Shown piece after piece: positions 1 to 64,000 of a stretch of DNA of 64,000 nucleotides. The notes under the pieces are model-generated. The model was given only the letters and a program-made list of their open reading frames with translations. It ran no database searches and had not been told where the DNA came from. Within the stretch, counting starts at the first letter, position 1. Every line of letters begins with the position of its first letter. This DNA comes from Aphanothece cf. minutissima CCALA 015 (GTDB taxonomy: Bacteria; Cyanobacteriota; Cyanobacteriia; PCC-6307; Cyanobiaceae), in the NCBI GenBank assembly GCA_003003925.1, contig PVWP01000012.1, forward strand, positions 19,383 through 83,382, in the 5' to 3' direction. The position numbers were made by a program, and so were the translations under genes.

Positions 1-1
1 C

Positions 2-379
2 TGGCCCGCCCTGCGCCAGGGGCTGCGCGGCAAGTTGCTGAGTCGCTTCTTTCTGTGGTCGGTGTTTCTCACCCACAGCCTCACGGTCTGTGAGCGGGGC
101 GAGTTCTACCGGATCCTGGGGATGGACCCGGAGGCCTTCGACGCCGAGGTGATGCGTCAGACCAACCGCACCGCCCGCCGGGCCTTCCCCTGGGTGTTCG
201 ATCTGGAGTCCGGCGGCTTCATCGCCCTGCGGGACCGCCTCGTCGCCTGCTTCCAGGAGATGGGCGCCGCCCGCCGCCGGGGGGCCGGCCCCCTGCAGCA
301 GCTGGGCCTGCGGCTGCGCTTCGGCGGGCTGCTGTGGCAGCAGTTCTGGCAGCCGATGGTGCGGGCGGAGGCCGGCTGA
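2..379 (+). CDS. acsF: Oxidative Mg-protoporphyrin IX monomethyl ester cyclase (AcsF/ChlA family), C-terminal part
   Basis: The reading frame is open to the window edge, so the start lies outside and only about 125 C-terminal residues are visible. The visible segments FLWSVFLTHSLTVCERG, FYRILGMDPEAFD and QTNRTARRAFPWVF match the end of the di-iron cyclase that forms the isocyclic ring of chlorophyll in an O2-dependent reaction. The metal ligands lie upstream and cannot be checked. Many cyanobacteria have a second copy (chlA-II) used at low oxygen and grouped with heme oxygenase 2 and hemN. Both of those genes occur 9 kb downstream here, so this is plausibly that second copy, but the fragment alone cannot prove it. 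The next gene starts 77 bases later on the same strand. Confidence 0.85.
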   Translation, partial: WPALRQGLRGKLLSRFFLWSVFLTHSLTVCERGEFYRILGMDPEAFDAEVMRQTNRTARRAFPWVFDLESGGFIALRDRLVACFQEMGAARRRGAGPLQQLGLRLRFGGLLWQQFWQPMVRAEAG

Positions 380-455
380 GCCCGGGCTGCCCGCGGCGTT
401 CCCTGCGGCCTCCACCAGCGGATCGTTGAGCTTCTGTTCCCTTGCCTCTTTTCCC

Positions 456-1145
456 ATGCCCCAGCCCCATCTGAGCGCCGCCTACCGCGACGCCTACAGC
501 CGCATCAACGCCCTGGTGATCGTGGGCGAGGGCCTGGCGGACAGCCACTTCCGCCTGCTGGCCGGCCTCCTTCCGGAGGACCGGGACGACCTGATGCGGC
601 TCGCCGCCATGGAGGGGCACCATGCCCGCGACTTCTCCGGCTGTGGCAGGCAGCTGGGGATCCGCCCGGATCTGCCGCTGGCGCGCCGCCTGTTCGCGCC
701 CCTGCACCGGCTGTTCCGTGAGGCCGTGCGCAGCGGCGACCGCGTCAGCGCCCTGGTGATCCAGTGCCTGATCGTGGAGAGCTTCGCCGTGGCCGCCTAC
801 CGCTGCTACCAGCCGGTGGCCGACCCCTTCGCCGCGCCGATCATCCAGTCGGTGCTCACCGATGAGGCCGAACACCTGGAGTACGGCGGGCGCTGGCTGG
901 CGGCCTGGTTCCCGGAGGTGGCCGCACCGATCGCGGCCTGCTGTGAGCGGGCCGTCCCGATCGTGATGGCGATGCTCCAGAGCGTCCGCGACGACATGAA
1001 GGCCATCGGCATCGATCCGGCCGAGCTGGTGGGCGAATTCGTGGGCTGCTTCCAGGCGGCGATCGAGACGGTCGGCTTCGAGCCGCGCCAGGCCCGGGGG
1101 CTGGTGGCGCGACTGGCGGGCCGGGCGGTGGAGGTGGGGGTGTAA
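456..1145 (+). CDS. Aldehyde-deformylating oxygenase (cyanobacterial ADO family), divergent paralogue
   Basis: ADO converts fatty aldehydes to alkanes plus formate with a ferritin-like di-iron centre. The 229-residue protein has the family's usual length. All six expected metal ligands are present in order: E25 (in VGEG), E53 and H56 (in MEGHH), E108 (in IVESF), E137 and H140 (in DEAEH). The family cysteine is C63. An upstream TTG at 426 is open, but the ATG at 456 starts at MPQ as in known ADOs. ADO normally sits beside acyl-ACP reductase; none is visible here, and the neighbour is the cyclase gene. The usual IEGEQEA segment reads IVGEGLA, so the protein is diverged around the first ligand and its substrate may differ. 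Confidence 0.85.
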
Positions 1146-1204
1146 TCGCCACCACGACGGGATTGGGAGGTCCATGGCTAGGTCTGGCTTTTCGTCGCCC
1201 CGTC

Positions 1205-2218
1205 ATGACCTCCACAGGTTTCGCCGCCACGCCGGCGGCGGCCCTTCCCGCCTTTGAAGACAACAGCCTCACGATTGGCCAGACGCCGCTGGTTCGACTC
1301 AATCGCGTCATCGGTGAGGCCAAGGGAATCGTCTACGCCAAGATCGAAGGACGCAATCCCGCCTATTCGGTGAAGTGCCGGATCGGAGCGGCGATGGTGT
1401 GGCAGGCGGAAAAGGATGGTCTGCTCGGTCCCGGAAAGGAGATCGTCGAACCCACCAGCGGCAACACAGGCATCGCCCTCGCTTTCGTGGCAGCGGCGCG
1501 GGGGATTCCGCTCACCCTCACGATGCCGGAAACCATGAGCCTGGAGCGGCGCAAGCTCCTCATCGCCTACGGAGCGAAGCTGGTCCTGACCGAGGGTGCC
1601 CGGGGCATGGCCGGTGCGATCGCCAGGGCCCAGGACATCGCCGCATCCGATCCCCATCGCTATGTGCTGCTGCAGCAGTTCGCCAATGCAGCCAACCCAC
1701 GCATTCACCACGACACCACGGGACCGGAGATCTGGGCCTCCACCGGCGGTCGCGTGGCGGCACTGGTGGCAGGCGTCGGCACCGGCGGCACGATCACCGG
1801 CGTCAGCCAGTACATCAAAAGAACGCTCGGCGAGCCCCTGGTGTCGGTGGCCGTGGAGCCGGTGGAGAGTCCGGTGATCAGCCAGGCCCTGGCGGGTCAG
1901 CCGCTTCAGCCTGGGCCCCACAAGATCCAGGGGATCGGGGCCGGATTCGTCCCAGCCAATCTGCATCTCGATCTGGTCGACAGGGTCGAACAGGTCAGCA
2001 GTGCGGAAGCGGTGGCCTTTGCACGGCGCCTCACCCGCGAAGAGGGGATCCTTTCCGGCATCTCCAGCGGTGCCGCCGCAGCAGCGGCGGTGCGGCTGGC
2101 CCATGAGGAGGCCTTTGCTGGTCGGACGATCGTGGTGGTGCTGCCGGATTCCGGCGAGCGCTATCTGAGTTCAGCGCTCTTCGAAGGGCTCTTCAATGAG
2201 CATGGCCTGGCGCTTTGA
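1205..2218 (+). CDS. cysK: Cysteine synthase (O-acetylserine sulfhydrylase, CysK/SrpG type)
   Basis: This PLP enzyme makes cysteine from O-acetylserine and sulfide. K57 in NPAYSVKCR is the Schiff-base lysine. [13 protein letters not shown] is the acetylserine loop, GTGGTITG the phosphate-binding loop and [11 protein letters not shown] the C-terminal signature. The ATG at 1205 gives 337 residues; an in-frame TTG at 1163 would add an unlikely leader. It heads a same-strand block with rhodanese, serine acetyltransferase, encapsulin and cysteine desulfurase, the grouping known from srpG-srpH-srpI loci. It probably supplies cysteine that the encapsulated desulfurase uses. The gene lies 59 bases after the ADO gene. 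Confidence 0.95.
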
Positions 2219-2281
2219 TTGAAGTCGCACGAACCCGGCGATGTGGGTGAAACTACGTTGCCAGGCACACCAATCGAGGGA

Positions 2282-2295
2282 TGATCATGTGATCA
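2282..2295. repeat. Two TGATCA palindromes 2 bases apart before the rhodanese gene
   Basis: TGATCA occurs at 2282-2287 and 2290-2295, about 12 bases before the rhodanese start. The arrangement could be an operator for the sulfur/encapsulin block, but TGATCA is a common palindrome, so chance is possible. Confidence 0.3.
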
Positions 2296-2307
2296 CGGAG
2301 CGACCAC

Positions 2308-2685
2308 ATGTCTCTTCTGCATGGCTCGGATTTCCTTCAGAGAGCGGCGGCGGCGCGCTCGCAGATCCGGGAGTCTGATGCCAACGGCGTGAAGCACCTG
2401 ATCGCTGATGGAGCCACAGTCATCGATGTCCGTGAACCAGAGGAATTTGAATCTGGGCACATCCCTGGTGCCATCAATGTGAGGGCTTCAATCCTCTCCC
2501 AGGAGATCCCTAGGATCCTCAAGGATCCATCCCATTCCGTGGTGGTGGTCTGCGCTGGTGGCAACAGAAGCGCCCTCGCAGCCCTCGAACTTCAAGACCT
2601 CGCTTACACAGCCGTGGCTTCCTTGCAGTCGGGACTGCGCGACTGGCCGGATCCGCTGGTGCGTGCTGTCGCTGCTGGGCGCTGA
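2308..2685 (+). CDS. Single-domain rhodanese (sulfurtransferase)
   Basis: A 125-residue single-domain rhodanese that moves sulfane sulfur through a cysteine persulfide. The N-terminal signature is VIDVREPEEFESGHIPGA at about residues 38-55. The active-site loop is VCAGGNRSA with catalytic Cys82. No signal peptide or membrane segment is seen, so it is cytosolic. The stop codon at 2683-2685 almost touches the GTG start of the serine acetyltransferase, implying coupled translation. Rhodaneses are recurrent partners of family 2A encapsulin loci, where they probably pass sulfur to or from the cysteine desulfurase cargo. Confidence 0.92.
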   Translation: MSLLHGSDFLQRAAAARSQIRESDANGVKHLIADGATVIDVREPEEFESGHIPGAINVRASILSQEIPRILKDPSHSVVVVCAGGNRSALAALELQDLAYTAVASLQSGLRDWPDPLVRAVAAGR

Positions 2686-2686
2686 C

Positions 2687-3691
2687 GTGATCACCTCTGT
2701 GCGACACCGTCGCTCCGAATCTCTCCTCGATGAGCCTGAAGGTATGGGGGATCATGGCTTGAACCTGGCAGGAATTGTCGACTCCCTCCGGGAACTTCGG
2801 GTCCAGTCTTCACTCCGCTGGCAACATCCAAACACCCTGGTTCCCCTGCCTTCAACCCATGCGCTGAAACGGGTGCTGGTGGGCCTGAGAGCCTCCCTCT
2901 ATCCCCATCGCCTGGGGCTGCCGGAGCCCGATCTGATGGGCGTTCCAAGCTCTTCGACGGCCACCGACTTCTTCGTTGGTCATACGCTCGACACCTGCCT
3001 GCGGGAGCTCCGTCATCAGGTCCGCATTGAAATCGAGTCCCGTCGATCCTTGCCCCATGACGGCAGGCAGGATCCGACGCTTGATCAGCAGGCCACGGAG
3101 ATTGTTTTTGCTTTCGCCCATCAGCTTCCGCGCATCCGCTCCCAGCTCGACTCCGACCTCCATGCGGCGTTCCGAGGCGACCCTGCCGCCAGCAGTATCG
3201 AGGAGGTGCTTGTCTGCTACCCAGGCATGAAGGCCATCACCGACCATCGCTTTGCCCATGCCCTTCACAGCCTCGGCGCGCCGGTGGTGGCTCGCATCAT
3301 TGCTGAGCTGTCCCATTCCGCCACGGGTGTGGATATTCATCCCGGTGCTGTCATCGGCGACAGTTTCTTCATCGATCATGGCTCAGGTGTTGTGATCGGT
3401 GGCACGTCCATCATTGGCAAGAATGTGCGCCTCTATCAGGCCGTCACCCTGGGAGCCAAGCACTTCCCCGTCGATGAGCATGGGCATCTCGTCAAGGGCG
3501 AGTCCCGCCATCCGATTGTTGAAGACGATGTCGTGATCTATTCCGGGGCAACGATCCTGGGCAGGGTAACCATCGGCAAGGGATCCACGATTGGTGGGAA
3601 TGTCTGGTTGACAAGCAGCGTCCCGCCAGGCACCACCATCACCCAGGCCAAAGTTCTTTCTGAGACCTTTGGAGAGGGGGGAGGTATTTAA
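2687..3691 (+). CDS. srpH: Serine O-acetyltransferase (CysE/SrpH type)
   Basis: It makes O-acetylserine from serine and acetyl-CoA, the substrate of the cysteine synthase two genes upstream. An alpha-helical N-terminal region precedes a left-handed beta-helix: GVDIHPGAVIG, FIDHGSGVVIGG, IGKNVRLYQAVTLGA and VVIYSGATILGRV. H-P-G and DHG match the catalytic and CoA-binding loops. GTG at 2687, one base after the rhodanese stop, gives 334 residues; ATG at 2744, preceded by GAAGG, is an alternative. A longer frame upstream overlaps rhodanese and is not believed. The long form, with an extended N-terminal helical domain, resembles the encapsulin-linked transferases rather than short housekeeping CysE. 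Confidence 0.93.
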   Translation: MITSVRHRRSESLLDEPEGMGDHGLNLAGIVDSLRELRVQSSLRWQHPNTLVPLPSTHALKRVLVGLRASLYPHRLGLPEPDLMGVPSSSTATDFFVGHTLDTCLRELRHQVRIEIESRRSLPHDGRQDPTLDQQATEIVFAFAHQLPRIRSQLDSDLHAAFRGDPAASSIEEVLVCYPGMKAITDHRFAHALHSLGAPVVARIIAELSHSATGVDIHPGAVIGDSFFIDHGSGVVIGGTSIIGKNVRLYQAVTLGAKHFPVDEHGHLVKGESRHPIVEDDVVIYSGATILGRVTIGKGSTIGGNVWLTSSVPPGTTITQAKVLSETFGEGGGI

Positions 3692-3777
3692 GTGATCCCA
3701 TGAGTGGCTTTCCTGATCGGAGGTGATGTCTTGCTCTCCAATCCCTGAGGGCCAGTGCACCACTGACTATCTCCTCA

Positions 3778-3796
3778 AGAGCATTTTGCATGCTCT
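3778..3796 (+). other. Perfect hairpin between serine acetyltransferase and encapsulin genes
   Basis: AGAGCAT pairs with ATGCTCT around a 5-base loop, in a 148-base gap within an otherwise tight operon. No T-run follows, so it is not a simple terminator. It could mark an RNA processing or stabilising site that raises shell-protein output relative to the enzymes. Confidence 0.35.
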
Positions 3797-3839
3797 GTGG
3801 TTTGTCGATTCCAGTCCTGCCCATTTTTATTGAACACCC

Positions 3840-4769
3840 ATGGCAACCAGCAAATCCTCCCATCTGGCTTTAGGCGATGCAGCGGCACGTCAGTTGGCGA
3901 ATGCCACCAAGACCGTCCCCCAGCTGCTCGGTATCTCGCCGCGTTGGTTGGTGCCGATGCTGTCCTGGGTTGGGGTTGAGGCCGGCATCTATCGCGTCAA
4001 CAAGGTCAAGGACGAGTCACGGGTTCTGACGGCATGCTCACAGCGAGATGAGATTGATCTCCCCGAAACCTTCGTTGATTATGAAGAGGAGCCCCGTGAG
4101 TACTTTCTCAGCGCTGTCACAACGACGGTGGATATCCATACTCGGATTTCTGACCTCTACAGCAACCCCCACGATCAGATCCAGCAGCAGCTGAGGCTGG
4201 CGATTGAAACGATCAAGGAGCGCCAGGAAAGTGAACTGATTAACAACAAAGAATATGGACTTCTCAATAACGTCATTCCCTCGCAGCGTCTTCAGCCCAT
4301 CAGTGGCGTCCCCACGCCTGATGATCTCGATCAACTGATCACCAAAGTATGGAAGCAGCCGGCCTTCTTCCTGGCGCACCCCCGTACCATTGCCGCTTTC
4401 GGCCGGGAATGCACCCGTCGCGGCGTCCCTCCGGCGACGGTCACCCTCTACGGCTCACCCTTCATCACCTGGAGGGGCTTGCCAATCATTCCCAGCGACA
4501 AGCTGAAGATCGAGGCGGGTCGCAGCAGCATTCTGCTGTTGCGCACCGGTGAAGCGCGACAGGGGGTGGTGGGCCTCTACCAGCCAGGCCTTCCCGGCGA
4601 ACAGGGCATGGGGCTCTCGGTGAAGTTCATGGGCATCGGACGCAAGGCGATCGCCTCCTACCTGATCTCGCTCTACTGCTCGTTGGCCGTTCTCACCGAA
4701 GACGCCATCGCCGTGCTCGAAAACGTTGAAGTGGACAAATTCCATAACTACCAGCATGACTACCGCTGA
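3840..4769 (+). CDS. srpI: Family 2A encapsulin shell protein (SrpI-like)
   Basis: This HK97-fold protein self-assembles into a nanocompartment shell. The 309-residue sequence carries the family 2A N-terminal arm (AARQLANATKTVPQLLGISPRW), the GIYRVNK segment, the E-loop region and the C-terminal MGIGRKAIASYLISLYCSLA segment known from Synechococcus SrpI. No extra cNMP-binding domain is inserted, which separates 2A from 2B shells. The gene overlaps the desulfurase start by 14 bases, matching the known rule that the cargo follows the shell. In related systems the compartment encloses cysteine desulfurase and stores or handles sulfur. The coding region is visibly less GC-rich than neighbouring genes, suggesting separate ancestry. 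Confidence 0.95.
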   Translation: MATSKSSHLALGDAAARQLANATKTVPQLLGISPRWLVPMLSWVGVEAGIYRVNKVKDESRVLTACSQRDEIDLPETFVDYEEEPREYFLSAVTTTVDIHTRISDLYSNPHDQIQQQLRLAIETIKERQESELINNKEYGLLNNVIPSQRLQPISGVPTPDDLDQLITKVWKQPAFFLAHPRTIAAFGRECTRRGVPPATVTLYGSPFITWRGLPIIPSDKLKIEAGRSSILLLRTGEARQGVVGLYQPGLPGEQGMGLSVKFMGIGRKAIASYLISLYCSLAVLTEDAIAVLENVEVDKFHNYQHDYR

Positions 4770-6489
4770 TCACCGGGGGGGCAGTGACGGGGCGGCCATT
4801 CCCCACGGTTTCCCGAGTGAGCTGGAGTTGGATCGTCTGGCCAGCCTGATCCAGGCCCAGCTTGCTGGCCATCCATCCCAATCCGTGGAGTCCGTTGTCC
4901 AGGCCCCGGCCGCTTCGGATGGTTTCTCCTCAGACCCACCACGGAGCCTGGCCGGCTCGGGAGGATCGGATCTGCTTGTGGATCGCCACCTTCGTGACGA
5001 CGTCTCCGCAACCCATCTCGCTCCCCAGGCATCTGAATCGGTGGATCCCCAGGCACTGACGCCCCTCGCCATTGAGATTCCCCATGCCTTCCCTTCCTTG
5101 CAGGGGGTGGTCAGCCAGTTCCCCGTGGCGATGGAACTGCCCTACTTCGTGGCAGAGCGCGCCCCATCCCACTCTCGCCTCCCCACCACGGAGTTTCCCC
5201 AACCCGAGGCCATGGCAGGGGCACCGGTGGGAGCCTCTCCGCTGGTCCTGACCCCGCAGGCTTCCCCCCACAGCGCCCATCCCCTTGATCCGGCCTATCT
5301 GCGGCGCGACTTTCCGATCCTGCAGGAGCGCATCCACGGGCGGCAACTGGTGTGGCTTGACAACGGCGCCACCACCCAGAAGCCACTGGCGGTGATCAAG
5401 CGGCTGGAGCGCTTTTACCGCAGCGAAAACTCCAACATCCACCGGGCGGCGCATGAGCTGGCGGCGCGCGCCACCGAGGCCTATGAGCAGGCCCGCGCCA
5501 CCTGTGCCCGCTTTCTGCATGCCGCCAGCAGCGATGAGATCGTGTTCCTCAGGGGCACCACCGAGGCGATCAATCTGGTGGCGCAGTCCTGGGGTCGGCA
5601 CACCATCGAGCCGGGCGATGAGATCGTGCTCACCCATCTCGAGCATCACGCCAACATCGTGCCCTGGCAGCAGCTGGCCCACGAGAAGGGGGCCCGTCTG
5701 CGGGTGGCCCCAGTGGACGACAGCGGCCAGGTGATCCTGGAGGCCTATGAACGTCTGTTCAACGCACGCACGAAGCTGGCGGCCTTCACCCAGGTCTCCA
5801 ATGCCCTCGGCACGATCCCTCCCGCGGAGGAGATGATCCGGATCGCTCACCGGTACGGGGCACGTGTTCTGCTGGACGGTGCCCAGGGCATTGCCCACAT
5901 GCCGGTGGATGTGCAGGCCCTGGACGTGGATTTCTACGTGTTCTCCGGCCACAAGATCTACGGGCCCACCGGCATCGGCGTCCTGTACGGAAAGCACGAT
6001 CTGCTGCGTTCCATGCCCCCCTGGCAGGGGGGCGGCAACATGATCCGCGACGTCACCTTTGAACGCACCCTCTACCAGGAGCCGCCCCAGCGCTTCGAGG
6101 CCGGTACCGGCAACATCGCTGACGCCGTCGGTCTGGCCACGGCGCTGGAGTACGTGGAAAGGATCGGCATGCACGCGATCGACAGGGCGGAGCAGGATCT
6201 GCTGGCCTATGCCACGCCTCAGCTGCTCGCCATTCCCGGCCTGCGGTTGTTCGGTCGTGCGGATCACAAGGCCGGCGTGCTCTCGTTCCTGCTCGATGGC
6301 CACTCCCCTGAGGCGGTAGGCTCGGCCCTCAATCAGGACGGAATCGCGGTCCGTGCTGGCCACCACTGTGCCCAGCCGATCCTGCGTCGCTTTGGTGTGG
6401 AGAGCACCGTGCGGGCGACGTTGGGTCTCTACAACACCCACAGCGACGTGGATGCCCTGGTGGCCGCGCTGCGGCGCCTGGCTGCCTGA
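4756..6489 (+). CDS. Cysteine desulfurase, SufS type, with N-terminal encapsulin-targeting extension
   Basis: A PLP enzyme that releases sulfur from cysteine as an enzyme persulfide. About 175 N-terminal residues are Pro/Ser/Ala-rich and probably disordered, followed by a SufS-like domain starting near YLRRDFPIL. K400 in FSGHKIYG holds PLP and C538 in AGHHCAQP is the persulfide cysteine. Ordinary SufS is about 410 residues; the extension is the cargo-loading domain typical of desulfurases packaged in family 2A encapsulins. It contains two similar motifs, IPHGFPS (15-21) and IPHAFPS (108-114), that may be shell-binding repeats. The ATG at 4756 lies inside the encapsulin gene, so translation is probably coupled. 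Confidence 0.95.
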   Translation: MTTADHRGGSDGAAIPHGFPSELELDRLASLIQAQLAGHPSQSVESVVQAPAASDGFSSDPPRSLAGSGGSDLLVDRHLRDDVSATHLAPQASESVDPQALTPLAIEIPHAFPSLQGVVSQFPVAMELPYFVAERAPSHSRLPTTEFPQPEAMAGAPVGASPLVLTPQASPHSAHPLDPAYLRRDFPILQERIHGRQLVWLDNGATTQKPLAVIKRLERFYRSENSNIHRAAHELAARATEAYEQARATCARFLHAASSDEIVFLRGTTEAINLVAQSWGRHTIEPGDEIVLTHLEHHANIVPWQQLAHEKGARLRVAPVDDSGQVILEAYERLFNARTKLAAFTQVSNALGTIPPAEEMIRIAHRYGARVLLDGAQGIAHMPVDVQALDVDFYVFSGHKIYGPTGIGVLYGKHDLLRSMPPWQGGGNMIRDVTFERTLYQEPPQRFEAGTGNIADAVGLATALEYVERIGMHAIDRAEQDLLAYATPQLLAIPGLRLFGRADHKAGVLSFLLDGHSPEAVGSALNQDGIAVRAGHHCAQPILRRFGVESTVRATLGLYNTHSDVDALVAALRRLAA

Positions 6490-6816
6490 GCTGCCGTCTC
6501 TCCCAGATCGGCCTGCCAGGAGAATCGGGCTGATCGGTGTACGAGAAGATTCAAGACTGAGTGGCCAGAACTACATCGAAATGTCATCTTGTTCTTCCTT
6601 CTCAGGATCAGGTTCTTAAGCGTATACTCGCCCATGTGGTTGAAACTACAATGGTCATGAATGCGATGACCTTTTGTGAAGTCAATGGAGGAATAACTGG
6701 CCCTTGGCGACGAGAATGTCTGTGCGCGATGAACCCTTCTTGCCGGATCTTTCGGTCGGAGAGGTACGCGTTCTTCAAACAACCTCATCCCCGCATCGGG
6801 AGAAGTAGTCACTGTC
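6490..6816 (+). other. 327-base non-coding leader and promoter region of cpcB-cpcA
   Basis: This gap is AT-richer than its surroundings, as often seen upstream of strongly expressed phycobilisome genes. A TATACT at 6623-6628 is a reasonable -10 box, but no good -35 box lies 16-18 bases upstream. A start there would leave a leader of about 185 bases. An open frame across the gap and into cpcB is in a different frame and has no family resemblance. GGGAGAAG just before 6817 is the cpcB ribosome-binding site. Confidence 0.5.
6623..6628 (+). promoter_or_regulatory. Candidate -10 box for cpcBA
   Basis: TATACT lies in the AT-rich gap about 190 bases before cpcB. It is one mismatch from the TATAAT consensus. 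No convincing -35 element accompanies it, so the site is tentative. Confidence 0.3.
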
Positions 6817-7338
6817 ATGACCTACGACGCTTTCACCAAACTCATCGCCCAGGCAGATGTCCGCGGCGAGTTCCTCAATTCCGGCCAGCTGGACGCTCTT
6901 TCCGGCGTCGTCGCCGACAGTTTCAAGCGTCTGGATGCCGTGAACCGGATCACCTCCAGCGCCTCCACGCTCGTCACCAACGCGGCCCGCGAGCTGTTCG
7001 CCCAGCAGCCCGCCCTGATCGCCCCCGGTGGCAACGCCTACACCCACCGTCGCGTCGCCGCCTGCCTGCGCGACCTCGACATCATTCTCCGCTATGTCAC
7101 TTATGCGGTCTATCTCGGTGACGCGTCGGTGCTTGAGGACCGCTGCCTCAACGGTCTGCGCGAGACCTATCTGGCCCTGGGAGTGCCCGGAGCGTCGGTA
7201 GCTGAAGGCGTCCGCCTGATCAAGGGCGCAGCGATCGATCTGGTGCTGGACCGCAACGGCATCACCCAGGGGGACTGCTCCGCGCTGGCCTCTGAGATCG
7301 GCACCTACTTCGACCGCGCCGCCGCTGCCGTCAGCTGA
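6817..7338 (+). CDS. cpcB: Phycocyanin beta subunit (copy 1)
   Basis: Light-harvesting phycobiliprotein of the phycobilisome rods, pairing with CpcA. The 173-residue length is normal. Cys83 in VAACLRD and Cys154 in QGDCSAL are the two bilin attachment sites, and N73 in PGGNAYT is the methylated asparagine. The start is ATG 6817 after a GGGAGAAG ribosome site, and cpcA follows after 38 bases. A second cpcB without cpcA lies at 14748-15266 on the other strand; this copy has more substitutions in the middle of the protein ([17 protein letters not shown]). No linker or lyase genes are adjacent, unusual for a main rod operon, so this may be an accessory phycocyanin set. Confidence 0.97.
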
Positions 7339-7376
7339 CGGCCTTCCACCCATTCACCTCTGCCATTCTTCCCATC

Positions 7377-7868
7377 ATGTCCAAGACTCCCCTCACCGAA
7401 GCCGTTGCTGCCGCCGATTCCCAGGGCCGCTACCTCAGCAACACGGAGCTGAATGCCGCCTTCGGTCGCTACGAGCGCGCCAAGAATGCCCTCGAGGCCG
7501 CCAAGGCGCTCACCGCCAAGGCTGACGAACTCGTCAACGGTGCCGCCCAGGCCGTCTACAACAAGTTCCCCTACACCACGCAGCTCCAGGGCAACAACTA
7601 CGCCTTCGACGCCCGCGGCAAGGCCAAGTGCTCCCGTGACATCGGCTACTACCTGCGTCACATCACTTACTCCCTCGTCGCCGGCGGCACGGGCCCCCTC
7701 GACGAGTACCTGATCGCCGGTCTCGATGAAATCAACCGCGCCTTCGAACTCTCCCCCTCCTGGTACGTGGAAGCCCTGAACCACATCAAGGCCAACCACG
7801 GCATCTCGGGCGACCCCGGCGTCATCGCCAACAACTACATCGACTACGCGATCAACGCCCTCATCTGA
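7377..7868 (+). CDS. cpcA: Phycocyanin alpha subunit
   Basis: Partner of CpcB in phycocyanin hexamers. The sequence is 163 residues, one more than the common 162. Cys85 in GKAKCSRD carries the single bilin. It starts [18 protein letters not shown] as in other cyanobacteria. It is the second and last gene of the cpcBA unit, ended by a strong terminator 24 bases after the stop. No linker (cpcC/cpcD) or cpcE/F lyase follows; the next gene is an opposite-strand dehydrogenase. Confidence 0.98.
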
Positions 7869-7891
7869 AACCCCGCGTCCCGCGGTGCCAC

Positions 7892-7917
7892 CGGGGCCCT
7901 CCAAGGGCCCCCTTTTT
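7892..7917 (+). terminator. Rho-independent terminator of cpcBA
   Basis: GGGGCCCT and AGGGCCCC form a perfect 8-bp stem with a 3-base loop, followed by C and six T residues. It lies 24 bases beyond the cpcA stop. Confidence 0.93.
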
Positions 7918-7955
7918 TCGGGTGCTTCCGGCCCATGGCGCCACCAGCCATCCCC

Positions 7956-8996
7956 TCAGAACCCCGCCGCATCGAGCATGCTCCGCAGCACCCCGGCGCT
8001 GTGGCGCAGCTGCCCCATCTCCTTCTCGGTCAGGGCCATCTGCACCAGGGCGGCGGCGCCGCTGTCGTTGACGATCGTGGGCAGGCTGAGGCAGACATCG
8101 GGCAGGCCGTAGTGGCCGTGGCTGCGGCTGCTCACCGTGAGCATCTGGTCCTTGCTGCGCAGCACCGCTTCGACGATCTCGGCAGTGGCCAGCCCGATGG
8201 CCCAGGAGGTGCTGCCCTTGAGCCGGATGATCGCGTCGGCCGCCTGGCGCACCTCGCCATGGAAGAGCTCCTGGAGCTCCGGATCCGCCAGGGTGCGGCT
8301 GCCTTCCCAGCCCCCATCCACCAGCCCGGAGCCAGCCACCGCCACCCGGCTCCACACCGGCACCTCGGAATCGCCGTGTTCGCCGATCACGCAGGCCTGG
8401 ACGTCGTGGGGATCGATGCCCAACCGGCGGCTGATGGCCATGCGGAAGCGGGCGGAATCGAGCACGGTTCCCGAGCCGATCACCCGATGGGCGGGGAAGC
8501 CGCTCAGCTGGCCGGCGATGTGGGTGAGCACATCCACCGGGTTGCTCACCACCAGCAGCACCGCCCGGGGGCAGTGGAGCGCGATCGGCGGTATGAGCCT
8601 GCGGAACAGGGCCGCATTGCGCTCGACCAGCTCCCGCCGTGACTGCCCCGGCTGCTGGGCCACGCCGGCGGTGATCACCACCAGATCGGCGTCCCGTCCC
8701 TCCTCCTCCACGCTCCCGGCCCGCAGGTCGGTGCGGGGCAGGAACGGCAGGCCGTGGCAGAGGTCCATCACCTCCCCCTCCAGCCGGTCATGGGCCACAT
8801 CCACCAGCACCAGCTCCTCCTGGCAGCCCCGGTGCAGGATCGCCACGGCGCAGGCCATGCCCACGGCGCCGCAGCCCACGATCACCACCTTGCGCCCGGG
8901 GAGCGTGCGCCCCCGCGCCTGGGCGCCGGTGGGCAGCAGCAGGTTGCAGAAGGGGGCGGCGGAGGTGCCGCCGACGGCCGGGGTGAGATCAGGCAC
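7956..8996 (-). CDS. ldh: L-lactate dehydrogenase
   Basis: NAD-dependent reduction of pyruvate to lactate, a fermentative step. VVIVGCGAVGMA (residues 37-48) is the NAD fold. Gln114 in GVAQQPGQSR sits where malate dehydrogenases have Arg, which points to lactate. GTVLDSARFR holds the substrate arginine and His207 in GEHGDSEVP is the catalytic base. The start is a GTG at 8996. The protein is 346 residues, slightly long because of a roughly 30-residue N-terminal tail. It shares the intergenic terminator region with cpcA and fits a low-oxygen role beside heme oxygenase and HemN. Confidence 0.92.
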   Translation of the reverse strand: MPDLTPAVGGTSAAPFCNLLLPTGAQARGRTLPGRKVVIVGCGAVGMACAVAILHRGCQEELVLVDVAHDRLEGEVMDLCHGLPFLPRTDLRAGSVEEEGRDADLVVITAGVAQQPGQSRRELVERNAALFRRLIPPIALHCPRAVLLVVSNPVDVLTHIAGQLSGFPAHRVIGSGTVLDSARFRMAISRRLGIDPHDVQACVIGEHGDSEVPVWSRVAVAGSGLVDGGWEGSRTLADPELQELFHGEVRQAADAIIRLKGSTSWAIGLATAEIVEAVLRSKDQMLTVSSRSHGHYGLPDVCLSLPTIVNDSGAAALVQMALTEKEMGQLRHSAGVLRSMLDAAGF

Positions 8997-9184
8997 CGGC
9001 GGCAGGGGCCTGGGAATGGCCCGAACGGGTCGTTGCGGTTGGGTTCACTGCGCCTCCGCCCGGGGAATCGGGCCGTCAGCCCAACAGAAACACCCCTGAG
9101 GGTCGCTGTCACGGCTCCGGGACCACCGCTGGGGGTGTTCTGCGAGGCCAGCCACCGCTGGTCGGTGGCGGCCCGATCCCCCCT

Positions 9185-9610
9185 CTAGGTCCTCTCGGCG
9201 CCAGCGCTGCTGGTCGCGGTGTCGGCGGCCGGCGCCCGGGGGGGCAGTGCCCCCGCCCGCTTCTGCAGCCAGCCCGTCGTCAGAGCGAGTGTCCCGGTGC
9301 AGCCACCGAAGCGCAGCTGGAGCCAGGTGATCACGGCGGTGTCACCGGCCACGATCGCTTCGATGGGGTCCTGTGGCCGCGTCTGGCCCTGGTCTTTCGC
9401 AGGGGAATGGTGAAAGGCCTGAGCCAGGTGCAGTTCCTCCACCAGCTCCGGTCCCAGATACCAGAGCTCCACGTCCGCGCCTTTGCGCTGGCGGCGTTCC
9501 TCGATCAGCTCCCGCAGCTGGCCGTCCCCACTGAGCTGGCCCCGTGGGGCCACCAGAAAGGAGAGGGAGCGCAGGGGCGCGGCGGCCGGGGCCTGGGTGG
9601 TGAAGGACAT
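9185..9610 (-). CDS. Hypothetical protein, 141 residues
   Basis: No family is recognised. The start MSFTTQAP at 9610 is chosen because it leaves a promoter gap of 115 bases to the divergent heme oxygenase gene; an open frame further upstream would overlap that gene. The middle part (LRELIEERRQRKGADVELWYLGPELVEELHLAQAF) looks like a folded alpha/beta segment, and the last 25 residues are Ala/Pro-rich low complexity. No signal peptide or membrane span is seen. Being divergent from the ho-hemN pair, it could share their control. Confidence 0.6.
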   Translation of the reverse strand: MSFTTQAPAAAPLRSLSFLVAPRGQLSGDGQLRELIEERRQRKGADVELWYLGPELVEELHLAQAFHHSPAKDQGQTRPQDPIEAIVAGDTAVITWLQLRFGGCTGTLALTTGWLQKRAGALPPRAPAADTATSSAGAERT

Positions 9611-9627
9611 GGTGGATGGGGTGGGTT

Positions 9628-9643
9628 GCAACGAATCTGTTGC
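9628..9643. promoter_or_regulatory. Inverted repeat in the divergent promoter before heme oxygenase
   Basis: GCAAC and GTTGC flank a 6-base spacer midway between two divergent genes. About 30 bases downstream is a TTATAT at 9670-9675 that could serve as a -10 for heme oxygenase. The dyad could be an operator, for example for a MarR-type regulator such as ChlR, but no binding motif was compared. Confidence 0.3.
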
Positions 9644-9725
9644 CACAGAAGCATGGAACAACAGTACCGTTATATCGTAGGCATCAGTGCCCCACCCGGC
9701 CCGTTCTCTTTCGGTTCCGTTCCCC

Positions 9726-10415
9726 ATGACCGCCGCCATCCCTGCCGCCATCTCCGACCACGCCAGGCCCGCCGATGTCCTCGCCCACAGGGGGTTCGGC
9801 CCCCGGGTGCGCCGGCTCCATGGCCGCATCGGTGCCGCCCACCACCAGGCCGAGGGCATGGCCTTCTCCCGGTCGCTGCTGGCGGGGCAGGCCCACCCCG
9901 TCCAGCTGGCGGCCCTGATCCGTGCCCTTGCCCCCGCCTACGGCCTGATTGAGGCCCGGGGCCCCCTGCTCGCCGCCGCCCTGGGAGCGGAGGGATTCCC
10001 CTGGGCCGACCTGGCCCGCACCCGGGCCCTGGACGGGGACATCGCCAGGCTGGCCGTGGTCCCGGCCACGCCCGCTTCCGCGGCGGCCGCGATCTGGCTG
10101 GAGCACCTGCAGCGTCTGGCCCAGCAGGCCCCGCACCGGTTCATGGCCCACGTCTACGTGCGCTACGGCGGCGATCTCTCCGGGGGCCAGCAGCTGGCCG
10201 AGCAGGCCAACGCCATCCTCGCGGCCCAGGGCCTGCCGCCCCTGAAGTTCTGGGAGTTCCAGCGCCCCATCCCCGAACTGAAGCAGGAGCTCCATGACGC
10301 CATCGAGCAGATGGACCTCAGCGCTGACGAGGAGCTGGAACTGCTGGAGGAATCGGTGATCGCCTTCCACGACACCCAGCGGTTGCTGGCGGAGCTGGGG
10401 GACCTCGCCGCCTGA
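9726..10415 (+). CDS. ho: Heme oxygenase (biliverdin-forming)
   Basis: Opens heme to biliverdin, the first step to the bilins of phycocyanin. The 229 residues include proximal His39 in AHHQAEGM and the distal helix YVRYGGDLSGGQQL. ATG 9726 is preferred over an in-frame start at 9687. hemN follows 58 bases later. In other cyanobacteria ho2 and hemN form an operon with the second cyclase gene and are induced at low oxygen, so this is probably Ho2. Here the cyclase is separated from the pair by about 9 kb of sulfur, phycocyanin and lactate genes. Confidence 0.92.
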   Translation: MTAAIPAAISDHARPADVLAHRGFGPRVRRLHGRIGAAHHQAEGMAFSRSLLAGQAHPVQLAALIRALAPAYGLIEARGPLLAAALGAEGFPWADLARTRALDGDIARLAVVPATPASAAAAIWLEHLQRLAQQAPHRFMAHVYVRYGGDLSGGQQLAEQANAILAAQGLPPLKFWEFQRPIPELKQELHDAIEQMDLSADEELELLEESVIAFHDTQRLLAELGDLAA

Positions 10416-10473
10416 TCGCCCCTCCACAACCCGTCGGCCCCTCCAACCCCTTCCGCCCCCAACCCCCTTCCCC

Positions 10474-11844
10474 ATGACCCCTGCGGCCACCCTCTCCCCG
10501 CGTCCCGCCACCCCGATCGATCTGCTGCTCAAGCACGACCGGCCCGTCCCCCGCTACACGAGCTATCCCACGGCCGCGGCGTTCCACGGCGGCGTCAGCG
10601 CGGCCGATCTGGAGGCCCAGCTGGCCCGCCCCACCGACGCGCCGCTGTCCCTCTACGTGCATGTGCCCTTCTGTCGCAACGCCTGCTGGTTCTGCGGCTG
10701 CAACCGCATCACCACAGGCGCCGGCTCGAAGGTGGTGGAGCCCTACCTGGAGGCCCTGGCCGCGGAACTGGAGCTGATCACCCGCCACTCCGCCCAGCGC
10801 CGCCGCCTCGCCCAGCTGCACTGGGGCGGGGGCACCCCCAACTATCTGACGATCCCCGAGCGTGAGCGCCTCTGGGGTCTGATCGAGCGCCATTTCGATC
10901 TGTCGAGCGATCTGGAGGCCTCGATCGAGGTCAATCCGGAGGCCCTCAGCCGCCAGGATGTGATGGAGCTGCGCCGGCTGGGCTTCTCCCGGATCAGCTT
11001 CGGCATCCAGGATGCCGACCCCCTGGTGCAGCAGGCGGTGAACCGGGTGGTGCCGGTGGACCAGCTGCGCCGGGCCATGGCCTGGATGCGGGAGGCGGGC
11101 TTCGCCAGCGTCAACGTCGATCTGATCTGCGGTCTGCCGCTCCAGACCCCGGAGCGGTTCGACGCCACCCTGGCCCTGGTGCAGGAGCTGCGCCCCGACC
11201 GGGTCTCCCTGTTCTCCTTCGCCTACCTGCCCGAGCAGCTGCCCCTGCAGCGCAAGATCGCGCCGCAGGATCTGCCCAGCCAGCGCCAGCGGCTGCAGAT
11301 GCTGGACAGCGCCGCCGCCCGCCTGGGCAGCTGCGGCTACGACGCCATCGGCATGGACCACTACGCCCTCTCCGGCGACAGCCTGGCCGTGGCGGCCAGA
11401 GAGGGGCGCCTGCACCGCAACTTCCAGGGCTACACCACCGGCGGGGAGCTGGAGCTGCTGGGGGTGGGCCCGACGGCGATCAGCCAGTTCCCCGGGCTGT
11501 TCAGCCAGAACCAGCGGGATCTCAAGGCCTACGCCGCCAGCATCGCCGCCGGTCAGCTGCCGGTGGAGCGGGGGCTGGTGGTGAGGGATCCGGAGGTGCT
11601 GGAGCGGCGGGAGCTGATCCGCGAGGTGATGTGCCAGTTCAAGGTGGCGATCGATCCGGAGCGCTACGCCGCCGAGTGGGCTGCCCTCGAGGCCCTGGCT
11701 GACGACGGGCTGGTGCGGCTCAGTCGGGCCGATGGCCGCGGCCTGGTGGAGGTCACCACCTCGGGTCGCTGGCTGATCCGCACCGTGGCGGCCGTGTTCG
11801 ACCCCTCCCAGCGCCAGGTGGCCTCCGGCTCGCGGCTGATCTGA
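10474..11844 (+). CDS. hemN: Oxygen-independent coproporphyrinogen III dehydrogenase
   Basis: A radical-SAM enzyme that oxidatively decarboxylates coproporphyrinogen III to protoporphyrinogen IX without O2. C67, C71 and C74 of the C-X3-C-X2-C-X-C motif (PFCRNACWFCGC) bind the 4Fe-4S cluster, and C76 completes the HemN-type motif. GGGTPNYL, the IEVNPEAL segment and the C-terminal HemN domain are all present. The 456-residue length is normal. It follows heme oxygenase in a likely two-gene unit and supports heme and chlorophyll synthesis when oxygen is scarce. Confidence 0.95.
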   Translation: MTPAATLSPRPATPIDLLLKHDRPVPRYTSYPTAAAFHGGVSAADLEAQLARPTDAPLSLYVHVPFCRNACWFCGCNRITTGAGSKVVEPYLEALAAELELITRHSAQRRRLAQLHWGGGTPNYLTIPERERLWGLIERHFDLSSDLEASIEVNPEALSRQDVMELRRLGFSRISFGIQDADPLVQQAVNRVVPVDQLRRAMAWMREAGFASVNVDLICGLPLQTPERFDATLALVQELRPDRVSLFSFAYLPEQLPLQRKIAPQDLPSQRQRLQMLDSAAARLGSCGYDAIGMDHYALSGDSLAVAAREGRLHRNFQGYTTGGELELLGVGPTAISQFPGLFSQNQRDLKAYAASIAAGQLPVERGLVVRDPEVLERRELIREVMCQFKVAIDPERYAAEWAALEALADDGLVRLSRADGRGLVEVTTSGRWLIRTVAAVFDPSQRQVASGSRLI

Positions 11845-11850
11845 GCGGCC

Positions 11851-12573
11851 TCAGCAGGGTTCCAGCACGCAGTTGATCTTCAGCTCGAAGGGCACGGCGC
11901 TGGCGGGCAGCCGCAGCAGCTGGGCGGTGAGGGCGGCCAGGTCCTCGGGCTGGGTCATGGCGCCGGCCGGCAGGGCCGTCACCTGGGAGGCCATGGCGGT
12001 GTTGACCCAGCCCGGGCAGATCGCCGTCACCCGGATCCCGGCGTCCCAGCCCTCGTTGCGCATCGACTGGCACAGGGCCATCAGCGCGAATTTGCTGCAG
12101 GGGTAGGCCGCCAGGGAGCCCTTCACCCGCTGGCCGCTCATCGACACCAGGGTGATCACCCGGCCGTCGCCACTGGCCACCAACGCCGGCCAGGCGGCCC
12201 GGGTGAGCCACCAGGGACCCATCAGATTGACGCGCCACAGGTCCTCGATCTCCTGCTCGTCCCCCGGCGCGAACAGCAGGCCCACCCGGGAAAAGAGACC
12301 GGCGCAGTGGATCACCCCGTCGATGGCGCCGAACCGGGCCAGCGTCGCCGCCACCCAGGCGGTCGCCTGGCCGGGGTCGCGCGCCTCGTAGGGATGGACG
12401 AACAGTCGGTCGCTCCGCCGGTTGGCGGCCTGCCGGAGCGGGCCCTCCGGCAGGGCGGCAGGATCGCGCAGGCCGAGGCTGAGCCGATGGCCCTCGGCCA
12501 GGGCCCGTTCCGCGATCGCCCGGCCGATGCCCCGGCTGGCGCCGCTGATCAGCAGGGTGCGGGGCTGCTCCAT
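11851..12573 (-). CDS. Short-chain dehydrogenase/reductase
   Basis: A classical SDR of 240 residues. GASRGIGRAI at residues 11-20 is the dinucleotide-binding loop, HCAGLFS the NNAG-equivalent, SMSGQR supplies the catalytic Ser, and YPCSK the catalytic Tyr and Lys. The PGWVNT segment follows as expected. The substrate cannot be told from sequence. It converges on hemN with only 6 bases between stops, so neither gene has its own conventional terminator there. Confidence 0.88.
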   Translation of the reverse strand: MEQPRTLLISGASRGIGRAIAERALAEGHRLSLGLRDPAALPEGPLRQAANRRSDRLFVHPYEARDPGQATAWVAATLARFGAIDGVIHCAGLFSRVGLLFAPGDEQEIEDLWRVNLMGPWWLTRAAWPALVASGDGRVITLVSMSGQRVKGSLAAYPCSKFALMALCQSMRNEGWDAGIRVTAICPGWVNTAMASQVTALPAGAMTQPEDLAALTAQLLRLPASAVPFELKINCVLEPC

Positions 12574-12711
12574 GGTCGGCGACGACGGACCCGGAAATCC
12601 TGGCCGATGACCAGGGGGGCGGCCGGGGGCGGCCAGGGGGATCCGGCAGGGACCCCTGGTGGGTCGGATCGCGGTGGGTCTGGTGTCCGCCGGATGTCCG
12701 TGTCGGGAGCC

Positions 12712-12740
12712 AAAAAAAAAGCTGACCTTGATGGCCAGCT
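12712..12740 (-). terminator. Terminator of the amt-PII operon
   Basis: On the minus strand AGCTGGCC and GGTCAGCT form an 8-bp stem with one G-U pair, followed by a run of nine T. It lies about 35 bases beyond the PII stop. Confidence 0.88.
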
Positions 12741-12774
12741 CCGGGTGGGGGGCGCCGATGCCGGCGGCTGAGGA

Positions 12775-13113
12775 TCAGAGGGTGGATTCGCCGGATTCGC
12801 CGGTGCGGATCCGGATCACCGATTCGACCGGGGTGACGAAGAGCTTGCCGTCGCCGATTTCACCGGTGTGGGCCGCTTGGGTGATGGCGGCGATCGCCGC
12901 ATCCAGCTTGGCGGAGGGGACGACGATCTCGATCCTTGCCTTGGGAAGGAACTCGACGGTGAACTCCGTTCCCCGGTAGCGCTCCACCTGGCCTTTCTGG
13001 CGACCGAATCCACGGGAGTCGGTGACCGTCATGCCGATGATGTCAAGGGCGACGAGGGCAGTCTTGATGGCATCCACCTTGGAGGGGCGGACCATGGCCG
13101 TGATCATTTTCAT
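12775..13113 (-). CDS. glnK: PII-family signal protein (GlnK-like, T-loop variant)
   Basis: A trimeric sensor of ATP/ADP and 2-oxoglutarate that binds and controls partners; beside amt it probably gates the ammonium channel. The 112-residue length and the signatures RGFGRQKGQ, GEIGDGKLFV and VIRIRTGE are canonical. In the T-loop, ERYRGTEF replaces the usual ERYRGSEY: residue 49, phosphorylated Ser in cyanobacterial GlnB, is Thr, and residue 51, uridylylated Tyr elsewhere, is Phe. It is therefore likely a paralogue of the main GlnB with different or no covalent control. It follows amt after 13 bases. Confidence 0.93.
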   Translation of the reverse strand: MKMITAMVRPSKVDAIKTALVALDIIGMTVTDSRGFGRQKGQVERYRGTEFTVEFLPKARIEIVVPSAKLDAAIAAITQAAHTGEIGDGKLFVTPVESVIRIRTGESGESTL

Positions 13114-13126
13114 GGAAGGTTTGTCG

Positions 13127-14587
13127 TCAGTTGGTCATTGGATCGTACGCCTCTTCCCCGTGAGCCACGAAGTCGAGACCGCGCTCTTCCTCTTCGATGC
13201 TGACGCGCAGGGGCATCAGGGCACCGAGAATCCAGAGAATAATAGCCGTACCCAGCGCGACAAATCCATAGGTGAGGATAACGGCTTTGAGCTGGGCGAT
13301 GAACAGGCCGAAGTTTCCTGATTCCTCAAGGATCTTGGCCGACAACGGGAAGTAATCGGCGGGCACAAGGGCCCTGGAAGCGAGGATCCCGGTCAGCAGA
13401 GCGCCCACGGTCCCGCCCACCCCATGGACCATGAAGGTGTCAAGCGAATCATCGAACTGGATGGCGGCCTTGACCCGCACGGCGATGAAGCAGGCCGCCG
13501 CCGTGAGGACGCCGATCAGCAGCGATTGCTCCATGTAGACGAAGCCTGCCGCCGGGGTGATGCCCACCAGGCCGGCGACGGCACCGGTGGCAGCACCGAC
13601 GGCCGTGGGTTTGCCGTCCTTGAACCATTCGATCAGGCACCAGGTGAGCAGGGCCGCCGAGGCGGACGTGGTGGTGGTGAGGAAGGGGTACCCCGCCGTC
13701 TTGGAGGCGAACATGCTGGCCCCGTTGAAGCCGAACCAGCCGAACCAGAGCAGACCGGCCCCCAGCAGAATGAAGGGCACATTGTGGGGCGGACGCTTGC
13801 TGTTGGGCCAGGTGCTGCGTGGGCCGATGATGGCCGCCGCCACCAGGGCCGCCACGCCGGAAGCGATGTGAACCACGGTGCCGCCGGCGAAATCGATCGC
13901 GCCGATGGCGCCGAACGGACCGATGAAGCCGCCGCCCCACACCATCTTCGCCATGGGGGAATAGATCAGCAAGCTCCAGATCAGGCAGAACCAGAACCAG
14001 GCCTTGAAACTGACGCGCTCCACCAGAGCCCCGGAAATCAGGGCTGGGGTGATGATCGCGAACATCCCCTGGAACAGGGCGAAGGAGGTGGCGCTGATCG
14101 GGAAGCCGGCCGCCAGGGGCTGGTCGCCGAGTTCACCGCCGACCCCATGGAGAAACATCGATCCCAGCCCACCGATGAAGGGGCTGCCGAAGCCGACGTC
14201 GAAGGCCAAGCTGTAGCCGACCACCACCCAGAGAACACCGATGAGCCCCATCAAGAAGAAGCTCATCATCATGCAGTTCAGCACGTTCTTGGGACGGGTG
14301 AAGCCCCCGTAGAAAAAGGCCAGACCCGGGGTCATCAGCAGAACCAGGGCCGAACCCACCAGCATCAGCAGGGTGTCGGCGCCGTCGGTGGGGGCCATGG
14401 CCAGGGCCGCCTTGGCCGAGCCGGCCAGCAGCGGGCCGATGCCGGCCCCCACCGCCAGCAGGAAGAAGGCGATCCGCCTGAGTCGTTGGTCCTGAAGACC
14501 ACCCAGACAACGGCTGCGGAGGCGATCGAAGGTCGTCAGCGCGGATGGCGCGGAAGACGACGATGCACCAGTCGGAGATCCATGCAT
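13127..14587 (-). CDS. amt: Ammonium transporter (Amt family)
   Basis: An inner-membrane ammonium channel of 486 residues. About 60 N-terminal residues include a hydrophobic segment (IAFFLLAVGAGIGPLLAG) that may be a signal peptide before the usual 11 spans. GGTVVHIASG and DTFMVHGVGG supply the twin pore histidines. The C-terminal tail carries the EEEERGLDFVAHGEEAY segment typical of Amt regulation. It is co-transcribed with a PII gene, the common amt-glnK pairing. A candidate NtcA site lies about 70-80 bases upstream of the start. Confidence 0.95.
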   Translation of the reverse strand: MHGSPTGASSSSAPSALTTFDRLRSRCLGGLQDQRLRRIAFFLLAVGAGIGPLLAGSAKAALAMAPTDGADTLLMLVGSALVLLMTPGLAFFYGGFTRPKNVLNCMMMSFFLMGLIGVLWVVVGYSLAFDVGFGSPFIGGLGSMFLHGVGGELGDQPLAAGFPISATSFALFQGMFAIITPALISGALVERVSFKAWFWFCLIWSLLIYSPMAKMVWGGGFIGPFGAIGAIDFAGGTVVHIASGVAALVAAAIIGPRSTWPNSKRPPHNVPFILLGAGLLWFGWFGFNGASMFASKTAGYPFLTTTTSASAALLTWCLIEWFKDGKPTAVGAATGAVAGLVGITPAAGFVYMEQSLLIGVLTAAACFIAVRVKAAIQFDDSLDTFMVHGVGGTVGALLTGILASRALVPADYFPLSAKILEESGNFGLFIAQLKAVILTYGFVALGTAIILWILGALMPLRVSIEEEERGLDFVAHGEEAYDPMTN

Positions 14588-14654
14588 CGGAAAAGGGGGG
14601 GTGAAACCTTGGAAAAGGCCAAAATCACCCTCAACGCATGGGAAGGATGGCTAT

Positions 14655-14668
14655 GTAGCCAAACGAAC
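14655..14668 (-). promoter_or_regulatory. Candidate NtcA-binding site upstream of amt
   Basis: Read on the minus strand it is GTT-N8-TAC, five of six matches to the GTA-N8-TAC consensus for the cyanobacterial nitrogen regulator. Its position before amt fits NtcA activation of ammonium uptake. No good -10 box was found at the usual 22-base distance. Confidence 0.35.
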
Positions 14669-14698
14669 AAACAGACCCTCCCACCAGCGAACGGTCAC

Positions 14699-14723
14699 AA
14701 AAAAGCCGGGGTGTGGCCCCGGC
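14699..14723 (-). terminator. Terminator of the second cpcB
   Basis: On the minus strand GCCGGGG and CCCCGGC form a 7-bp stem with a short loop, followed by six T. It lies about 25 bases after the cpcB stop and shows that no cpcA is co-transcribed. Confidence 0.9.
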
Positions 14724-14747
14724 GGGATGGCAGATGGGAGACCCGAC

Positions 14748-15266
14748 TCAGGCGACGGCGGCGGCGGCGCGATCGAAGTAGGTGCCCACTTCGGACATCA
14801 GGGCGGAGCAGTCGCCGGGGGTGATGCCGTTGCGATCGTTGGCGATCGCGATGGCGGCGTCCTTCATCTTGCGGATGCCTTCGGCCACGGAGGCACCGGG
14901 CACGCCAAGGGCCAGGTAGGTCTCCCGCAGGCCGTTGAGGCAGCGGTCCTCGAGCACCGAAGCGTCGCCGGTGAAGATCGCATAGGTGATGTAGCGCAGC
15001 ACGATCTCCATGTCGCGCAGGCAGGCGGCCATGCGGCGATGGGTGTAGGCGTTGCCGCCGGGAGCGATCAGGGCGGGCTGCTGATCGAACAGATCGCGGG
15101 CAGCGTTGGTGACGATCTTGGAAGCGTTCGAGGTGATGCGGTTGACCGTGTCCATCCGCTTGTTGCTCTCGGCCACCATCGCTCCCAGGGCGTCGATCTG
15201 GCCGGGGCTGAGGAATTCGCCGCGGGCGTCGGCCTGGGCGACGAGCTTGGTGAAGGCGTCGAACAT
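14748..15266 (-). CDS. cpcB: Phycocyanin beta subunit (copy 2, solitary)
   Basis: A 172-residue phycocyanin beta chain with Cys in MAACLRD and GDCSALM for bilin attachment and PGGNAYT for asparagine methylation. It is closer to the usual beta sequence than copy 1 (for example [28 protein letters not shown]). No cpcA follows: a terminator comes immediately, and the next gene is amt. The start ATG 15266 is chosen because it gives the canonical N-terminus [13 protein letters not shown]; the open frame runs further upstream without similarity. It presumably pairs with CpcA made elsewhere. Confidence 0.96.
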
Positions 15267-15384
15267 GGGAGCTGCTGGGGAGCGTGGAGATATGAACTTT
15301 AGATTCGCCGGCCCTGGTGGTGCGAGCGCGCCGGAGGAAGCGCCCCTGCCGGCCTGACTAGGTTGGTGGGCCCCGCCCCCTTGC

Positions 15385-16665
15385 ATGGCCGGCTCCGCAA
15401 CCATGCCTCCCGAGCCGATGGACTGGGGTGCGCTGGCCCTGGCGGCCAGCCCGCTGCCGAGCGATCGAACGGCCGGTCCCGCCAGCCCCCAGGCCCAGCT
15501 GCGGCTGTTCGGCCGCCCGGAGGCGGAGGTCCGGGTCACGCTGTACCGCGATCACCACGCCTGGTGTCCGTACTGCCAGAAGGTCTGGCTGTGGCTCGAG
15601 GAGAAGCGGATTCCCTATCGGATCCGCAAGGTGACGATGTTCTGCTATGGGCAGAAGGAGCCTTGGTACACCAAGCAGGTGCCCAGCGGCATGTTGCCGG
15701 CCCTGGAGCTGGATGGTCGGCTGATCACCGAAAGCGACCGCATCCTCGAGGCCCTTGAGCAGAGCTTCGGTTCCCTGGGGGAGGCGATGCAGTCGTCCCG
15801 GGCCCTGCCGCTCCGCCAGCTGGAGCGGCAGCTGTTCCGGGCCTGGTGCCAGTGGCTCTGCGTCCCGGCCCGGGGGGCCGCCGAGGAGGCCCGGGGCCGG
15901 GAGGGCTTCGACCGCTGGGCGGAGCGCTTCGCGACCGCCCTCGACGCCCAGCCGGGAGCTTTTCTGCTCGGGGACCTGGGCACGGTGGATCTGATCTTCG
16001 TGCCCTACGTCGAGCGCATGAATGCCAGCCTGGCCTACTACAAGGGCTACCTGCTGCGGGAGCGCCATCCGGCCATCGATCGCTGGTTCCGGGCCCTCGA
16101 GGAGCGCTCCACCTACCTCGGCACCCAGAGCGATTTCCACACCCACGCCCATGACCTGCCCCCCCAGATGGGGGGCTGTTACGCCAGCGGCACTGGCGAG
16201 CAGCGGGATCTGGCCGACCGGATCGATGCGGGCCCCTGGCCGATCGTGGCGCCACCCGGCGCCGACCCTGAAACCAGCCAGAGCGAGCCGGATGACGCGG
16301 CCTCGGTGGCCCTGGCCCGGGTGCTCCGGCACCGGGGGACCCTCCTGGCGCGCAATCCCCTTGGAGCCGAGGGGTTCGAGCGGCCATTGCGCTGCGCCCT
16401 CACCCGGCTGATCACGGGCCTGGACTGTCCGCCTCCCCCCGGTTCGGCCCGGGGCCTGCGCTACCTGCGGGATCGCATCAGCGTGCCCCGGGACATGCCG
16501 CTGCACGCGGCCCGCCTGTTGCGCCGTTCCCTGGAGGCCACCGCCCGCCTCGATCCGGCCGATCCCTCGGCGGCGGGAGAACCGATCCCGGTGCAGCATC
16601 GCCGCGACCAGGATCCATCCCCCTTCCTGGCCATCACCAGCCGCCCTTCGGGCGGCGGCCCCTAG
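15385..16665 (+). CDS. Glutathione S-transferase family protein
   Basis: The 426-residue protein starts with a poorly ordered tail, then a thioredoxin-fold domain at about residues 50-125 with [18 protein letters not shown] and a CPYC redox motif, and VPSGMLPAL holding the cis-Pro. A helical GST C-terminal domain follows. A further Pro-rich region of about 170 residues (from roughly DLPPQMGGC) has no clear assignment. Such proteins conjugate or reduce with glutathione; the CPYC pair suggests glutaredoxin-like disulfide or deglutathionylation chemistry. It is divergent from cpcB copy 2. Confidence 0.85.
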
Positions 16666-16691
16666 CGTTGGCCCCGGTGCCGGTGGAGAGC

Positions 16692-17279
16692 ATGGCAGAC
16701 GATTCAGCTCCCGCTTCCCTGGGGGGTCTCCGCCGGCTGGTGCCGCCCCTGGCGGCCCTGACCCTGGCCATGGCGGCCGCCGCCCCCGCCGCCCCTGCCG
16801 CCCCCGCCCAGGAACCGGGCGGTCGCACCCAGTTCCTGCGGGCCCCCTGGAAGGTCACCCTCACCAGTTACACCACCAACGTGGGCCAGTCGCCCGCGGA
16901 GTACTTCTTCACCCTCAGCCTCGAAGCGGGAGCAGGGGCCTCCCTCGGTGGCCTGACCATTCAGCAGATCCGCGGCGCCGACTGGCAGTTCCCGTTTGCC
17001 GTCGAGCGCACCCGCGCCTTTCTCGGGGTGCCCCGCCGTGAGGGGCCCCGGATCCCGGTGCAGGCCGGGTTCGATCCTGCGGCCAGGCGCTTCAACCTCA
17101 GCTTCCCCGAGCCCGTGCCGCCCGGCGCGACGGTCACGGTGTCGCTGCGGCCCTGGACCAATCCCGTCCAGGCCGACACCTACCTGTTCCAGGTGACGGC
17201 GATCCCGGCCGGCCCCGGGCCGGTTCCCAGCCCCGTGGGGGTGGGGACCCTGAGGATCTACCAGCCCAACGAGTGGTGA
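16692..17279 (+). CDS. Exported DUF2808-type protein
   Basis: A 195-residue protein with a signal peptide (LVPPLAALTLAMAAAAPAAPAAPAQ, residues about 16-40) and a beta-rich domain: APWKVTLTSYTTN, YFFTLSLEAGAGASLGGLTIQQI, PVPPGATVTVSLRPWTNP, TYLFQVTAIP and GTLRIYQPN. These match the DUF2808 family common in cyanobacteria, probably periplasmic or outer-membrane associated. Its function is unknown. It lies 26 bases after the GST gene on the same strand. ATG 16692 is preferred because it places the signal peptide correctly. Confidence 0.8.
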   Translation: MADDSAPASLGGLRRLVPPLAALTLAMAAAAPAAPAAPAQEPGGRTQFLRAPWKVTLTSYTTNVGQSPAEYFFTLSLEAGAGASLGGLTIQQIRGADWQFPFAVERTRAFLGVPRREGPRIPVQAGFDPAARRFNLSFPEPVPPGATVTVSLRPWTNPVQADTYLFQVTAIPAGPGPVPSPVGVGTLRIYQPNEW

Positions 17280-17329
17280 GACGATCGGCCGGTGTCCCTG
17301 GTCAGGCGCCAGGATGGTGCCCCCAAAGG

Positions 17330-17617
17330 ATGCCCACGATGCAGGCCAGCTGGAACGGAAAGGTGATCGCCAGCAGTGACGACATCGTGACGGTGGAAGG
17401 CAATGCCTACTTCCCGGCCGATGCCCTCGACCCGGCCTGCATCCGGGCCTCCAGCCACCGCTCGTTCTGCGGCTGGAAGGGGGAGGCCCATTACTACGAC
17501 CTGATCGTCGACGGCAAGGAGAATGCCAACGCCGTCTGGTACTACCCGGAGCCGAAGGAAGCGGCCAGCAACATCCGGGGCCGGGTGGCGTTCTGGAAAG
17601 GGGTGACGGTGGCCTGA
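17330..17617 (+). CDS. DUF427 family protein
   Basis: A 95-residue single-domain protein with the DUF427 pattern: WNGKVIASSDDIVTVEGNAYFP, SHRSFCGWKGEAHYYDL and NAVWYYPEPK. The family forms a small beta-barrel of unknown activity, seen widely in bacteria. ATG 17330 or 17339 are both possible; the first is reported. It probably is read with the upstream exported protein gene, 50 bases away. Confidence 0.85.
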   Translation: MPTMQASWNGKVIASSDDIVTVEGNAYFPADALDPACIRASSHRSFCGWKGEAHYYDLIVDGKENANAVWYYPEPKEAASNIRGRVAFWKGVTVA

Positions 17618-17636
17618 GGCCCCAGGGGCCCGACGA

Positions 17637-17870
17637 TCAGGTGCCGGGATAGCGCAGGGTGCGCCACTCGCCGCTGAGGGTGCTCACCTCCACGCCGATG
17701 CCCACAGGACCCTGGACGGGGCCGAACTCCTCCTGCCACCAGTTGAGCGCCTCGCTCCAGGCGGCATCCAGGGATTCGTAGAGGTCGTCGAGGATGGGAT
17801 GGGGCTCACCCTGCAGATCCACCAGCCGGTAGGTGCGGCACGTCTGGCCGCTGCTGCGCGTCTGGGACAT
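17637..17870 (-). CDS. Small hypothetical protein, 77 residues
   Basis: The sequence runs from MSQTRSSGQTCRTYRLVD to TLRYPGT and includes a Trp-rich amphipathic centre (AWSEALNWWQEEFGP) and a conserved-looking GVGIEV-like strand (GIGVEVSTLSGEWRTL). It resembles small cyanobacteria-only proteins but I cannot name a family. ATG 17870 is used; a longer frame upstream adds an implausible leader. It converges with the DUF427 gene, 19 bases apart. Confidence 0.6.
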   Translation of the reverse strand: MSQTRSSGQTCRTYRLVDLQGEPHPILDDLYESLDAAWSEALNWWQEEFGPVQGPVGIGVEVSTLSGEWRTLRYPGT

Positions 17871-17969
17871 GCTGCGCGAGCGGGAGGATTGAGGTAAGGA
17901 GATCGCCACGTCTTGCCTCGTATACAGGATTGGCATTCTGGCCCCTGTGCCAGATCGGAACTGTCACCT

Positions 17970-19130
17970 TCACAACATCTTTCGGTGTTGCTCCACAACC
18001 GGTGCGGCGCTGGCCGCCCGGGTGGGAGGGCGCTTCCTTCCCGTGCGATGGCTCACCTGGCGGCTGCGTTCCTGGTACCGGTGGACGACCGCCAGCCGCT
18101 CCTCCTGGTAGGCCTGCAGCGCCAGCTGCGGTGTGGCGGCGGCGCCCGGCGCGAGCTTTGCCGCCAGGGCCACCGCATCCTCCAGCCCCGCCGTCATCCC
18201 CCGGGCCTGGGAGGAGCTCATGGCATGGGCGGCGTCGCCGATCAGGGCCACCCGCCCGGCCACGATGGCGGGCAGGGGATCGATGTCGAACGACCAGTTG
18301 GCCACCACGCCCTCCGGAGCGGTGGCGGCGATCACGGCGGCCGCATCAGCCGGAAGCTTGGCGAGGGCGGCGGCGGGCACCCCCTCTTCCAGCAGCCGCT
18401 GCCGGGTCTCCCGGTCGTCGGGAAGCTCCTCCTCCTGGAAGAAGCCCCAGTGGGTGCGCCCCCGGCCCTCCCGGTCGGGGCCCAGGTCGAAGAAATTGGC
18501 GTAGATGCCCCGGCCCCGGGCATAGACGAAGAAATCCCCGCCGCTGCAGAAGCTTTCGTCGGTCACCACCCCCCGCCAGACCCGGTCCCCCAGGTACTGC
18601 AGGCGCCGATCCGGGCAGAGCAGGGCCGCCACCCGGGAGAAGATTCCATCGGCCCCCACCAGCAGATCCCCGGTCCACTGCCGGCCGTCGGCGAAGCGGG
18701 CCACGACCCCGTCCTCCCCCTGGCTCCAGCTGACGAGGGGATGGTCGCCGTGGAAGCAGGCGGGATCCAGATGGCCCCAGAGGGCATCGAGAATGGCGCG
18801 GCGGTGGATCAGCAGGGAGGGCAGCTCCCCGGCCTCCCGCTCGGCCGGGCTGGCTTCGATCAGGTCGCCCCGGAGGTTGCGGAACACGAACCGCTGCACC
18901 GGATGGCCGCCTGCGAGAAGGTCGTCGAGCAGGCCCGGGACGGCGGCCGCCGCCACCGCCTCCACACCGCTCTTCACCAGCAGAATCCCGCAGCCCTCGG
19001 TGCGCAGCCGCGCGGAGCGCTCGAACAGGCAGACCCGGTGGCCCTGGCGCTGCAGCATCAGGGCGAGCAGCAGGCCGGAACTGCCGGCACCCACCACGGC
19101 GATGCGGAGGCCGGCGGGGGCGGAACTCAT
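17970..19130 (-). CDS. FAD-dependent monooxygenase (PHBH/UbiH fold)
   Basis: A 386-residue flavoprotein. IAVVGAGSSGLLLALML at about residues 10-26 is the FAD dinucleotide fold, GDLLVGADGIFSRV the DG motif, and VALIGDAAHAMSS the GD motif contacting the flavin ribose. Such enzymes hydroxylate aromatic or isoprenoid substrates, and the target here is unknown. The C-terminal tail is Arg-rich. Its ATG overlaps the stop of the upstream TerB-like gene by 4 bases, so the two are co-translated. Confidence 0.87.
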   Translation of the reverse strand: MSSAPAGLRIAVVGAGSSGLLLALMLQRQGHRVCLFERSARLRTEGCGILLVKSGVEAVAAAAVPGLLDDLLAGGHPVQRFVFRNLRGDLIEASPAEREAGELPSLLIHRRAILDALWGHLDPACFHGDHPLVSWSQGEDGVVARFADGRQWTGDLLVGADGIFSRVAALLCPDRRLQYLGDRVWRGVVTDESFCSGGDFFVYARGRGIYANFFDLGPDREGRGRTHWGFFQEEELPDDRETRQRLLEEGVPAAALAKLPADAAAVIAATAPEGVVANWSFDIDPLPAIVAGRVALIGDAAHAMSSSQARGMTAGLEDAVALAAKLAPGAAATPQLALQAYQEERLAVVHRYQERSRQVSHRTGRKRPPTRAASAAPVVEQHRKML

Positions 19131-19546
19131 GCGCTCACGGCGGGCTCCAGGATGCTGGCATGGAGAACGTCCATCACCTCCAGCACCTTGGTGGTCTCCT
19201 CCGGGTCCAGGCGCAGGGTGCTGGCCAGGTCGGCGAGGATCGCCTGCTCCTGGTCTTGCAAAGGGCCGTCGGAGCGCATGATCTCCGCCGCCACCGCATA
19301 GGCCGTGTGCCGCTGCCGGTCGTCGAGCACCGCGGCCGCCTCCTCCATCAGGCCGATCGCGCCCTTGGCCCGCAGCCCCTGGAGCAGGGTGTCCATCAGG
19401 CTGATCATCTCCTTATCGCTCCTGCCCTTGAAGGGGGTGCGGTAATCGAGGGCGTGGCGAAGGGCCCGGGTGCCCGCCATGGTGAGGGCACCGTCCCAGG
19501 AGACGGCGGCGAGAGCGACCGCGGCGAAGGCCGTAGGTGCGTCCAT
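19127..19546 (-). CDS. TerB-like (tellurite-resistance family) protein
   Basis: A 139-residue all-helical protein. The acidic pattern and TAYAVAAEIMRSDGPLQDQEQAILADLASTLRL match TerB domains, which bind metal through conserved Asp/Glu on two helices. The role in cyanobacteria is not established. ATG 19546 gives MDAPTAFAAVALAAVSWDG; a start at 19579 is less likely. It overlaps the monooxygenase start downstream by 4 bases. Confidence 0.8.
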   Translation of the reverse strand: MDAPTAFAAVALAAVSWDGALTMAGTRALRHALDYRTPFKGRSDKEMISLMDTLLQGLRAKGAIGLMEEAAAVLDDRQRHTAYAVAAEIMRSDGPLQDQEQAILADLASTLRLDPEETTKVLEVMDVLHASILEPAVSA

Positions 19547-19656
19547 GGACAACGTGGAAAGCTTGGGACCCCCTGTCATCGTTCGCTTCAGGGGTGTCTG
19601 TCAGTGGCCGATGCGACCGAATCCGGTAAAGGATCCCCGCCGCCCCGGTGAGCTCC

Positions 19657-19923
19657 TCAGCGCTTCGCGGCGCCGCCGCCGGCAGCCCCGCCCTCACGGC
19701 ACAGCCTCAGATACAGGGCGTCCGGCTCCTGGTACCGCGCCGGACGGCAGTCGTGCAGCCGGGCCAGCTGCAGCCAGCAGACGGTCCGTTGCACGGTCTT
19801 GAGACTCTTGCCCTCCCGCACCAGCATCCGCATGGCCCGGCAGTAGGAGCCGTAGTGCTCATCCAGGTCCGGGAGGTCGCGGGACCGGTCGGCGCTGGGG
19901 CGCTGGTCGGAGGGAACGCTCAT
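19657..19923 (-). CDS. Small protein of a two-member paralogous family (copy A)
   Basis: An 88-residue protein of unknown function. Its core HYGSYCRAMRMLVREG followed by KSLKTVQRTVCWLQL closely matches the protein at 40937-41215 (NYSMYCKALRLLVREG, RTLKKIQRTVCWHRL). Both have a conserved Cys-containing basic helix pair and then a Tyr-x-(D/E)-PD segment before a leucine-rich end. A Gly/Ala-rich tail is present here. ATG 19923 is chosen because it removes an unrelated leader. It reads toward the TerB-like gene, 110 bases away. Confidence 0.75.
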   Translation of the reverse strand: MSVPSDQRPSADRSRDLPDLDEHYGSYCRAMRMLVREGKSLKTVQRTVCWLQLARLHDCRPARYQEPDALYLRLCREGGAAGGGAAKR

Positions 19924-20030
19924 GCATCGACTCCAGCACTTCCGCTCGGACAGCGACTGTGACGAGGGGAACCAAGCGGACAGATCGTGAGGTTTCGCCA
20001 GGCGGCCCAACCCGCGGGCAGGGCCAGCGC

Positions 20031-20057
20031 AAAAAAAGAGGGCCCCGGAGGGCCCTC
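20031..20057 (-). terminator. Terminator of glnN
   Basis: On the minus strand GAGGGCCC and GGGCCCTC form a perfect 8-bp stem with a 4-base loop, followed by seven T. It lies 22 bases after the glnN stop. Confidence 0.93.
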
Positions 20058-20079
20058 GCCGCCGGGACCGATGGGGTGA

Positions 20080-22248
20080 TCAGCGGATGAACAGCATCTC
20101 CTGGTAGGAGGGCAGGGGCCAGAGGTTGTCGTCCACCACGGCCTCGAGGCCGTCGACGACCTCCCGCAGCTGGTGCATCAGCGGCAGCAGCGTGTCGGCC
20201 GAATAGCGCATGTGGGCCATGGTGCCGTGGGGGGCGTTGCCGATGGCGCTTTCCAGGGCACTGCTGAGCTCCATGAGCTTGGCGCTGAGGGACGCCACCT
20301 TGGTCTGGGTTTCCGAGGACACCTGGAGGCCCATGGAGGTCTGGAGCTGCAGGGAGCTGGCCAGCTCTCCCAGGTAGCGCATGGCGGCGGGATAGATCTG
20401 GGTCTGGGCGATCTGCACGGCCAGCTTGGCCTCCACGTCGATGGCGAGCACGTACTGCTCGGCGTAGACCTCGAAGCGGCTCTCCAGCTCGAGAGGGGTG
20501 AGCACACCCTGCTGGGCGAAGAGGTCGCGGACCTCAGGCCGCTGCAGGACGGGCAGGGAATCGGCGGTGGTGGGCAGATTCTCCAGGCCCCGCTCCTCCA
20601 CGGCGATGCGGTGCCATTCGCTGGAATAGCCGTCGCCGCCGAAGACCACGTTGCCGTGGTCGGTCATGATCTGCTTGAGCACGGAGAAGGCGGCGCCGGG
20701 CAGGCTTTCCCCCGCGGCCATCTTCTGCTCCAGCTGGTCGCTCACGTAGGCGAGCGAGTCCGCCAGGATCGTGTTCATGGCCACCAGGGGGCCGGCCACC
20801 GACTGGTTGGAGCCGACGGCCCGGAACTCGAAGCGGTTGCCGGTGAAGGCGAAGGGGGAGGTGCGGTTGCGGTCGCCGGGATCCTTGGGGAATTCCGGCA
20901 GGGTGTCGACGCCCAGCTGCATCACGCCGGCGTTGCTGGAGCCTTTCACGTCCCCTTCCTTGATCTGGCGGAAGACGTCCTCCAGCTGGCTGCCCAGATA
21001 GACGGAGATGATGGCCGGCGGAGCTTCGTTGGCACCGAGGCGATGGTCGTTGCCGGCCGTGGCCACCACGGCCCGCATCAGCGGACCGAACTTGTGCACC
21101 CCGCGGATGACGGCGCCGCAGAACAGCAGGAACTGCATGTTCTCGTGGGGGGTGCTGCCGGGATCCAGCAGGTTGCCCTGGGTGGCATTGCCCACCGACC
21201 AGTTGACGTGCTTGCCCGAGCCGTTGATGCCCTCGAAGGGCTTCTCATGGAGCAGGCAGTTCATGCCGTGGCGGCGTGCCGTGCTCTTGAGAATGGTCAT
21301 GATCAGCTGCTGGTGATCCGTGGCCACGTTGGCCGCCTCGAAGAACGGGGCGATCTCGAACTGGCCCGGGGCCACTTCGTTGTGGCGGGTCTTGGCGGGG
21401 ATGCCCAGCTTGTACAGCTGACGCTCCACGTCCTGCATGTACACCTGCACCCGTTGGGGGATGGCGCCGAAGTAGTGGTCGTCGAACTGCTGGCCCTTGG
21501 CGGAGGGCTTGCCGAAGAGGGTGCGGCCCGCCAGCAGCAGGTCGGGGCGCAGGGGCACGTAGGCGCTGTCGACCAGGAAGTACTCCTGCTCGGCGCCGCA
21601 GCTGGAGTTGACCGGGGCCACGTCGCTTTCCCCAAGCAGCCGCAGCAGCCGCTGGGCCTGCTTGTTCATGGCGGCGTTGGAGCGTAGCAGGGGGGTCTTC
21701 TTGTCGAGGGCCTCGCCGGTCCAGGAGATGAAGACGGTGGGGATGCAGAGGGTGAGACCGTTGGGGGTCTCCATCAGGAAGGCCGGGCTGGTGATGTCCC
21801 AGGCGGTGTAGCCGCGGGCCTCAAAGGTGGTGCGGATGCCGCCGCTGGGGAAGGAGGAGCCGTCGGGTTCGCCCTGCACCAGGACCTTGCCGGTGAACTC
21901 GGTGATCACCGAGCCGTCACCCTGCACCGAGATGAAGCCGTCGTGCTTCTCGGCGGTGGCGTTGGTGAGGGGGTAGAAGACGTGGGCGTAGTAGAGCGCG
22001 CCGCGGCTGGTCGCCCATTCCTTCATCGCCTGGGCCACCACGTTGGCGACCGAGACGTCAAGCTTGCCGTTCTCCTTGATGGTGCGCTGCACCGACTTGA
22101 AGATGTCCTTGGGCAGGGCCGCCTTCATCTTGGCCAGGCTGAACACGTCGCTGGCCCAGAGCTCATCCAGCGACTCGATGGGGGGGGTCACCACCGGGGG
22201 GCGCTGGTGAATCTCCTGAATGGCGGCGAAGCGTTGGGGGCTGGGCAT
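20080..22248 (-). CDS. glnN: Glutamine synthetase type III
   Basis: ATP-dependent amidation of glutamate, the GSIII form found in some cyanobacteria alone or beside GSI. The 722-residue length is right for the family (GSI is about 470). Key segments are [52 protein letters not shown] and [19 protein letters not shown] 22248 gives [13 protein letters not shown]; the open frame upstream is not conserved. It stands alone with its own terminator. No clear NtcA site was found in the 95-base upstream gap. Confidence 0.97.
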
Positions 22249-22343
22249 GGAAACAGCTTGGGTCGGCTGGGGGGTATCCAATCCTTGTGTCCTGCCCCAT
22301 GGGTGGAGCCGTTGATACAGAACGGCAGGTTGCCCGGCGGCCC

Positions 22344-22772
22344 TCAGCGCAGGTAGGAGCGGATCGCAGGGCGGCACCAGAACACCAGGGCCGCCAGGGT
22401 CAGGCCCCAGGCCAGGGGGGCGGCCACCGCCAGCAGGAGCCGTTCCTCACCCACCAGCGCCAGGCGCACGATGCCGTAGGCCATCTCGATCGCCAGATCC
22501 AGGGACAGCGCCACGATCGCGACCACCTGGCCCCAGAGGCGCCACTTCAGCAGGGCGACACAGGCGACCACGCCCAGGGCCACCGCCGGCAGCACGGCAC
22601 TGGTGTAGACGACGATATTGGCCGTCCGCCAGAGGCTGGAGAGCAGGATCGCCGCCAGGCCGAGCGGCAGGGCCAGCAGGTTGGCCACCAGGCCGAGCCA
22701 GGCGAGCACCCGGTAGCCGCGGGGCGGCTGCAGTTCCGCAAGGGCGGCAGGGGTCGGTGAGAGCGTCTGCAT
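22344..22772 (-). CDS. Small integral membrane protein, 142 residues
   Basis: Four hydrophobic stretches are visible: [68 protein letters not shown] and [21 protein letters not shown]. No family is recognised. It is followed by glnN on the same strand after 95 bases and preceded by another small gene 13 bases away. Confidence 0.65.
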
Positions 22773-22785
22773 CCGATGGATTCTC

Positions 22786-23151
22786 TCAGTTGCGGTCAGG
22801 GAGCGCGCCGTCCCTGTCGGATCGAAACACCAGCTCCAGGTCGGGCATCACCTCGGCCGCGATCGCCACCAGGGTCTCGAACAGCGCCTTGGTGTGGGGC
22901 GCCCCCGCCCCCATGGCCTCCCGGCTCATCAGCACCAGTTCCAGTACGGGGCCATCCGCCTTGGCCTGCACGTCGGCGATCAGCTGCAGCCGCAGGGTCT
23001 CGTGCTCCCCCCGCACGATGGCGCTGAGATGGGCGGGGGAGCGGTGCTCCACATCGGCGTGGAACCGCAGGACCAGGGGATCCAGCCGACCGATGAGCTC
23101 CGTCGGCGGCAGGGGGACCCGGGGCCTGAAGAGCAGCAGGAAACGGGCCAT
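22786..23151 (-). CDS. Hypothetical protein, 121 residues
   Basis: No family is recognised. The protein begins MARFLLLFRPRVPLP and contains VLRFHADVEHRSPAHLSAIVRG and VLELVLMSREAMGAG, with predicted alternating strands and helices and no signal or membrane span. It lies 13 bases before the membrane protein gene, suggesting a two-gene unit. Confidence 0.55.
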   Translation of the reverse strand: MARFLLLFRPRVPLPPTELIGRLDPLVLRFHADVEHRSPAHLSAIVRGEHETLRLQLIADVQAKADGPVLELVLMSREAMGAGAPHTKALFETLVAIAAEVMPDLELVFRSDRDGALPDRN

Positions 23152-23222
23152 GACGTCGGGCTGGTCCCCCCATCCTGGGGCCGTGCCGGGGGCGGCGTCC
23201 GACGGGGCCGTCGGGGGGCCGA

Positions 23223-23915
23223 TCAGCGCAGTTCGAACAGGAGCACATCCGCCCCGTCAGGGCCCGCCAGGAAGCTGTCCGCCGGGGCCGCCGCAAAGCC
23301 CAGACCGTCACCCCGCCGCAGCGGCCGCCCGAAGGCCGTGCCCTCCCCCTCGATCATCTGCAGCCAGCCGTTGGCGTCGGGGGCGATGGCCAGCTCCAGC
23401 CGCTCGCCGGCACCGGCCCGGGCCCGGCAGAGCCGCACCGGCCGGTTGATGGCCAGGGCCCCATCGCGGCCGTCCGGATCGAGCAGCGGCGTCCAGCCGG
23501 GCCGGAGCACGAACGGCTCCTGGCGGTAGGCGGGCGGGTGGCCGGCACGGTCCGGCTCGATCCAGATCTGCAGCAGCCGGCAGGGGATGGCGCCCCGGTT
23601 CATCTCGCTGTGGACCACGCCGGTGCCGGCGCTCATCGCCTGCACTTCTCCGGCCCGCAGCACTTCGCTGTGGCCCATGGAGTCCTGGTGGTTGAGCTGG
23701 CCATTCACCATCACCGTGACGATCTCCATGTCCCGGTGCGGATGCATGCCGAAGCCGCGGCCGGCGGCGATGGTGTCGTCGTTGATCACTCGCAGCGGTC
23801 CGAACCCCATCCAGGCCGGATCGTGGTGGTGGGAAAAGGAGAAGCTGTGCCAGCTGTCCAGCCAGTCAAGCTGGCTGTGGAAGCGCTCGGCGGCGGGGCG
23901 GAAGACGAGGGTCAT
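23223..23915 (-). CDS. Pirin family protein (YhhW type)
   Basis: A bicupin of 230 residues. The metal site of the N-terminal cupin is visible in GMHPHRDMEIVT and MSAGTGVVHSEMN, giving the His-x-His, His and Glu set. YhhW-type pirins can act as quercetin 2,3-dioxygenases; the natural substrate here is unknown. It is the last gene of a run with an FMN reductase (11 bases upstream) and an old yellow enzyme, a redox group next to an HxlR regulator. Confidence 0.92.
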   Translation of the reverse strand: MTLVFRPAAERFHSQLDWLDSWHSFSFSHHHDPAWMGFGPLRVINDDTIAAGRGFGMHPHRDMEIVTVMVNGQLNHQDSMGHSEVLRAGEVQAMSAGTGVVHSEMNRGAIPCRLLQIWIEPDRAGHPPAYRQEPFVLRPGWTPLLDPDGRDGALAINRPVRLCRARAGAGERLELAIAPDANGWLQMIEGEGTAFGRPLRRGDGLGFAAAPADSFLAGPDGADVLLFELR

Positions 23916-23926
23916 GGGGCGGGTCC

Positions 23927-24445
23927 TCAGGGTTGAATCGGTTCCATGCGCTGGAGGCGATGCACGATGTCATCGATGCTGGTGTCCTTGGCGGGATTGC
24001 TGCGGCTGCTGGAGAGCTGGCGACCCACCACGTGGGCCCCGAGGTGGGCCAGCTGGATGCGCAGCACGGCCAGCACCTCGATGCCGGGACCGCCGGAATG
24101 GGTGGCGATCGCCACCGGCCGGCCGTTGAACAGGGTGCGGAAGCCGTCCCCCTGAACCGAGAGCCAGGCGATGGCGCTGGTCAGCACCGGCGGCAGGGAG
24201 CCGTTGTATTCGGGGGCGCAGATGACCCAGCGGGGGGCGGTCTCGAGCCTGCGGCTCAGCCCCTCCACTTCGGCGGGCAGGCCGGAGGCGGCGTGGGTGC
24301 GGGGGTTGTAGAGCGGCAGCGGCAGGCTGGTGAGGTCGAGCACCTCGGCGGCCATGCCGCGGGCGCGGCCGGCGGCGGCGAAACGCTCGGCGAGTTTCAG
24401 GTTCTCGCCGTTGCTGGCACTGAGCACCAGGAGATCGGGGGACAT
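23927..24445 (-). CDS. NADPH-dependent FMN reductase
   Basis: A flavodoxin-fold reductase of 172 residues. LVLSASNGENLKLAERF is the phosphate-binding loop, and CAPEYNGSLPPVLTSAIAW is the family signature around the flavin ring. It reduces flavins or quinones with NAD(P)H. ATG 24445 is separated from the upstream old yellow enzyme stop by 1 base, so they are translationally coupled. The longer open frame is a readthrough of another frame. Confidence 0.88.
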   Translation of the reverse strand: MSPDLLVLSASNGENLKLAERFAAAGRARGMAAEVLDLTSLPLPLYNPRTHAASGLPAEVEGLSRRLETAPRWVICAPEYNGSLPPVLTSAIAWLSVQGDGFRTLFNGRPVAIATHSGGPGIEVLAVLRIQLAHLGAHVVGRQLSSSRSNPAKDTSIDDIVHRLQRMEPIQP

Positions 24446-24446
24446 G

Positions 24447-25514
24447 TCAGGCGGATTCCAGGAAGGGGTAGTCGGTGTAGCCGGCCGGACCGGGGGTGTA
24501 AAAGGTGGATGGATCGGCGGCCTGCAGGGGTGCGCCGCGGAGCAGGCGCTCGGGCAGGTCCGGGTTGGCCAGGAACGGCGTGCCGAAGGCCACCGCATCG
24601 AGCTGGCCGGCGGCGATGGCGGCGTTGGCCTCCTCGGCCGTGTAACCCATGTTCCCCACCAGCACCCCGCTGAAGCCGGCCCGGATCGGGGTGAGCACAT
24701 CGCCGTGCTGCTGGCCGAGGAAGTCCCCCCGCATCACGTGCAGGTAATCCAGGCCCGTGCTCTCCAGCCGTTCCGCCAGCCAGCCCGACAGGCCGATGGG
24801 GTCGCTGTCGACCATGGCGTTGTAGCCGTTGAGCGGCGAGATCCGCAGGCCCACCAGGGGCGATTCGGCCCGGGCGGCCTCCAGCACCTCCAGCAGCAGC
24901 CGGGCCCGGTTGGCCACCGGCCCGCCGTAGGGACCCTGGCGCCGGTTGCTGCCGTCCCGCAGGAACGAGTCGAGCAGGTAGCCGTTGGCGCCATGCACCT
25001 CGACCCCGTCGAAGCCGGCGTCGATGGCGTTGCGGGTGGCCTGGCGGAACCCCTCCACGATGGCGGGCAGTTCGTCGTCAGCCAGCTCCCGGGGAACGAC
25101 ATAGGGCTGTTTCCCTTCCGGGGTGTGCACCTCATCGCCGGTGATGGCGATCGGGCTCGGCCCCACCGGCTGGCGGCCCCCGTTGAGCAGGGGGTGGCAG
25201 GCCCGGCCGCCGTGCCAGATCTGCAGCACGATGCGCCCACCGGCGGCATGGACCGCGTCGGTGGTGAGCCGCCAGCCCGCCACCTGGGCCGCCGAATGGA
25301 TGCCGGGCTCGTGCCAGAAGGACGAGTTGCCCTCCATCACCATCGTGGCTTCGGCGATCAGCAGGCCGGCGCTGGCCCGCTGCTGGTAGTAGGTGGCCAT
25401 CAGCGGGCCCGGGACGTGGTCCGGCTCGGCCCGGCATCGGGTGAGGGGGGCCATCAGCACCCGGTTGGGCAGCAGCAGCGGGCCCACGGTCAGGGGGGTG
25501 AACAGGTCGCTCAT
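24447..25514 (-). CDS. Old yellow enzyme family NADH:flavin oxidoreductase
   Basis: A TIM-barrel FMN ene-reductase of 355 residues. NRVLMAPLTRCRA, LIAEATMV, LQIWHGGRACHP, GFDGVEVHGANGYLLDSFLRDG and VGNMGYT are the expected barrel segments. The catalytic Tyr lies within NRRQGPYGG. It reduces activated C=C bonds, often of electrophilic stress compounds. It is the first gene of the operon with FMN reductase and pirin and faces an HxlR regulator across a 144-base gap, a common arrangement for electrophile- or quinone-responsive control. Confidence 0.92.
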   Translation of the reverse strand: MSDLFTPLTVGPLLLPNRVLMAPLTRCRAEPDHVPGPLMATYYQQRASAGLLIAEATMVMEGNSSFWHEPGIHSAAQVAGWRLTTDAVHAAGGRIVLQIWHGGRACHPLLNGGRQPVGPSPIAITGDEVHTPEGKQPYVVPRELADDELPAIVEGFRQATRNAIDAGFDGVEVHGANGYLLDSFLRDGSNRRQGPYGGPVANRARLLLEVLEAARAESPLVGLRISPLNGYNAMVDSDPIGLSGWLAERLESTGLDYLHVMRGDFLGQQHGDVLTPIRAGFSGVLVGNMGYTAEEANAAIAAGQLDAVAFGTPFLANPDLPERLLRGAPLQAADPSTFYTPGPAGYTDYPFLESA

Positions 25515-25608
25515 GGGGCGGTGACCGGCCGGCCGGGGCGGGAAGGCCCCGGGCCGTAAGGGATTGTTAAGGTCATGGGGGGACTCTGGCGGACACGCAC
25601 CCTGACTG

Positions 25609-25628
25609 ACAAGAACGCACCGGCTTGT
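25609..25628. promoter_or_regulatory. Candidate operator between old yellow enzyme and HxlR genes
   Basis: ACAAG and CTTGT flank a 10-base spacer in the divergent gap. HxlR proteins are dimeric winged-helix regulators that bind dyads, so this is a reasonable operator. Confidence 0.35.
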
Positions 25629-25658
25629 GCCTGGGGCACCCACCGGTAACCGAGACCC

Positions 25659-26015
25659 GTGACGGCCTCCCTTTCCGATCCCGAATCCTCCGGTGGCTCC
25701 GAGCTCTGCCCGGCCGAGCTGGCCCTGCGGGTGATGCGCGGCCGCTGGAAGCTGCTGATCCTCTGCCGGCTCCGCGAGGGTCCCCAGCGGTTCTCGGCCC
25801 TGCAGCGGGCCCTGACGGGGGTGAGTCACAAGGTGCTGACCGCCCAGCTGCGGGAGCTGGAGGCCGATGCCGTCGTCTGCCGGCACGTCTTCGGTGAGGT
25901 GCCGCCGCGGGTGGAGTACGACCTCAGCGAGCGGGGTCGGGCGCTGCTGCCCGTGCTGGAAGGTCTGCACGCCTGGGGAGCGGCAGCCCCACCAGCGGTG
26001 GAAGCTGGGGAATGA
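25659..26015 (+). CDS. HxlR-family transcriptional regulator
   Basis: A winged-helix protein of 118 residues. ALRVMRGRWKLLILCRL, RFSALQRALTGVSHKVLTAQLRELE and PRVEYDLSERG are the HxlR signature. A Cys lies before the domain (SELCPAEL), as in redox-sensing members. The start is a GTG at 25659. It probably controls the divergent ene-reductase operon. Its last 92 bases overlap the end of the glycosyltransferase gene on the other strand. Confidence 0.9.
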   Translation: MTASLSDPESSGGSELCPAELALRVMRGRWKLLILCRLREGPQRFSALQRALTGVSHKVLTAQLRELEADAVVCRHVFGEVPPRVEYDLSERGRALLPVLEGLHAWGAAAPPAVEAGE

Positions 26016-27927
26016 GACTGCGGCGGAACCAGCTCTCCGGTGCCACCCGCTGCAGGGTGCGCAGCAGGACAAGGGGCAGGGTGCGGAGCTCGAAGGGGGC
26101 CCGCAGGGTGGGCCAGAGTCCCTCGCGTCGGTAGATAAGAGTGTCCAGCTCATCCCGCTGCGACGGGGTGAGCGGTCCCCAGACCCCGCCGATGGCACCC
26201 GATTCCAGGGCCATCGCCAGAAACGGCAGCGCCACACCGGGCACCAGACCCTCCAGGCTGAGGCTGTCGGCCGCCTGCAGCGTCGGCCCATCCTCTGCCC
26301 GCTCCAGGCCGAGTTCGGCGCCCGTGGCGCTGACGGCCCGCAGGCGCCCGTGCACGATCCCGCCGCGGTGAAGGAGCCGCACCGGCACCGACAGGGCGAA
26401 CCAGGGAACCCCATCCCGGTGGGGCCGATCCCAGCAGCTCCGGATCGCCAGCAGCAGCAGCAGGCCGTTGAGCAGGCTCCAGCCCAGCACCACCCCGACC
26501 GTGGCGGCCGAGACCGGCAGCACCCCCTGCTGGCCGGCCAGCAGCGGCAGCCGACCCGGCGCCAGGTTCCAGAGCGCCACGAGCTGCAGCGCCAGCAGCA
26601 CCAGCAGCGGCAGCAGCAGGCCCGGATCCGGGCCGGAGGCCCCCCGGCCGACCACCGCCTTCGGGGTGACCCGGAAGCGCCGCGGCCGGCCCAGGGCCGT
26701 GGCGACCACGGCGGCACAGATCGGCACCAGGAAGATCCACCGGTACAGCTCCGGCAGGATCGCGGCGCGGGCGTGGCCGCTCAGCCAGCGGGTGAGCAGC
26801 AGCTGGCTGCAAACGAACGGCATGGCGACCGTGAGCAGGGCATCGCCGCTGAAGAGGATCGGGGCGACGCCGAGCAGGCCCAGGCTGAGCGGCGTGCAGA
26901 GCAGCACCAGCTGGGCCGGGAAGGTGAACCAGTGCAGGATGCCTTCGCTGTAGGCCAGTCGCTGCAGGGGGCTGAGCCCGGGGATCCGCAGCGGATCGGC
27001 GCCCGTGCGCAGGGTCTGCAGGGAGCCGCTGCCCCAGCGGCAGCGCTGCCGCGCCATGGCCGTGGCCGTGAAGGGGGCCAGACCGGCGCTCAGCTTCTCG
27101 GAGAGGTAATGGTTGCGGTAACCGGCGGCGGTGATCCGAATGCCGGTGGCCAGGTCCTCCGACGGGGTGGCCGTCTCGAAACCGCCCACCCGATCGAGCG
27201 CCTCACGCCGCATCACGAAGGAGGTGCCGGCGCAGACCACGGCATTGAGGTTCTGGCGGGTGGGCTGGATCCAGCGGTAGAAGCTTTCCTCGTCCGGCAG
27301 CAGCCAGCGCTCCAGGCGCAGGTTGCGCATCACCGGATCGGCGTTCATGTAGCTCTGGGGCGTCTGCACGAAACCCACGGCCGGGTCGGCGAACAGGCCG
27401 ACCGTGCGGCGCAGGAAGGGTTGCAGGGGCACGACGTCGGCGTCGAAGACCGCCACCAGCTCCCCCTTGCAGAGGCGCAGTGCGTGGTTGAGGTTGCCGG
27501 CCTTGGCATGGGCGTGCTCCCGGCGGGCGACATAGCGGCAGCCGAGGCGATCGCAGAGTTCCGCCAGCTCGGGCCGGTCGCTGTCGTCGAGCAGCCAGAC
27601 CGTGTGGCTGGGGTAGTCCATCGCCAGGCAGCCCCGCAGGCAGCGCTCCACCAGATCGGCCGGTTCGCCGCAGCTGGGCACCAGCACGTCGACGGACGGG
27701 GCAGGTGTGGGGATCGGACCGGCGGCGGGCGCCGGCCGTTTGGGCAGGAGCGTGAACCAGAGCTGCAGAAAGAACCCGGCCAGCAGGACCAGTTCCGCCG
27801 CCAGGGTCAGCAGGCTCAGGCTGGCGGCCAGCGGGGTGGCCAGGTTGAGGCTGGCGGTGAAGCGCCAGGCCAGGTAGCGGGCCCCCAGCAGTGTCAGCAG
27901 CAGCACGGCCCAGGGCAGGCGTGTCAT
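25924..27927 (-). CDS. Cellulose-synthase-like membrane glycosyltransferase (GT2)
   Basis: A 667-residue processive glycosyltransferase. Two N-terminal membrane spans precede the catalytic core: VDVLVPSCGE, LLDDSDR, VAVFDADVVPLQPF (DxD) and TPSEDLATG, with QRCRW as the Q-x-x-RW motif. Several further spans and a C-terminal domain with LLHRGGIVHGRL resembling PilZ follow. It would make a beta-linked polysaccharide such as cellulose or a mixed glucan, using UDP-sugar. No bcsB, bcsZ or tll-type partners are adjacent. ATG 27927 gives MTRLPWAVLLLTLLG. Confidence 0.9.
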   Translation of the reverse strand: MTRLPWAVLLLTLLGARYLAWRFTASLNLATPLAASLSLLTLAAELVLLAGFFLQLWFTLLPKRPAPAAGPIPTPAPSVDVLVPSCGEPADLVERCLRGCLAMDYPSHTVWLLDDSDRPELAELCDRLGCRYVARREHAHAKAGNLNHALRLCKGELVAVFDADVVPLQPFLRRTVGLFADPAVGFVQTPQSYMNADPVMRNLRLERWLLPDEESFYRWIQPTRQNLNAVVCAGTSFVMRREALDRVGGFETATPSEDLATGIRITAAGYRNHYLSEKLSAGLAPFTATAMARQRCRWGSGSLQTLRTGADPLRIPGLSPLQRLAYSEGILHWFTFPAQLVLLCTPLSLGLLGVAPILFSGDALLTVAMPFVCSQLLLTRWLSGHARAAILPELYRWIFLVPICAAVVATALGRPRRFRVTPKAVVGRGASGPDPGLLLPLLVLLALQLVALWNLAPGRLPLLAGQQGVLPVSAATVGVVLGWSLLNGLLLLLAIRSCWDRPHRDGVPWFALSVPVRLLHRGGIVHGRLRAVSATGAELGLERAEDGPTLQAADSLSLEGLVPGVALPFLAMALESGAIGGVWGPLTPSQRDELDTLIYRREGLWPTLRAPFELRTLPLVLLRTLQRVAPESWFRRSLIPQLPPLVGLPLPRRADLPARAAAPDPAR

Positions 27928-28009
27928 CGACCCTGACCAATTGTTAAGACAACCTAGGCGGTTGAACCGGGCCGGCGGGATCCGGCCGCCCGACTGGCGA
28001 TGGCCCATG

Positions 28010-28040
28010 AAAAAGCCCGGCGTCCAGGATCGCCGGGCTT
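28010..28040 (-). terminator. Hairpin terminator upstream of the glycosyltransferase gene
   Basis: AGCCCGGCG and CGCCGGGCT form a 9-bp stem with an 8-base loop. On the minus strand it is followed by five T. It would end transcripts arriving from the gene at 28557-29804. Confidence 0.8.
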
Positions 28041-28556
28041 GGGGCGGAACGAAGCTGTTCCAGCACTATCACTGATGATTGACGATCAGATGAAGGGTCT
28101 GACGAGCTGTTCAGAAGGGCTGACGATCGGGTCCTTGGGGACCGTGGATGGGTGATGGGGGGGAGCCGAGGATGCTCCTCCGCCATGGGCGCGCCATCAA
28201 TGGGAGGTCAGCGGGGCTGGGGATCCATCGGAGTCCCCGGGGGTGGGTTTCGGAGTCGGAGCTGCGGAGGGAGGCACCTGGGGCCGAGGCATCCAGGGGC
28301 CGGTTTCCATGAACCCGTGGGCACCTGAACGATGCATCGGGTGATCGGTGAACGACCGGGAAACCGTTGATGGGAACAAGACTGTTGGAGCAGGGGCCTG
28401 CCGTCAGCACACTCCTGACATCTGACCGGGTGGGGTGTCATCCATCGCTGGAGCCTCCTGGTTTCTGAACTCACTTTCACCCCTCCCCGCCGCCCTGGCC
28501 ATAGGCAATCGTGCCGGTCTTCGCCCCTGCGGGGGGCGGGCCAGCTCCCGGCGCCC
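28041..28556. other. 516-base stretch with no convincing gene
   Basis: Open frames here have no recognisable family and unnatural composition. No tRNA, riboswitch or known small-RNA motif was seen. The stretch separates the glutamine-synthetase-like gene from its probable terminator at 28010-28040, so it may be a long 3' untranslated region or hold an unrecognised small RNA. Confidence 0.4.
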
Positions 28557-29804
28557 TCACTCGTCGTTGCGCTGGGCCACCAGGGCTTCATAGGCGGTGC
28601 AGAACGGCTCCCCCAGGGCGTCCCGCAGGGGCGCGTCGTGGCGGAAGGCCTCGAGGGCATCGGCGTGACAGGTGGGCAGGGAGGTCGCCCCCGCCGGCGA
28701 CTCCACGTAGGTGTTCACGTCGCTGCGGGCCCCGGGATTGAGCTGCCGTTCCATGCCGTCCAGGCCCGCCGCCAGCACCGCCGCCTGGAGCAGGTAGGGG
28801 TTGGCGGCGCCGTCGCCGAGCCGCAGCTCGATCCGCTGGTCGTCGGGGATGCGGACCATGTGGGTGCGGTTGTTGCCGCCGTAGCTGATCCAGGAGGGGG
28901 ACCAGGTGGCGCCGGAACTGGTGACGGACCGGGCCAGCCGCCGGTAGCTGCCGGCCACCGGATTGGTGAGGGCGCACAGGGCCGGCGCATGGGCCAGCAG
29001 ACCGGCCAGAAAGCGGTAGGCGATCTCCGACAGGCCCTTCTCCCCGGCCGGGTCGTGGAACACGTTGCGCCCCCCCTCGTCCCAGAGGGAGGCATGCAGA
29101 TGGGCCCCGTTGCCGGTGAGGGCCGGAATCGGCTTGGGCTGGAAGCTCACCCGCACCCCATGGCGTTCCGCCAGGGCGGCCGCCATGACCCGGAAGAAGG
29201 CATGGCGGTCGGCGGTCAGCAGCGATTCGGCATAGGTCCAGTTGAGCTCGAACTGGCCGTTGGCGTCCTCGTGATCGGCCTGGTACGGGCCCCAGCCGAG
29301 GCTCTCCATGCCGTCCAGCAGTTCGCTGATCAGCGGGTAGTGGCGCATCAGGGCCAGTTGGTCGTAGCAGGGCTTGGACTGCCGGTCGAGGCCATCGGCG
29401 ATGGCGTCCCGTTCCGGGTCCATCAGGAAGAACTCCGCCTCCACGCCGCTGCGGAACTGCAGGCCCAGGGCCGCTGCCCGGGCGATCTGGCGCTGGAGCA
29501 CCCGGCGGGGCGACTGCTCCAGCACCTGGCCCTCCACCTGCAGATCGGTGGCCACCCAGGCCACGTCCGGCTGCCAGGGGAGCACCATCAGGCTGCTGGG
29601 ATCGGGGATCGCCAGCACGTCCGGATCGGCCGGGGTCATGTCCAGCCAGGCGGCGAAACCGGCGAAGCCGGCGCCGGATCGGGCCAGTTCGGCCGCCGCG
29701 GCCGCCGGCACCAGCTTGGCCCGCTGCACCCCGAACAGGTCGCAGAAGGAGAAGAGGAAGTGGCGGATGCCATGGGTGGCGGCGAAGCGGGCCAGATCGG
29801 TCAT
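28557..29804 (-). CDS. GlnT-type (type III) glutamine synthetase family ligase, copy 2
   Basis: A 415-residue glutamine-synthetase-fold ligase of the group that includes gamma-glutamylmethylamide synthetase. GVEAEFFLMD, DHEDANGQFELNW, GNGAHLHASLWD and NNRTHMVRIPDD are the ATP and glutamate site segments. The usual flap with the ammonium-binding Glu (FEAP) reads ATWSP, so ammonia may not be the acceptor. It resembles the copy at 36963-38327 throughout. It is followed by a 75-base gap from the alpha/beta hydrolase gene, same strand. Confidence 0.87.
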   Translation of the reverse strand: MTDLARFAATHGIRHFLFSFCDLFGVQRAKLVPAAAAAELARSGAGFAGFAAWLDMTPADPDVLAIPDPSSLMVLPWQPDVAWVATDLQVEGQVLEQSPRRVLQRQIARAAALGLQFRSGVEAEFFLMDPERDAIADGLDRQSKPCYDQLALMRHYPLISELLDGMESLGWGPYQADHEDANGQFELNWTYAESLLTADRHAFFRVMAAALAERHGVRVSFQPKPIPALTGNGAHLHASLWDEGGRNVFHDPAGEKGLSEIAYRFLAGLLAHAPALCALTNPVAGSYRRLARSVTSSGATWSPSWISYGGNNRTHMVRIPDDQRIELRLGDGAANPYLLQAAVLAAGLDGMERQLNPGARSDVNTYVESPAGATSLPTCHADALEAFRHDAPLRDALGEPFCTAYEALVAQRNDE

Positions 29805-29879
29805 CGGGAGGTGTGGGGGGGCGGGTGTGGGGCGGTGAGGGTGGTGGCTGGCCGGAGGCGGTCCGTCGCTGCAGGGCCG

Positions 29880-30971
<1,092 letters not shown>

Positions 30972-30982
30972 GGGAGTGGGAT

Positions 30983-31978
30983 TCAGGGGAGGGCCAGACG
31001 GGCGGGATCGCGCAGGAAGTCGCGGTGCACCGACAGATAGCCCTGGCCTGTGTGCACCTCGTGGGGGGCCAGATGGCGATGGGCCTCGGCGAGGGCGTGG
31101 AAGGGTACCGAGGGGTAGAGGTGGTGCTCGACGTGGAAGGGCATCTCCCACATCAGCCAGCGCAGGGGAGGAAGGGTCCGGGTGGTGCGGGTGTTGCTGA
31201 GGCCGTTGCTGTCGGTGCTGCAGCCCCCGTGCTCGGCCATCAGCACGAAGCGCAGCAGGGGCTGGCCGACGGCCAGGGGCAGCAGCCAGTACCAGAACAG
31301 GGCGCCGTTGCCCTGCCAGAAGGAGGCGGCGAGCAGGGCGGCGTAGACGGCGACCTGGAGCCGGATCGAGCGGGTGACGGCCGCGGCCGCCTCGGCGGGG
31401 ATGTAGGGCCTGCCGCCGAAGTCACCGCGCAGGCCGGCGGTGTGGCCCCGCAGCTTGCCGATCCACCAGGGAATCCCGCTGAGCTCCAGCAGATAGGCGG
31501 CCAGGGTGCTGGGGGGGGCCTCCTCCAGCTCCGGATCGAGGCCCGGCTGGTGGGTGAAGCGATGGTGCCACTGGTGGTAGCGGCGGTAGTAGTCGGCGTT
31601 GTAGAAGCTCAGCAGTCCGGCCCACCAGGCCACGGTGTCGTTGAGGCCCTTGCCGGCGAAGGCGGTGCGGTGGCCGCACTCGTGCATGGCGCAGAAGCCG
31701 AAGGCCAGGCCCCAGCCCAGCAGCAGCAGGCCCGTCAGACGCAGGGCCCAGAACCCAGCGCCGGGAAGGGCCTGCGGCCAGGGCCATCCCCAGAGCAGGG
31801 CCCCGAGCCCCAGCACCGCGAGGTGGAAGGTCAGCCGGCGCCAGCCGGGTCCGTCTCGACGCTCGTTGAGGCGCTGCAGCAGCGGAGCGGACAGCAGCGG
31901 CTCGGCGGCGCCCGGGCCGGCCGCCGGTGGCGCGGAGGGTGGGGAGGCGGTCACGAAGGTCGCCGTCGGCCGGCGCAT
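30983..31978 (-). CDS. Fatty acid desaturase-like membrane di-iron enzyme
   Basis: A 331-residue protein with the three histidine boxes of membrane desaturases and hydroxylases: HECGH, HQWHH and HVEHH. Hydrophobic pairs lie around residues 55-105 and 200-240. Lengths and box spacing fit a front-end/omega-type desaturase or a carotenoid hydroxylase, which cannot be separated by eye. The start ATG 31978 lies 144 bases from the divergent TIM-barrel gene. The stop is 11 bases before the hydrolase start, so the two are co-transcribed. Confidence 0.87.
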   Translation of the reverse strand: MRRPTATFVTASPPSAPPAAGPGAAEPLLSAPLLQRLNERRDGPGWRRLTFHLAVLGLGALLWGWPWPQALPGAGFWALRLTGLLLLGWGLAFGFCAMHECGHRTAFAGKGLNDTVAWWAGLLSFYNADYYRRYHQWHHRFTHQPGLDPELEEAPPSTLAAYLLELSGIPWWIGKLRGHTAGLRGDFGGRPYIPAEAAAAVTRSIRLQVAVYAALLAASFWQGNGALFWYWLLPLAVGQPLLRFVLMAEHGGCSTDSNGLSNTRTTRTLPPLRWLMWEMPFHVEHHLYPSVPFHALAEAHRHLAPHEVHTGQGYLSVHRDFLRDPARLALP

Positions 31979-32122
31979 GGGAGATGTCGTGTGTCCACTG
32001 TCCCGCCCGGGGTCGGCCGCACACCGTTCGTCACGAACACTTGCTCCGGGTGGGGCGGTGGGAATGGTTACCGGGCGCCGGCCGGCGGCAGGGAAGAGTG
32101 GGCCCCGCGTCGTGCCCCTCCA

Positions 32123-32980
32123 GTGCCTTCCCTGCTGTTCTTCTCCCTCTGGGGCTTCGAGGGCCCCCTGGCCACCGCCCTGGAGACGGCCGAGCGGGGG
32201 GGCTTCGACGGGCTGGAGCTGAACATCCTCCATCCATCCCTGGTCAGCGACCCGGCCGGACCCGCCCGCCTGCTGGGGTCCGGCAGACCCCTGGTGCTGG
32301 AGGTGGTCACCGGCGGCGGCTACGTGCCGGAGCTGGCCGTCACGCCGGCGCAGCACCTGGCGGAACTGGACGACCAGCTCCGCCGCTGCGCCGCGCTTCG
32401 CCCCCACCGGGTGACCGTGCTCACCGGCAGCGATGCCTGGCCCCTGGAGCGGCAACAGGCCTTCCTGGCCGAGGCCCAGACGCTGGCGGCGACCAGTGGC
32501 CTGGCGGTGAGCTTCGAGACCCACCGTTCCCGCTGCCTGGGGATGCCCTGGACGATCGCGCCGCTGCTCGAGGCCGTGCCGGGTCTGCGGCTTACGGCCG
32601 ACCTGAGCCACTGGTGCGTCGTGGCGGAACGGCTGATGACCCCGGATCTGGCGCCGGTGCGGTTGATGGCCGACCGGGTCGACCACATCCATGCCCGGGT
32701 GGGCCATGCCCAGGGTCCCCAGGTGTCCCATCCCTTCGCCCCGGAGCATGCGGAGGCACTCGCGGCCCACCGGGCCTGCTGGCGCCTGTTCACCGAAAGG
32801 GCGCTCCAGCGTGGTGCTGCGCCGCCCAGCTTCACCCCCGAGTTCGGACCGGACGGCTACATGCCCACCCTCCCGTTCACCGACCGTCCGGTGGCCGACC
32901 TGCTGACGATCAACGTGGCGATGGCGCAGTGGTTGCGTAGCCAGCTGTTAGCCGGAAACAGCGATAAGCTGTGTTCATAG
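32123..32980 (+). CDS. TIM-barrel sugar phosphate isomerase/epimerase family protein
   Basis: A xylose-isomerase-like barrel of 285 residues. The metal ligands appear as Glu in VSFETHRS, Asp in LTADLSHWC, His in HIHARVGH and Glu in FTPEFGPDG. The start is a GTG at 32123 giving VPSLLFFSLWGFEG; no better start was found. The substrate is unknown. It is divergent from the desaturase gene and ends inside a TGTTCA/TGAACA palindrome before a small downstream gene. Confidence 0.85.
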   Translation: MPSLLFFSLWGFEGPLATALETAERGGFDGLELNILHPSLVSDPAGPARLLGSGRPLVLEVVTGGGYVPELAVTPAQHLAELDDQLRRCAALRPHRVTVLTGSDAWPLERQQAFLAEAQTLAATSGLAVSFETHRSRCLGMPWTIAPLLEAVPGLRLTADLSHWCVVAERLMTPDLAPVRLMADRVDHIHARVGHAQGPQVSHPFAPEHAEALAAHRACWRLFTERALQRGAAPPSFTPEFGPDGYMPTLPFTDRPVADLLTINVAMAQWLRSQLLAGNSDKLCS

Positions 32981-32986
32981 TGAACA
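32972..32986. promoter_or_regulatory. Perfect TGTTCA-TAG-TGAACA palindrome
   Basis: A 6-bp perfect dyad with 3-base spacer overlaps the stop codon of the epimerase-like gene and ends 13 bases before the start of the small gene at 33000. It could be an operator or an RNA hairpin controlling that small gene. Confidence 0.5.
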
Positions 32987-32999
32987 GAGTGACGTCATG

Positions 33000-33215
33000 A
33001 TGAACGTGATCGACGCCCCGACCGCCTCACCGTCGGCCAGCCGCTCCAGCGATGGGTCCGATCCCCGCCGGGCCGCCCTGGTCGCTTCCCTGCGGGCCCG
33101 CTACGCCATCGCCGAGCAGCGCCAGGACGCCGATGCCAAGCGCGCCCTGTTCAAGGAGGCGGCTTACCTGGGCATCCGCCCCGACGCGTACCAGGGCTCC
33201 AGCAGCGCCGCGTAG
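33000..33215 (+). CDS. Small hypothetical protein, 71 residues
   Basis: The N-terminal 25 residues are Ser/Ala/Pro-rich. The remainder is a charged helix pair (RAALVASLRARYAIAEQRQDADAKRALFKEAAYLGI). No family is recognised. ATG 32997 or 33000 are both possible. Its last 52 bases overlap the end of the Rieske oxygenase gene on the opposite strand. Confidence 0.55.
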   Translation: MNVIDAPTASPSASRSSDGSDPRRAALVASLRARYAIAEQRQDADAKRALFKEAAYLGIRPDAYQGSSSAA

Positions 33216-34213
33216 ATCGCCTGCTGGTGCAGGATCCGGGCCTCCAGCCTGTGCGGCGGGCCGGTGCGGAAGCCCTCCCTGTAGCCGCGCTGGGCCGATT
33301 CCACCAGGGCCCGGTCCTCGGCCAGGAAATGGACCATCTCCGCCATCAGTGCCTCCCCTTCGTCCTGGCGTGAGGCGGGCCCCAGCAGCCACACCTGCAT
33401 GTGGCAGGTGTCCAGCGTCTCGGGCAGGAACTGGATCATCGCCAGCCGTCCGTCGGGCCACAGCAGCAGGTGGTTCCAAGGCGGCAGGCCGAAGGTGAGA
33501 AACGCACCGTCCCCCTCGGGTGAGGGGGTGGCCAGCACGTTGGCCCAGGTGCCGAAGCGATGGCGGTAGTCGCGCACCGGGCCCTGGAGCCGATGCAGGG
33601 TGGTGGGATGGGCGATGGCGACGTGGTAGTCGTCGAGGGTGTTGTCGTGGGCGATCTTCCAGTTGCAGGCAAGCCCCCGTTCGTGGAAGGCCAGGGGCAC
33701 CAGGGTTCGGGCGAGGGCGTCGGGGGCTTCCTGCAGCGGCAGATCCAGCTGGTCGTCGATGGGGATCGGCTCGGCCCCCAGGGCCACCCAGATCAGGGAG
33801 GCCCGCACCTGGCAGTCGAGGGCCTCCAGCGGCCAGGCGCCGCGCTCGAACGGGTCGACGAACTCCCCTTCCCTGGCGGCCGCCAGCAGCGTTCCGCCCA
33901 GGTCGTAGGTCCAGCCGTGGTACGGGCAGACCAGCCGGCGGCAGGCCACGCTGCCTTCCGCCGGCTCGTGGAAGGCCACGGCCCGGTGGGGACAGCGGTT
34001 GCGGAAGGCCCGCACGGCCCCATCACGGCCGTGGCAGAGCAGTACGGGAAGCCCCAGCAGCTCCAGCGCCCGCACATGCCCCGGCGGCAGATCGGCGGCG
34101 GCGGCGACGGGGTGCCAGAAGCGGGTGGCGTAGTGCTCGCGCTCGAGGGCGGCGACGGCCGGGGAGCCGTAGAGATCCGGCGGCAGAAAGGCGGCCCGGG
34201 TGGCGGTGTCCAT
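33164..34213 (-). CDS. Rieske non-heme iron oxygenase
   Basis: A 349-residue alpha-subunit-like oxygenase. CPHRAVAFHEP and CPYHGWTYDLGG give the Cys-x-His and Cys-x2-His ligands of the 2Fe-2S cluster. NWKIAHDNTLDDYHVAIAHP matches the mononuclear iron motif with two His and one Asp. It resembles monooxygenases that hydroxylate or demethylate small amines or aromatics (choline monooxygenase, vanillate demethylase groups). It sits directly after the ABC transporter ATPase gene, 34 bases away, as the last gene of the guanidine block, so an alkylated guanidine or similar amine is an attractive but unproven substrate. ATG 34213 gives MDTATRAAFLPP. Confidence 0.88.
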   Translation of the reverse strand: MDTATRAAFLPPDLYGSPAVAALEREHYATRFWHPVAAAADLPPGHVRALELLGLPVLLCHGRDGAVRAFRNRCPHRAVAFHEPAEGSVACRRLVCPYHGWTYDLGGTLLAAAREGEFVDPFERGAWPLEALDCQVRASLIWVALGAEPIPIDDQLDLPLQEAPDALARTLVPLAFHERGLACNWKIAHDNTLDDYHVAIAHPTTLHRLQGPVRDYRHRFGTWANVLATPSPEGDGAFLTFGLPPWNHLLLWPDGRLAMIQFLPETLDTCHMQVWLLGPASRQDEGEALMAEMVHFLAEDRALVESAQRGYREGFRTGPPHRLEARILHQQAIYAALLEPWYASGRMPR

Positions 34214-34247
34214 GGAACGGTGGGTCAGGACGGGTCGGACGGAACGC

Positions 34248-35024
34248 TCAGAGCAGGGAACCATCCAGGCTGCGCAGGCGGCTGGCCAGTTCCTCCCGCA
34301 GCTCCAGGAAGGGCTGGGACACGCGCAGGTGGCGCAGGTCGGAGCGATCCAGACGGACATCGACGCTGTGGACGATCCGGCCGGGCCGCGGCGCCATGAT
34401 GTGAACGGTGCCGGCCAGCAGCAGCGCCTCCTCGATGTCGTGGGTGATCAGCAGCGCGGTGAGTCCGGTGCGCTTCCAGAGGTCGTGGAGGAATTCCTGC
34501 ATCGATTCGCGGATCTGCAGATCCAGCGCCCCGAACGGTTCGTCCAGCAGCAGCACCTTGGGCTCTGTCGCCAGGGCCCTGGCGATGGCCACCCGTTGCT
34601 GCATGCCCCCCGAGAGTTCCCGGGGCAGCAGCCGGGCCGCGTCCGCCAGCCCGACCACGTCGAGGAAGTAGGCGGTCCGCTCGCGGATCTCCGCCTTGTC
34701 CCGTCCCCGGAGCGACAGGCCGAAGGCCACGTTCTGCGCCGCCGTGAGCCAGGGGTAGAGGCTGTACTTCTGGAACACCATGCCCCGGTCGGAGCCGGGG
34801 CGCCGGACCGGCACGCCATCCAGCTGAATGGTGCCTTCGCTGGGCCGCTCCAGACCGGCGATCAGCCGCATCACGGTGGACTTGCCGGAGCCGGAACTGC
34901 CGACCAGGGCCATGAACTGACCCGAGACCAGTTCGAAGCTGATGTTCTCGAGAACGAGCTTGCGATCCCGCCCCTCGCCGAAACTCTTGGAGACCTGGGA
35001 AACCTGGAGATGCATGGGGTTCAA
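34248..35024 (-). CDS. ABC transporter ATPase (nitrate/sulfonate/guanidine type)
   Basis: A 258-residue ATPase. GSSGSGKST is Walker A, KYSLYPWLT the Q-loop region, LSGGMQQR the signature and VLLLDEPFGALD Walker B. It belongs to the SsuB/NrtD-like family. It overlaps the permease gene by 4 bases and is read after it. Synechocystis sll1082 is the corresponding gene of the guanidine hydrolase cluster, so uptake of guanidine or a related cation is inferred. ATG 35024 or 35015 are both plausible. Confidence 0.94.
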   Translation of the reverse strand: MNPMHLQVSQVSKSFGEGRDRKLVLENISFELVSGQFMALVGSSGSGKSTVMRLIAGLERPSEGTIQLDGVPVRRPGSDRGMVFQKYSLYPWLTAAQNVAFGLSLRGRDKAEIRERTAYFLDVVGLADAARLLPRELSGGMQQRVAIARALATEPKVLLLDEPFGALDLQIRESMQEFLHDLWKRTGLTALLITHDIEEALLLAGTVHIMAPRPGRIVHSVDVRLDRSDLRHLRVSQPFLELREELASRLRSLDGSLL

Positions 35025-35806
35025 TTGGCCCAGGAACAGGACCGTCGCATCAGAAACCGGAAACCCAGATCGATCATCAGGCCGATCAGTCCGATCACGA
35101 TCAGGCCGACGAAGATCTCATCGGTGCGCAGGAATCGCTGGGCCAGGCTGATGCGTTTACCCAGTCCCTCGTTGGCGGCCACCAGTTCGGCGACGATCAC
35201 GAGGTTCCAAGCCGAGGCCATGTTGATCCGGTAGGTGTCGAGCACCTGGGGGGCGATGTAGGGGGCCACCACCCGGGTCAGGATCGGCAGGCCCCGGCCT
35301 CCCAGGGTGAGGGCCGTTTCCACCAGTTCGGAGGGAACGAACTTCACCGCATCCATGATCATCAGGGTATTGAAGAAGAAGGTGCCGATGAAGATGAGCA
35401 TCACCTTCGGCAACTCCTCAAGACCGAAATAGATGATCAGCAGGGGGATGAAAGCGGGCGCCGGCATGTAGCGGATCAGCGCCATCAGTGGCTCGAGAAA
35501 GTGGCAGATGGTCCGGTTCGTGCCCATGGCGATGCCGATCGGCAGGGCCAGCCCTGCCGAGATGGCGAAGCCGATGAACACCCGCTGGATGCTGGCCACC
35601 GCATCCGCCACCAGGATGCCGCGCTGGAACTGGTCGCTGCCCGCCAGCCACACCGCTCCGGGGCTCGGCAGGAAGAGCTTGTCGACCATGCCGCTGGCGG
35701 TGACCAGCCACCACATCAGGAAGACGGTGAGGATGCCGAGCACCCCCAGAACCCAGGGGTGGCTGAGGAGGCGGCGCAGGGCGGGGGACCGGGCCATGGT
35801 GCTCAA
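35021..35806 (-). CDS. ABC transporter permease (SsuC/NrtB-like)
   Basis: A 261-residue permease with six hydrophobic spans. The cytoplasmic coupling loop LTLGGRGLPILTRVVAPYIAPQVL contains the EAA-like GxxxxxxxxxxxP segment. It forms the channel for the ATPase downstream and the lipoprotein upstream, overlapping each by 4 bases. It corresponds to sll1081 of the guanidine cluster in Synechocystis. Confidence 0.94.
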   Translation of the reverse strand: MSTMARSPALRRLLSHPWVLGVLGILTVFLMWWLVTASGMVDKLFLPSPGAVWLAGSDQFQRGILVADAVASIQRVFIGFAISAGLALPIGIAMGTNRTICHFLEPLMALIRYMPAPAFIPLLIIYFGLEELPKVMLIFIGTFFFNTLMIMDAVKFVPSELVETALTLGGRGLPILTRVVAPYIAPQVLDTYRINMASAWNLVIVAELVAANEGLGKRISLAQRFLRTDEIFVGLIVIGLIGLMIDLGFRFLMRRSCSWAN

Positions 35807-36813
35807 CGGGCGTTGTCGACGAACTGGGAATTCAGCAGGTTGGTGAGGTCGGGCTTGGTCTTGGCCAGGCCCGTCTCCACCAGGAAGGCGCTGATCTGCT
35901 CGGCGGCATAGGGCAGCGACAGCATCGTGGTGCCCGGCTTGAAGTTGCTGCGGTTCTCCTCGAGGGTCTGGATGGTGGTGCCGGCGTTGTACTCCTTGAA
36001 CTCGGCCTCGCTCACGCCGGAGCGTTCCACCAGAATCGGCAGGGTGCCGGCGGGGTCGTCCTTGATCGTGGCGAGCGTGGCGAACCAGGCGTTGACGATC
36101 TTCTGGACCTTCTCGGGATTCTTGGCGACGAATTCCGTGCGGCAGACGAGCAGATCGCTGATCGCCCCGGGGTGATCCTTGGAGGTGGCCAGGGCCCGGC
36201 TACCCGGCCGCTTCAGAGCCTGGGTGGTGAATGGCGCATAAACGCCCGCCGCATCCACCTTGCCCGCCGCGAAGGCGGCGGCGGCGGCACCGGTTTCGAG
36301 GGGAACGAAGGTGATGTCCTTGGCGGAGAGGCCCGCATCCTTGAGCACCTTCAGCAGCAGGAAGTGGTCGACGGTGCCTTCCTCGGCGGCGACCTTCTTG
36401 CCCTTCAGATCAGGGATCGACTTGATCTCGGCCGCGGCGATGATCTGGTCATTGCCCGTGGAGAAATCGTTCTGGAGCACCACCTGGAGATCCGCTCCAC
36501 CCGCCACCGAACTGATCGTGTCGTTGAGGGTCTGGCTGTTGCAGTCCAGCTGGCCGGCGTTGAGGGCGTTGATCGAATCCAGATAGCCGTCGAACCACTG
36601 CATCGAAGCCGCCACCCCCTGCTTGTCGAACAGCCCCTTGACCTCGGTGACCTTCCAGGGGAACCAGCCCGGCCAGGCGCTGTAGCCGATCTTGACGGGC
36701 GTCTCCTGGCTGGCCGGCTGCTGGCAACCGGCCAGCAATCCTCCCCCGAGGGCGGCCATCAGGGCGAGGGCGATGGCCCGGCGTTGACGACGGAAAAAGG
36801 TGGCTTTCAACAT
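35803..36813 (-). CDS. ABC transporter substrate-binding lipoprotein
   Basis: A periplasmic-binding protein of the NMT1/nitrate-taurine type, 336 residues. The leader RRAIALALMAALGGGLLAGC ends in a lipobox with the modified Cys near residue 30. VKIGYSAWPGWFPWKV opens the first domain, and the WPGW and DAAGVYAPF motifs line the pocket. The expected ligand is a small cation such as guanidine, from the cluster context. ATG 36813 is chosen for the correct signal peptide. A 149-base gap separates it from the upstream ligase gene. Confidence 0.93.
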   Translation of the reverse strand: MLKATFFRRQRRAIALALMAALGGGLLAGCQQPASQETPVKIGYSAWPGWFPWKVTEVKGLFDKQGVAASMQWFDGYLDSINALNAGQLDCNSQTLNDTISSVAGGADLQVVLQNDFSTGNDQIIAAAEIKSIPDLKGKKVAAEEGTVDHFLLLKVLKDAGLSAKDITFVPLETGAAAAAFAAGKVDAAGVYAPFTTQALKRPGSRALATSKDHPGAISDLLVCRTEFVAKNPEKVQKIVNAWFATLATIKDDPAGTLPILVERSGVSEAEFKEYNAGTTIQTLEENRSNFKPGTTMLSLPYAAEQISAFLVETGLAKTKPDLTNLLNSQFVDNAR

Positions 36814-36962
36814 CAGGAAATCGGGGGAGGGGCGGTGGCTGCTCGGATGGGAAGACGACCGGTTCAGGCGCGTTTCCGAGTCGATGGTGAACTGGAAAGT
36901 GGGCTGGGTTCGAGACCCTGTTGCGTGGGTGGATGGGTGAAGGGAGCCCCCCGTGAAGAGGC

Positions 36963-38327
36963 TCAGAAGAACTCCAGGTAACGCTGCTGTTCCCATTCGG
37001 AAACAGCCGAGTGGTAGGACTCCCACTCTTCACGTTTGTAGGAGACAAACGCCTGGAACATGGCATCACCGAATACGCTTTCGGCAAGTGGATCGGCCGC
37101 GAAGGCCTCCACCGCCTCACCGAGCGTTCGGGGCAGCATGTTCAGGCCCCGTTCGGCCCGTTCCGCGGCGCTGAGTGTGTAGGCATTCACCAGGTTGGGG
37201 GCGCCGGGATCCAGTTCTTCTCGGATCCCTTCCAATCCGGCCGCCAGCATCAGGGCAGCGCCGAGATAGGGGTTGCAGGAAATGTCGGCAGCTCGGCATT
37301 CCACCCGGCCACCGGGTGAGGGAATGCGCAGCATGTTGGTGCGGTTGTTGTTGCCGTAGCAGACGAACACCGGTGCCCAGGTGAATCCCGACATGCTCCC
37401 CTGGGCCACCAGGCGCTTGTAGCTGTTGACCGTCGGGGCGATCACCGCGCAGATGGCGGGGGCGTGGCGCAGCACACCGGCGATGAAATGTTCCGCCAGC
37501 CGGGTGACCTTGCCGGGGGTCGCCTCGGGTGTGGCGAACAGGTTGGCCCCGGTCTGAACGTCCGCCAGGGACATGTTGAAGTGGGCGCCACTGCCGGTGC
37601 GATCCCCGAAGGGCTTGGGCATGAAGGTTGCCAGCAGACCGTGCCGATGGGCGATCTCCTTGGCCATCAGCTTGAAGAAGGTGAGCCGGTCGGCCATGGT
37701 GAGCACGTCGGCGTAGTCGAAATCGGTCTCGAACTGGCCGGGGCCGTCCTCGTGGTCGAAGGAATAGACCCCCCAGCCCAGGCCGTTCATCGCCTGCACC
37801 AGTTCGTCCAGCCAGGGCAGGTTGTCGAGCAGGCCGCGCACGTCATAGGCGGGTTTGTCGAGGGTGTCGCGGTCGCTGAAGGGGACCCAGCCCCCCGCGG
37901 CCCCCTTCTTCAGCACGAAGAACTCGGTCTCGATGCCGAGGTTGAAGCGGAAGCCCATGGCGGCCGCCTCCTGGCGCACCCGGCCGAGAATGTGGCGGCT
38001 GCAGGCCTCGAAGGGCCGGCCGTGCAGGTGCAGGTCGCTGGCGAACCAGGCCACCTCCGGCTGCCAGGGGAGCACGGTGACGCTGGCGGGATCGGGAACC
38101 GCGGCCACCTCGTCGTCGCTCACCTCCTGGGGAACGCCGTCGAGGGCCGCCCCGGTGAACAGTTCGGAGCCGGCCATCATCTGGCCGAGGTGCTCGAGGG
38201 GCACGGCCTTGGCCTTGCTCACCCCGTGCAGATCCACGAAGCTCGCCAGGGCGTAGCGGACCCCCTTGGAACGCAGGTCGGCCTGCAGGGCCGTGGTGGG
38301 GTCGGAGGCGGGATGCTGGTGACTCAT
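36963..38327 (-). CDS. GlnT-type (type III) glutamine synthetase family ligase, copy 1
   Basis: A 454-residue ATP-dependent gamma-glutamyl ligase of the glutamine synthetase fold. GIETEFFVLK, DHEDGPGQFETDF, GSGAHFNMSLAD, NSYKRLVAQ and NNNRTNMLRIPSP are the active-site segments. The ammonium-binding Glu of the flap (FEAP in GSI) is replaced: the sequence is FTWAP. Family members such as gamma-glutamylmethylamide synthetase use amines. It overlaps the hypB stop by 1 base (TGATG), so it is translated with the guanidine-hydrolase maturation genes. Its likely job is to glutamylate ammonia or an amine derived from the guanidine pathway. Confidence 0.9.
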   Translation of the reverse strand: MSHQHPASDPTTALQADLRSKGVRYALASFVDLHGVSKAKAVPLEHLGQMMAGSELFTGAALDGVPQEVSDDEVAAVPDPASVTVLPWQPEVAWFASDLHLHGRPFEACSRHILGRVRQEAAAMGFRFNLGIETEFFVLKKGAAGGWVPFSDRDTLDKPAYDVRGLLDNLPWLDELVQAMNGLGWGVYSFDHEDGPGQFETDFDYADVLTMADRLTFFKLMAKEIAHRHGLLATFMPKPFGDRTGSGAHFNMSLADVQTGANLFATPEATPGKVTRLAEHFIAGVLRHAPAICAVIAPTVNSYKRLVAQGSMSGFTWAPVFVCYGNNNRTNMLRIPSPGGRVECRAADISCNPYLGAALMLAAGLEGIREELDPGAPNLVNAYTLSAAERAERGLNMLPRTLGEAVEAFAADPLAESVFGDAMFQAFVSYKREEWESYHSAVSEWEQQRYLEFF

Positions 38328-39028
38328 CAGGCGTGCATCAAGGCGGGGGAGGTCTGGACGGCCTGGCGCTGGGCGTCGAGCCAGTCGTGCCAGGCCTCGA
38401 AACCCTCTCCGGTGGTGGCGGAGAGGCGGAACACGGCGGTGCGGGGGTTCACCTGGCGGATGTGGGCCTCGATCCGCTCCACATCCACCGGCAGGTGGGG
38501 CAGCAGATCCACTTTGGTGATCAGGACGCAGTCGGCTTCCCGGAACATGACCGGGTACTTGAGCGGCTTGTCGTCCCCCTCGGTGACGCTCAGGAGCGCC
38601 ACCTTGCGGTGCTCCCCGATGGCGAATTCGGCGGGGCAGACCAGGTTTCCCACGTTCTCCACCCAGAGGATGTCCAGAGCGGCGGGATCGAGCCGCTGGC
38701 GCAGCAGCTTGAGGCCGCCGCTGACCATGGCGGCATCCAGGTGGCAGGCACGACCGGTGGTGATCGGCACCACCGGAATCCCCACGGCCTCCAGACGCTC
38801 GGCATCCAGCAGGGTGGTCATGTCGCCCTCGAGCACGGCCATGGCCCAGCGGCCGGCGAGGGCGGCCAGGCTGCGCTCCAGCAGGGAGGTCTTGCCGGCG
38901 CCGGGGCTGCTCATCACGTTGAGGCAGAGCAGGTTCCAGGCGTCGAAGTGCTCGCGGTTGTGGTCGGCCCGGTGCTGGTTGGCCGCCAGCAGGTTGAGGC
39001 CGAGGGTGTCTTCGAGGGGCATGTGCAT
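38327..39028 (-). CDS. hypB: Nickel-insertion GTPase HypB
   Basis: A GTPase that delivers nickel to an apoenzyme. [13 protein letters not shown] is the P-loop, and [16 protein letters not shown] contains the G-domain metal Cys. The N-terminus lacks a His-rich nickel store. The 233-residue length fits GTPases of the guanidine-hydrolase cluster (Synechocystis sll1079). No hydrogenase genes are visible here, so the client is expected to be the guanidine hydrolase two genes upstream. Starts at 39028 and 39022 are both possible. Confidence 0.95.
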
Positions 39029-39034
39029 GGCGGA

Positions 39035-39460
39035 TCAGCGGGCGGCGGTGGGGAGGGAAGCGGTGGTTGGTGCGGTAGGCGAGGCGGGGCTGGTGGACGG
39101 GGCGGTTTCGAAGCCGTAGGCGACGGAGCGGATTCGCAGTTCACGGCCGCTGACGATCTCCTCCATCGGGTGGTGGCAGCAGGGGGAGCGGAAACCGTCG
39201 GCCGGGTCGGGGCTGTAGGTGGCCTGGCAGCGGACGCAGCGCCCCACCAGGGGCACCGACTCGATCACCAGCTCGGCGCCGTCGAGCCAGCTGCCCTTGA
39301 CGGCATCGGCCCAGGTGACCACCAGCTGGTCGGGTTCGACGCAGGTGAAGGTGCCCACTTCGAGATGGACCCGATCCACCGCCGGCACCCGGGGAGCGTG
39401 CTGCTGCTTCCACTCGTTCATGGACAGCAGCAGGCAGCGCGTCATGTCGACTTCATGCAT
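39035..39460 (-). CDS. hypA: Nickel chaperone HypA
   Basis: The N-terminal MHEVDMT holds the nickel-binding His2 and Glu3. Zinc ligands start with C75-V-R-C78, but the second pair reads C94-C95-H96-H97 instead of C-x2-C. EEIVSGRELRIRSV matches the end of the HypA core, followed by a low-complexity Thr/Ser/Ala tail of about 25 residues. It corresponds to sll1078 of Synechocystis. It lies 3 bases from the hydrolase stop and 6 bases from the HypB start. Confidence 0.92.
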   Translation of the reverse strand: MHEVDMTRCLLLSMNEWKQQHAPRVPAVDRVHLEVGTFTCVEPDQLVVTWADAVKGSWLDGAELVIESVPLVGRCVRCQATYSPDPADGFRSPCCHHPMEEIVSGRELRIRSVAYGFETAPSTSPASPTAPTTASLPTAAR

Positions 39461-39463
39461 GCC

Positions 39464-40678
39464 CTATCTCCAGGCGCGGTCGACCTGCATGTTGCAGTCC
39501 CTGGAGAGCCAGGCGGGGGCTGACTTACGGGGCAGCTGACCACTCACCACCAGGTGGGCCATGGTGTCGCAGATGACCCGGGTGGCCATCAGGGAGGTCA
39601 TGTCGCTGACGTCGTAGGGGGGGGAGACCTCCACCACCTCAAGGCCGCAGACGGGCACGTTGCGCACGATCAGCTCCAGCAGCTTGAGGGCCTCGCGCGG
39701 CAGCAACCCTCCCGGTTCGGGCCAGCCGGTGCCCGGCACGAAACCGGCATCGATGCAGTCGATGTCGAAGGAGATGTAGACGCAGTCGGTGCCGTCGGTG
39801 GCCCGCTCGATGGCGTACTTGGCCGCCGCCTCCAGGCCCATGTCGCAGATGTCGGTGACGGTGAGCACGTTGGTGCCCCGCTCGCGGCAGACCTTCACCC
39901 CCTCCCGCGGCACCTGCCAGCCGCCGATGCCCAGCTGCACCAGGTTCTCAGCCGGGGCGTTGGCCATGTTGGTGGCATGGAACCACGGGGTGGTGTGCAT
40001 GCGCTCGTCCAGGTCGGTCTCCTGGGTGTCGACGTGGCGATCGAAGTGGATGATGCCCACCTTCTTGTCGCCGAGGTGGCGGCAGACGCCCCGGACGGTG
40101 GGGAAGCCGATCGAGTGGTCGCCGCCCAGGATGATCGGGAAGGCGCCACTGGCGAACACGTGGGCGATGCCCTTGGAGATCTGATCGAAGCTCTTCTCGT
40201 TGTTGGCGGGGATGGTGAAGATGTCACCCACGTCGCAGAGGGTGATCTGCTCCCGCAGATCCACCCCCATCTCGTAGTTGTAGGGGGTGTAGAGGGCCGA
40301 GATGCGCCGGATGCCCTGGGGGCCGAAGCGGGTGCCGGGCCGGTAGGTGGTGCCGCTGTCGTGGGGAACGCCCACCACCGCCACGTCGAACTCGCCGACG
40401 CGGTTCACATCCTCGATGTAGGGCGCCTTCATGAACGTGTTGATGCCCGCGAAATGGGGCAGTTCACCGCGGGAGAAGGTGGAGATGCGCCGGTCGACGA
40501 TGCTCGCGGCCGCCTCCAGGCCATAGCGGTGTCCCAGGTCGACTTCCTGTTGCCAGCCGGTGAGGGGCAGGGAGGCTTCCTTCTCCAGGGCCCGGGCCCC
40601 TTCACTGCCGGCCGGGTGGGGCCCCCGGTCGAAGGCGCTGGCCGCATCGGACGGGCGGCCGCTGGACGGATCGTTCAT
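39464..40678 (-). CDS. gdmH: Guanidine hydrolase (Ni-dependent, ureohydrolase family)
   Basis: Hydrolyses guanidine to urea and ammonia; related to agmatinase/arginase but nickel-loaded through HypA and HypB. The 404 residues include LGGDHSIGFPTV, IHFDRHVDTQ, YISFDIDCIDAGFVPGTGWPEPGG and EVVEVSPPYD. These supply the His and Asp metal ligands, and the long N-terminal region is typical of Sll1077-like enzymes. It is preceded by a guanidine-I riboswitch, which supports guanidine as the substrate. ATG 40678 follows an AGAGGT ribosome site. A longer frame upstream would cover the riboswitch and is rejected. Confidence 0.94.
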   Translation of the reverse strand: MNDPSSGRPSDAASAFDRGPHPAGSEGARALEKEASLPLTGWQQEVDLGHRYGLEAAASIVDRRISTFSRGELPHFAGINTFMKAPYIEDVNRVGEFDVAVVGVPHDSGTTYRPGTRFGPQGIRRISALYTPYNYEMGVDLREQITLCDVGDIFTIPANNEKSFDQISKGIAHVFASGAFPIILGGDHSIGFPTVRGVCRHLGDKKVGIIHFDRHVDTQETDLDERMHTTPWFHATNMANAPAENLVQLGIGGWQVPREGVKVCRERGTNVLTVTDICDMGLEAAAKYAIERATDGTDCVYISFDIDCIDAGFVPGTGWPEPGGLLPREALKLLELIVRNVPVCGLEVVEVSPPYDVSDMTSLMATRVICDTMAHLVVSGQLPRKSAPAWLSRDCNMQVDRAWR

Positions 40679-40710
40679 TCGGACCTCTGAGCACGGTGGG
40701 GATGGGGCGG

Positions 40711-40860
40711 TCTCCCGGGCTTTTGTCCCTCCGTGCCACGCACCGGTGAGAACAGGGTTCTCGCATCCGGTGGGTGCGCTTCTCTCGGACCAGGCATCCC
40801 CCCGGTTGCCGGCAGTGCCAGAAATGGCAAGGCCAGCAATGGGGGACCGGAACCCTAGAA
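40711..40860 (-). promoter_or_regulatory. Guanidine-I (ykkC) riboswitch
   Basis: On the minus strand the conserved elements appear in order: CTAGGGTTCCGG (40857-40846), CTGGTCCGAGAG (near 40794-40783), and ACGGAGGGACAAAAGCCCGG then GAGA (40734-40711). These match the ykkC aptamer that senses guanidine. It lies 33 bases before gdmH and should switch on the whole cluster. A GCACGG/CCGTGC pairing (40736-40731 with 40696-40691) places the 3' arm next to the AGAGGT ribosome site, which suggests control of translation. Confidence 0.95.
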
Positions 40861-40936
40861 GCAATATCCGCTCAGTGATCCTGAAGGCCCCCGGGCGGGA
40901 CGGTTGTGACGGTTGCTACGGGATTCGGGCGCGGGT

Positions 40937-41215
40937 TCAGGTAGGGCAGGGGAGACCGGCCGCCTTGCGGTTGGTCTCGCGGCGCAGCAGCAGGAAGAGA
41001 TAGTCCGGGTCCTTGTACTGGCTCGGCAGGCACTGGTGCAGTTGCTCGAGCCGGTGCCAGCAGACCGTGCGCTGGATCTTTTTGAGGGTCCGACCTTCCC
41101 GGACCAGCAGGCGCAGAGCCTTGCAATACATCGAATAATTGGCCTCCAGTTCACCGATGGTGACTTTCGGGATCGTGACCTTCGGCAGGGACGCTGGAAG
41201 CGATCGGGCGGTCAT
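40937..41215 (-). CDS. Small protein of a two-member paralogous family (copy B)
   Basis: A 92-residue protein. ELEANYSMYCKALRLLVREG and RTLKKIQRTVCWHRL closely match copy A at 19657-19923. The start MTARSLPASLPKV at 41215 contains a short duplicated KVTIPKVTI segment. The sequence suggests two basic helices that may bind nucleic acid; this is inference. The gene reads toward the riboswitch, 77 bases away, and is probably separately expressed. Confidence 0.8.
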   Translation of the reverse strand: MTARSLPASLPKVTIPKVTIGELEANYSMYCKALRLLVREGRTLKKIQRTVCWHRLEQLHQCLPSQYKDPDYLFLLLRRETNRKAAGLPCPT

Positions 41216-41421
41216 CGGCCATCCTTCGGGGCAGGCCCCGCAGAGATCCATCCACTGTCGTCCATCGGCGGCCGGGGCGCGCCCCCCATCCGGGGACATT
41301 CCCGCGCCGGTCGCCGATCGGCCAGAGGCGAGCGCCATGGGGGTTCCCTGACCAGCCCGGCGCCGGGGAGTGGCACCCCTTCCGATTCAGTTAAGGTTTG
41401 GGCAGCAGACGAATCCCCGGC

Positions 41422-41580
41422 ATGTACGAAGACCATCCCGTGATGAACGCGCTGCTGCAGCAGCTCCGCTCCCTCAACGAGCAGTACAGCCACCTCCCCA
41501 ACGAGCTCAACCGGTACCGCGTCGTGCGCCAGGAGCAGCTGATCGCCCAGTGGGCCCCCGGTGTCAGCGTCGCCGGCTGA
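41422..41580 (+). CDS. Very small tandem paralogue 1, 52 residues
   Basis: Contains QQLRSLNEQYSHLPNELNRYR and the motif NRYRVVRQEQLIAQW shared with the next gene. It is highly charged, helical and without a signal or membrane span. ATG 41422 is used; an earlier in-frame start at 41398 lies too close to the preceding region. It looks like a picocyanobacteria-type small protein of unknown function. Confidence 0.75.
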   Translation: MYEDHPVMNALLQQLRSLNEQYSHLPNELNRYRVVRQEQLIAQWAPGVSVAG

Positions 41581-41618
41581 GCCCTCCCTCCCCCTGTTGA
41601 TGCCTCCCCCGTGAGGTG

Positions 41619-41822
41619 ATGAACAAGAACCACCCCGTCTACCACTCCCTCATGGCCAGGCTGGAGAGTCTGCGGGACCAGTACCGGCAGCATCCCAGCG
41701 AGCGGAACCGTTACCGGCTGGTGCGGCAGGAGCAGCTGATCGCCCAGTGGGTGGCCGCCTCCGACCTGCCGACCCCTTTCTTCGCTTCCACGGGCGGCGC
41801 GCCGGCACCGGCGCCAACATGA
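41619..41822 (+). CDS. Very small tandem paralogue 2, 67 residues
   Basis: Contains LESLRDQYRQHPSERNRYR and NRYRLVRQEQLIAQW, matching paralogue 1 nearly residue for residue. It carries a Pro/Ala-rich C-terminal tail absent from paralogue 1. The two genes lie 38 bases apart in the same direction, evidence of tandem duplication. GTG 41616 is adjacent to ATG 41619; the ATG is preferred. The function is unknown. Confidence 0.75.
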   Translation: MNKNHPVYHSLMARLESLRDQYRQHPSERNRYRLVRQEQLIAQWVAASDLPTPFFASTGGAPAPAPT

Positions 41823-41927
41823 AGAAAATCCCTCGCTTTGCCGTCGGGTGTCCCTTGTTGCTCTCGGGCTCCCCTTGACCCGCTATTCCGTAGACAGCAC
41901 ACCACTGTCGGCAGGAAGGGCAAAGGT

Positions 41928-42905
41928 ATGGGCAAGAAGGACAAGAGTGGTCTCAAGATCAAGACCCTGAAGATCAAGTCGCCGAAGAAGAAGGACTCCG
42001 CAGGCAAGCACCGCTCGGACAGCGCCTATGGCAACGGTCTCGCCTCCTCCGGTGTGAGTGAGTCGGATCTCTACAGGCCCTCGCCGATTCTCGACGACCT
42101 CTCCCACCATTCCGAGGGACGTCCCCCCAAGCTGGATCGCAAGTTCTACGAAAAGGAACTGGCCCGGCTCCAGGTGGAGCTGGTGAAGATGCAGTACTGG
42201 GTCAAGCATGTGGGTTACCGCATGATCCTGCTGTTCGAGGGCCGGGATGCGGCCGGCAAAGGCGGCACCATCAAGCGCATCACGGAGCCGCTCAACCCGC
42301 GGGGCTGCAACGTGGTGGCCCTCGGCACCCCCTCCGACCAGCAGAAGACCCAGTGGTACTTCCAGCGCTATGTGGAGAACTTCCCCTCCGCCGGTGAAAT
42401 CGTCCTGTTCGACCGCAGCTGGTACAACCGGGCCGGCGTCGAGAAGGTGATGGGCTTCTGCACGCCCGAGCAGGTGGAGGAGTTCATGCTCTCCTGTCCG
42501 GAGTTCGAGCGCATGCTGGTGCGCAGCGGCATCACCCTGATCAAGTACTGGTTCTCCGTCAGTGATGACGAGCAGGAGGCCCGGTTCCGCTCCCGCCTGG
42601 AGGATCCGGCCCGCCGCTGGAAGCTGAGCCCGATGGATCTGGAATCCAGGGACCGCTGGGTGGAGTTCTCCCGGGCCAAGGACGAGATGTTCGCCCACAC
42701 CAACATCCCGGAGGCCCCCTGGTTCACCGTCGAGGCCAATGACAAGCGCCGGGCCAGGCTCAACTGCATCCGCCATCTGCTCAGCAAGGTCCCCTATGAG
42801 GACATGACACCCAAGGCGATCGAACTGCCCCCCCGCAAGAGCGGGTCCGATTACCAGCGTCCGCCGATGAACGAGCAGTTCTTCGTGCCCAACGCCTACC
42901 CCTGA
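41928..42905 (+). CDS. ppk2: Polyphosphate kinase 2
   Basis: Transfers phosphate between polyphosphate and nucleotides. A 50-residue Lys-rich N-terminal tail (KIKTLKIKSPKKK) precedes the kinase core. EGRDAAGKGG (residues 104-113) is Walker A, FDRSWYNRAGVE with Asp162 is Walker B, and YWFSVSDDEQEARFRSR is the lid region. The 325-residue length is normal for a one-domain PPK2. It is preceded by a CAAAGG-type ribosome site at ATG 41928. Its last 10 bases overlap the CPBP protease gene on the other strand. Confidence 0.95.
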   Translation: MGKKDKSGLKIKTLKIKSPKKKDSAGKHRSDSAYGNGLASSGVSESDLYRPSPILDDLSHHSEGRPPKLDRKFYEKELARLQVELVKMQYWVKHVGYRMILLFEGRDAAGKGGTIKRITEPLNPRGCNVVALGTPSDQQKTQWYFQRYVENFPSAGEIVLFDRSWYNRAGVEKVMGFCTPEQVEEFMLSCPEFERMLVRSGITLIKYWFSVSDDEQEARFRSRLEDPARRWKLSPMDLESRDRWVEFSRAKDEMFAHTNIPEAPWFTVEANDKRRARLNCIRHLLSKVPYEDMTPKAIELPPRKSGSDYQRPPMNEQFFVPNAYP

Positions 42906-45280
42906 ATCCCCGCGTCCAGCCAGCGGCGGCCCCCGAGCGGCTCCAGCCAGATCAGCACCACCAGCCAGTGGATCAGCACCGGCGCCCAGATGGACCCGGT
43001 GACCTGGTAGGCGACCACGCAGGCCACCCCCAGCAGGCCGGCCAGGAGCAGGAAGCGGCCGTCGTCGAACAGCCTCCGGCCCTGGCGGTACCAGAGCCGG
43101 CCCGCCAGCGGATGCCAGGCGACGAAGAGCCCCACGCTCAGCGCCCCCCAGGCGACGGTGTCCGCCATGCCCAGACCTTCGAGGGGGTGCGGCAGCAGGG
43201 CGCCCCGGAACAGGGTCTCCTCCACCAGCGCCGGGGACAGCAGCAGGGCCGGGGCCCGGCGCAGCAGCAGCCACGGCCCCACCGCTGAAGCCGTCGCCGG
43301 CAGGAAGCCGCTGCGGCGCCCCAGCGGCAGGGCGATGGCGGCGTAGGCCCCCAGCAGCAGGGCCGCCAGAGCCAGGCCGGCTGGGCTCGGGGGCGTGAAG
43401 AACGCATCCATCAGCCGGGGCAGGGCCAGCCCCACCACCGGCAGCTGACCGAGCAGCTGGGTCGGCGCCAGGGGAGCCAGGCGCCGGTCGGCGCCGGGGA
43501 GCTGGTTGGTGCGCAGGACATGGAGCAAGTCTCCGTGGCGCAGGAACACCCGGGCCATTTCGTCGTGGGCGCGGCGGGGCAGCATGGAGCGCCAGCTGAG
43601 CAGCCCATCCCAGAGGCTGGGGCTGGCCCGGAACCGGTCCGGTGCATCGCCGGGGCGGTCCATCAGCGAGGCGTTGTGGCGCCAGTCGGCGCGCACCATG
43701 CCGAAGGGGGTGAGCAGGGCATCGAGGGAGCGGGCCAGGGAGGCGAGCCGGGGCAGCTCGGTGCCGTCGAGGGCACGACGGCGGCGGCGCAGCTGGTCGA
43801 TGGCGATCCAGAGGGCCTGGCTGGAATCCTGCACACAGGAGATGGCCGGGGACACGAGCGAGACGCCGCCGCCGTCGCCGCTGCGGTAGCGCGCCATCAG
43901 CACCTCCGCCTGGATCGCCAGTTCCTCCAGGAGCAGGGGATCGGTGCGCACCAGCACGTCCGAGATCGGCCGCGTCCCGAGCCAGCCCCGCTGCAGGTTG
44001 CCGGTGTAGGCGCTCCAGTCCTGGCTGCCCGAGACGATGCCGTTGGGATTGTTGGCGTAGATCTGGTGGTAGCGCAGGTCGAAGCGGGGCTCCCCGGTGA
44101 AGGGATCGCGCACGACCCGGGCGGCGCCGAAGGCGAAGTGGCCCGTCACCGTGAAGCCGCTGATCGGCTCGCCATCGGGCCCGCCGATGCCTCCGAAGTT
44201 GTGAATCACCAGGGAGCGGTCACCGGGTTGCCAGGGGGCCTGCTCCCCATCGGGAACCAGGCCCACCCGGCTGAAGCGGCCGCGCCGGGTCTCGCCGTCA
44301 CTCCAGTTGACCCGGCTGATGGCGTTGAGGCCGGCCGCGGTGCCCCGCAGAACCCGGTCGCTCTCCAGACGGGTGAGGCGGCGCGGTTCCAGGGCCTGGG
44401 CGGTGAAGGTCCCTTCCCTGTCCGGGGCGCCATAGAGGTACCAGCCGTCCCTGCCGACGGGGGACTCCAGCAGTCCCTGGGGGTCGAAGAAGCGCCGGCC
44501 ATGGCGATCGGGGGGCTGGCGGGGCAGTCGCACCGTCTCGATCGCACCGCCGAAGTTCCCCCGGCCCCGGTCGTAGTGCTGCACCCGGAAGCGCTCCGGG
44601 TCGGCAGGGTCCCGGGAGAGCAGCCGCACCAGAGCCACCCAGCGTCCCGTGCTCTGCAGGGGCGGGCGACCGATCCGGAGCACGGTGACGCCATCCCGCC
44701 GCTCGACGCGTACTTCCTCCAGCGCCACGGTGATGTCGTCGTGGGGATGGGCCCCCGCCAGGGTCTGCAGCGGCCCCACGTCGTTGCGGCCGTCGAGGCG
44801 GGTGGGCACGACATTGCCCTGCTGCGCCGCCAGAGCGGCCTGCTCCCCGAGCCGCACCGGCGTGCTCACCTTGCCCACCAGGGCCCGCAGCATCGGTTCG
44901 TCCCGCCAGCCCAGCCGCAGGCGCTGGCCGACCAGGCCCTCGTGGTCCGCCGGGGCCTGCTCCAGCTCCAGCCACACCCAGTCACCGCCGCCCTGCACCA
45001 TCTCGGCCGCTGCCGGAAGGATCAGGCGACCGAACCAGTCACCGTGGGGGCGGTAGAGGGACGGATCCGGCCGCCGCGCCAGCGGGTAGTGGTCCGGACG
45101 GTTGAAGGGGGCGCGCCACGCGAGGTCGTAGCTGGTGGGCGGTGGCGGGACCACCGCGCCCAGGACACCCGTGGCCAGGGGCAGAACCAGCAGCACCATG
45201 GCCATGGCGGCCGCCAGAAGCGCCACCCGGCGGCGGCGGTCGGGGCGGGGCCGCCCGGGCTCGGCAGGGGGCGGCGCCAT
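42896..45280 (-). CDS. CPBP-family membrane protease with large N-terminal extracytoplasmic domain
   Basis: A 794-residue fusion-like protein. An N-terminal membrane span (LLAAAMAMVLLVLPLATGVLGAV) is followed by about 500 mostly soluble, beta-rich residues. The C-terminal 180 residues form a CPBP/Abi-type intramembrane domain with EETLFRG (E687, E688, R692), a VAWH segment and a final IHW motif. Standard CPBP proteases are only about 200-300 residues. It would act at the membrane on an unknown substrate. The gene follows rhomboid by 5 bases. A much longer frame extending through the AEC gene is rejected. Confidence 0.82.
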   Translation of the reverse strand: MAPPPAEPGRPRPDRRRRVALLAAAMAMVLLVLPLATGVLGAVVPPPPTSYDLAWRAPFNRPDHYPLARRPDPSLYRPHGDWFGRLILPAAAEMVQGGGDWVWLELEQAPADHEGLVGQRLRLGWRDEPMLRALVGKVSTPVRLGEQAALAAQQGNVVPTRLDGRNDVGPLQTLAGAHPHDDITVALEEVRVERRDGVTVLRIGRPPLQSTGRWVALVRLLSRDPADPERFRVQHYDRGRGNFGGAIETVRLPRQPPDRHGRRFFDPQGLLESPVGRDGWYLYGAPDREGTFTAQALEPRRLTRLESDRVLRGTAAGLNAISRVNWSDGETRRGRFSRVGLVPDGEQAPWQPGDRSLVIHNFGGIGGPDGEPISGFTVTGHFAFGAARVVRDPFTGEPRFDLRYHQIYANNPNGIVSGSQDWSAYTGNLQRGWLGTRPISDVLVRTDPLLLEELAIQAEVLMARYRSGDGGGVSLVSPAISCVQDSSQALWIAIDQLRRRRRALDGTELPRLASLARSLDALLTPFGMVRADWRHNASLMDRPGDAPDRFRASPSLWDGLLSWRSMLPRRAHDEMARVFLRHGDLLHVLRTNQLPGADRRLAPLAPTQLLGQLPVVGLALPRLMDAFFTPPSPAGLALAALLLGAYAAIALPLGRRSGFLPATASAVGPWLLLRRAPALLLSPALVEETLFRGALLPHPLEGLGMADTVAWGALSVGLFVAWHPLAGRLWYRQGRRLFDDGRFLLLAGLLGVACVVAYQVTGSIWAPVLIHWLVVLIWLEPLGGRRWLDAGIQG

Positions 45281-45285
45281 GGGTG

Positions 45286-45867
45286 CTAACCGCCGCTTTC
45301 CCGGTGGATCGCCAGGGCCGCGAGCACGCCGCCGGCGAAACCGGAGGCGTGGCCGATCCAGCTCACCCCAGGGGGACTCAGGAAGGGCAGCAGGCTGGGC
45401 AGCGCCCCCCCGTAGGCGACCAGCGCGGTGAGCGACAGCAGAATCGAGAGGGGGCGGCGCTCCAGCCACCCGATCAGCAGCAGGTAGCCCAGCAGCCCGT
45501 AGATGACCCCGGAGAGGCCATGGCTGGCCTGGTGCCAGAACAGCCAGACCGGGATGGCCGTGGCGTAGACCCCCAGCCACACCGCCAGGTAGTCGCCCCG
45601 GCTCTTGGCCAGGACCAGCCAGGACAGGGGCAGGAACCAGAGGCTGTTGCTGATCAGGTGACCGAAGCCTCCGTGGCTGAAGGGGGCGGTGAGCACCCCG
45701 AGGAAGGGGCCCCCCGGCACCATCGGCAGGTTCCAGCGGCCCCCGAAGAAGACCTGGTCGATGATCTCCTGGGCCCAGGGCACCGCCAGGATCAGCACCG
45801 GCAGCACGGCCATGCCCTTGAGACGGGACAGGCTGCGGTCGAGCCGCTGGGCGAGGGAACCGGCCAT
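45286..45867 (-). CDS. Rhomboid-like intramembrane serine protease
   Basis: A compact 193-residue rhomboid. Ser119 in HGLSG is the nucleophile and His173 in WIGHASGFAGG the base; H65, H70 and N74 in SHGGFGHLISN form the oxyanion region. Six hydrophobic spans fit the minimal rhomboid fold. It sits between an AEC transporter gene and the CPBP protease gene, which together form a same-strand membrane group. Confidence 0.9.
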   Translation of the reverse strand: MAGSLAQRLDRSLSRLKGMAVLPVLILAVPWAQEIIDQVFFGGRWNLPMVPGGPFLGVLTAPFSHGGFGHLISNSLWFLPLSWLVLAKSRGDYLAVWLGVYATAIPVWLFWHQASHGLSGVIYGLLGYLLLIGWLERRPLSILLSLTALVAYGGALPSLLPFLSPPGVSWIGHASGFAGGVLAALAIHRESGG

Positions 45868-45903
45868 GGCCGTAGGCGGACGGGCAGTGCGTGTCGGCCT
45901 GTC

Positions 45904-46857
45904 CTAGCTCCCCAGCGGACCGCTCAGCAGCCACCACCACAGCGGAACCGAGACCAGGGCCAGGGCGGTGCTCCAGAGCACCAGCATCGCCACCGCCTCG
46001 ACCGCCTGCCGCCCCCCGGCTTCGGGGGACGGCCGCTGCCCGGCGCCGGCCGCTTCCGTGAGCAGCAGCACCGAGAGGGCCGTGGGGGCCGCCGCCTGCA
46101 GCACCACCGCGTCCCGCAAGGCGGAGGGCAGCCCCAGCAGGCCGGCCAGCAGCAGCATGGCCGCCGGCAGCACCAGCAGCTTGCCCACCAGGGGCGCCAC
46201 CAGGACGTTCCCCTCGACCTGGCCGGCCGGGCGGCGCCGCAGCATCAGACCCAGCCGCATCCCCACCAGGGCCAGGGCCACCAGCACCACCAGCCGGGCC
46301 GGCCACCACAGCCACTCGGCCAGGGCGGCGCTCCAGGGGGTCTGCTGCAGCAGCACGGCCAGCGCCAGCCCCCGCATGGCCGGGCTGGTGGCCAGCCCCA
46401 GCAGCTGGCGGCGGACGCCGCTGGCGCGCCGTTCCACCAGCAGCGGACCGAGGCTCCAGGTGATCAGGGTGGCCATCAGATCGAAGGCGATCGTGAAGCC
46501 GATGGCCTCGGCCGGCAGCAGGGCCAGGGCCACGGGCAGCCCCCAGTAGCCCGTGTTGCCCACGATGCAGCCCAGTTGCAGGCTGCCCTCGGGGATGCGC
46601 CGGCCCAGAGCCGGCAGGCGCATCAGCAGCAGGCCCAGACCCGAGGCGACCGCCGCCATCAGGGCCGCCGTGAGTAGCTCGGCCCGGAAGCCCGCCCGCA
46701 GCAGCAGGGCCACCAGGCTGATGGGGATGCCCCAGTGGATCAACGGCGGGGCGAGCCGTCCGGGCAGCCCGGGGAACCGCATCCCCAGCAGCAGGCCGAC
46801 ACCCAGGGGCGGGACCAGTTCGAGCAGGAACCGCAGCACCAGCCCTCCCCAGGCCAT
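45904..46857 (-). CDS. AEC-family (auxin efflux carrier-like) transporter
   Basis: A 317-residue membrane protein with about ten hydrophobic spans. LVPPLGVGLLLG and LGCIVGNTGYWGLPVALALLP (the NxGxxG segment) match the AEC family, which exports or exchanges organic acids or similar anions. The substrate is unknown. It is the first gene of the AEC-rhomboid-CPBP run and is divergent from the SPFH gene, 77 bases away. Confidence 0.87.
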   Translation of the reverse strand: MAWGGLVLRFLLELVPPLGVGLLLGMRFPGLPGRLAPPLIHWGIPISLVALLLRAGFRAELLTAALMAAVASGLGLLLMRLPALGRRIPEGSLQLGCIVGNTGYWGLPVALALLPAEAIGFTIAFDLMATLITWSLGPLLVERRASGVRRQLLGLATSPAMRGLALAVLLQQTPWSAALAEWLWWPARLVVLVALALVGMRLGLMLRRRPAGQVEGNVLVAPLVGKLLVLPAAMLLLAGLLGLPSALRDAVVLQAAAPTALSVLLLTEAAGAGQRPSPEAGGRQAVEAVAMLVLWSTALALVSVPLWWWLLSGPLGS

Positions 46858-46934
46858 CGGGCGCCCCCACCATGGCGGCCCCCGGTCCGCGGCGCTGCCT
46901 AGGGTCGTCGCTTCCCCAGGTGCCCAGGTCTCCG

Positions 46935-47741
46935 ATGCAATCCCCCATGCGCTCCGGGGCCGACAACGGCTTTGGCGGCCTCTGGCAGCTGGTCTTCGCC
47001 GCCGCGCTCGCCGGCCTGGTGCTGCTCACCCAGACGGTCTTCATCGTGCCGGCGGGCAGCGTGGCGGTGGTCACCACCCTCGGCAAGGTCACCGGCGCGC
47101 CGCGACAGCCCGGGGCCAACCTCAAGATCCCCCTGGCCCAGAACACCTCCCTCTTCGATGTGCGCACCCAGGTGCGGCCGGAGCAGTTCTCCACCCTCAC
47201 CAAGGACCTGCAGGTGATCCAGGCCACGGCCACGGTGAAGTACGCCATGAAGCCCGCCGAAGCGGGCCGCATCTACGAAACCATCGCCACCGACGACCAG
47301 CAGATCTATCCGCGGGTGATCCAGCCGTCCCTGCTGAAGGCCCTCAAGTCGGTCTTCTCCCAGTACGAACTGGTGACCATCGCCACCGAGTGGAACTCCA
47401 TCTCCGAACTGGTGCAGGAGAAGGTGGCCGAGGAGCTGCGCAAGTTCGACTACGTGACCGTGCAGGGTCTGGATCTGACCGGTCTGCAGATCGCCGAGGA
47501 GTACCGCGCCGCCATCGAGCAGAAGCAGATCGCCGAGCAGCAGCTGCTGCGGGCCCAGACGGAGGTGCTGATCGCCGAGCAGGAGGCCAAGCGCTACCAG
47601 ACCCTCAACTCCAGCCTCGACGATCAGGTGCTCTACAAGCTGTTCCTCGACAAGTGGGACGGCCAGACCTCGGTGGTGCCGGCCCTGCCGGGGGCGGCCG
47701 GGGGCGGCGGCAGCCCGGTGATCGTCAACGGCCGCCGCTGA
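46935..47741 (+). CDS. SPFH/prohibitin family membrane protein
   Basis: A 268-residue SPFH protein. An N-terminal membrane anchor (FGGLWQLVFAAALAGLVLLTQTVFIV) is followed by the SPFH domain (GSVAVVTTLGKVTGAP, KDLQVIQATATVKYAM) and a coiled coil rich in Glu/Ala/Gln (QKQIAEQQLLRAQTEVLIAEQEAKR). Such proteins form large ring assemblies that organise membranes or guard proteases. ATG 46935 is chosen over 46872. The 2OG oxygenase gene follows after 12 bases. Confidence 0.9.
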   Translation: MQSPMRSGADNGFGGLWQLVFAAALAGLVLLTQTVFIVPAGSVAVVTTLGKVTGAPRQPGANLKIPLAQNTSLFDVRTQVRPEQFSTLTKDLQVIQATATVKYAMKPAEAGRIYETIATDDQQIYPRVIQPSLLKALKSVFSQYELVTIATEWNSISELVQEKVAEELRKFDYVTVQGLDLTGLQIAEEYRAAIEQKQIAEQQLLRAQTEVLIAEQEAKRYQTLNSSLDDQVLYKLFLDKWDGQTSVVPALPGAAGGGGSPVIVNGRR

Positions 47742-47753
47742 GCGGGACACCCG

Positions 47754-48710
47754 ATGCACGAGGCGATTCTGGATGTGGATCTGCTGGCCTTCGAGCGGGG
47801 TGACGCGGACGCCCGCGACGCCGTGGTCGACGGGGTGAGGCGCAGCCTGGCCAGCGGCTTCGTCTACACCAGCAGCGACCTGCCCGTCGACCTGCTGGAC
47901 ACCGCCTACGGGCTCCTGCAGCGGTTCTTCGCCCTCGAGGCCGACACCAAACGGCGCTTCCGGGCCCCGGGCTCCAGCGGCCAGACCGGTTACACGGAGG
48001 TGCTGGTGGAGACGGCCGCGGGCAACGACCAGCCGGACTGGAAGGAGATGCTGAACTGGTCGGAACCGCTGCCGCCCGGGCATCCCCTGCGGCTCCGGTT
48101 CCCGTCCCTCTACCCCGAGCAGGTCCTGCCGGAGGACGCCGTTCCCGGCATCACCGCCGTGCTGGGGGAGTTCCACCGGGCGATCGCCGACCTCCAGCGC
48201 CGCTTTCTGCGGGTGATCGCCGTGGGCATGGGCTGCGCCGAGGGCTTCTTCGAGGAGATGGTGCGTGAGGCCCCCACCCTCACCCGGGCCCTGCGCTACC
48301 CCCCCATGGCCCAGGCTCCGGGGCAGGGCCATGTGTGGGCGGCGGCCCATGGGGACATCAATCTGATCACTGCCCTGCCCAGGGCCACCGGGCCGGGGCT
48401 GCAGGTGCATGTGGCCGGGCAATGGGTGGAGGCCGACCCGCCGGAGGGGCGGGTGATCATCAACACGGGTCTGATGCTGGAGCGTCTGTCCAACGGCCGC
48501 ATCCCCACCGGCTGGCATCGGGTGGTGGCGCCGCCGGGGGCCACCGGTGAGCGCCACAGCGTCGTGCAGTTCTGCCATGCCCGGCCTTGGACGGTCCTGG
48601 CGCCGGTGCCCTCCTGCTGCGGCCCGGATCAGCCGCAGCGTTACAGCGCCATCTCCGCTGCAGATGCCCTCGAGGAGGTGCTGTACCGCATCAATCTGCT
48701 CGAGAACTGA
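47754..48710 (+). CDS. 2-oxoglutarate/Fe(II)-dependent oxygenase (isopenicillin N synthase family)
   Basis: A 318-residue double-stranded beta-helix oxygenase. H199, D201 (in AAAHGDINL) and H255 (in PTGWHRVV) bind iron; R267 and S269 (GERHS) bind 2-oxoglutarate. LPPGHPLRLRFPSLYP and GQTGYTEVLVETAAG belong to the N-terminal part. The substrate is unknown; ethylene-forming enzymes of the same fold make guanidine, but this sequence does not resemble them. It overlaps the small opposite-strand gene by 20 bases. Confidence 0.9.
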   Translation: MHEAILDVDLLAFERGDADARDAVVDGVRRSLASGFVYTSSDLPVDLLDTAYGLLQRFFALEADTKRRFRAPGSSGQTGYTEVLVETAAGNDQPDWKEMLNWSEPLPPGHPLRLRFPSLYPEQVLPEDAVPGITAVLGEFHRAIADLQRRFLRVIAVGMGCAEGFFEEMVREAPTLTRALRYPPMAQAPGQGHVWAAAHGDINLITALPRATGPGLQVHVAGQWVEADPPEGRVIINTGLMLERLSNGRIPTGWHRVVAPPGATGERHSVVQFCHARPWTVLAPVPSCCGPDQPQRYSAISAADALEEVLYRINLLEN

Positions 48711-48990
48711 TCATCCGCTGGCGAGGATGGCGCTCGTTCAGAAGTCCACCGTCGCCCATGAGTTCGACAATCCAGGGTGCCGGGATTCTCTCGATGTCGC
48801 CGGTGTCGATATTGAGCACCCGGGCGAAATCCGCCGGTGTGGGGCCGCTGAGCTCGCAGATCCTGCCGATGAACCACGGCCTGCCGGCCATGGCGACGAC
48901 GGCCAGGTGGCCGGCTCGAGCTTCACGGAAGCGCTGGGGGTTGGCCCGCCGCAGCGGGGCCACCGCAGGATCGATCTGGCCGGGTGCCAT
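48691..48990 (-). CDS. Small protein resembling DUF3104
   Basis: A 99-residue protein. VRAGHLAVVAMAGRPWFIGRICELSG and VLNIDTGDIERIPA resemble the small cyanobacterial DUF3104 proteins (beta-barrel with Trp-Ile-Gly and DTG segments). Assignment is by resemblance only. ATG 48990 is used; a longer frame upstream would overlap the LexA-like box and the hli promoter. Its end overlaps the 2OG oxygenase gene. Confidence 0.6.
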   Translation of the reverse strand: MAPGQIDPAVAPLRRANPQRFREARAGHLAVVAMAGRPWFIGRICELSGPTPADFARVLNIDTGDIERIPAPWIVELMGDGGLLNERHPRQRMISSRAD

Positions 48991-49001
48991 GGCGGGCCTC
49001 T

Positions 49002-49015
49002 GGTACACCTGTACT
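49002..49015. promoter_or_regulatory. LexA-like box in the divergent promoter before hli
   Basis: GGTACACCTGTACT matches every position of the reported cyanobacterial LexA consensus RGTACNNNDGTWCB and contains the perfect dyad GTACA-CC-TGTAC. It lies 12 bases before the minus-strand small gene and 75 bases before the hli start. A single hit is expected by chance now and then, so it is a candidate only. Confidence 0.45.
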
Positions 49016-49088
49016 GTAGCCGGACCGTGCGGGCGTGCCACCGTTCTGGCGGTGACCCATAGGCTGGACGCATCCGAGGGCATCATCC

Positions 49089-49340
49089 GTGGACGAAGAC
49101 AGCAGGCAGCAACCCGGTACGGACACGGCCGAGCCGCCGTTTCTCTACGAGCCCCTGGAGCGGTTCGGGGAGGGCCTCACCACCTCCCGCCCCTGGAATC
49201 GGTCCGCCCTGGCCGGGGTCGAGCGACTCAACGGACGGGTGGCGATGATCGGATTCCTGGCGGCCCTGATCGGCGAAGAGCTCACCGGCAGGGGGATTGT
49301 CGGTCAGCTGGCCCTGATGCTGCGCTGGCTGCTGGGCTGA
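49089..49340 (+). CDS. hli: High light-inducible protein (Hli/SCP)
   Basis: An 83-residue one-helix chlorophyll-binding protein of the thylakoid. ERLNGRVAMIGFLAALIGEELTG is the diagnostic E-x2-N-x-R-x-AM motif within one membrane helix. It protects photosystem assembly under high light. The start is a GTG at 49089. A long, Pro/Glu-rich N-terminal tail is present. A divergent LexA-like box lies upstream. Confidence 0.92.
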   Translation: MDEDSRQQPGTDTAEPPFLYEPLERFGEGLTTSRPWNRSALAGVERLNGRVAMIGFLAALIGEELTGRGIVGQLALMLRWLLG

Positions 49341-49701
49341 GCCCGTGCGTCAGGCCCACGGCTCGATCGACGGCAGGGTGGCGTGTCCAGGCGGGCAGGT
49401 GACAACGTGGGGTCGATGCGGCGACCACGGGACGTGCCCTTTGGTCTGGTTTGTTTGTTCGTGTGCTATTCGATGGTGTTGTCGTGAGAGCTCCATGCAA
49501 CGACTGTGTCACCCCATCGGAAGGGTTGTCACCAGCGATTTGCGGTAGAATCGCTGTGCGTATCGAGCAGCGCGTCTAGCGCTCCGATCACCACCGCTCT
49601 CTCACCACAATTCAGTCACCACAATCCAGCCCTCGCGGTCGCGCATGGGACGGGTCGGGTGATTTTTTGAAGTGCCGCCAGGGTTGTCCGACCCCGAAAC
49701 G
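49341..49701 (+). promoter_or_regulatory. 361-base region before the sucrose operon
   Basis: No gene is convincing here. TAGAAT at 49546-49551 is a fair -10 box and is embedded in a GCGATT/AATCGC dyad (49535-49554), which could block or guide the promoter. The start of transcription there would leave a leader of about 145 bases. The region is less GC-rich than the flanking genes. Confidence 0.4.
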
Positions 49702-51843
49702 ATGCCGATGGATATCCCCGACCGTTCTCTTTACATCCTGATGATCAGCATCCATGGCCTGATCCGCGGGGAGAATCTGGAATTGGGTCGTGATGCCGAT
49801 ACCGGAGGACAGACAAAGTACGTGGTGGAGCTCACCAGGGCCCTGGCCCAGCAGCCGGGTGTTGCCCAGGTGGATCTGGTCACCCGCTGCATCCGGGATC
49901 CCGAGGTGTCTGCGGATTACGCCAGGCCCGTTGAGCCTCTTGAGAGGAAGGCACGCATCATTCGCATCGCTGCCGGACCGGATCTCTACCTCCCAAAGGA
50001 AGAGCTATGGGGCCATCTCGATGCCTTCACAGATGAGCTTCACTCCTGGCTCCATCGCCAGCCGCGTCGACCGGATGTGCTGCACAGCCATTATGCCGAT
50101 GCCGGCTATGTGGGTGTCCGCCTCTCCCACCTCACCGGCCTTCCCCTTGTGCACACGGGCCACTCCCTGGGTCGGGACAAGCTGCGGAGGCTTCTGGCCC
50201 TGGGATTGCCGGTGGAAGAGATTCAACAGCGCTACCGGATGGCTGAAAGGATCAGTGCCGAAGAGGATGTGCTGAACAGTGCCAACCTTGTGATCACGAG
50301 TACGCATAATGAGATTGAAGACCAATATGAGCTCTACGATTGCTACACCCCGGAGAAGATGTCGGTCATTCCACCGGGGACCGACCTGAATCAGTTCCAT
50401 CCCCCCGACCCCGAGGATGGCCCCGTCGCCTTTGCCAGCACCCTTGGCAAGTATCTCCGGGAACCCGATAAGCCCATGATTCTGGCCCTCTCAAGGCCAG
50501 ATAAACGCAAGAACATCGTTTCTCTTCTGGAATCCTATGGGACATCAGAACGCCTCAAGAAGCTCGCGAATCTTGTCATCATTGCCGGCAATCGTAATGA
50601 CATCCGTGAACTCCAGGAAGGCGCCCAGAACGTCCTCACGGAATTGCTCCTGGTCATCGACTGCCATGAGCTCAGTGGGCTGGTAGCCCTGCCCAAGCAC
50701 CATTCCCCCAGCGATGTGGCCGACATTTATCGGTTAGCGGCCTCCTCCAAGGGTGTGTTTGTCAACCCGGCCCTCACCGAGCCCTTCGGGCTCACGCTCC
50801 TGGAGGCAGCAGCGAGCGGGCTGCCCCTGGTGGCCACCGAGGTGGGCGGGCCGGTCGACATCATCGGGAACTGCAGAAACGGTCTGCTGATTGATCCCCT
50901 TGACGAGACCTCCATCACCAGGGCGCTGCTGCAGATTCTTGAGGATGGGGAGTTGTGGTCCACGTTCTCCCTCAACGGATTGGTGAATGTCGCCAGGTTT
51001 TATTCGTGGGAAGCCCACGCCAGGAACTATCTCGAACGGCTGGAAGATCTGGTCCTCCAGGCTCGCGAAAAGGCCCGTCCGGCCCCTCTGTCGAAGGCCC
51101 CGGCAGTGCAGACCCGCACCCGCGCGATCTTCACGGCCATCGACAACACCCTGCTGGGTGATCCTGAGGCTCTCGCTCAGTTTGTGAAGCTGATCCGGCA
51201 GCACCATCGCAGGGTTCTGTTCGGCATTGCGACCGGACGACGGCTGAACTCCGTGCTCAAACTCCTGAAGGTGCATGGGATCCCGATGCCCGATGTCCTG
51301 ATCACCAGCCTCGGCACGGAGATCTACACCCCACCCCAATTGACCACGGACATTGCCTGGACCCACCACATCGACCATCTCTGGACCCCCCAGGTCCTGC
51401 AACGCCTTATGGAATCCCTGCCTGGACTGACCCTGCAGGAGAAGGAGCACCAGAGCCGGTTCAAGCTCTCCTATTACTACGATGACCACCAGGCGCCTCC
51501 CCTCGAGGAGATTCTCACGCTCCTGCGTCAGCATGAGCTGTCCGCCCACACCAGTCTGTCCTTCGGGCAGTTCCTCGACTTCGTCCCTGCCCGCGCTTCC
51601 AAGGGGCAGGCCCTTCGGTACGTGGCCAACCGCTGGAACATTCCCCTCGGGAAGGTGCTGGTGAACGGAGGCTCCCGGGGTGATGAGGACATGCTCCGGG
51701 GCAACACGCTGGGCGTGGTCGTGGACAGCCCCCATCGCGATGAGCTCGACCAGCTCAACGATACCGAGCGGGTGTACTTCTCTGAGGGATCGCATGCAGC
51801 CGGCATTCTTGAAGCGATTGATCACTACGGTTTTTTCCGTTGA
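49702..51843 (+). CDS. spsA: Sucrose-phosphate synthase (two-domain type)
   Basis: Makes sucrose-6-phosphate from UDP-glucose and fructose-6-phosphate; sucrose is an osmolyte and carbon store in cyanobacteria. Residues 1-470 are a GT4 domain: MISIHGLIRGENLELGRDADTGGQTKYV, LHSHYADAGYVG, HTGHSLGRDK and ALTEPFGLTLLEAAASGLPLVAT. Residues 480-713 resemble sucrose phosphatase, but its nucleophile motif reads FTAIDNTLL, with Ala where the catalytic Asp belongs, so this domain is probably inactive. ATG 49702 or 49708 both fit. It opens a four-gene operon. Confidence 0.95.
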   Translation: MPMDIPDRSLYILMISIHGLIRGENLELGRDADTGGQTKYVVELTRALAQQPGVAQVDLVTRCIRDPEVSADYARPVEPLERKARIIRIAAGPDLYLPKEELWGHLDAFTDELHSWLHRQPRRPDVLHSHYADAGYVGVRLSHLTGLPLVHTGHSLGRDKLRRLLALGLPVEEIQQRYRMAERISAEEDVLNSANLVITSTHNEIEDQYELYDCYTPEKMSVIPPGTDLNQFHPPDPEDGPVAFASTLGKYLREPDKPMILALSRPDKRKNIVSLLESYGTSERLKKLANLVIIAGNRNDIRELQEGAQNVLTELLLVIDCHELSGLVALPKHHSPSDVADIYRLAASSKGVFVNPALTEPFGLTLLEAAASGLPLVATEVGGPVDIIGNCRNGLLIDPLDETSITRALLQILEDGELWSTFSLNGLVNVARFYSWEAHARNYLERLEDLVLQAREKARPAPLSKAPAVQTRTRAIFTAIDNTLLGDPEALAQFVKLIRQHHRRVLFGIATGRRLNSVLKLLKVHGIPMPDVLITSLGTEIYTPPQLTTDIAWTHHIDHLWTPQVLQRLMESLPGLTLQEKEHQSRFKLSYYYDDHQAPPLEEILTLLRQHELSAHTSLSFGQFLDFVPARASKGQALRYVANRWNIPLGKVLVNGGSRGDEDMLRGNTLGVVVDSPHRDELDQLNDTERVYFSEGSHAAGILEAIDHYGFFR

Positions 51844-51868
51844 TGTCGCAGCCCGTCGCCACCCGTTG

Positions 51869-52705
51869 ATGCCACCTCTCCTGATCTGCACGGACCTGGA
51901 CCGGACCCTTCTGCCCAACGGCGAGGCCACCGAATCGGTGGGTGCCCGGCCGGCCTTCGCCCAGCTGGTCTCCCGGCCCCAGACGCTGCTGGCCTACGTC
52001 AGTGGCCGACATCTGGCCCTGGTGGAGGAGGCGATCCATGACTATGGACTGCCTGAGCCTGATTGGATCATCGCCGATGTGGGCAGTTCCATCTACGCCA
52101 GGCAGAACCGTGGCTGGTCCCCTCTGGAGGCGTGGTCCAGGCACATCTCGGCGGACTGGCAAGGCGATGGATGGTCCGATCTGGCGATGGTGCTGTCCGA
52201 TGTGTCCGGTTTGACTCTGCAGCCGGAAAGCCGACAGAACTCCCACAAGCTCAGTTTCTTCGTTCCACGGGAGGCCGATCTTCCGGCCCTGAACCGGGAG
52301 ATCCTTGCCCGCCTGCACGAACGGGATGTCGCCGTCTGTCTTGTTCACAGTGTTGATGAAGCCGCTGCCATCGGCTTGCTGGATATCCTTCCCCGGCGGG
52401 CGGGCAAGCTTCAGGCGATTGAGTTTCTGATGCGCGAGCAGGGACTGTCCTGTCAGCAGACGATCTTTGCCGGTGACAGTGGCAATGACCTGTCCGTTCT
52501 CACCAGTTCCGTGCCAGCCGTGCTGGTCGCCAATGCCCACCCCGATGTGAAGGCACAGGCCGTGGCGGAATCCATGCGCATGGGCACCCAGGATCGTCTG
52601 TATCTGGCCAGGGGTGGCTTCCTGGGGATGAATGGCAACTACAGTTCGGGCATCCTGGAAGGAATCGGCCACTTTCATGCCGATGCCTTGCGGGAGCTGG
52701 AGTGA
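51869..52705 (+). CDS. sppA: Sucrose-phosphate phosphatase
   Basis: A HAD-superfamily phosphatase that removes phosphate from sucrose-6-phosphate. ICTDLDRTLLPNG has the intact DLD-x-T nucleophile motif, AYVSGRHLAL motif II and IFAGDSGNDLSVL motif IV. The 278-residue length is normal. It supplies the activity missing from the degenerate phosphatase-like domain of the synthase. It follows spsA by 25 bases and precedes the fructokinase gene by 4 bases. Confidence 0.93.
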   Translation: MPPLLICTDLDRTLLPNGEATESVGARPAFAQLVSRPQTLLAYVSGRHLALVEEAIHDYGLPEPDWIIADVGSSIYARQNRGWSPLEAWSRHISADWQGDGWSDLAMVLSDVSGLTLQPESRQNSHKLSFFVPREADLPALNREILARLHERDVAVCLVHSVDEAAAIGLLDILPRRAGKLQAIEFLMREQGLSCQQTIFAGDSGNDLSVLTSSVPAVLVANAHPDVKAQAVAESMRMGTQDRLYLARGGFLGMNGNYSSGILEGIGHFHADALRELE

Positions 52706-52709
52706 CCGG

Positions 52710-53606
52710 ATGCAGGCACCCTGTGCGATCACCGTTTTCGGCGAAGTCCTGTTGGATTGCTTCCCCGATGGCACCGAGGTCCTCGGCGGGGCCCCCTTCA
52801 ACGTGGCCTGGCACCTCAGGGGTTTCGGCCAGTCTCCCCGACTCGTCAGCCGGGTCGGCAGGGACGCCAGGGGCGAGCGGATTCTCTCCGCCATCGGGCA
52901 CTGGGGCCTGGACGGCTCCGCTTTGCAGACTGATCCGATCCATGGCACCGGTCGCGTGAGCGTCAGCCTCGTGGATGGCGAGCCCACGTATGAGATTGTG
53001 TCGGGCTGCGCCTACGATTTCATCGCATCGCCCGAGCCTGGCCAGGTTCCGGCCAGCGGGATCCTCTATCACGGCACCCTGGCCCTTCGCCATGCAGCAT
53101 CGGCGGCGGCGCTGGCCAGCCTGACGTCGCGCCATCAGGGGCCGATCGTCCTGGATGTGAATCTGCGGACACCCTGGTGGTCGCCGGAGACGGTTCTGCC
53201 CCTGGTGGATGGGGCCCACCACGTGAAGCTGAATGCCGCGGAGCTGGCCCTGCTGAGCCCGGACGTCCCTCCCGGGGACGATCTGGCCGCCTCGATGCAC
53301 CGTTTTGCCGGGCGTCACCGGCTGGAGACGCTGGTCGTCACCCGCGGCGCCCTCGGTGCCCTGCTCTGGTGTGACGGCGAGATCCTTTCCGTGGCCCCTG
53401 CCGCCGCCGGCCCTGTGGTCGACACGGTGGGGGCGGGGGATGGGTTTGCCGCCGTGCTTCTGCTGGGGCTCAGCCAGCAGTGGCCATGGGCCGTGAGCCT
53501 TGGCCGTGCCGGGGACTTCGCCGCGGCCCTGGTGTCGCGGCGCGGTGCCACCATCGATGACCCATCGGTCTACGCCAGGTTTCTGAATGCCTGGGGGGTC
53601 GGCTGA
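52710..53606 (+). CDS. frk: Fructokinase (PfkB family)
   Basis: Phosphorylates fructose released from sucrose. VLGGAPFNVAWHLRGFG is the N-terminal PfkB signature and DTVGAGDGFAAVLL holds the catalytic Asp. The 298-residue length fits fructokinase. In the sucrose operon it recycles fructose made by amylosucrase. The gene lies 4 bases downstream of sppA and 4 bases upstream of the amylosucrase gene. Confidence 0.93.
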   Translation: MQAPCAITVFGEVLLDCFPDGTEVLGGAPFNVAWHLRGFGQSPRLVSRVGRDARGERILSAIGHWGLDGSALQTDPIHGTGRVSVSLVDGEPTYEIVSGCAYDFIASPEPGQVPASGILYHGTLALRHAASAAALASLTSRHQGPIVLDVNLRTPWWSPETVLPLVDGAHHVKLNAAELALLSPDVPPGDDLAASMHRFAGRHRLETLVVTRGALGALLWCDGEILSVAPAAAGPVVDTVGAGDGFAAVLLLGLSQQWPWAVSLGRAGDFAAALVSRRGATIDDPSVYARFLNAWGVG

Positions 53607-53610
53607 GCCG

Positions 53611-55563
53611 ATGTACGAGCAGATCTCCCACTCCCTGTTGAACGCGATTCTGGACGATCTGCGACCGGAGATCCGGCGCCAGGACCTGCGCCATTTCTAC
53701 ACCAGGCTCGGCGCCAACTTCTACGCCATCCATTCGCTGTTCGTCACCCTTTATGGTCATCGTGACGACTTCAAGCTGCAGCTTCTGCGTCTGGTCGAAA
53801 CCATGGCGAGAGGCTACATCGACCGCTCGCCTGATCTTGAATCCCTCGATATCCAGAGAGAGGATGACTACAACTGGTTCCTTTCCCAGAAGTGGGTCGG
53901 GATGGCTGTTTACTCCAACGGCTTCGCGGAGAACCTGCCGGATCTGGCCAGCAAGATCAGTTACTTCCAGGAGCTGGGCATCAACATGGTGCACATCCTG
54001 CCGATCCTGATGTGCCCATCTGGTAAGAGCGATGGTGGCTATGCGATCAGCGATTTTCGCAAAATCGATGACAGGGTCGGCACGCTTGATGATCTGCGCA
54101 GGATTGCCGACGAGTTCAGGAAGCGTGACATCCTGTTGGTTCTGGATATCGTCCTGAATCACACATCGGATGAGCACGAGTGGGCCAGGCGTGCGATGGC
54201 TGGGGAGAAGCACTATCAGGATTATTACCACGTTTTTGACGACAGGGACATTCCGGATGTCTTCGAGCAGAACATGCCCGAAGTCTTCCCTGAAAGCGAT
54301 CCTGGCAATTTCACCTGGAATGGGGAGATGGGGAAGTGGGTGATGACGGTCTTCCACGAGTACCAGTGGGACCTCAACTACGCCAACCCTGCGGTGTTCA
54401 TCGAGATGCTCGATGTGCTGCTGTTCTGGGCCAACCAGGGCGTCGATGTTCTGCGGCTCGATGCCGTTGCCTTCCTCTGGAAGAAGCTGGGAACCACCTG
54501 CCAGAACGAGCGCAAGGCCCACCTCATTCTGCAGCTCATGAAGGACTGCTGCCAGGTGACCGCACCTGGGGTCCTGTTCATCGCCGAGGCCATCGTCGCC
54601 CCCACCGAAATCACGAAATACTTCGGCGAGGATGCCATCGTGGCCAAGGAATGTGAGATTGCCTACAACGCCACCCTGATGGCGCTGCTCTGGGATGCGG
54701 TGGCCACCCGCAACACCCGGCTCCTCTGCCAGGGCCTCAAGAGCCTTCCCAACAAGCTGGAGCGGGCCACCTGGCTCAATTACGTCCGCTGCCATGACGA
54801 TATCGGCTTCGGTTTCGATGACAGTGACATTGAGCAGGTTGGTTACGAGCCCCGCGCCCATCGGCGCTTCCTGATCGACTACTTCAAGGGGGATTTCGAT
54901 GCCATCCCCCGCGGGCTCACCTTCATGCCCAACGACACCACGGGCGATGCCCGCATCTGCGGGTCCCTGGCCTCCCTTGTCGGTCTGGAGTCGGCCCTCG
55001 AATCGAAGGATCAGGCCCTGATCGCCACGGCCATCAGCCGCATCCTGCTGATGCATGGGGTCATTCTGTCGTTCGGGGGCATCCCGCTCATCTACAACGG
55101 CGATGCCCTGGGCGTCTTGAATGACTACAGCTTCTATGATGACCCCAGCAAGTGCAATGACACCCGTTGGGTGCATCGCCCGAAGATCGACTGGGCCAAG
55201 GCGGAGCTCAGGCGGAAGCCAGGAACCGTGGAACATACCATCTTCTCGGCGATCAAGAAGATGATCACGATTCGCAAGGAGATCTCAGCCTTCGCCGATT
55301 TCAACAATCGCCAGATTCTGCCCCTGGAGAATGACCATCTGCTGGCGTTCGTGAGGACCAACCCCCTGCGGCCATCCGAGCTGGTCCTGGTGGTGGCCAA
55401 CTTCAACGACCAGCCCCGGTTCTTCGATCTCGACAGCCTGGTGCCGTCGGTCTTCAGCAGTCACGATGGACTGGTGGATCTTCACTCGGGCCGCCGGCCG
55501 TCCCAGTCCGGCAGCCGCATCGTGTTGCAGGCTTACCAGTTCTGCTGGCTGACCAAGACCTGA
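53611..55563 (+). CDS. ams: Amylosucrase (GH13)
   Basis: Cleaves sucrose and transfers glucose to an alpha-glucan, or hydrolyses sucrose. The 650-residue protein has GVDVLRLDAVAFL with the catalytic Asp nucleophile, LFIAEAIVAP with the acid/base Glu and YVRCHDDIGFGF with the third acid. An N-terminal helical domain and a C-terminal beta domain flank the barrel. Cyanobacterial sps-spp-frk-ams clusters of this order are known. The whole operon is less GC-rich than neighbours. Confidence 0.94.
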   Translation: MYEQISHSLLNAILDDLRPEIRRQDLRHFYTRLGANFYAIHSLFVTLYGHRDDFKLQLLRLVETMARGYIDRSPDLESLDIQREDDYNWFLSQKWVGMAVYSNGFAENLPDLASKISYFQELGINMVHILPILMCPSGKSDGGYAISDFRKIDDRVGTLDDLRRIADEFRKRDILLVLDIVLNHTSDEHEWARRAMAGEKHYQDYYHVFDDRDIPDVFEQNMPEVFPESDPGNFTWNGEMGKWVMTVFHEYQWDLNYANPAVFIEMLDVLLFWANQGVDVLRLDAVAFLWKKLGTTCQNERKAHLILQLMKDCCQVTAPGVLFIAEAIVAPTEITKYFGEDAIVAKECEIAYNATLMALLWDAVATRNTRLLCQGLKSLPNKLERATWLNYVRCHDDIGFGFDDSDIEQVGYEPRAHRRFLIDYFKGDFDAIPRGLTFMPNDTTGDARICGSLASLVGLESALESKDQALIATAISRILLMHGVILSFGGIPLIYNGDALGVLNDYSFYDDPSKCNDTRWVHRPKIDWAKAELRRKPGTVEHTIFSAIKKMITIRKEISAFADFNNRQILPLENDHLLAFVRTNPLRPSELVLVVANFNDQPRFFDLDSLVPSVFSSHDGLVDLHSGRRPSQSGSRIVLQAYQFCWLTKT

Positions 55564-55601
55564 TCGCCCGATTCCCCCCCCGCCCGACGCTTCCCCTGCC
55601 C

Positions 55602-56588
55602 ATGCGCGTCGTCACCCCCGTGCTGCTGGCCCTGCTGCTGGCCTCGGCGGCGCTGGCGGTCACCGTGTCGGTGCCCCAGGCACCCACCGGCCGCCCCACC
55701 GGGAGCCCCGCTGCCGCCTCTTCCCCGGATGCTGCACCAGCGTCGCCACCAGCCTCGCCGACGGAGTCGGCCCCGCCACAGCCGGCCCCGCGGGCCTATC
55801 CCCGGCTGCCGGCCGACCCCGCCGCCATCGCCTCCCAGCTGGCCGCCGCGGAGGCTGCCCTGCGGTCCGCCGACACTCCGACCGGGCTCCTGGGTGAGCT
55901 GGGGCATCGCCAGCAGGTCACCTATCGCCGGCTCGCCGCCGATCCGGCCCTGGCCGCCCGGGTGCGGAGCTTCCTGCCCGTCCGCTGGCAGGGGGTGATG
56001 GACCGCCATGTGGCCGCCCGTCGGGAGTTTCTGGCCATGCACCGGGGGGGGCGGCGTCCGGCCGTCGTGCCCGCCTGGCGGATCATCCCCCCGGAGCCTG
56101 CCGCCGACCTGCTGCGGTACTACCGGGAGGCCTCCGCCGCCACTGGGATTCCCTGGGAGGTTCTGGCTGCCATCAACCTGGTCGAAACGGGCATGGGCCG
56201 CATCGATGGCGTCTCCGTCGCCGATGCGCGGGGCCCGATGCAGTTCCTCCCCACCACCTGGGCCGAGCCCGGCATCGGCAAGGGAGACATCCGCGATCCC
56301 GAGGACGCGATCCATGCGGCGGCCCGCTACCTGGTGCGGCGCGGAGGCCTGCGGGACATTCGCCGGGGGCTGTGGGGCTACAACAACAGCCGGCATTACG
56401 TCAGGGCCGTGCTGCTCTACGCCGAGCTGCTGCGCATGGATCCGGCGGCCTTCACGGGCCTGTACCACTGGGAGATCCATTACGCCTCCTCAGCCGGCGA
56501 CCTCTGGCTGCCGGTGGGCTACAGCCAGAGCCGCCCCCTGGCGGTTGCCACCTACCTGGAGCGCTTTCCCGCCTCGGCCCCTCCGTGA
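55602..56588 (+). CDS. Lytic transglycosylase-like exported protein (SLT fold)
   Basis: A 328-residue peptidoglycan-active protein. A signal peptide (VTPVLLALLLASAALAVTVSV) and Pro/Ala-rich linker precede a goose-lysozyme-type domain: AINLVETGMGRI with the catalytic Glu, ARGPMQFLPTTW and YNNSRHYVRAV. It cleaves the glycan of peptidoglycan in the periplasm. Its stop codon overlaps the following gene start by 4 bases, so a membrane methyltransferase-like protein is co-translated. Confidence 0.88.
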   Translation: MRVVTPVLLALLLASAALAVTVSVPQAPTGRPTGSPAAASSPDAAPASPPASPTESAPPQPAPRAYPRLPADPAAIASQLAAAEAALRSADTPTGLLGELGHRQQVTYRRLAADPALAARVRSFLPVRWQGVMDRHVAARREFLAMHRGGRRPAVVPAWRIIPPEPAADLLRYYREASAATGIPWEVLAAINLVETGMGRIDGVSVADARGPMQFLPTTWAEPGIGKGDIRDPEDAIHAAARYLVRRGGLRDIRRGLWGYNNSRHYVRAVLLYAELLRMDPAAFTGLYHWEIHYASSAGDLWLPVGYSQSRPLAVATYLERFPASAPP

Positions 56589-57271
56589 CGCTGAGACGCC
56601 TGCCAGCATGGAACCCCGTCGGGCTCCGGGTGGCCCAGCTGCCGATGACCCAGCTGCAAGCGATCAACATCGCCAAGGTGACCACCATCGTGGCCCTGCT
56701 GGTGCCTGCGCTGGTGCTGGGGCTGGAGTCGGAACGGGTCGCGATCTACCTCGCCCTCCACATCAGCTACTGCCTCTGGTGGCTGCTTGAGGAGGTGCTG
56801 TTCCCCTGGCGCACCACCCAGCTCTTCACCGAGGTGGTGGGCCCGCCACAGGCCGTCGCCGTGGTGCTCTATGTCGGGGTGTTCTACGCCCTGCCCGGCT
56901 GGCTGGCCATGGCCAATCCTGTACCGATCGGCCCGGTGACGATCGCCCTGGGGCTCAGCCTCTACATCTTCGGATCGCTGTTGAACACGGCGGCCGATGT
57001 GCAGAAGGGCACCGCCAAGGTCCTGGGGGCCACCCTGGTGGCGGACGGGGCCTGGCGCCGCGTCCGCCATGTCAACTACCTCGGCGACCTGATCCGCTAC
57101 AGCAGCTTCGCGGTGATCGCCGGCTCGCCGTGGGCCTGGCTGCTCCCCGCCTCCGTGCTGGCGCTCTACCTGCCCCGCATGATCGGCAAGGAAGCTTCGA
57201 TGGCGGAGCGCTATCCCGGTTTCGAGGCCTATCGCCAGAGCAGCTGGTGGCTGTTGCCGGGGCTCATCTAG
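56585..57271 (+). CDS. Membrane protein of the isoprenylcysteine methyltransferase-like family
   Basis: A 228-residue protein with about five membrane spans. The C-terminal part GAWRRVRHVNYLGDLIRYSSFAV and ERYPGFEAYRQSSWWLLPGLI resembles the ICMT/DUF1295 SAM-binding segment. The methyl acceptor is unknown. GTG 56585 overlaps the previous stop by 4 bases; ATG 56645 is an alternative start. Its link to a peptidoglycan enzyme may be only transcriptional. Confidence 0.75.
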   Translation: MTLRRLPAWNPVGLRVAQLPMTQLQAINIAKVTTIVALLVPALVLGLESERVAIYLALHISYCLWWLLEEVLFPWRTTQLFTEVVGPPQAVAVVLYVGVFYALPGWLAMANPVPIGPVTIALGLSLYIFGSLLNTAADVQKGTAKVLGATLVADGAWRRVRHVNYLGDLIRYSSFAVIAGSPWAWLLPASVLALYLPRMIGKEASMAERYPGFEAYRQSSWWLLPGLI

Positions 57272-57324
57272 CGCAGCTGATCAGGGGGGCCTATCAAGGG
57301 GGGCAGGACACGGAGCGCTGAACC

Positions 57325-57732
57325 TCAGCCCAGCCCCCTGCCCAGCAGGACGTCCCTGGCGGCGTTGACGGCCTGCATGGTGGCGTGGCGCCCGCCGCGG
57401 TCCGGGTGATGCTCGGCGGCGGCTTTCTTCCAGGCCAGGTTGACATCGGTTTCCCGCAGCCGGCCCGCCAGGGCCAAGCCGAGACGGGCCCTGGCCTCGA
57501 TGGCTTCCAGGCTGGGGCTGCGGCCGAGGGGCCCGTGGTCGGCGGCGGAGAGACCCGTGCCTTTCTTGCGGCGGCCCTTGCTGCCCGAGGCCTTGCCCTG
57601 GCCGCGGGAGGGCGATCCGGAGAAGCCCTTGCCGCGGCGGGGCGCCTCAGCGCTGTCCGCGGGGGCACTCTGGGGCTGATCCGGCCGCAGGGAGACCAGG
57701 GTCAGACGTGGGTCGAGCAGGGTGCGAGCCAT
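57325..57732 (-). CDS. Small J-domain protein
   Basis: A 135-residue protein. The C-terminal 60 residues form a short J-domain with AWKKAAAEHHPDRGGRH, including the His-Pro-Asp motif that stimulates DnaK/Hsp70. The N-terminal half is Gly/Arg/Lys-rich and probably disordered (SPSRGQGKASGSKGRRKKG). It converges with the preceding membrane-protein gene. Its Hsp70 partner cannot be told. Confidence 0.82.
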   Translation of the reverse strand: MARTLLDPRLTLVSLRPDQPQSAPADSAEAPRRGKGFSGSPSRGQGKASGSKGRRKKGTGLSAADHGPLGRSPSLEAIEARARLGLALAGRLRETDVNLAWKKAAAEHHPDRGGRHATMQAVNAARDVLLGRGLG

Positions 57733-57780
57733 GGGTTCAGGTGCCAGCCCGACCGTTGTGTTGCGTGAGGTGGTGGGGAC

Positions 57781-57996
57781 TCAGGCCGCGACGTCGAGGA
57801 CGGGGGCCGGATCGATGCTCAGGTCGGTGAGCAGGTCGCTGACCAGCTGGTCCGCGGCGGGCTCGTCAGCCATCGCGGCCATCTCCGGAGCCACCATCGC
57901 TGCGGGGGCCTGGTTGTGGCCGCCGGCCATCGCCGGTGCGAGAAAGGCCATGGCCAGACCCACCATCAGGGCGAACAGAAAGGTAAGGGCTCGCAT
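57781..57996 (-). CDS. Small exported protein, 71 residues
   Basis: MRALTFLFALMVGLAMAFLAPAMAG is a convincing signal peptide. The mature part is short, acidic and Ala/Pro/Met-rich. No family is recognised. ATG 57996 is chosen so that the signal peptide is at the N-terminus. It lies 48 bases upstream of the J-domain gene on the same strand. Confidence 0.6.
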   Translation of the reverse strand: MRALTFLFALMVGLAMAFLAPAMAGGHNQAPAAMVAPEMAAMADEPAADQLVSDLLTDLSIDPAPVLDVAA

Positions 57997-58069
57997 GAAC
58001 GATGGAGAGAAGCTCCATAGTCCTAACACCGCTCCGCCCCTGACGCTGCCGGGAGGAGAAGATGGCCCC

Positions 58070-58567
58070 ATGGAGCGCAGTGAATCTTCCCCCGCCTCGG
58101 CCATCGCCTACGCGGGATTCCGGGTCCGCACGGCGGCCTCGCTGATCGATTCGGTGCTGATGCTGATCATCACGGCCCCCCTGCCGCTCCTTCTCTATGC
58201 CGTGCCTGACGAGACGGCGGTGCTGGTCGTCAGCACGGTGGTGTCGGCCCTGGTGGTGATCCTGTTCTGGCGCTGGAAGCAGGGCACGCCCGGCAAACTG
58301 ATGCTGCGGCTGAGAATCGTCGATGCCGGAACCGGCGGCGAACCTGGCCTGCGCCAGTGGTGCCTGCGCTACATCGGCTATCTCATTTCCACGCTGCCCC
58401 TGCTCTTGGGCTTCTTCTGGGCGGCCTGGGATCCCCGTCGCCAGGGCTGGCACGACAAGCTTGCCGGCACGGTGGTGATCCGTGTCCCCCGCCGGACCGA
58501 CCCGCCCCCCAAACGCGCGACGGGGGGCGCGACCGGGGCCGGGAACGCTGGGGCTGGACCCCCCTGA
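58070..58567 (+). CDS. RDD-family membrane protein
   Basis: A 165-residue protein with the RDD pattern: GFRVRTAASLIDSVLMLIIT at the N-terminus (here R-A-A-S-x2-D), a second span, GTPGKLMLRLRIVD and a final RRQGWHDKLAGTVVIR segment. Three or four membrane spans are visible. RDD proteins may act in transport or Na+/H+ exchange, but the role here is unknown. It is preceded by GGAGGAGAAG, a strong ribosome site, and followed by another gene 18 bases away. Confidence 0.87.
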   Translation: MERSESSPASAIAYAGFRVRTAASLIDSVLMLIITAPLPLLLYAVPDETAVLVVSTVVSALVVILFWRWKQGTPGKLMLRLRIVDAGTGGEPGLRQWCLRYIGYLISTLPLLLGFFWAAWDPRRQGWHDKLAGTVVIRVPRRTDPPPKRATGGATGAGNAGAGPP

Positions 58568-58585
58568 CCCCCATCCCCTGCGGCC

Positions 58586-59293
58586 ATGACAGCTCCCTCC
58601 CGCGATCCCCTGGATGAGGCCATCGCCGCCCGCCGGGCCCAGGACCCCCTGGTGGGGGCCCGCCTGGGTGCCGAGGAGATCAGCCGCCGGCTTCTCAAGG
58701 CCATGGCGTCCGAGCGGGGTGTGCACGTCGAATCGCTCCTGGCGGTCTGCGGTGCCCTGGCGGGCCAGGCCTGCCAGGCCGGCGTGCGGGCCCGCTCCCG
58801 GGCGGCGGGCCGGGCGGAGCTCTCGGGGCTGCACGTGGTCGGTACCGGGGACGGGGGCTCCTGCCTGGTGGGGGAAGGGCTGGTCCAGGCCCTCTTCCAT
58901 GAGCCGTACTCCACCTGGGGTCTGGCCGCCGGCGCCGCCCAGCAGGCCGGCTGCACGGCCCTGCCGGACCCGACGGCCCTGTGGCGCCATGGCCTCGAGC
59001 ACCTCGGCCAGGGGGACTTCGGCGTGCCCCAGGTGCCCGAGGCCCATCAGCCGTCGCCGGAATCCCTGCAGTCGCTGCCGAGCCTCTGGCCGGCCCTGCT
59101 GCCGCTGGCCCGGCGGTTCTGCCCCGAGCCGGTGGAGTGGCCGATCCTGTTCGGCCTGGTGGCCCAGAAGGCCATCACCATGGGGCGGGAGGTGATCGAT
59201 CCCTGCCTGGCCCTGCGCATCGTGATGGACACCGCCATCGCCAGCGCCATGGCGGTCCTGCCCCAGAGCCAGGAGCCGGCCACCGGTTCCTGA
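58586..59293 (+). CDS. Hypothetical protein, 235 residues
   Basis: No family is recognised. It has a helical N-terminal third (GARLGAEEISRRLLKAMASERGVHVESLLAVCGALAGQA) and a central HVVGTGDGGSCLVGEGL segment, and ends in a helix (IVMDTAIASAMAVLPQ). No signal peptide or membrane span is seen. It probably forms an operon with the RDD gene. Confidence 0.7.
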   Translation: MTAPSRDPLDEAIAARRAQDPLVGARLGAEEISRRLLKAMASERGVHVESLLAVCGALAGQACQAGVRARSRAAGRAELSGLHVVGTGDGGSCLVGEGLVQALFHEPYSTWGLAAGAAQQAGCTALPDPTALWRHGLEHLGQGDFGVPQVPEAHQPSPESLQSLPSLWPALLPLARRFCPEPVEWPILFGLVAQKAITMGREVIDPCLALRIVMDTAIASAMAVLPQSQEPATGS

Positions 59294-59393
59294 CCGTCCC
59301 GGTCACCACGGGCATTCGCGTCCCGCCATCCCCGTCTTGGCAGCGGCGGCCGGGGGCGTTACCAAGGCCTGCACGGTCCCTTGCAGCAGGCGG

Positions 59394-60077
59394 ATGGATT
59401 CCCGCTTCCGACGGTTTCTGACGGCGCTGGTCCTGCCCTGGCTGCTGCCCCTGTCCCTGGGTCCCCGTCCCCTTCTGGCGATGGGGGAGCCGCCGCCCCG
59501 GCCGACGGAGATACCCCTGGAGGTGCCGGTGGGCGACCTGGGCCAGAACGACCGTCTGCCGGAACCGTTGCGGTCCCGCTACCGGCCGGCCCCGGTGGGG
59601 GTGTTTCCCGTGCACCAGGCCGGGGCCCTGGGCTATCCCCTCGCTCTCCAGCCCACCGAGCAGGCTCCGTTCGGCTGGCGGCTGGCCGACGCGCGCAACG
59701 CCTGGCGCCTGCACACCGGCCTCGATCTGGTCGCCCCGGAGGGAACGCCGGTGTTCGCCGTGCTGCCCGGCACCGTGCGGCTGGTGGATGAGGTGGGTGG
59801 CTACGGCCTGCTGGTGGTCATCGACCACGGCCTCGGCTGGCAGAGCCTGTACGCCCATCTGCTGGATGTATCGGTTCTGCCCGGGGAGAGCCTGGTGGCG
59901 GGGCAGCCCATCGGCCGGGTCGGCAGCAGCGGCTCTGCCACCACGGCCCATCTGCACTTCGAGTGGCGCCAGCTCCGCCAGGGGCGACTGGTGGCGGTGG
60001 ACCCCTCCCCGCTGCTGCAGCCGATCGGCACGGGTCCTTCCGTGGCGGGCCGGGCGCCCTTGGCGCCGCTGCCCTGA
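59394..60077 (+). CDS. M23-family (LytM) exported peptidoglycan peptidase or activator
   Basis: A 227-residue exported protein. An N-terminal signal segment (RRFLTALVLPWLLPLSLG) is followed by a LytM domain: NAWRLHTGLDLVAPEGTPV, GGYGLLVVIDHGLGWQSLYAHL and SATTAHLHFEW with the HxH zinc motif. The first ligands appear as H and D in HTGLD. If active, it cuts peptide cross-links of peptidoglycan; related proteins activate amidases. ATG 59394 gives MDSRFRRFLTALV. Confidence 0.9.
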   Translation: MDSRFRRFLTALVLPWLLPLSLGPRPLLAMGEPPPRPTEIPLEVPVGDLGQNDRLPEPLRSRYRPAPVGVFPVHQAGALGYPLALQPTEQAPFGWRLADARNAWRLHTGLDLVAPEGTPVFAVLPGTVRLVDEVGGYGLLVVIDHGLGWQSLYAHLLDVSVLPGESLVAGQPIGRVGSSGSATTAHLHFEWRQLRQGRLVAVDPSPLLQPIGTGPSVAGRAPLAPLP

Positions 60078-60102
60078 GCCGGGGTTCCGTCGGGGCTCGC
60101 CG

Positions 60103-60561
60103 TCAGGGCCGGTCCGGATCCAGCGGCAGGCCCTTCAGGGCCAGGGCCAGGCGCCGCGCTGCCAGCAGCAGGGGGTACAGCCGGCGGCTGCGGGTCGGCG
60201 CATCGAACAGCGGAACCAGCAGCTGCAGCAGGGGATCACTGGGCCGCATCAGGGTGCACAGCTGCCGCACCGCCTCCGCCCCGTGCCAGGCCCGCTCGCC
60301 CTGGAGCAGGACCGCCCCCTGCGCCAGCGGCAGGCCCCGCGCCAGGAGGGCGCCGCGCAGAGCCGCGTCGGCCCGCCCGTCGACGATCTGCAGGTGGGGA
60401 ATCCCGCCGCGCAGTTCGCTGCTCAGGGCGAAATGACGGCAGAAGGGGCAGCCTCCGTCGTAGACGAGCCGCAGAATCTGCGGTGCGTTGAGCCCGGCGG
60501 GCTGCGGGGCCGGATCGGGGGTTGGGGATGGGGGGGCGCCTATCGCTGCAGGGGACATCAA
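60103..60561 (-). CDS. DCC-type thiol-disulfide oxidoreductase family protein (DUF393)
   Basis: A 152-residue thioredoxin-fold protein. LVYDGGCPFCRHF is the DCC family's redox motif, placed about residue 33. The rest has a helix pattern with a final basic stretch. The family is widespread, with redox function assumed from the CxxC. ATG 60561 or 60558 both fit. An N-terminal Pro-rich tail is unusual. It converges with the M23 gene. Confidence 0.87.
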   Translation of the reverse strand: MMSPAAIGAPPSPTPDPAPQPAGLNAPQILRLVYDGGCPFCRHFALSSELRGGIPHLQIVDGRADAALRGALLARGLPLAQGAVLLQGERAWHGAEAVRQLCTLMRPSDPLLQLLVPLFDAPTRSRRLYPLLLAARRLALALKGLPLDPDRP

Positions 60562-60706
60562 GGGCGGTGGGCCGCGGCTTCTGGAGCGTGATCACAGGAT
60601 CCGATTCTGCCGCCGGCGGCCGGAGACCGCGACAGGGCATGGCATCGGCATCGATGGATCGATTTCACCAAGTCCTGACAGGTGGCTGGTTTCTGTGATC
60701 CTCGGC

Positions 60707-60729
60707 ACCGTTCGATTTCGGAGAACGGT
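60707..60729 (+). promoter_or_regulatory. Perfect inverted repeat before the 60748 gene
   Basis: ACCGTTC and GAACGGT flank a 9-base spacer, ending 18 bases before the start. A TTAGAT follows directly, so the dyad may overlap a -10 box or form an RNA hairpin in the leader. Confidence 0.4.
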
Positions 60730-60747
60730 TAGATCCTCTGCCAATGG

Positions 60748-61062
60748 ATGACTGGAAAGATGCTCACACCCACCACCCGTCTGAGGCTTCAGGAGATCAT
60801 CGGCAGGATTGCCGATTCCCGCCCGGTCAGTCTCCATGAACGCATCTATGTTCAGAAGTTCGCTGATCGCGATGCCAGTGTCTGGAGCTGGCTGCGGCGG
60901 GCTCAGCGCACCCAGCAACGGGGTGAGCCCGAATCGGAACTCGACCGCCTCACGGGCTCGCTGGACCTGGGCGACCCCTGTGACAGCGAAGGATTCGACC
61001 CCGGCCGGGACGATCTGGGTGACTGGTTCAGCGGAGCTCCGAATTGGCTCAGGCGCAGTTGA
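60748..61062 (+). CDS. Small hypothetical protein, 104 residues
   Basis: Helical N-terminal half with LRLQEIIGRIADSRPVSLHERIYVQKFADRD and a Trp-rich acidic C-terminal end (DDLGDWFSGAPNWLRRS). No signal or membrane span is seen. It resembles small cyanobacteria-restricted proteins but has no name I can support. The start at 60748 or 60760 is uncertain. Confidence 0.65.
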   Translation: MTGKMLTPTTRLRLQEIIGRIADSRPVSLHERIYVQKFADRDASVWSWLRRAQRTQQRGEPESELDRLTGSLDLGDPCDSEGFDPGRDDLGDWFSGAPNWLRRS

Positions 61063-61179
61063 GTCATCCTTAAGCGGTACAAACACTCATGCCGGATTGT
61101 TCGTCGCATCGGCAACGGACATGGCCGGGGGAGCGTGTGTTGATGCCATGGTCAGGTCTCAGTCTGGTCGGAGGGCACC

Positions 61180-61497
61180 ATGGACGTCTTACTTTGTAGC
61201 TACCGCAACTGTTCGGAACGCATGCGGATCATCCGCTGCTGTGGTCCCGAGGATTTCTTCCTCGAGCGGGTTGTCTTTCCCTTTGAGGTGCTCACCTTCC
61301 ATTGTCCGCCCGCCACGGACGTGGAGATCTGGGCACGGGATTCGATGGGCGTCGTCCTCACCGAACAGCTGCCCGCCGATGCCCTGGCGATGCAGCAAAG
61401 TGGGGTGTCGCCCCGTCCGGAATGGCTGCCCCAGGTTCCCAACCGAGCGGTGGGGGTGAGAGGCAACGCCAGCTCGGTCTGCCTTCTCCCCCACTGA
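61180..61497 (+). CDS. DUF1830 family small protein
   Basis: A 105-residue cyanobacterial protein. CSYRNCSERMRIIRC and FFLERVVFPFEVLTFHCPPATDVEIW match the DUF1830 pattern (Y-x-N-C-S, ERVVFP). It is presumed cytosolic and its function is unknown. The GGAGGGCACC ribosome site before ATG 61180 supports this start. It overlaps the following deacetylase gene by 76 bases if that gene starts at 61422. Confidence 0.87.
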   Translation: MDVLLCSYRNCSERMRIIRCCGPEDFFLERVVFPFEVLTFHCPPATDVEIWARDSMGVVLTEQLPADALAMQQSGVSPRPEWLPQVPNRAVGVRGNASSVCLLPH

Positions 61498-62459
61498 CGC
61501 CTGCCCCGGACGTCGGCATCGTCTGCAGCGCCAGCTACCGCGACCACCTCACCGGACCCTGGCACCCGGAATGCCCCGCCCGGGTCGATGCCGTGATCCA
61601 GGGCCTGGAGCGGGCCGGTCTGCTGGCCCGCTGCCGGATCCTCCCGCCCCGCCCAGCCACGGATGCGGAACTGCTGCGCTGTCACACGCCGGGGTATCTG
61701 CAGCAGGTCCGGGAGGATATCCAGGCCGGCCGAGAGCAGCTGTCCACCGGCGATACCGCCATCAGCCCCCACTCGGAGCGAACGGCGCGGCTGGCGGCGG
61801 GGGGGGTGCTGGCGGCGGTGGAAGCCGTCATGGACCAGCGGGTGCAGCGGGCCTATGCGGTGGTCAGGCCCCCGGGGCACCACGCCAGTCCGGCCCGGGG
61901 CATGGGCTTCTGCCTCTACAACAACGTGGCCGTCGCCGCCCGCCACCTGCAGGCGGCGCATGGTCTCAAGAGGATCCTGGTCGTCGACTGGGATGTGCAC
62001 CATGGCAACGGCACCCAGGACATCTTCTGGAGCGATCCCTCGGTGCTGTTCTTCGGCAGCCACCAGGCGCCGCTCTACCCGGGGACGGGCTCCCGCCGGG
62101 AACAGGGCGAGGGGACCGGGTCCGGCTACACCCGCAACTGTCCCCTGCCGGCGGGGACGTCCGGGCCCGAGCTGGTGGCCGCCTGGCGGGAGGAGCTGCT
62201 GCCGCTGGCCGAGGCCTTCGCCCCGGATTTCGTGCTGATCTCGGCGGGTTTCGATTCCAGGGCCGGCGATCCCCTCGGGGATTTACGCCTCCAGGACAGG
62301 GATTTCGCGGCCCTGACCCGGTTGATGCTCAGCATCGCGGCGGACCATGCCCAGGGCCGTCTGGTGTCCGCCCTGGAGGGCGGCTACGACCTCGAGGGCC
62401 TGGCATCCGCCAGCGCCGCCCACGTGGCCTGCCTGCTGGGGGACATCGGGCCGCGCTGA
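61422..62459 (+). CDS. Histone deacetylase-family (acetoin utilisation/HDAC-like) protein
   Basis: A zinc-dependent deacetylase fold, about 345 residues. VRPPGHHASPARGMGFCLYNN, VVDWDVHHGNGTQDIFW and LISAGFDSRAGDP supply the zinc ligands and the charge-relay residues. ALEGGYDLEGLA is at the C-terminus. Substrates in cyanobacteria may be acetylated polyamines or proteins. The start is uncertain: ATG 61422 overlaps DUF1830, and no closer ATG, GTG or TTG is in frame. Its end overlaps the opposite-strand membrane gene by 76 bases. Confidence 0.93.
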   Translation: MAAPGSQPSGGGERQRQLGLPSPPLTPAPDVGIVCSASYRDHLTGPWHPECPARVDAVIQGLERAGLLARCRILPPRPATDAELLRCHTPGYLQQVREDIQAGREQLSTGDTAISPHSERTARLAAGGVLAAVEAVMDQRVQRAYAVVRPPGHHASPARGMGFCLYNNVAVAARHLQAAHGLKRILVVDWDVHHGNGTQDIFWSDPSVLFFGSHQAPLYPGTGSRREQGEGTGSGYTRNCPLPAGTSGPELVAAWREELLPLAEAFAPDFVLISAGFDSRAGDPLGDLRLQDRDFAALTRLMLSIAADHAQGRLVSALEGGYDLEGLASASAAHVACLLGDIGPR

Positions 62460-62887
62460 GTTCGCCACCAGAACCAGGCCTCGCGGTTGATCAGCAGGCC
62501 GATCAGCACCATCGCCAGCATCAGCACGATCTGGTCGGCCCGGGCGTCCGGCACCAGGATGTCGGCGGCCAGGTGGGGGAGGTTGGTGAGGGTGTAAGCA
62601 ACGCTCATCCAGAAATGGGCACAGCGCCAGTGGCGCCAGCGCCGAGGCTGGCCCGGATCACTGGCGGCGTAGGCGATCAGCACGACCGTGGCCAGCGGCA
62701 CCAGGACATAAGCCAGCATGGCCCCGAACAACAGCGGCAGCTGGGCGGCCGCCACATGGCCATGGATCTCCGGCGAGATCCCGTGGAACAGGGGCATCAG
62801 GCCCAGCTCCACATGGAACAGCATCGCCAGCAGCCAGGCGGTCCAGAGGCTGCGCAGCCGCAGGGCGTGGTCGACGGCACTGGCCAT
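62384..62887 (-). CDS. Membrane protein, 167 residues
   Basis: Four membrane spans are visible: SLWTAWLLAMLFHVELGLMPLF, AAAQLPLLFGAMLAYVLVPLATVVLIAYAA, AHFWMSVAYTLTNLPHLAADIL and DQIVLMLAMVLIGLLINREAWFWW. No family is recognised. ATG 62887 gives MASAVDHALRLRS. Its last 76 bases overlap the HDAC-family gene on the opposite strand. Confidence 0.72.
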   Translation of the reverse strand: MASAVDHALRLRSLWTAWLLAMLFHVELGLMPLFHGISPEIHGHVAAAQLPLLFGAMLAYVLVPLATVVLIAYAASDPGQPRRWRHWRCAHFWMSVAYTLTNLPHLAADILVPDARADQIVLMLAMVLIGLLINREAWFWWRTQRGPMSPSRQATWAALADARPSRS

Positions 62888-63031
62888 GGGAATGGTCCAA
62901 GGCTCCCTGAGTCTGGGACTCTCCACCCACGACGCGTGCGGAATGGGCCGGTTCGTGATGGCTCGGTTCGTTGCCGGGCTCCGTAAATTGTGGGGACGGT
63001 GAATGGGTTCTTTCCCCCCAGGCCGATCGTG

Positions 63032-63613
63032 ATGACCTCCCCGACCTCCTCCCTGCCCAAGACCGCGGTGGCCACCGGCCCCGCCGGGAGGGCCATGGCC
63101 CAGCCCATGGAGGCAGGGCTGCTCGAGGGTCTGCAGGACCACCTGGGCCTGGAGCGCAAGGCCAGCGCCGCCTACTGGGCCATGGCCCTCTGGTTCGCCG
63201 AGCGGGAACTGCGCGGTTTCGCTGCCCACCTGATGGCCGAGTCCCGCGGCGAGCAGCAGCATGCCGGCCTGCTGGCCGACTACCTGATCGCCCGCGGCCA
63301 GACGGTGGACCTCGGTGAACTGCCCGCCCCCTGCCAGCAGTGGAGCGACGCCGAGTCGGCCCTGGCGGACGCCTTCCGCCTGGAGGCCGATGTCACCACC
63401 TCTCTGCAACTCCTCTATTCCCTGGCGGAGCGCGCCGGCGACGTGCGCACCACCGTCTTCCTCGACCCGATGATCCAGGGCCAGATCGCCGCTGAGAACG
63501 GCGCGGCCCACCTGCTCGGCCGGGTGCGCTTCGGGCGCCAGGAGGCCGCCTCCATGCTGCTGATCGATGGGGAACTGGCGGCGGCCCAGGCGGCCGCGGC
63601 TGCCCCGGTCTGA
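63032..63613 (+). CDS. Ferritin
   Basis: A four-helix iron-storage protein of 193 residues. Glu41 in GLERKASAAYW and the Glu and His in GEQQHAGLLADYL give the ferroxidase ligands, with a later Glu-rich helix completing the site. An N-terminal tail of about 27 residues (TSPTSSLPKTAVATG) is unusual. It would form a 24-subunit shell and oxidise Fe2+ for storage. It is separate from the encapsulin locus. ATG 63032 is used; an open frame from 62990 is less likely. Confidence 0.9.
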   Translation: MTSPTSSLPKTAVATGPAGRAMAQPMEAGLLEGLQDHLGLERKASAAYWAMALWFAERELRGFAAHLMAESRGEQQHAGLLADYLIARGQTVDLGELPAPCQQWSDAESALADAFRLEADVTTSLQLLYSLAERAGDVRTTVFLDPMIQGQIAAENGAAHLLGRVRFGRQEAASMLLIDGELAAAQAAAAAPV

Positions 63614-63644
63614 GCCCGGTCAACGGCCTCCATCCCCGGGGGAC

Positions 63645-63917
63645 TCAGGCGGCCAGGGGCCGGCTGGTGAGCTCCATCAGGAAGGCGGCCCCGAGGGGAT
63701 CGCGCAGGGGCAGGCGCATCAGCGCCCGGGCCTGGCGCTGGAGTTCCAGGCGGCGCTGCTCCAGCCGATGGGTTTCACGACCAAGCCGCCGGCGGAGTTG
63801 TTCGTCGCGGCAGGTGGCCCCCTGACCCTTCAGCCGCTGCCAGCTCTGGCGCACCGCGGCCATGTCCCGGCAGAGACTGCCGATCAGGCTGTCGCCGTTG
63901 CGGATCAGGACGGTCAT
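63645..63917 (-). CDS. Small hypothetical protein, 90 residues
   Basis: Arg/Gln-rich helical protein (RRRLGRETHRLEQRRLELQRQARALMRLP) with likely coiled-coil character. No family, signal or membrane span is seen. The ATG at 63917 is 6 bases from the stop of the preceding gene on the same strand, so they are probably co-transcribed. It converges with the ferritin gene. Confidence 0.6.
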   Translation of the reverse strand: MTVLIRNGDSLIGSLCRDMAAVRQSWQRLKGQGATCRDEQLRRRLGRETHRLEQRRLELQRQARALMRLPLRDPLGAAFLMELTSRPLAA

Positions 63918-63923
63918 GCCGGT

Positions 63924-64000
63924 TCAGGCCGCCAGGGGAGCGCCGTCCACCAGGGCCGGTGCCAGGCGCAGACCGGTCTCGCCGCTGGGGGCCTCGAGCA
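63924..64000 (-). CDS. C-terminal end of an unidentified gene (partial)
   Basis: The last 25 codons of a minus-strand frame end in APLAA before the stop at 63924-63926. The frame is open to the window edge. Too little is visible to name the product. Confidence 0.4.
   Translation of the reverse strand, partial: LEAPSGETGLRLAPALVDGAPLAA

Follow-up and report, generated by a model that had tools for sequence, protein, structure and literature searches.

A riboswitch-led guanidine gene cluster of Aphanothece with a GmaS-like ligase and a Rieske oxygenase that may act on N-alkylguanidines

The window, the 64-kb stretch of Aphanothece cf. minutissima CCALA 015 DNA analysed here, holds a single Rfam match at the curated threshold, a guanidine-I (Gd-I) riboswitch aptamer on the minus strand (40710..40869; RF00442, 78.7 bits against a gathering threshold of 63, full model 1-107), in agreement with the element recognised in the preliminary description. 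Guanidine binding and control of expression by this aptamer are predicted from its sequence. Behind it, on the same strand, follow gdmH, hypA, hypB, a ligase gene and the genes of an ABC importer, and then a Rieske oxygenase gene. The range first described, 34248-40860, ends 9 bases before the 5' end of the aptamer, and the Rieske gene (33164-34213) falls just beyond it. Free folding of the leader gave a z score of -1.8, which is weak taken alone, and a scan for promoters and terminators found 0 and 3, against 0.5 and 3.0 in shuffled sequences.

The first gene, gdmH (39464..40678; this and all following features lie on the minus strand), encodes an arginase-family protein (PF00491) whose best PDB relative, 7esr/7oi1, scores 761 bits; the best chain besides that entry and 9fek scores 171 bits. 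The NCBIfam agmatinase model barely exceeds its cut-off (176.6 against 174.3 bits). GdmH is closer to Sll1077 than to agmatinases, and nickel-dependent guanidine hydrolysis is predicted for it. This match and the shared core gene order bear out the proposed identity of the cluster with sll1077-sll1082. The nickel chaperone gene hypA (39035..39460; PF01155, 83.3 bits, cut-off 28.9) stays under the NCBIfam equivalog cut-off (74.3 against 88.1 bits), and hypB (38327..39028; TIGR00073, 278 bits, cut-off 121) encodes the nickel-insertion GTPase. The importer consists of a substrate-binding protein of the SsuA family (35803..36813; TIGR01728, 234 bits, cut-off 163.5), a permease (35021..35797; PF00528; alternative TTG start at 35806) and an ATPase (34248..35015; PF00005; alternative TTG start at 35024).

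The ligase gene (36963..38327) meets hypB at a TGATG junction, the 1-base overlap noted before, and its assignment to the GlnT family likewise stood, as the product exceeds the cut-off of the type III glutamine synthetase model TIGR03105 (568 against 469.6 bits). Its nearest PDB entry is 9qur, a glutamate-methylamine ligase. The ammonia-site residues Asp50' and the Glu-flap glutamate are replaced by Thr and Trp, which speaks against an ammonia-type glutamine synthetase. GmaS (7cql; PMC7948447) has the same fold and also lacks both residues, and five of the seven residues of its methylamine pocket (K30', Y147, D177, E179 and E186) are kept in the ligase. In contrast, Q175 and N188 of GmaS are Ser and Asp in 26 of 26 ligase orthologues checked. 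A plain GmaS is made unlikely by this altered pocket together with a closer GmaS in the same genome, which lies outside the riboswitch-led run (28557..29804; 7cql, 512 bits) and served for comparison. By these residues, we class the ligase as GmaS-like and predicted to be of the amine rather than the ammonia type, and its residue signature provides a searchable mark for another step of the pathway. Elsewhere, at L166, a ligase 64% like that of the window lies close to a 27% Rieske gene.

The Rieske non-heme iron oxygenase (PF00355 and PF00848), reported earlier behind the transporter and read from 34213 to 33164, is a candidate N-alkylguanidine demethylase. Residues C74, H76, C96, H99, H197, H202, D300 and D195 are invariant across 25 rows; we take these to be the C-x-H and C-x2-H ligands of the Rieske cluster, the two His and the Asp that bind the iron, and the bridging Asp. 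The fold is closest to that of C-N cleaving Rieske enzymes acting on N-methyl compounds. Among solved structures, carnitine monooxygenase CntA, the nearest in fold, and stachydrine demethylase are the best fold and sequence matches, at about 20-25% identity; the substrates of both are quaternary ammonium acids. No reductase gene was found in the cluster, and no 2-oxoglutarate dioxygenase (MgdH) domain among the nine cluster proteins scanned. Plasmid spread was rejected: none of 259 plasmid records matched by the ligase reached 60% identity, the Rieske gene matched one record at 29.7%, and the MgdL-like protein of L084 matched none. Phages held no near match to the Rieske gene. A MetX-like alpha/beta hydrolase gene (29880..30971; PRK07581, 345 bits, cut-off 332) may be an extra part of the set; its relatives adjoin the Rieske gene in L080, L081, L082 and L086.

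We then consider how these genes are distributed. Orthologues of gdmH (at least 72% identity) occur in 102 of 242 cyanobacterial genomes that sample the class. Counted among the 102 are G029 and G227, where the gene is in two pieces, G217, where a contig end truncates it, and G009, where it has one internal stop; the broken copies of G003, G004 and G007 are not counted. Because gdmH is this frequent and the same gene order recurs at other loci, the cluster is not a chance assembly. Co-inheritance with gdmH, proposed earlier as a check, gave a mixed result: in the window's family the Rieske gene lies 3.8-5.3 kb from gdmH in 5 of 5 sampled gdmH genomes and the ligase accompanies gdmH in 2 of 5; beyond that family, few gdmH genomes have either gene near gdmH. 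In total, the ligase is within 10 kb of gdmH in 13 and the Rieske gene in 9 of the 102 genomes. At L133, a gene 32% like gdmH was seen.

Linkage of the Rieske gene extends beyond gdmH. Among 27 related Rieske genes of cyanobacteria, 20 have gdmH, CgdB or a Gd-I riboswitch no more than 10 kb away (17 of them the riboswitch), and 7 are linked to none of these. The gene accompanies genes of either the guanidine hydrolase or the guanidine carboxylase pathway, two pathways unrelated to each other. In 5 of the 17 Gd-I-linked genomes (G085, G096, G049, G118, G099), as at L082, L086, L092 and L093, the riboswitch heads the carboxylase genes and not the Rieske gene; G002 and G027 have the operon with no Gd-I match anywhere in the genome, and Rfam at a relaxed threshold found nothing on L080, L081, L095 and L074. 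In the Rieske tree, which included 13 of the 30 cyanobacterial loci from the best-80 list and left out the cut locus L091, all 31 linked rows fell into one clade of 35 (support 99). Among those best 80 loci listed, the Rieske gene lies beside gdmH in Prochlorococcus and Synechococcus at 22 of the 30 cyanobacterial loci; the remaining 8 include 5 cut contigs, and the 50 non-cyanobacterial loci show no such operon. Judged by their equal lengths, L098, L119 and L121 appear identical to contigs G119:C18, G176:C32 and G148:C34 and are not independent.

Six loci carry ligase and Rieske genes together in Gd-I-led operons without gdmH, and in L065 and L094 such operons hold the ligase without the Rieske gene. 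Since few gdmH genomes have either gene nearby and both occur in gdmH-less Gd-I-led operons, we conclude that ligase and Rieske genes are separable parts of the guanidine gene set. Both are present as first described; their reading as mere additions to gdmH did not stand. The low counts near gdmH (9 and 13 of 102), and the 23 of 54 ligase places that have no Gd-I, gdmH or CgdB nearby, would also fit genes that are passengers or serve nitrogen metabolism in general, with the ligase re-assimilating ammonia and the Rieske enzyme doing an unrelated job. We consider this improbable given the repeated linkage to several guanidine gene sets, the Gd-I riboswitch that each of the 6 gdmH-less ligase-ABC-Rieske operons retrieved has for itself, retention of the Rieske gene in streamlined Prochlorococcus, its MgdL neighbours (below) and the missing ammonia-site residues of the ligase. 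Plain hitch-hiking of the Rieske gene is set low by its linkage, its MgdL neighbours and the Gd-I-led operons that lack gdmH.

Another order of events would have the ligase act first, with the gamma-glutamyl conjugate of an amine then oxidised by the Rieske enzyme, as in aniline dioxygenase systems. Consistent with this, the two genes share Gd-I-led operons without gdmH and occur together in 15 of 242 genomes (Rieske 27, ligase 51), a co-occurrence for which Fisher tests ignore shared ancestry, as do the chance figures for MgdL-Rieske adjacency. Each gene also occurs without the other, the Rieske gene at L077, L078, L079, L090, L091 and the Prochlorococcus loci and the ligase at L057-L061, which leaves this order with little probability.

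The neighbours of related Rieske genes point instead to a substituted guanidine, as the preliminary description had suggested. In Vreelandella, the N-(hydroxymethyl)guanidine lyase MgdL works together with a 2-oxoglutarate dioxygenase (PMC12508155). A homologue of this lyase adjoins the Rieske gene in 9 cyanobacterial genomes, 6 of them of one genus, at a distance of 5-297 bp in 9 of the 10 genomes having both. The probable family assignment is based on hhalign (99.6%, control 0.3%) and supported by a D49/R51 pair; of four MgdL-like proteins, those of L083, L084 and L190 pass the Pfam HRI1 model and that of L186 fails. An AlphaFold model of an MgdL-like protein (pLDDT 60.7) was too weak for structure search. 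In 10 of 13 gammaproteobacterial stretches the MgdL relative has a 2-oxoglutarate dioxygenase as its neighbour, and one of them has the published operon order with Gd-I and Gd-II. Twelve of 21 MgdL-like genes of the class do not adjoin this Rieske gene, and a narrow D-x-R pattern is found in only 7 of 13 ORFs in those stretches. No MgdL homologue was detected in G000 (the window's genome), G119, G146, G221, G055 or the Prochlorococcus genome G244.

The Rieske enzyme could alternatively attack a larger guanidino compound (of creatine/creatinine type, a guanidino acid, or an agmatine or arginine derivative) next to the guanidine nitrogen, yielding guanidine and an aldehyde, with the ligase and creatininase-family partners acting on the same compound. 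Ligase relatives do have creatininase-family genes next to them in L065, L094 and L191, the run being headed by Gd-I in the first two, and carnitine and stachydrine, on which the closest Rieske structures act, are both larger than methylguanidine. The MgdL-type neighbour, however, indicates N-(hydroxymethyl)guanidine, a compound for which the lyase described from Vreelandella has a narrow specificity (PMC12508155 section 8), and the window's operon has no creatininase-family gene. We regard a larger substrate as possible but rather unlikely.

From the genes, riboswitch, linkage, homologies and residues observed, we infer the following demethylase pathway. The Gd-I riboswitch would switch on a nitrogen-scavenging operon, the importer would take up guanidine and related small guanidino compounds, and HypA and HypB would load nickel into GdmH, which would convert guanidine to urea and ammonia, as others showed for Sll1077. 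The Rieske oxygenase, served by a putative electron donor, would hydroxylate methylguanidine, or a close N-alkylguanidine, at its N-methyl group, and the hemiaminal would yield formaldehyde and guanidine, the latter passing to GdmH. In some other cyanobacteria the MgdL-type lyase may speed hemiaminal break-up; in the window's genome this would be spontaneous or due to another enzyme. The ligase may couple glutamate to an amine that belongs to this pathway. Since a comammox guanidinase is reported to be inactive on methylguanidine (PMC11410670), use of that compound would call for a demethylase.

We put N-demethylation of methylguanidine or a close relative, supplying GdmH, at an even chance as a reading of the whole operon. 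Counted against it are the lack of a detected MgdL in the window's genome and of a reductase gene in the cluster, a Vreelandella Gd-I riboswitch that did not bind methylguanidine (PMC12508155), the 7 of 27 unlinked Rieske genes and the few near gdmH beyond the window's family, the riboswitches heading carboxylase genes in 5 of 17 and the Gd-I-less G002 and G027, and the MgdL-like genes away from Rieske (12 of 21) with D-x-R in only 7 of 13 ORFs. More tentatively, we suggest the combination of a second, independently evolved methylguanidine demethylase in cyanobacteria including Prochlorococcus (Rieske replacing MgdH, MgdL common to both in some lineages, feeding hydrolase and carboxylase pathways) with a new subfamily of glutamate ligases that occurs in two phyla next to creatininase-family hydrolases and would act on a substituted guanidine or its amine. 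If so, methylated guanidines would truly serve as a source of nitrogen in lakes and the sea. Guanidine riboswitches are widespread, and at stake are the source of guanidine and which of its relatives get used; if methylguanidine is turned into guanidine by the Rieske enzyme, cultured cyanobacteria would allow a direct test of both points, and a gene left without a function by a published survey gains one.

Lastly, the gdmH-hypAB-ABC core is already known from Synechocystis sll1077-sll1082 (PMC8390497), where the Gd-I riboswitch, gdmH, hypA, hypB and three ABC genes follow one another as they do here; in the window, the ligase is inserted after hypB and the Rieske gene added after the ATPase. 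The latter addition is not new: the picocyanobacterial Syn-eCAG_001 / Pro-eCAG_004 cluster has the same core, with a Rieske gene of no stated function downstream in most Synechococcus/Cyanobium genomes having the cluster, and the passage describing it mentions no ligase, MgdL-type partner or Rieske reaction (PMC10119275). Vreelandella boliviensis MgdH/MgdL (PMC12508155) resembles the window in its guanidine-riboswitch operon, ABC importer and guanidine-degrading enzyme, and in the MgdL-type gene beside the oxygenase of the 9 related cyanobacterial genomes; it differs in having a 2-oxoglutarate dioxygenase instead of the Rieske enzyme, and an MgdL, of which no homologue was detected in the window's genome. 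Against these systems, the observations of the preliminary description are confirmed and its interpretation is partly supported, and the analysis adds the linkage of the Rieske gene to two guanidine pathways, its MgdL-type neighbours and the altered pocket of the GmaS-like ligase.

An Rfam scan of the 64-kb window gave a guanidine-I riboswitch aptamer (Gd-I, RF00442; 40869-40710) as its sole match. Behind it, likewise on the minus strand, follow genes for guanidine hydrolase (gdmH, 40678-39464), HypA (39460-39035), HypB (39028-38327), a GmaS-like glutamate:amine ligase (38327-36963), the binding protein (36813-35803), permease (35797-35021) and ATPase (35015-34248) of an ABC transporter, and a Rieske non-heme iron oxygenase (34213-33164). 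This is the order, aptamer included, that the preliminary description had read, with its one-base overlap. The ligase start and the hypB stop have one base in common (a TGATG junction); by coordinates, the Rieske gene lies 34 bases past the ATPase, and 149 bases separate ligase and binding protein. A pattern scan found no excess of promoters or terminators over shuffled sequence. The nearest named relatives among the matches listed, Cyanobium sp. N.Huapi 1H5 and Synechococcus sp. BO 8801, both have the full arrangement (gdmH 96-97% identical, Rieske 91%).

Upstream of the operon are tandem small ORFs of similar sequence (41422-41580 and 41619-41822, plus strand), and two short look-alike ORFs lie at 40937-41251 (DUF3136) and 19657-19923 on the minus strand. 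Downstream, a closer GmaS (512 bits to 7cql) adjoins a MetX-like alpha/beta hydrolase (28557-30971, minus strand), a pair kept near the operon in stretches L076, L096, L097, L098 and L125; relatives of the hydrolase adjoin the Rieske gene in L080, L081, L082 and L086. A fatty-acid-desaturase family protein (30983-31978, minus strand) has guanitoxin arginine hydroxylase GntB as its top NCBIfam match, weak and partial at 47 bits against a cut-off of 380. Facing the Rieske gene is a TIM-barrel gene (32123-32980, plus strand; PF01261 at 28 bits, below cut-off), with relatives in the same place in L076, L077, L079 and a number of loci from Synechococcus.

Mapped across the window and 40 fetched stretches, the genes make up a kit of parts. 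The gdmH-hypA-hypB-ABC-Rieske run occurs without the ligase (L077, L078, L079, L090 and L091 (cut)) or with it after hypB (window, L076). Elsewhere the ligase sits between hypA and hypB, either without the Rieske gene (L057-L061) or with it and an alpha/beta hydrolase (L080, L081). Six stretches (L083, L084, L085, L087, L088, L089) carry ligase-ABC-Rieske without gdmH or hypAB, each with its own Gd-I riboswitch, and in four others the Rieske gene adjoins genes for guanidine carboxylase, together with the ligase in L082 and L086 but not in L092 and L093. Two Gd-I riboswitches are present in L094: the first serves gdmH-hypAB, the second a run of ABC, ligase and a gene assigned to the creatininase family by its likeness to one in L065. 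Neither L080 nor L081 yielded a Gd-I, even at a relaxed threshold; since their genomes (G002, G027) and G056, all with gdmH-ligase operons, gave no match at all, these operons must be under another control.

Across 242 cyanobacterial genomes, 102 have a gdmH orthologue and 38 have CgdB, which belongs to the guanidine carboxylase pathway; the ligase (identity at least 56%) is in 51, at 54 places, and the Rieske gene (E <=1e-25) in 27. For 20 of these 27, gdmH, CgdB or Gd-I is no more than 10 kb from the Rieske gene, and for 17 of the 20 Gd-I is; the unlinked seven are in G056 (on a 3.6-kb contig), G010 (at a contig start), G214, G171, G145, G103 and G070. Of the 17 near Gd-I, 12 are inside the riboswitch-led run, six with gdmH (the window's genome G000 and G119, G146, G221, G055, G150) and six without (G134, G210, G176, G196, G148, G236); in the other five (G085, G096, G049, G118, G099) it is carboxylase genes that the riboswitch leads, and the Rieske gene is directly upstream of the riboswitch or on the opposite strand. 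Ligase places within 10 kb of Gd-I number 27, of gdmH 13, of CgdB 4, of any 31 and of none 23, and 17 of the 54 are near Gd-I without gdmH. Uncorrected for ancestry, gdmH or CgdB is present in 26/27 Rieske genomes and 48/51 ligase genomes versus 139/242 overall. Among the best 80 Rieske-profile matches, 30 loci are cyanobacterial (19 from Prochlorococcus), and 22 have gdmH in the same stretch; three of the other eight are of the gdmH-less kind, and five are on contigs starting inside or after the cluster. The Rieske enzyme and the ligase are members of a wider guanidine gene set.

In a tree of 92 Rieske proteins, all 31 guanidine-linked rows fell in one cyanobacterial clade of 35 (SH-aLRT support 99). 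The remaining four (L071, L072, L073, L095) come from stretches seen without a guanidine-degrading gene, with gdmH or CgdB elsewhere in the genome; in L072 and L073 the Rieske gene is beside a gene of ~256 aa, in L073 an NNMT/PNMT/TEMT-family methyltransferase. The residues that bind the Rieske cluster and the iron are all there and do not vary across 25 rows. For the predicted model (pLDDT 88.8) the best structural matches are stachydrine demethylase and the carnitine monooxygenase CntA, the latter at E 1.7e-24 and 24% identity. No reductase gene was found within the window's cluster; we would guess that photosynthetic ferredoxin is the electron donor.

The closest PDB entries to the ligase are glutamate-methylamine ligase 9qur (397 bits) and GmaS 7cql (338 bits), with all chains named glutamine synthetase at or below 279 bits. 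In the numbering of PMC7948447, the Asp50' place is Thr in 26/26 orthologues and the Glu-flap place Trp in the 25/25 that cover it, K30', Y147, D177, E179 and E186 are retained, and Q175 is Ser and N188 Asp in all 26 orthologues of fetched stretches. The GmaS-like paralogue of L094 and, in an alignment read by eye, the window's GmaS both differ from the ligase at these last two places. Because Asp50' and the Glu-flap are absent, five pocket residues are kept and Q175 and N188 are changed, its sequence indicates a separate kind of amine ligase whose substrates would lie in the same neighbourhood. In an alphaproteobacterial MAG (L166:1-3350), a ligase with 64% identity to that of the window is near a Rieske gene (27% identity) outside the cyanobacterial clade.

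From the genes that adjoin related Rieske genes, the likeliest reaction of the Rieske enzyme is N-demethylation of methylguanidine, at roughly even odds in our judgement, with larger guanidino compounds ranking next; the reading is weaker for the window itself, since no homologue of MgdL, the N-(hydroxymethyl)guanidine lyase that acts with the 2-oxoglutarate dioxygenase MgdH in Vreelandella boliviensis (PMC12508155), was found in its genome. In eight fetched loci (L082-L089) the Rieske gene is adjoined by a gene whose relatives weakly match the HRI1 family (PF16815; 27.7 bits in L083 and 29.4 in L084, cut-off 27), and in L090 an MgdL-like gene with one in-frame TGA directly follows it (5504-6200, minus strand). 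MgdL-like genes occur in 21/242 cyanobacterial genomes, 5-297 bp from the Rieske gene in nine; a tenth, G103, has both on different contigs, and in fetched stretches none from the other 12 genomes is beside this Rieske clade. When a profile built from the cyanobacterial proteins (A3) was searched against 341 genomes of the Pseudomonadales order, that of an Endozoicomonas genome, 18 had relatives, and in 10 of 13 stretches fetched from them (12 of the 18 genomes) the relative adjoins a 2-oxoglutarate dioxygenase relative. Aligned with hhalign, the cyanobacterial and gammaproteobacterial groups matched at 99.6% (E 1.8e-23; control pair 0.3%); in alignment A4, D49 and R51 are identical in the 10 rows covering them, and E122, E131 and W133 in 11/11.

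Other combinations were also seen. In L203 (G077:C49:152000-170000) an MgdL-like gene is near a ligase, a creatininase relative (81% to L065), ABC genes and two other Rieske genes (27%, 28%). In the Pseudomonadales-order set, L190 has an MgdL-like gene after a different Rieske gene (27% identity), and in L191 genes like MgdL and MgdH are next to a ligase relative (55%), a gene of the creatininase family and ABC genes; the ligase of L191, read from the printed sequence, has the residue pattern of the window's type.

The operon core is already known: gdmH-hypAB-ABC equals Synechocystis sll1077-sll1082, the match the preliminary description had drawn, and the window's GdmH scores 761 bits against the structure of Sll1077, described in PMC8390497 as hydrolysing guanidine. 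A survey of picocyanobacteria (PMC10119275) places a Rieske gene downstream of the guanidine cluster in most cluster-bearing Synechococcus and Cyanobium, and its accessible part offers for this gene the sole suggestion that iron is used; the portion of the open-licence literature covered gave no tie of this Rieske enzyme or this ligase to methylguanidine. The published Vreelandella MgdH/MgdL operon order is repeated in L186, where Gd-I stands at the front of ABC genes, cgdA, cgdB, gca, dioxygenase, MgdL-like gene and atzF, with a Gd-II match at the cgdB-gca junction, and the MgdL-like protein (row L179) has D-x-R at 49 and 51.
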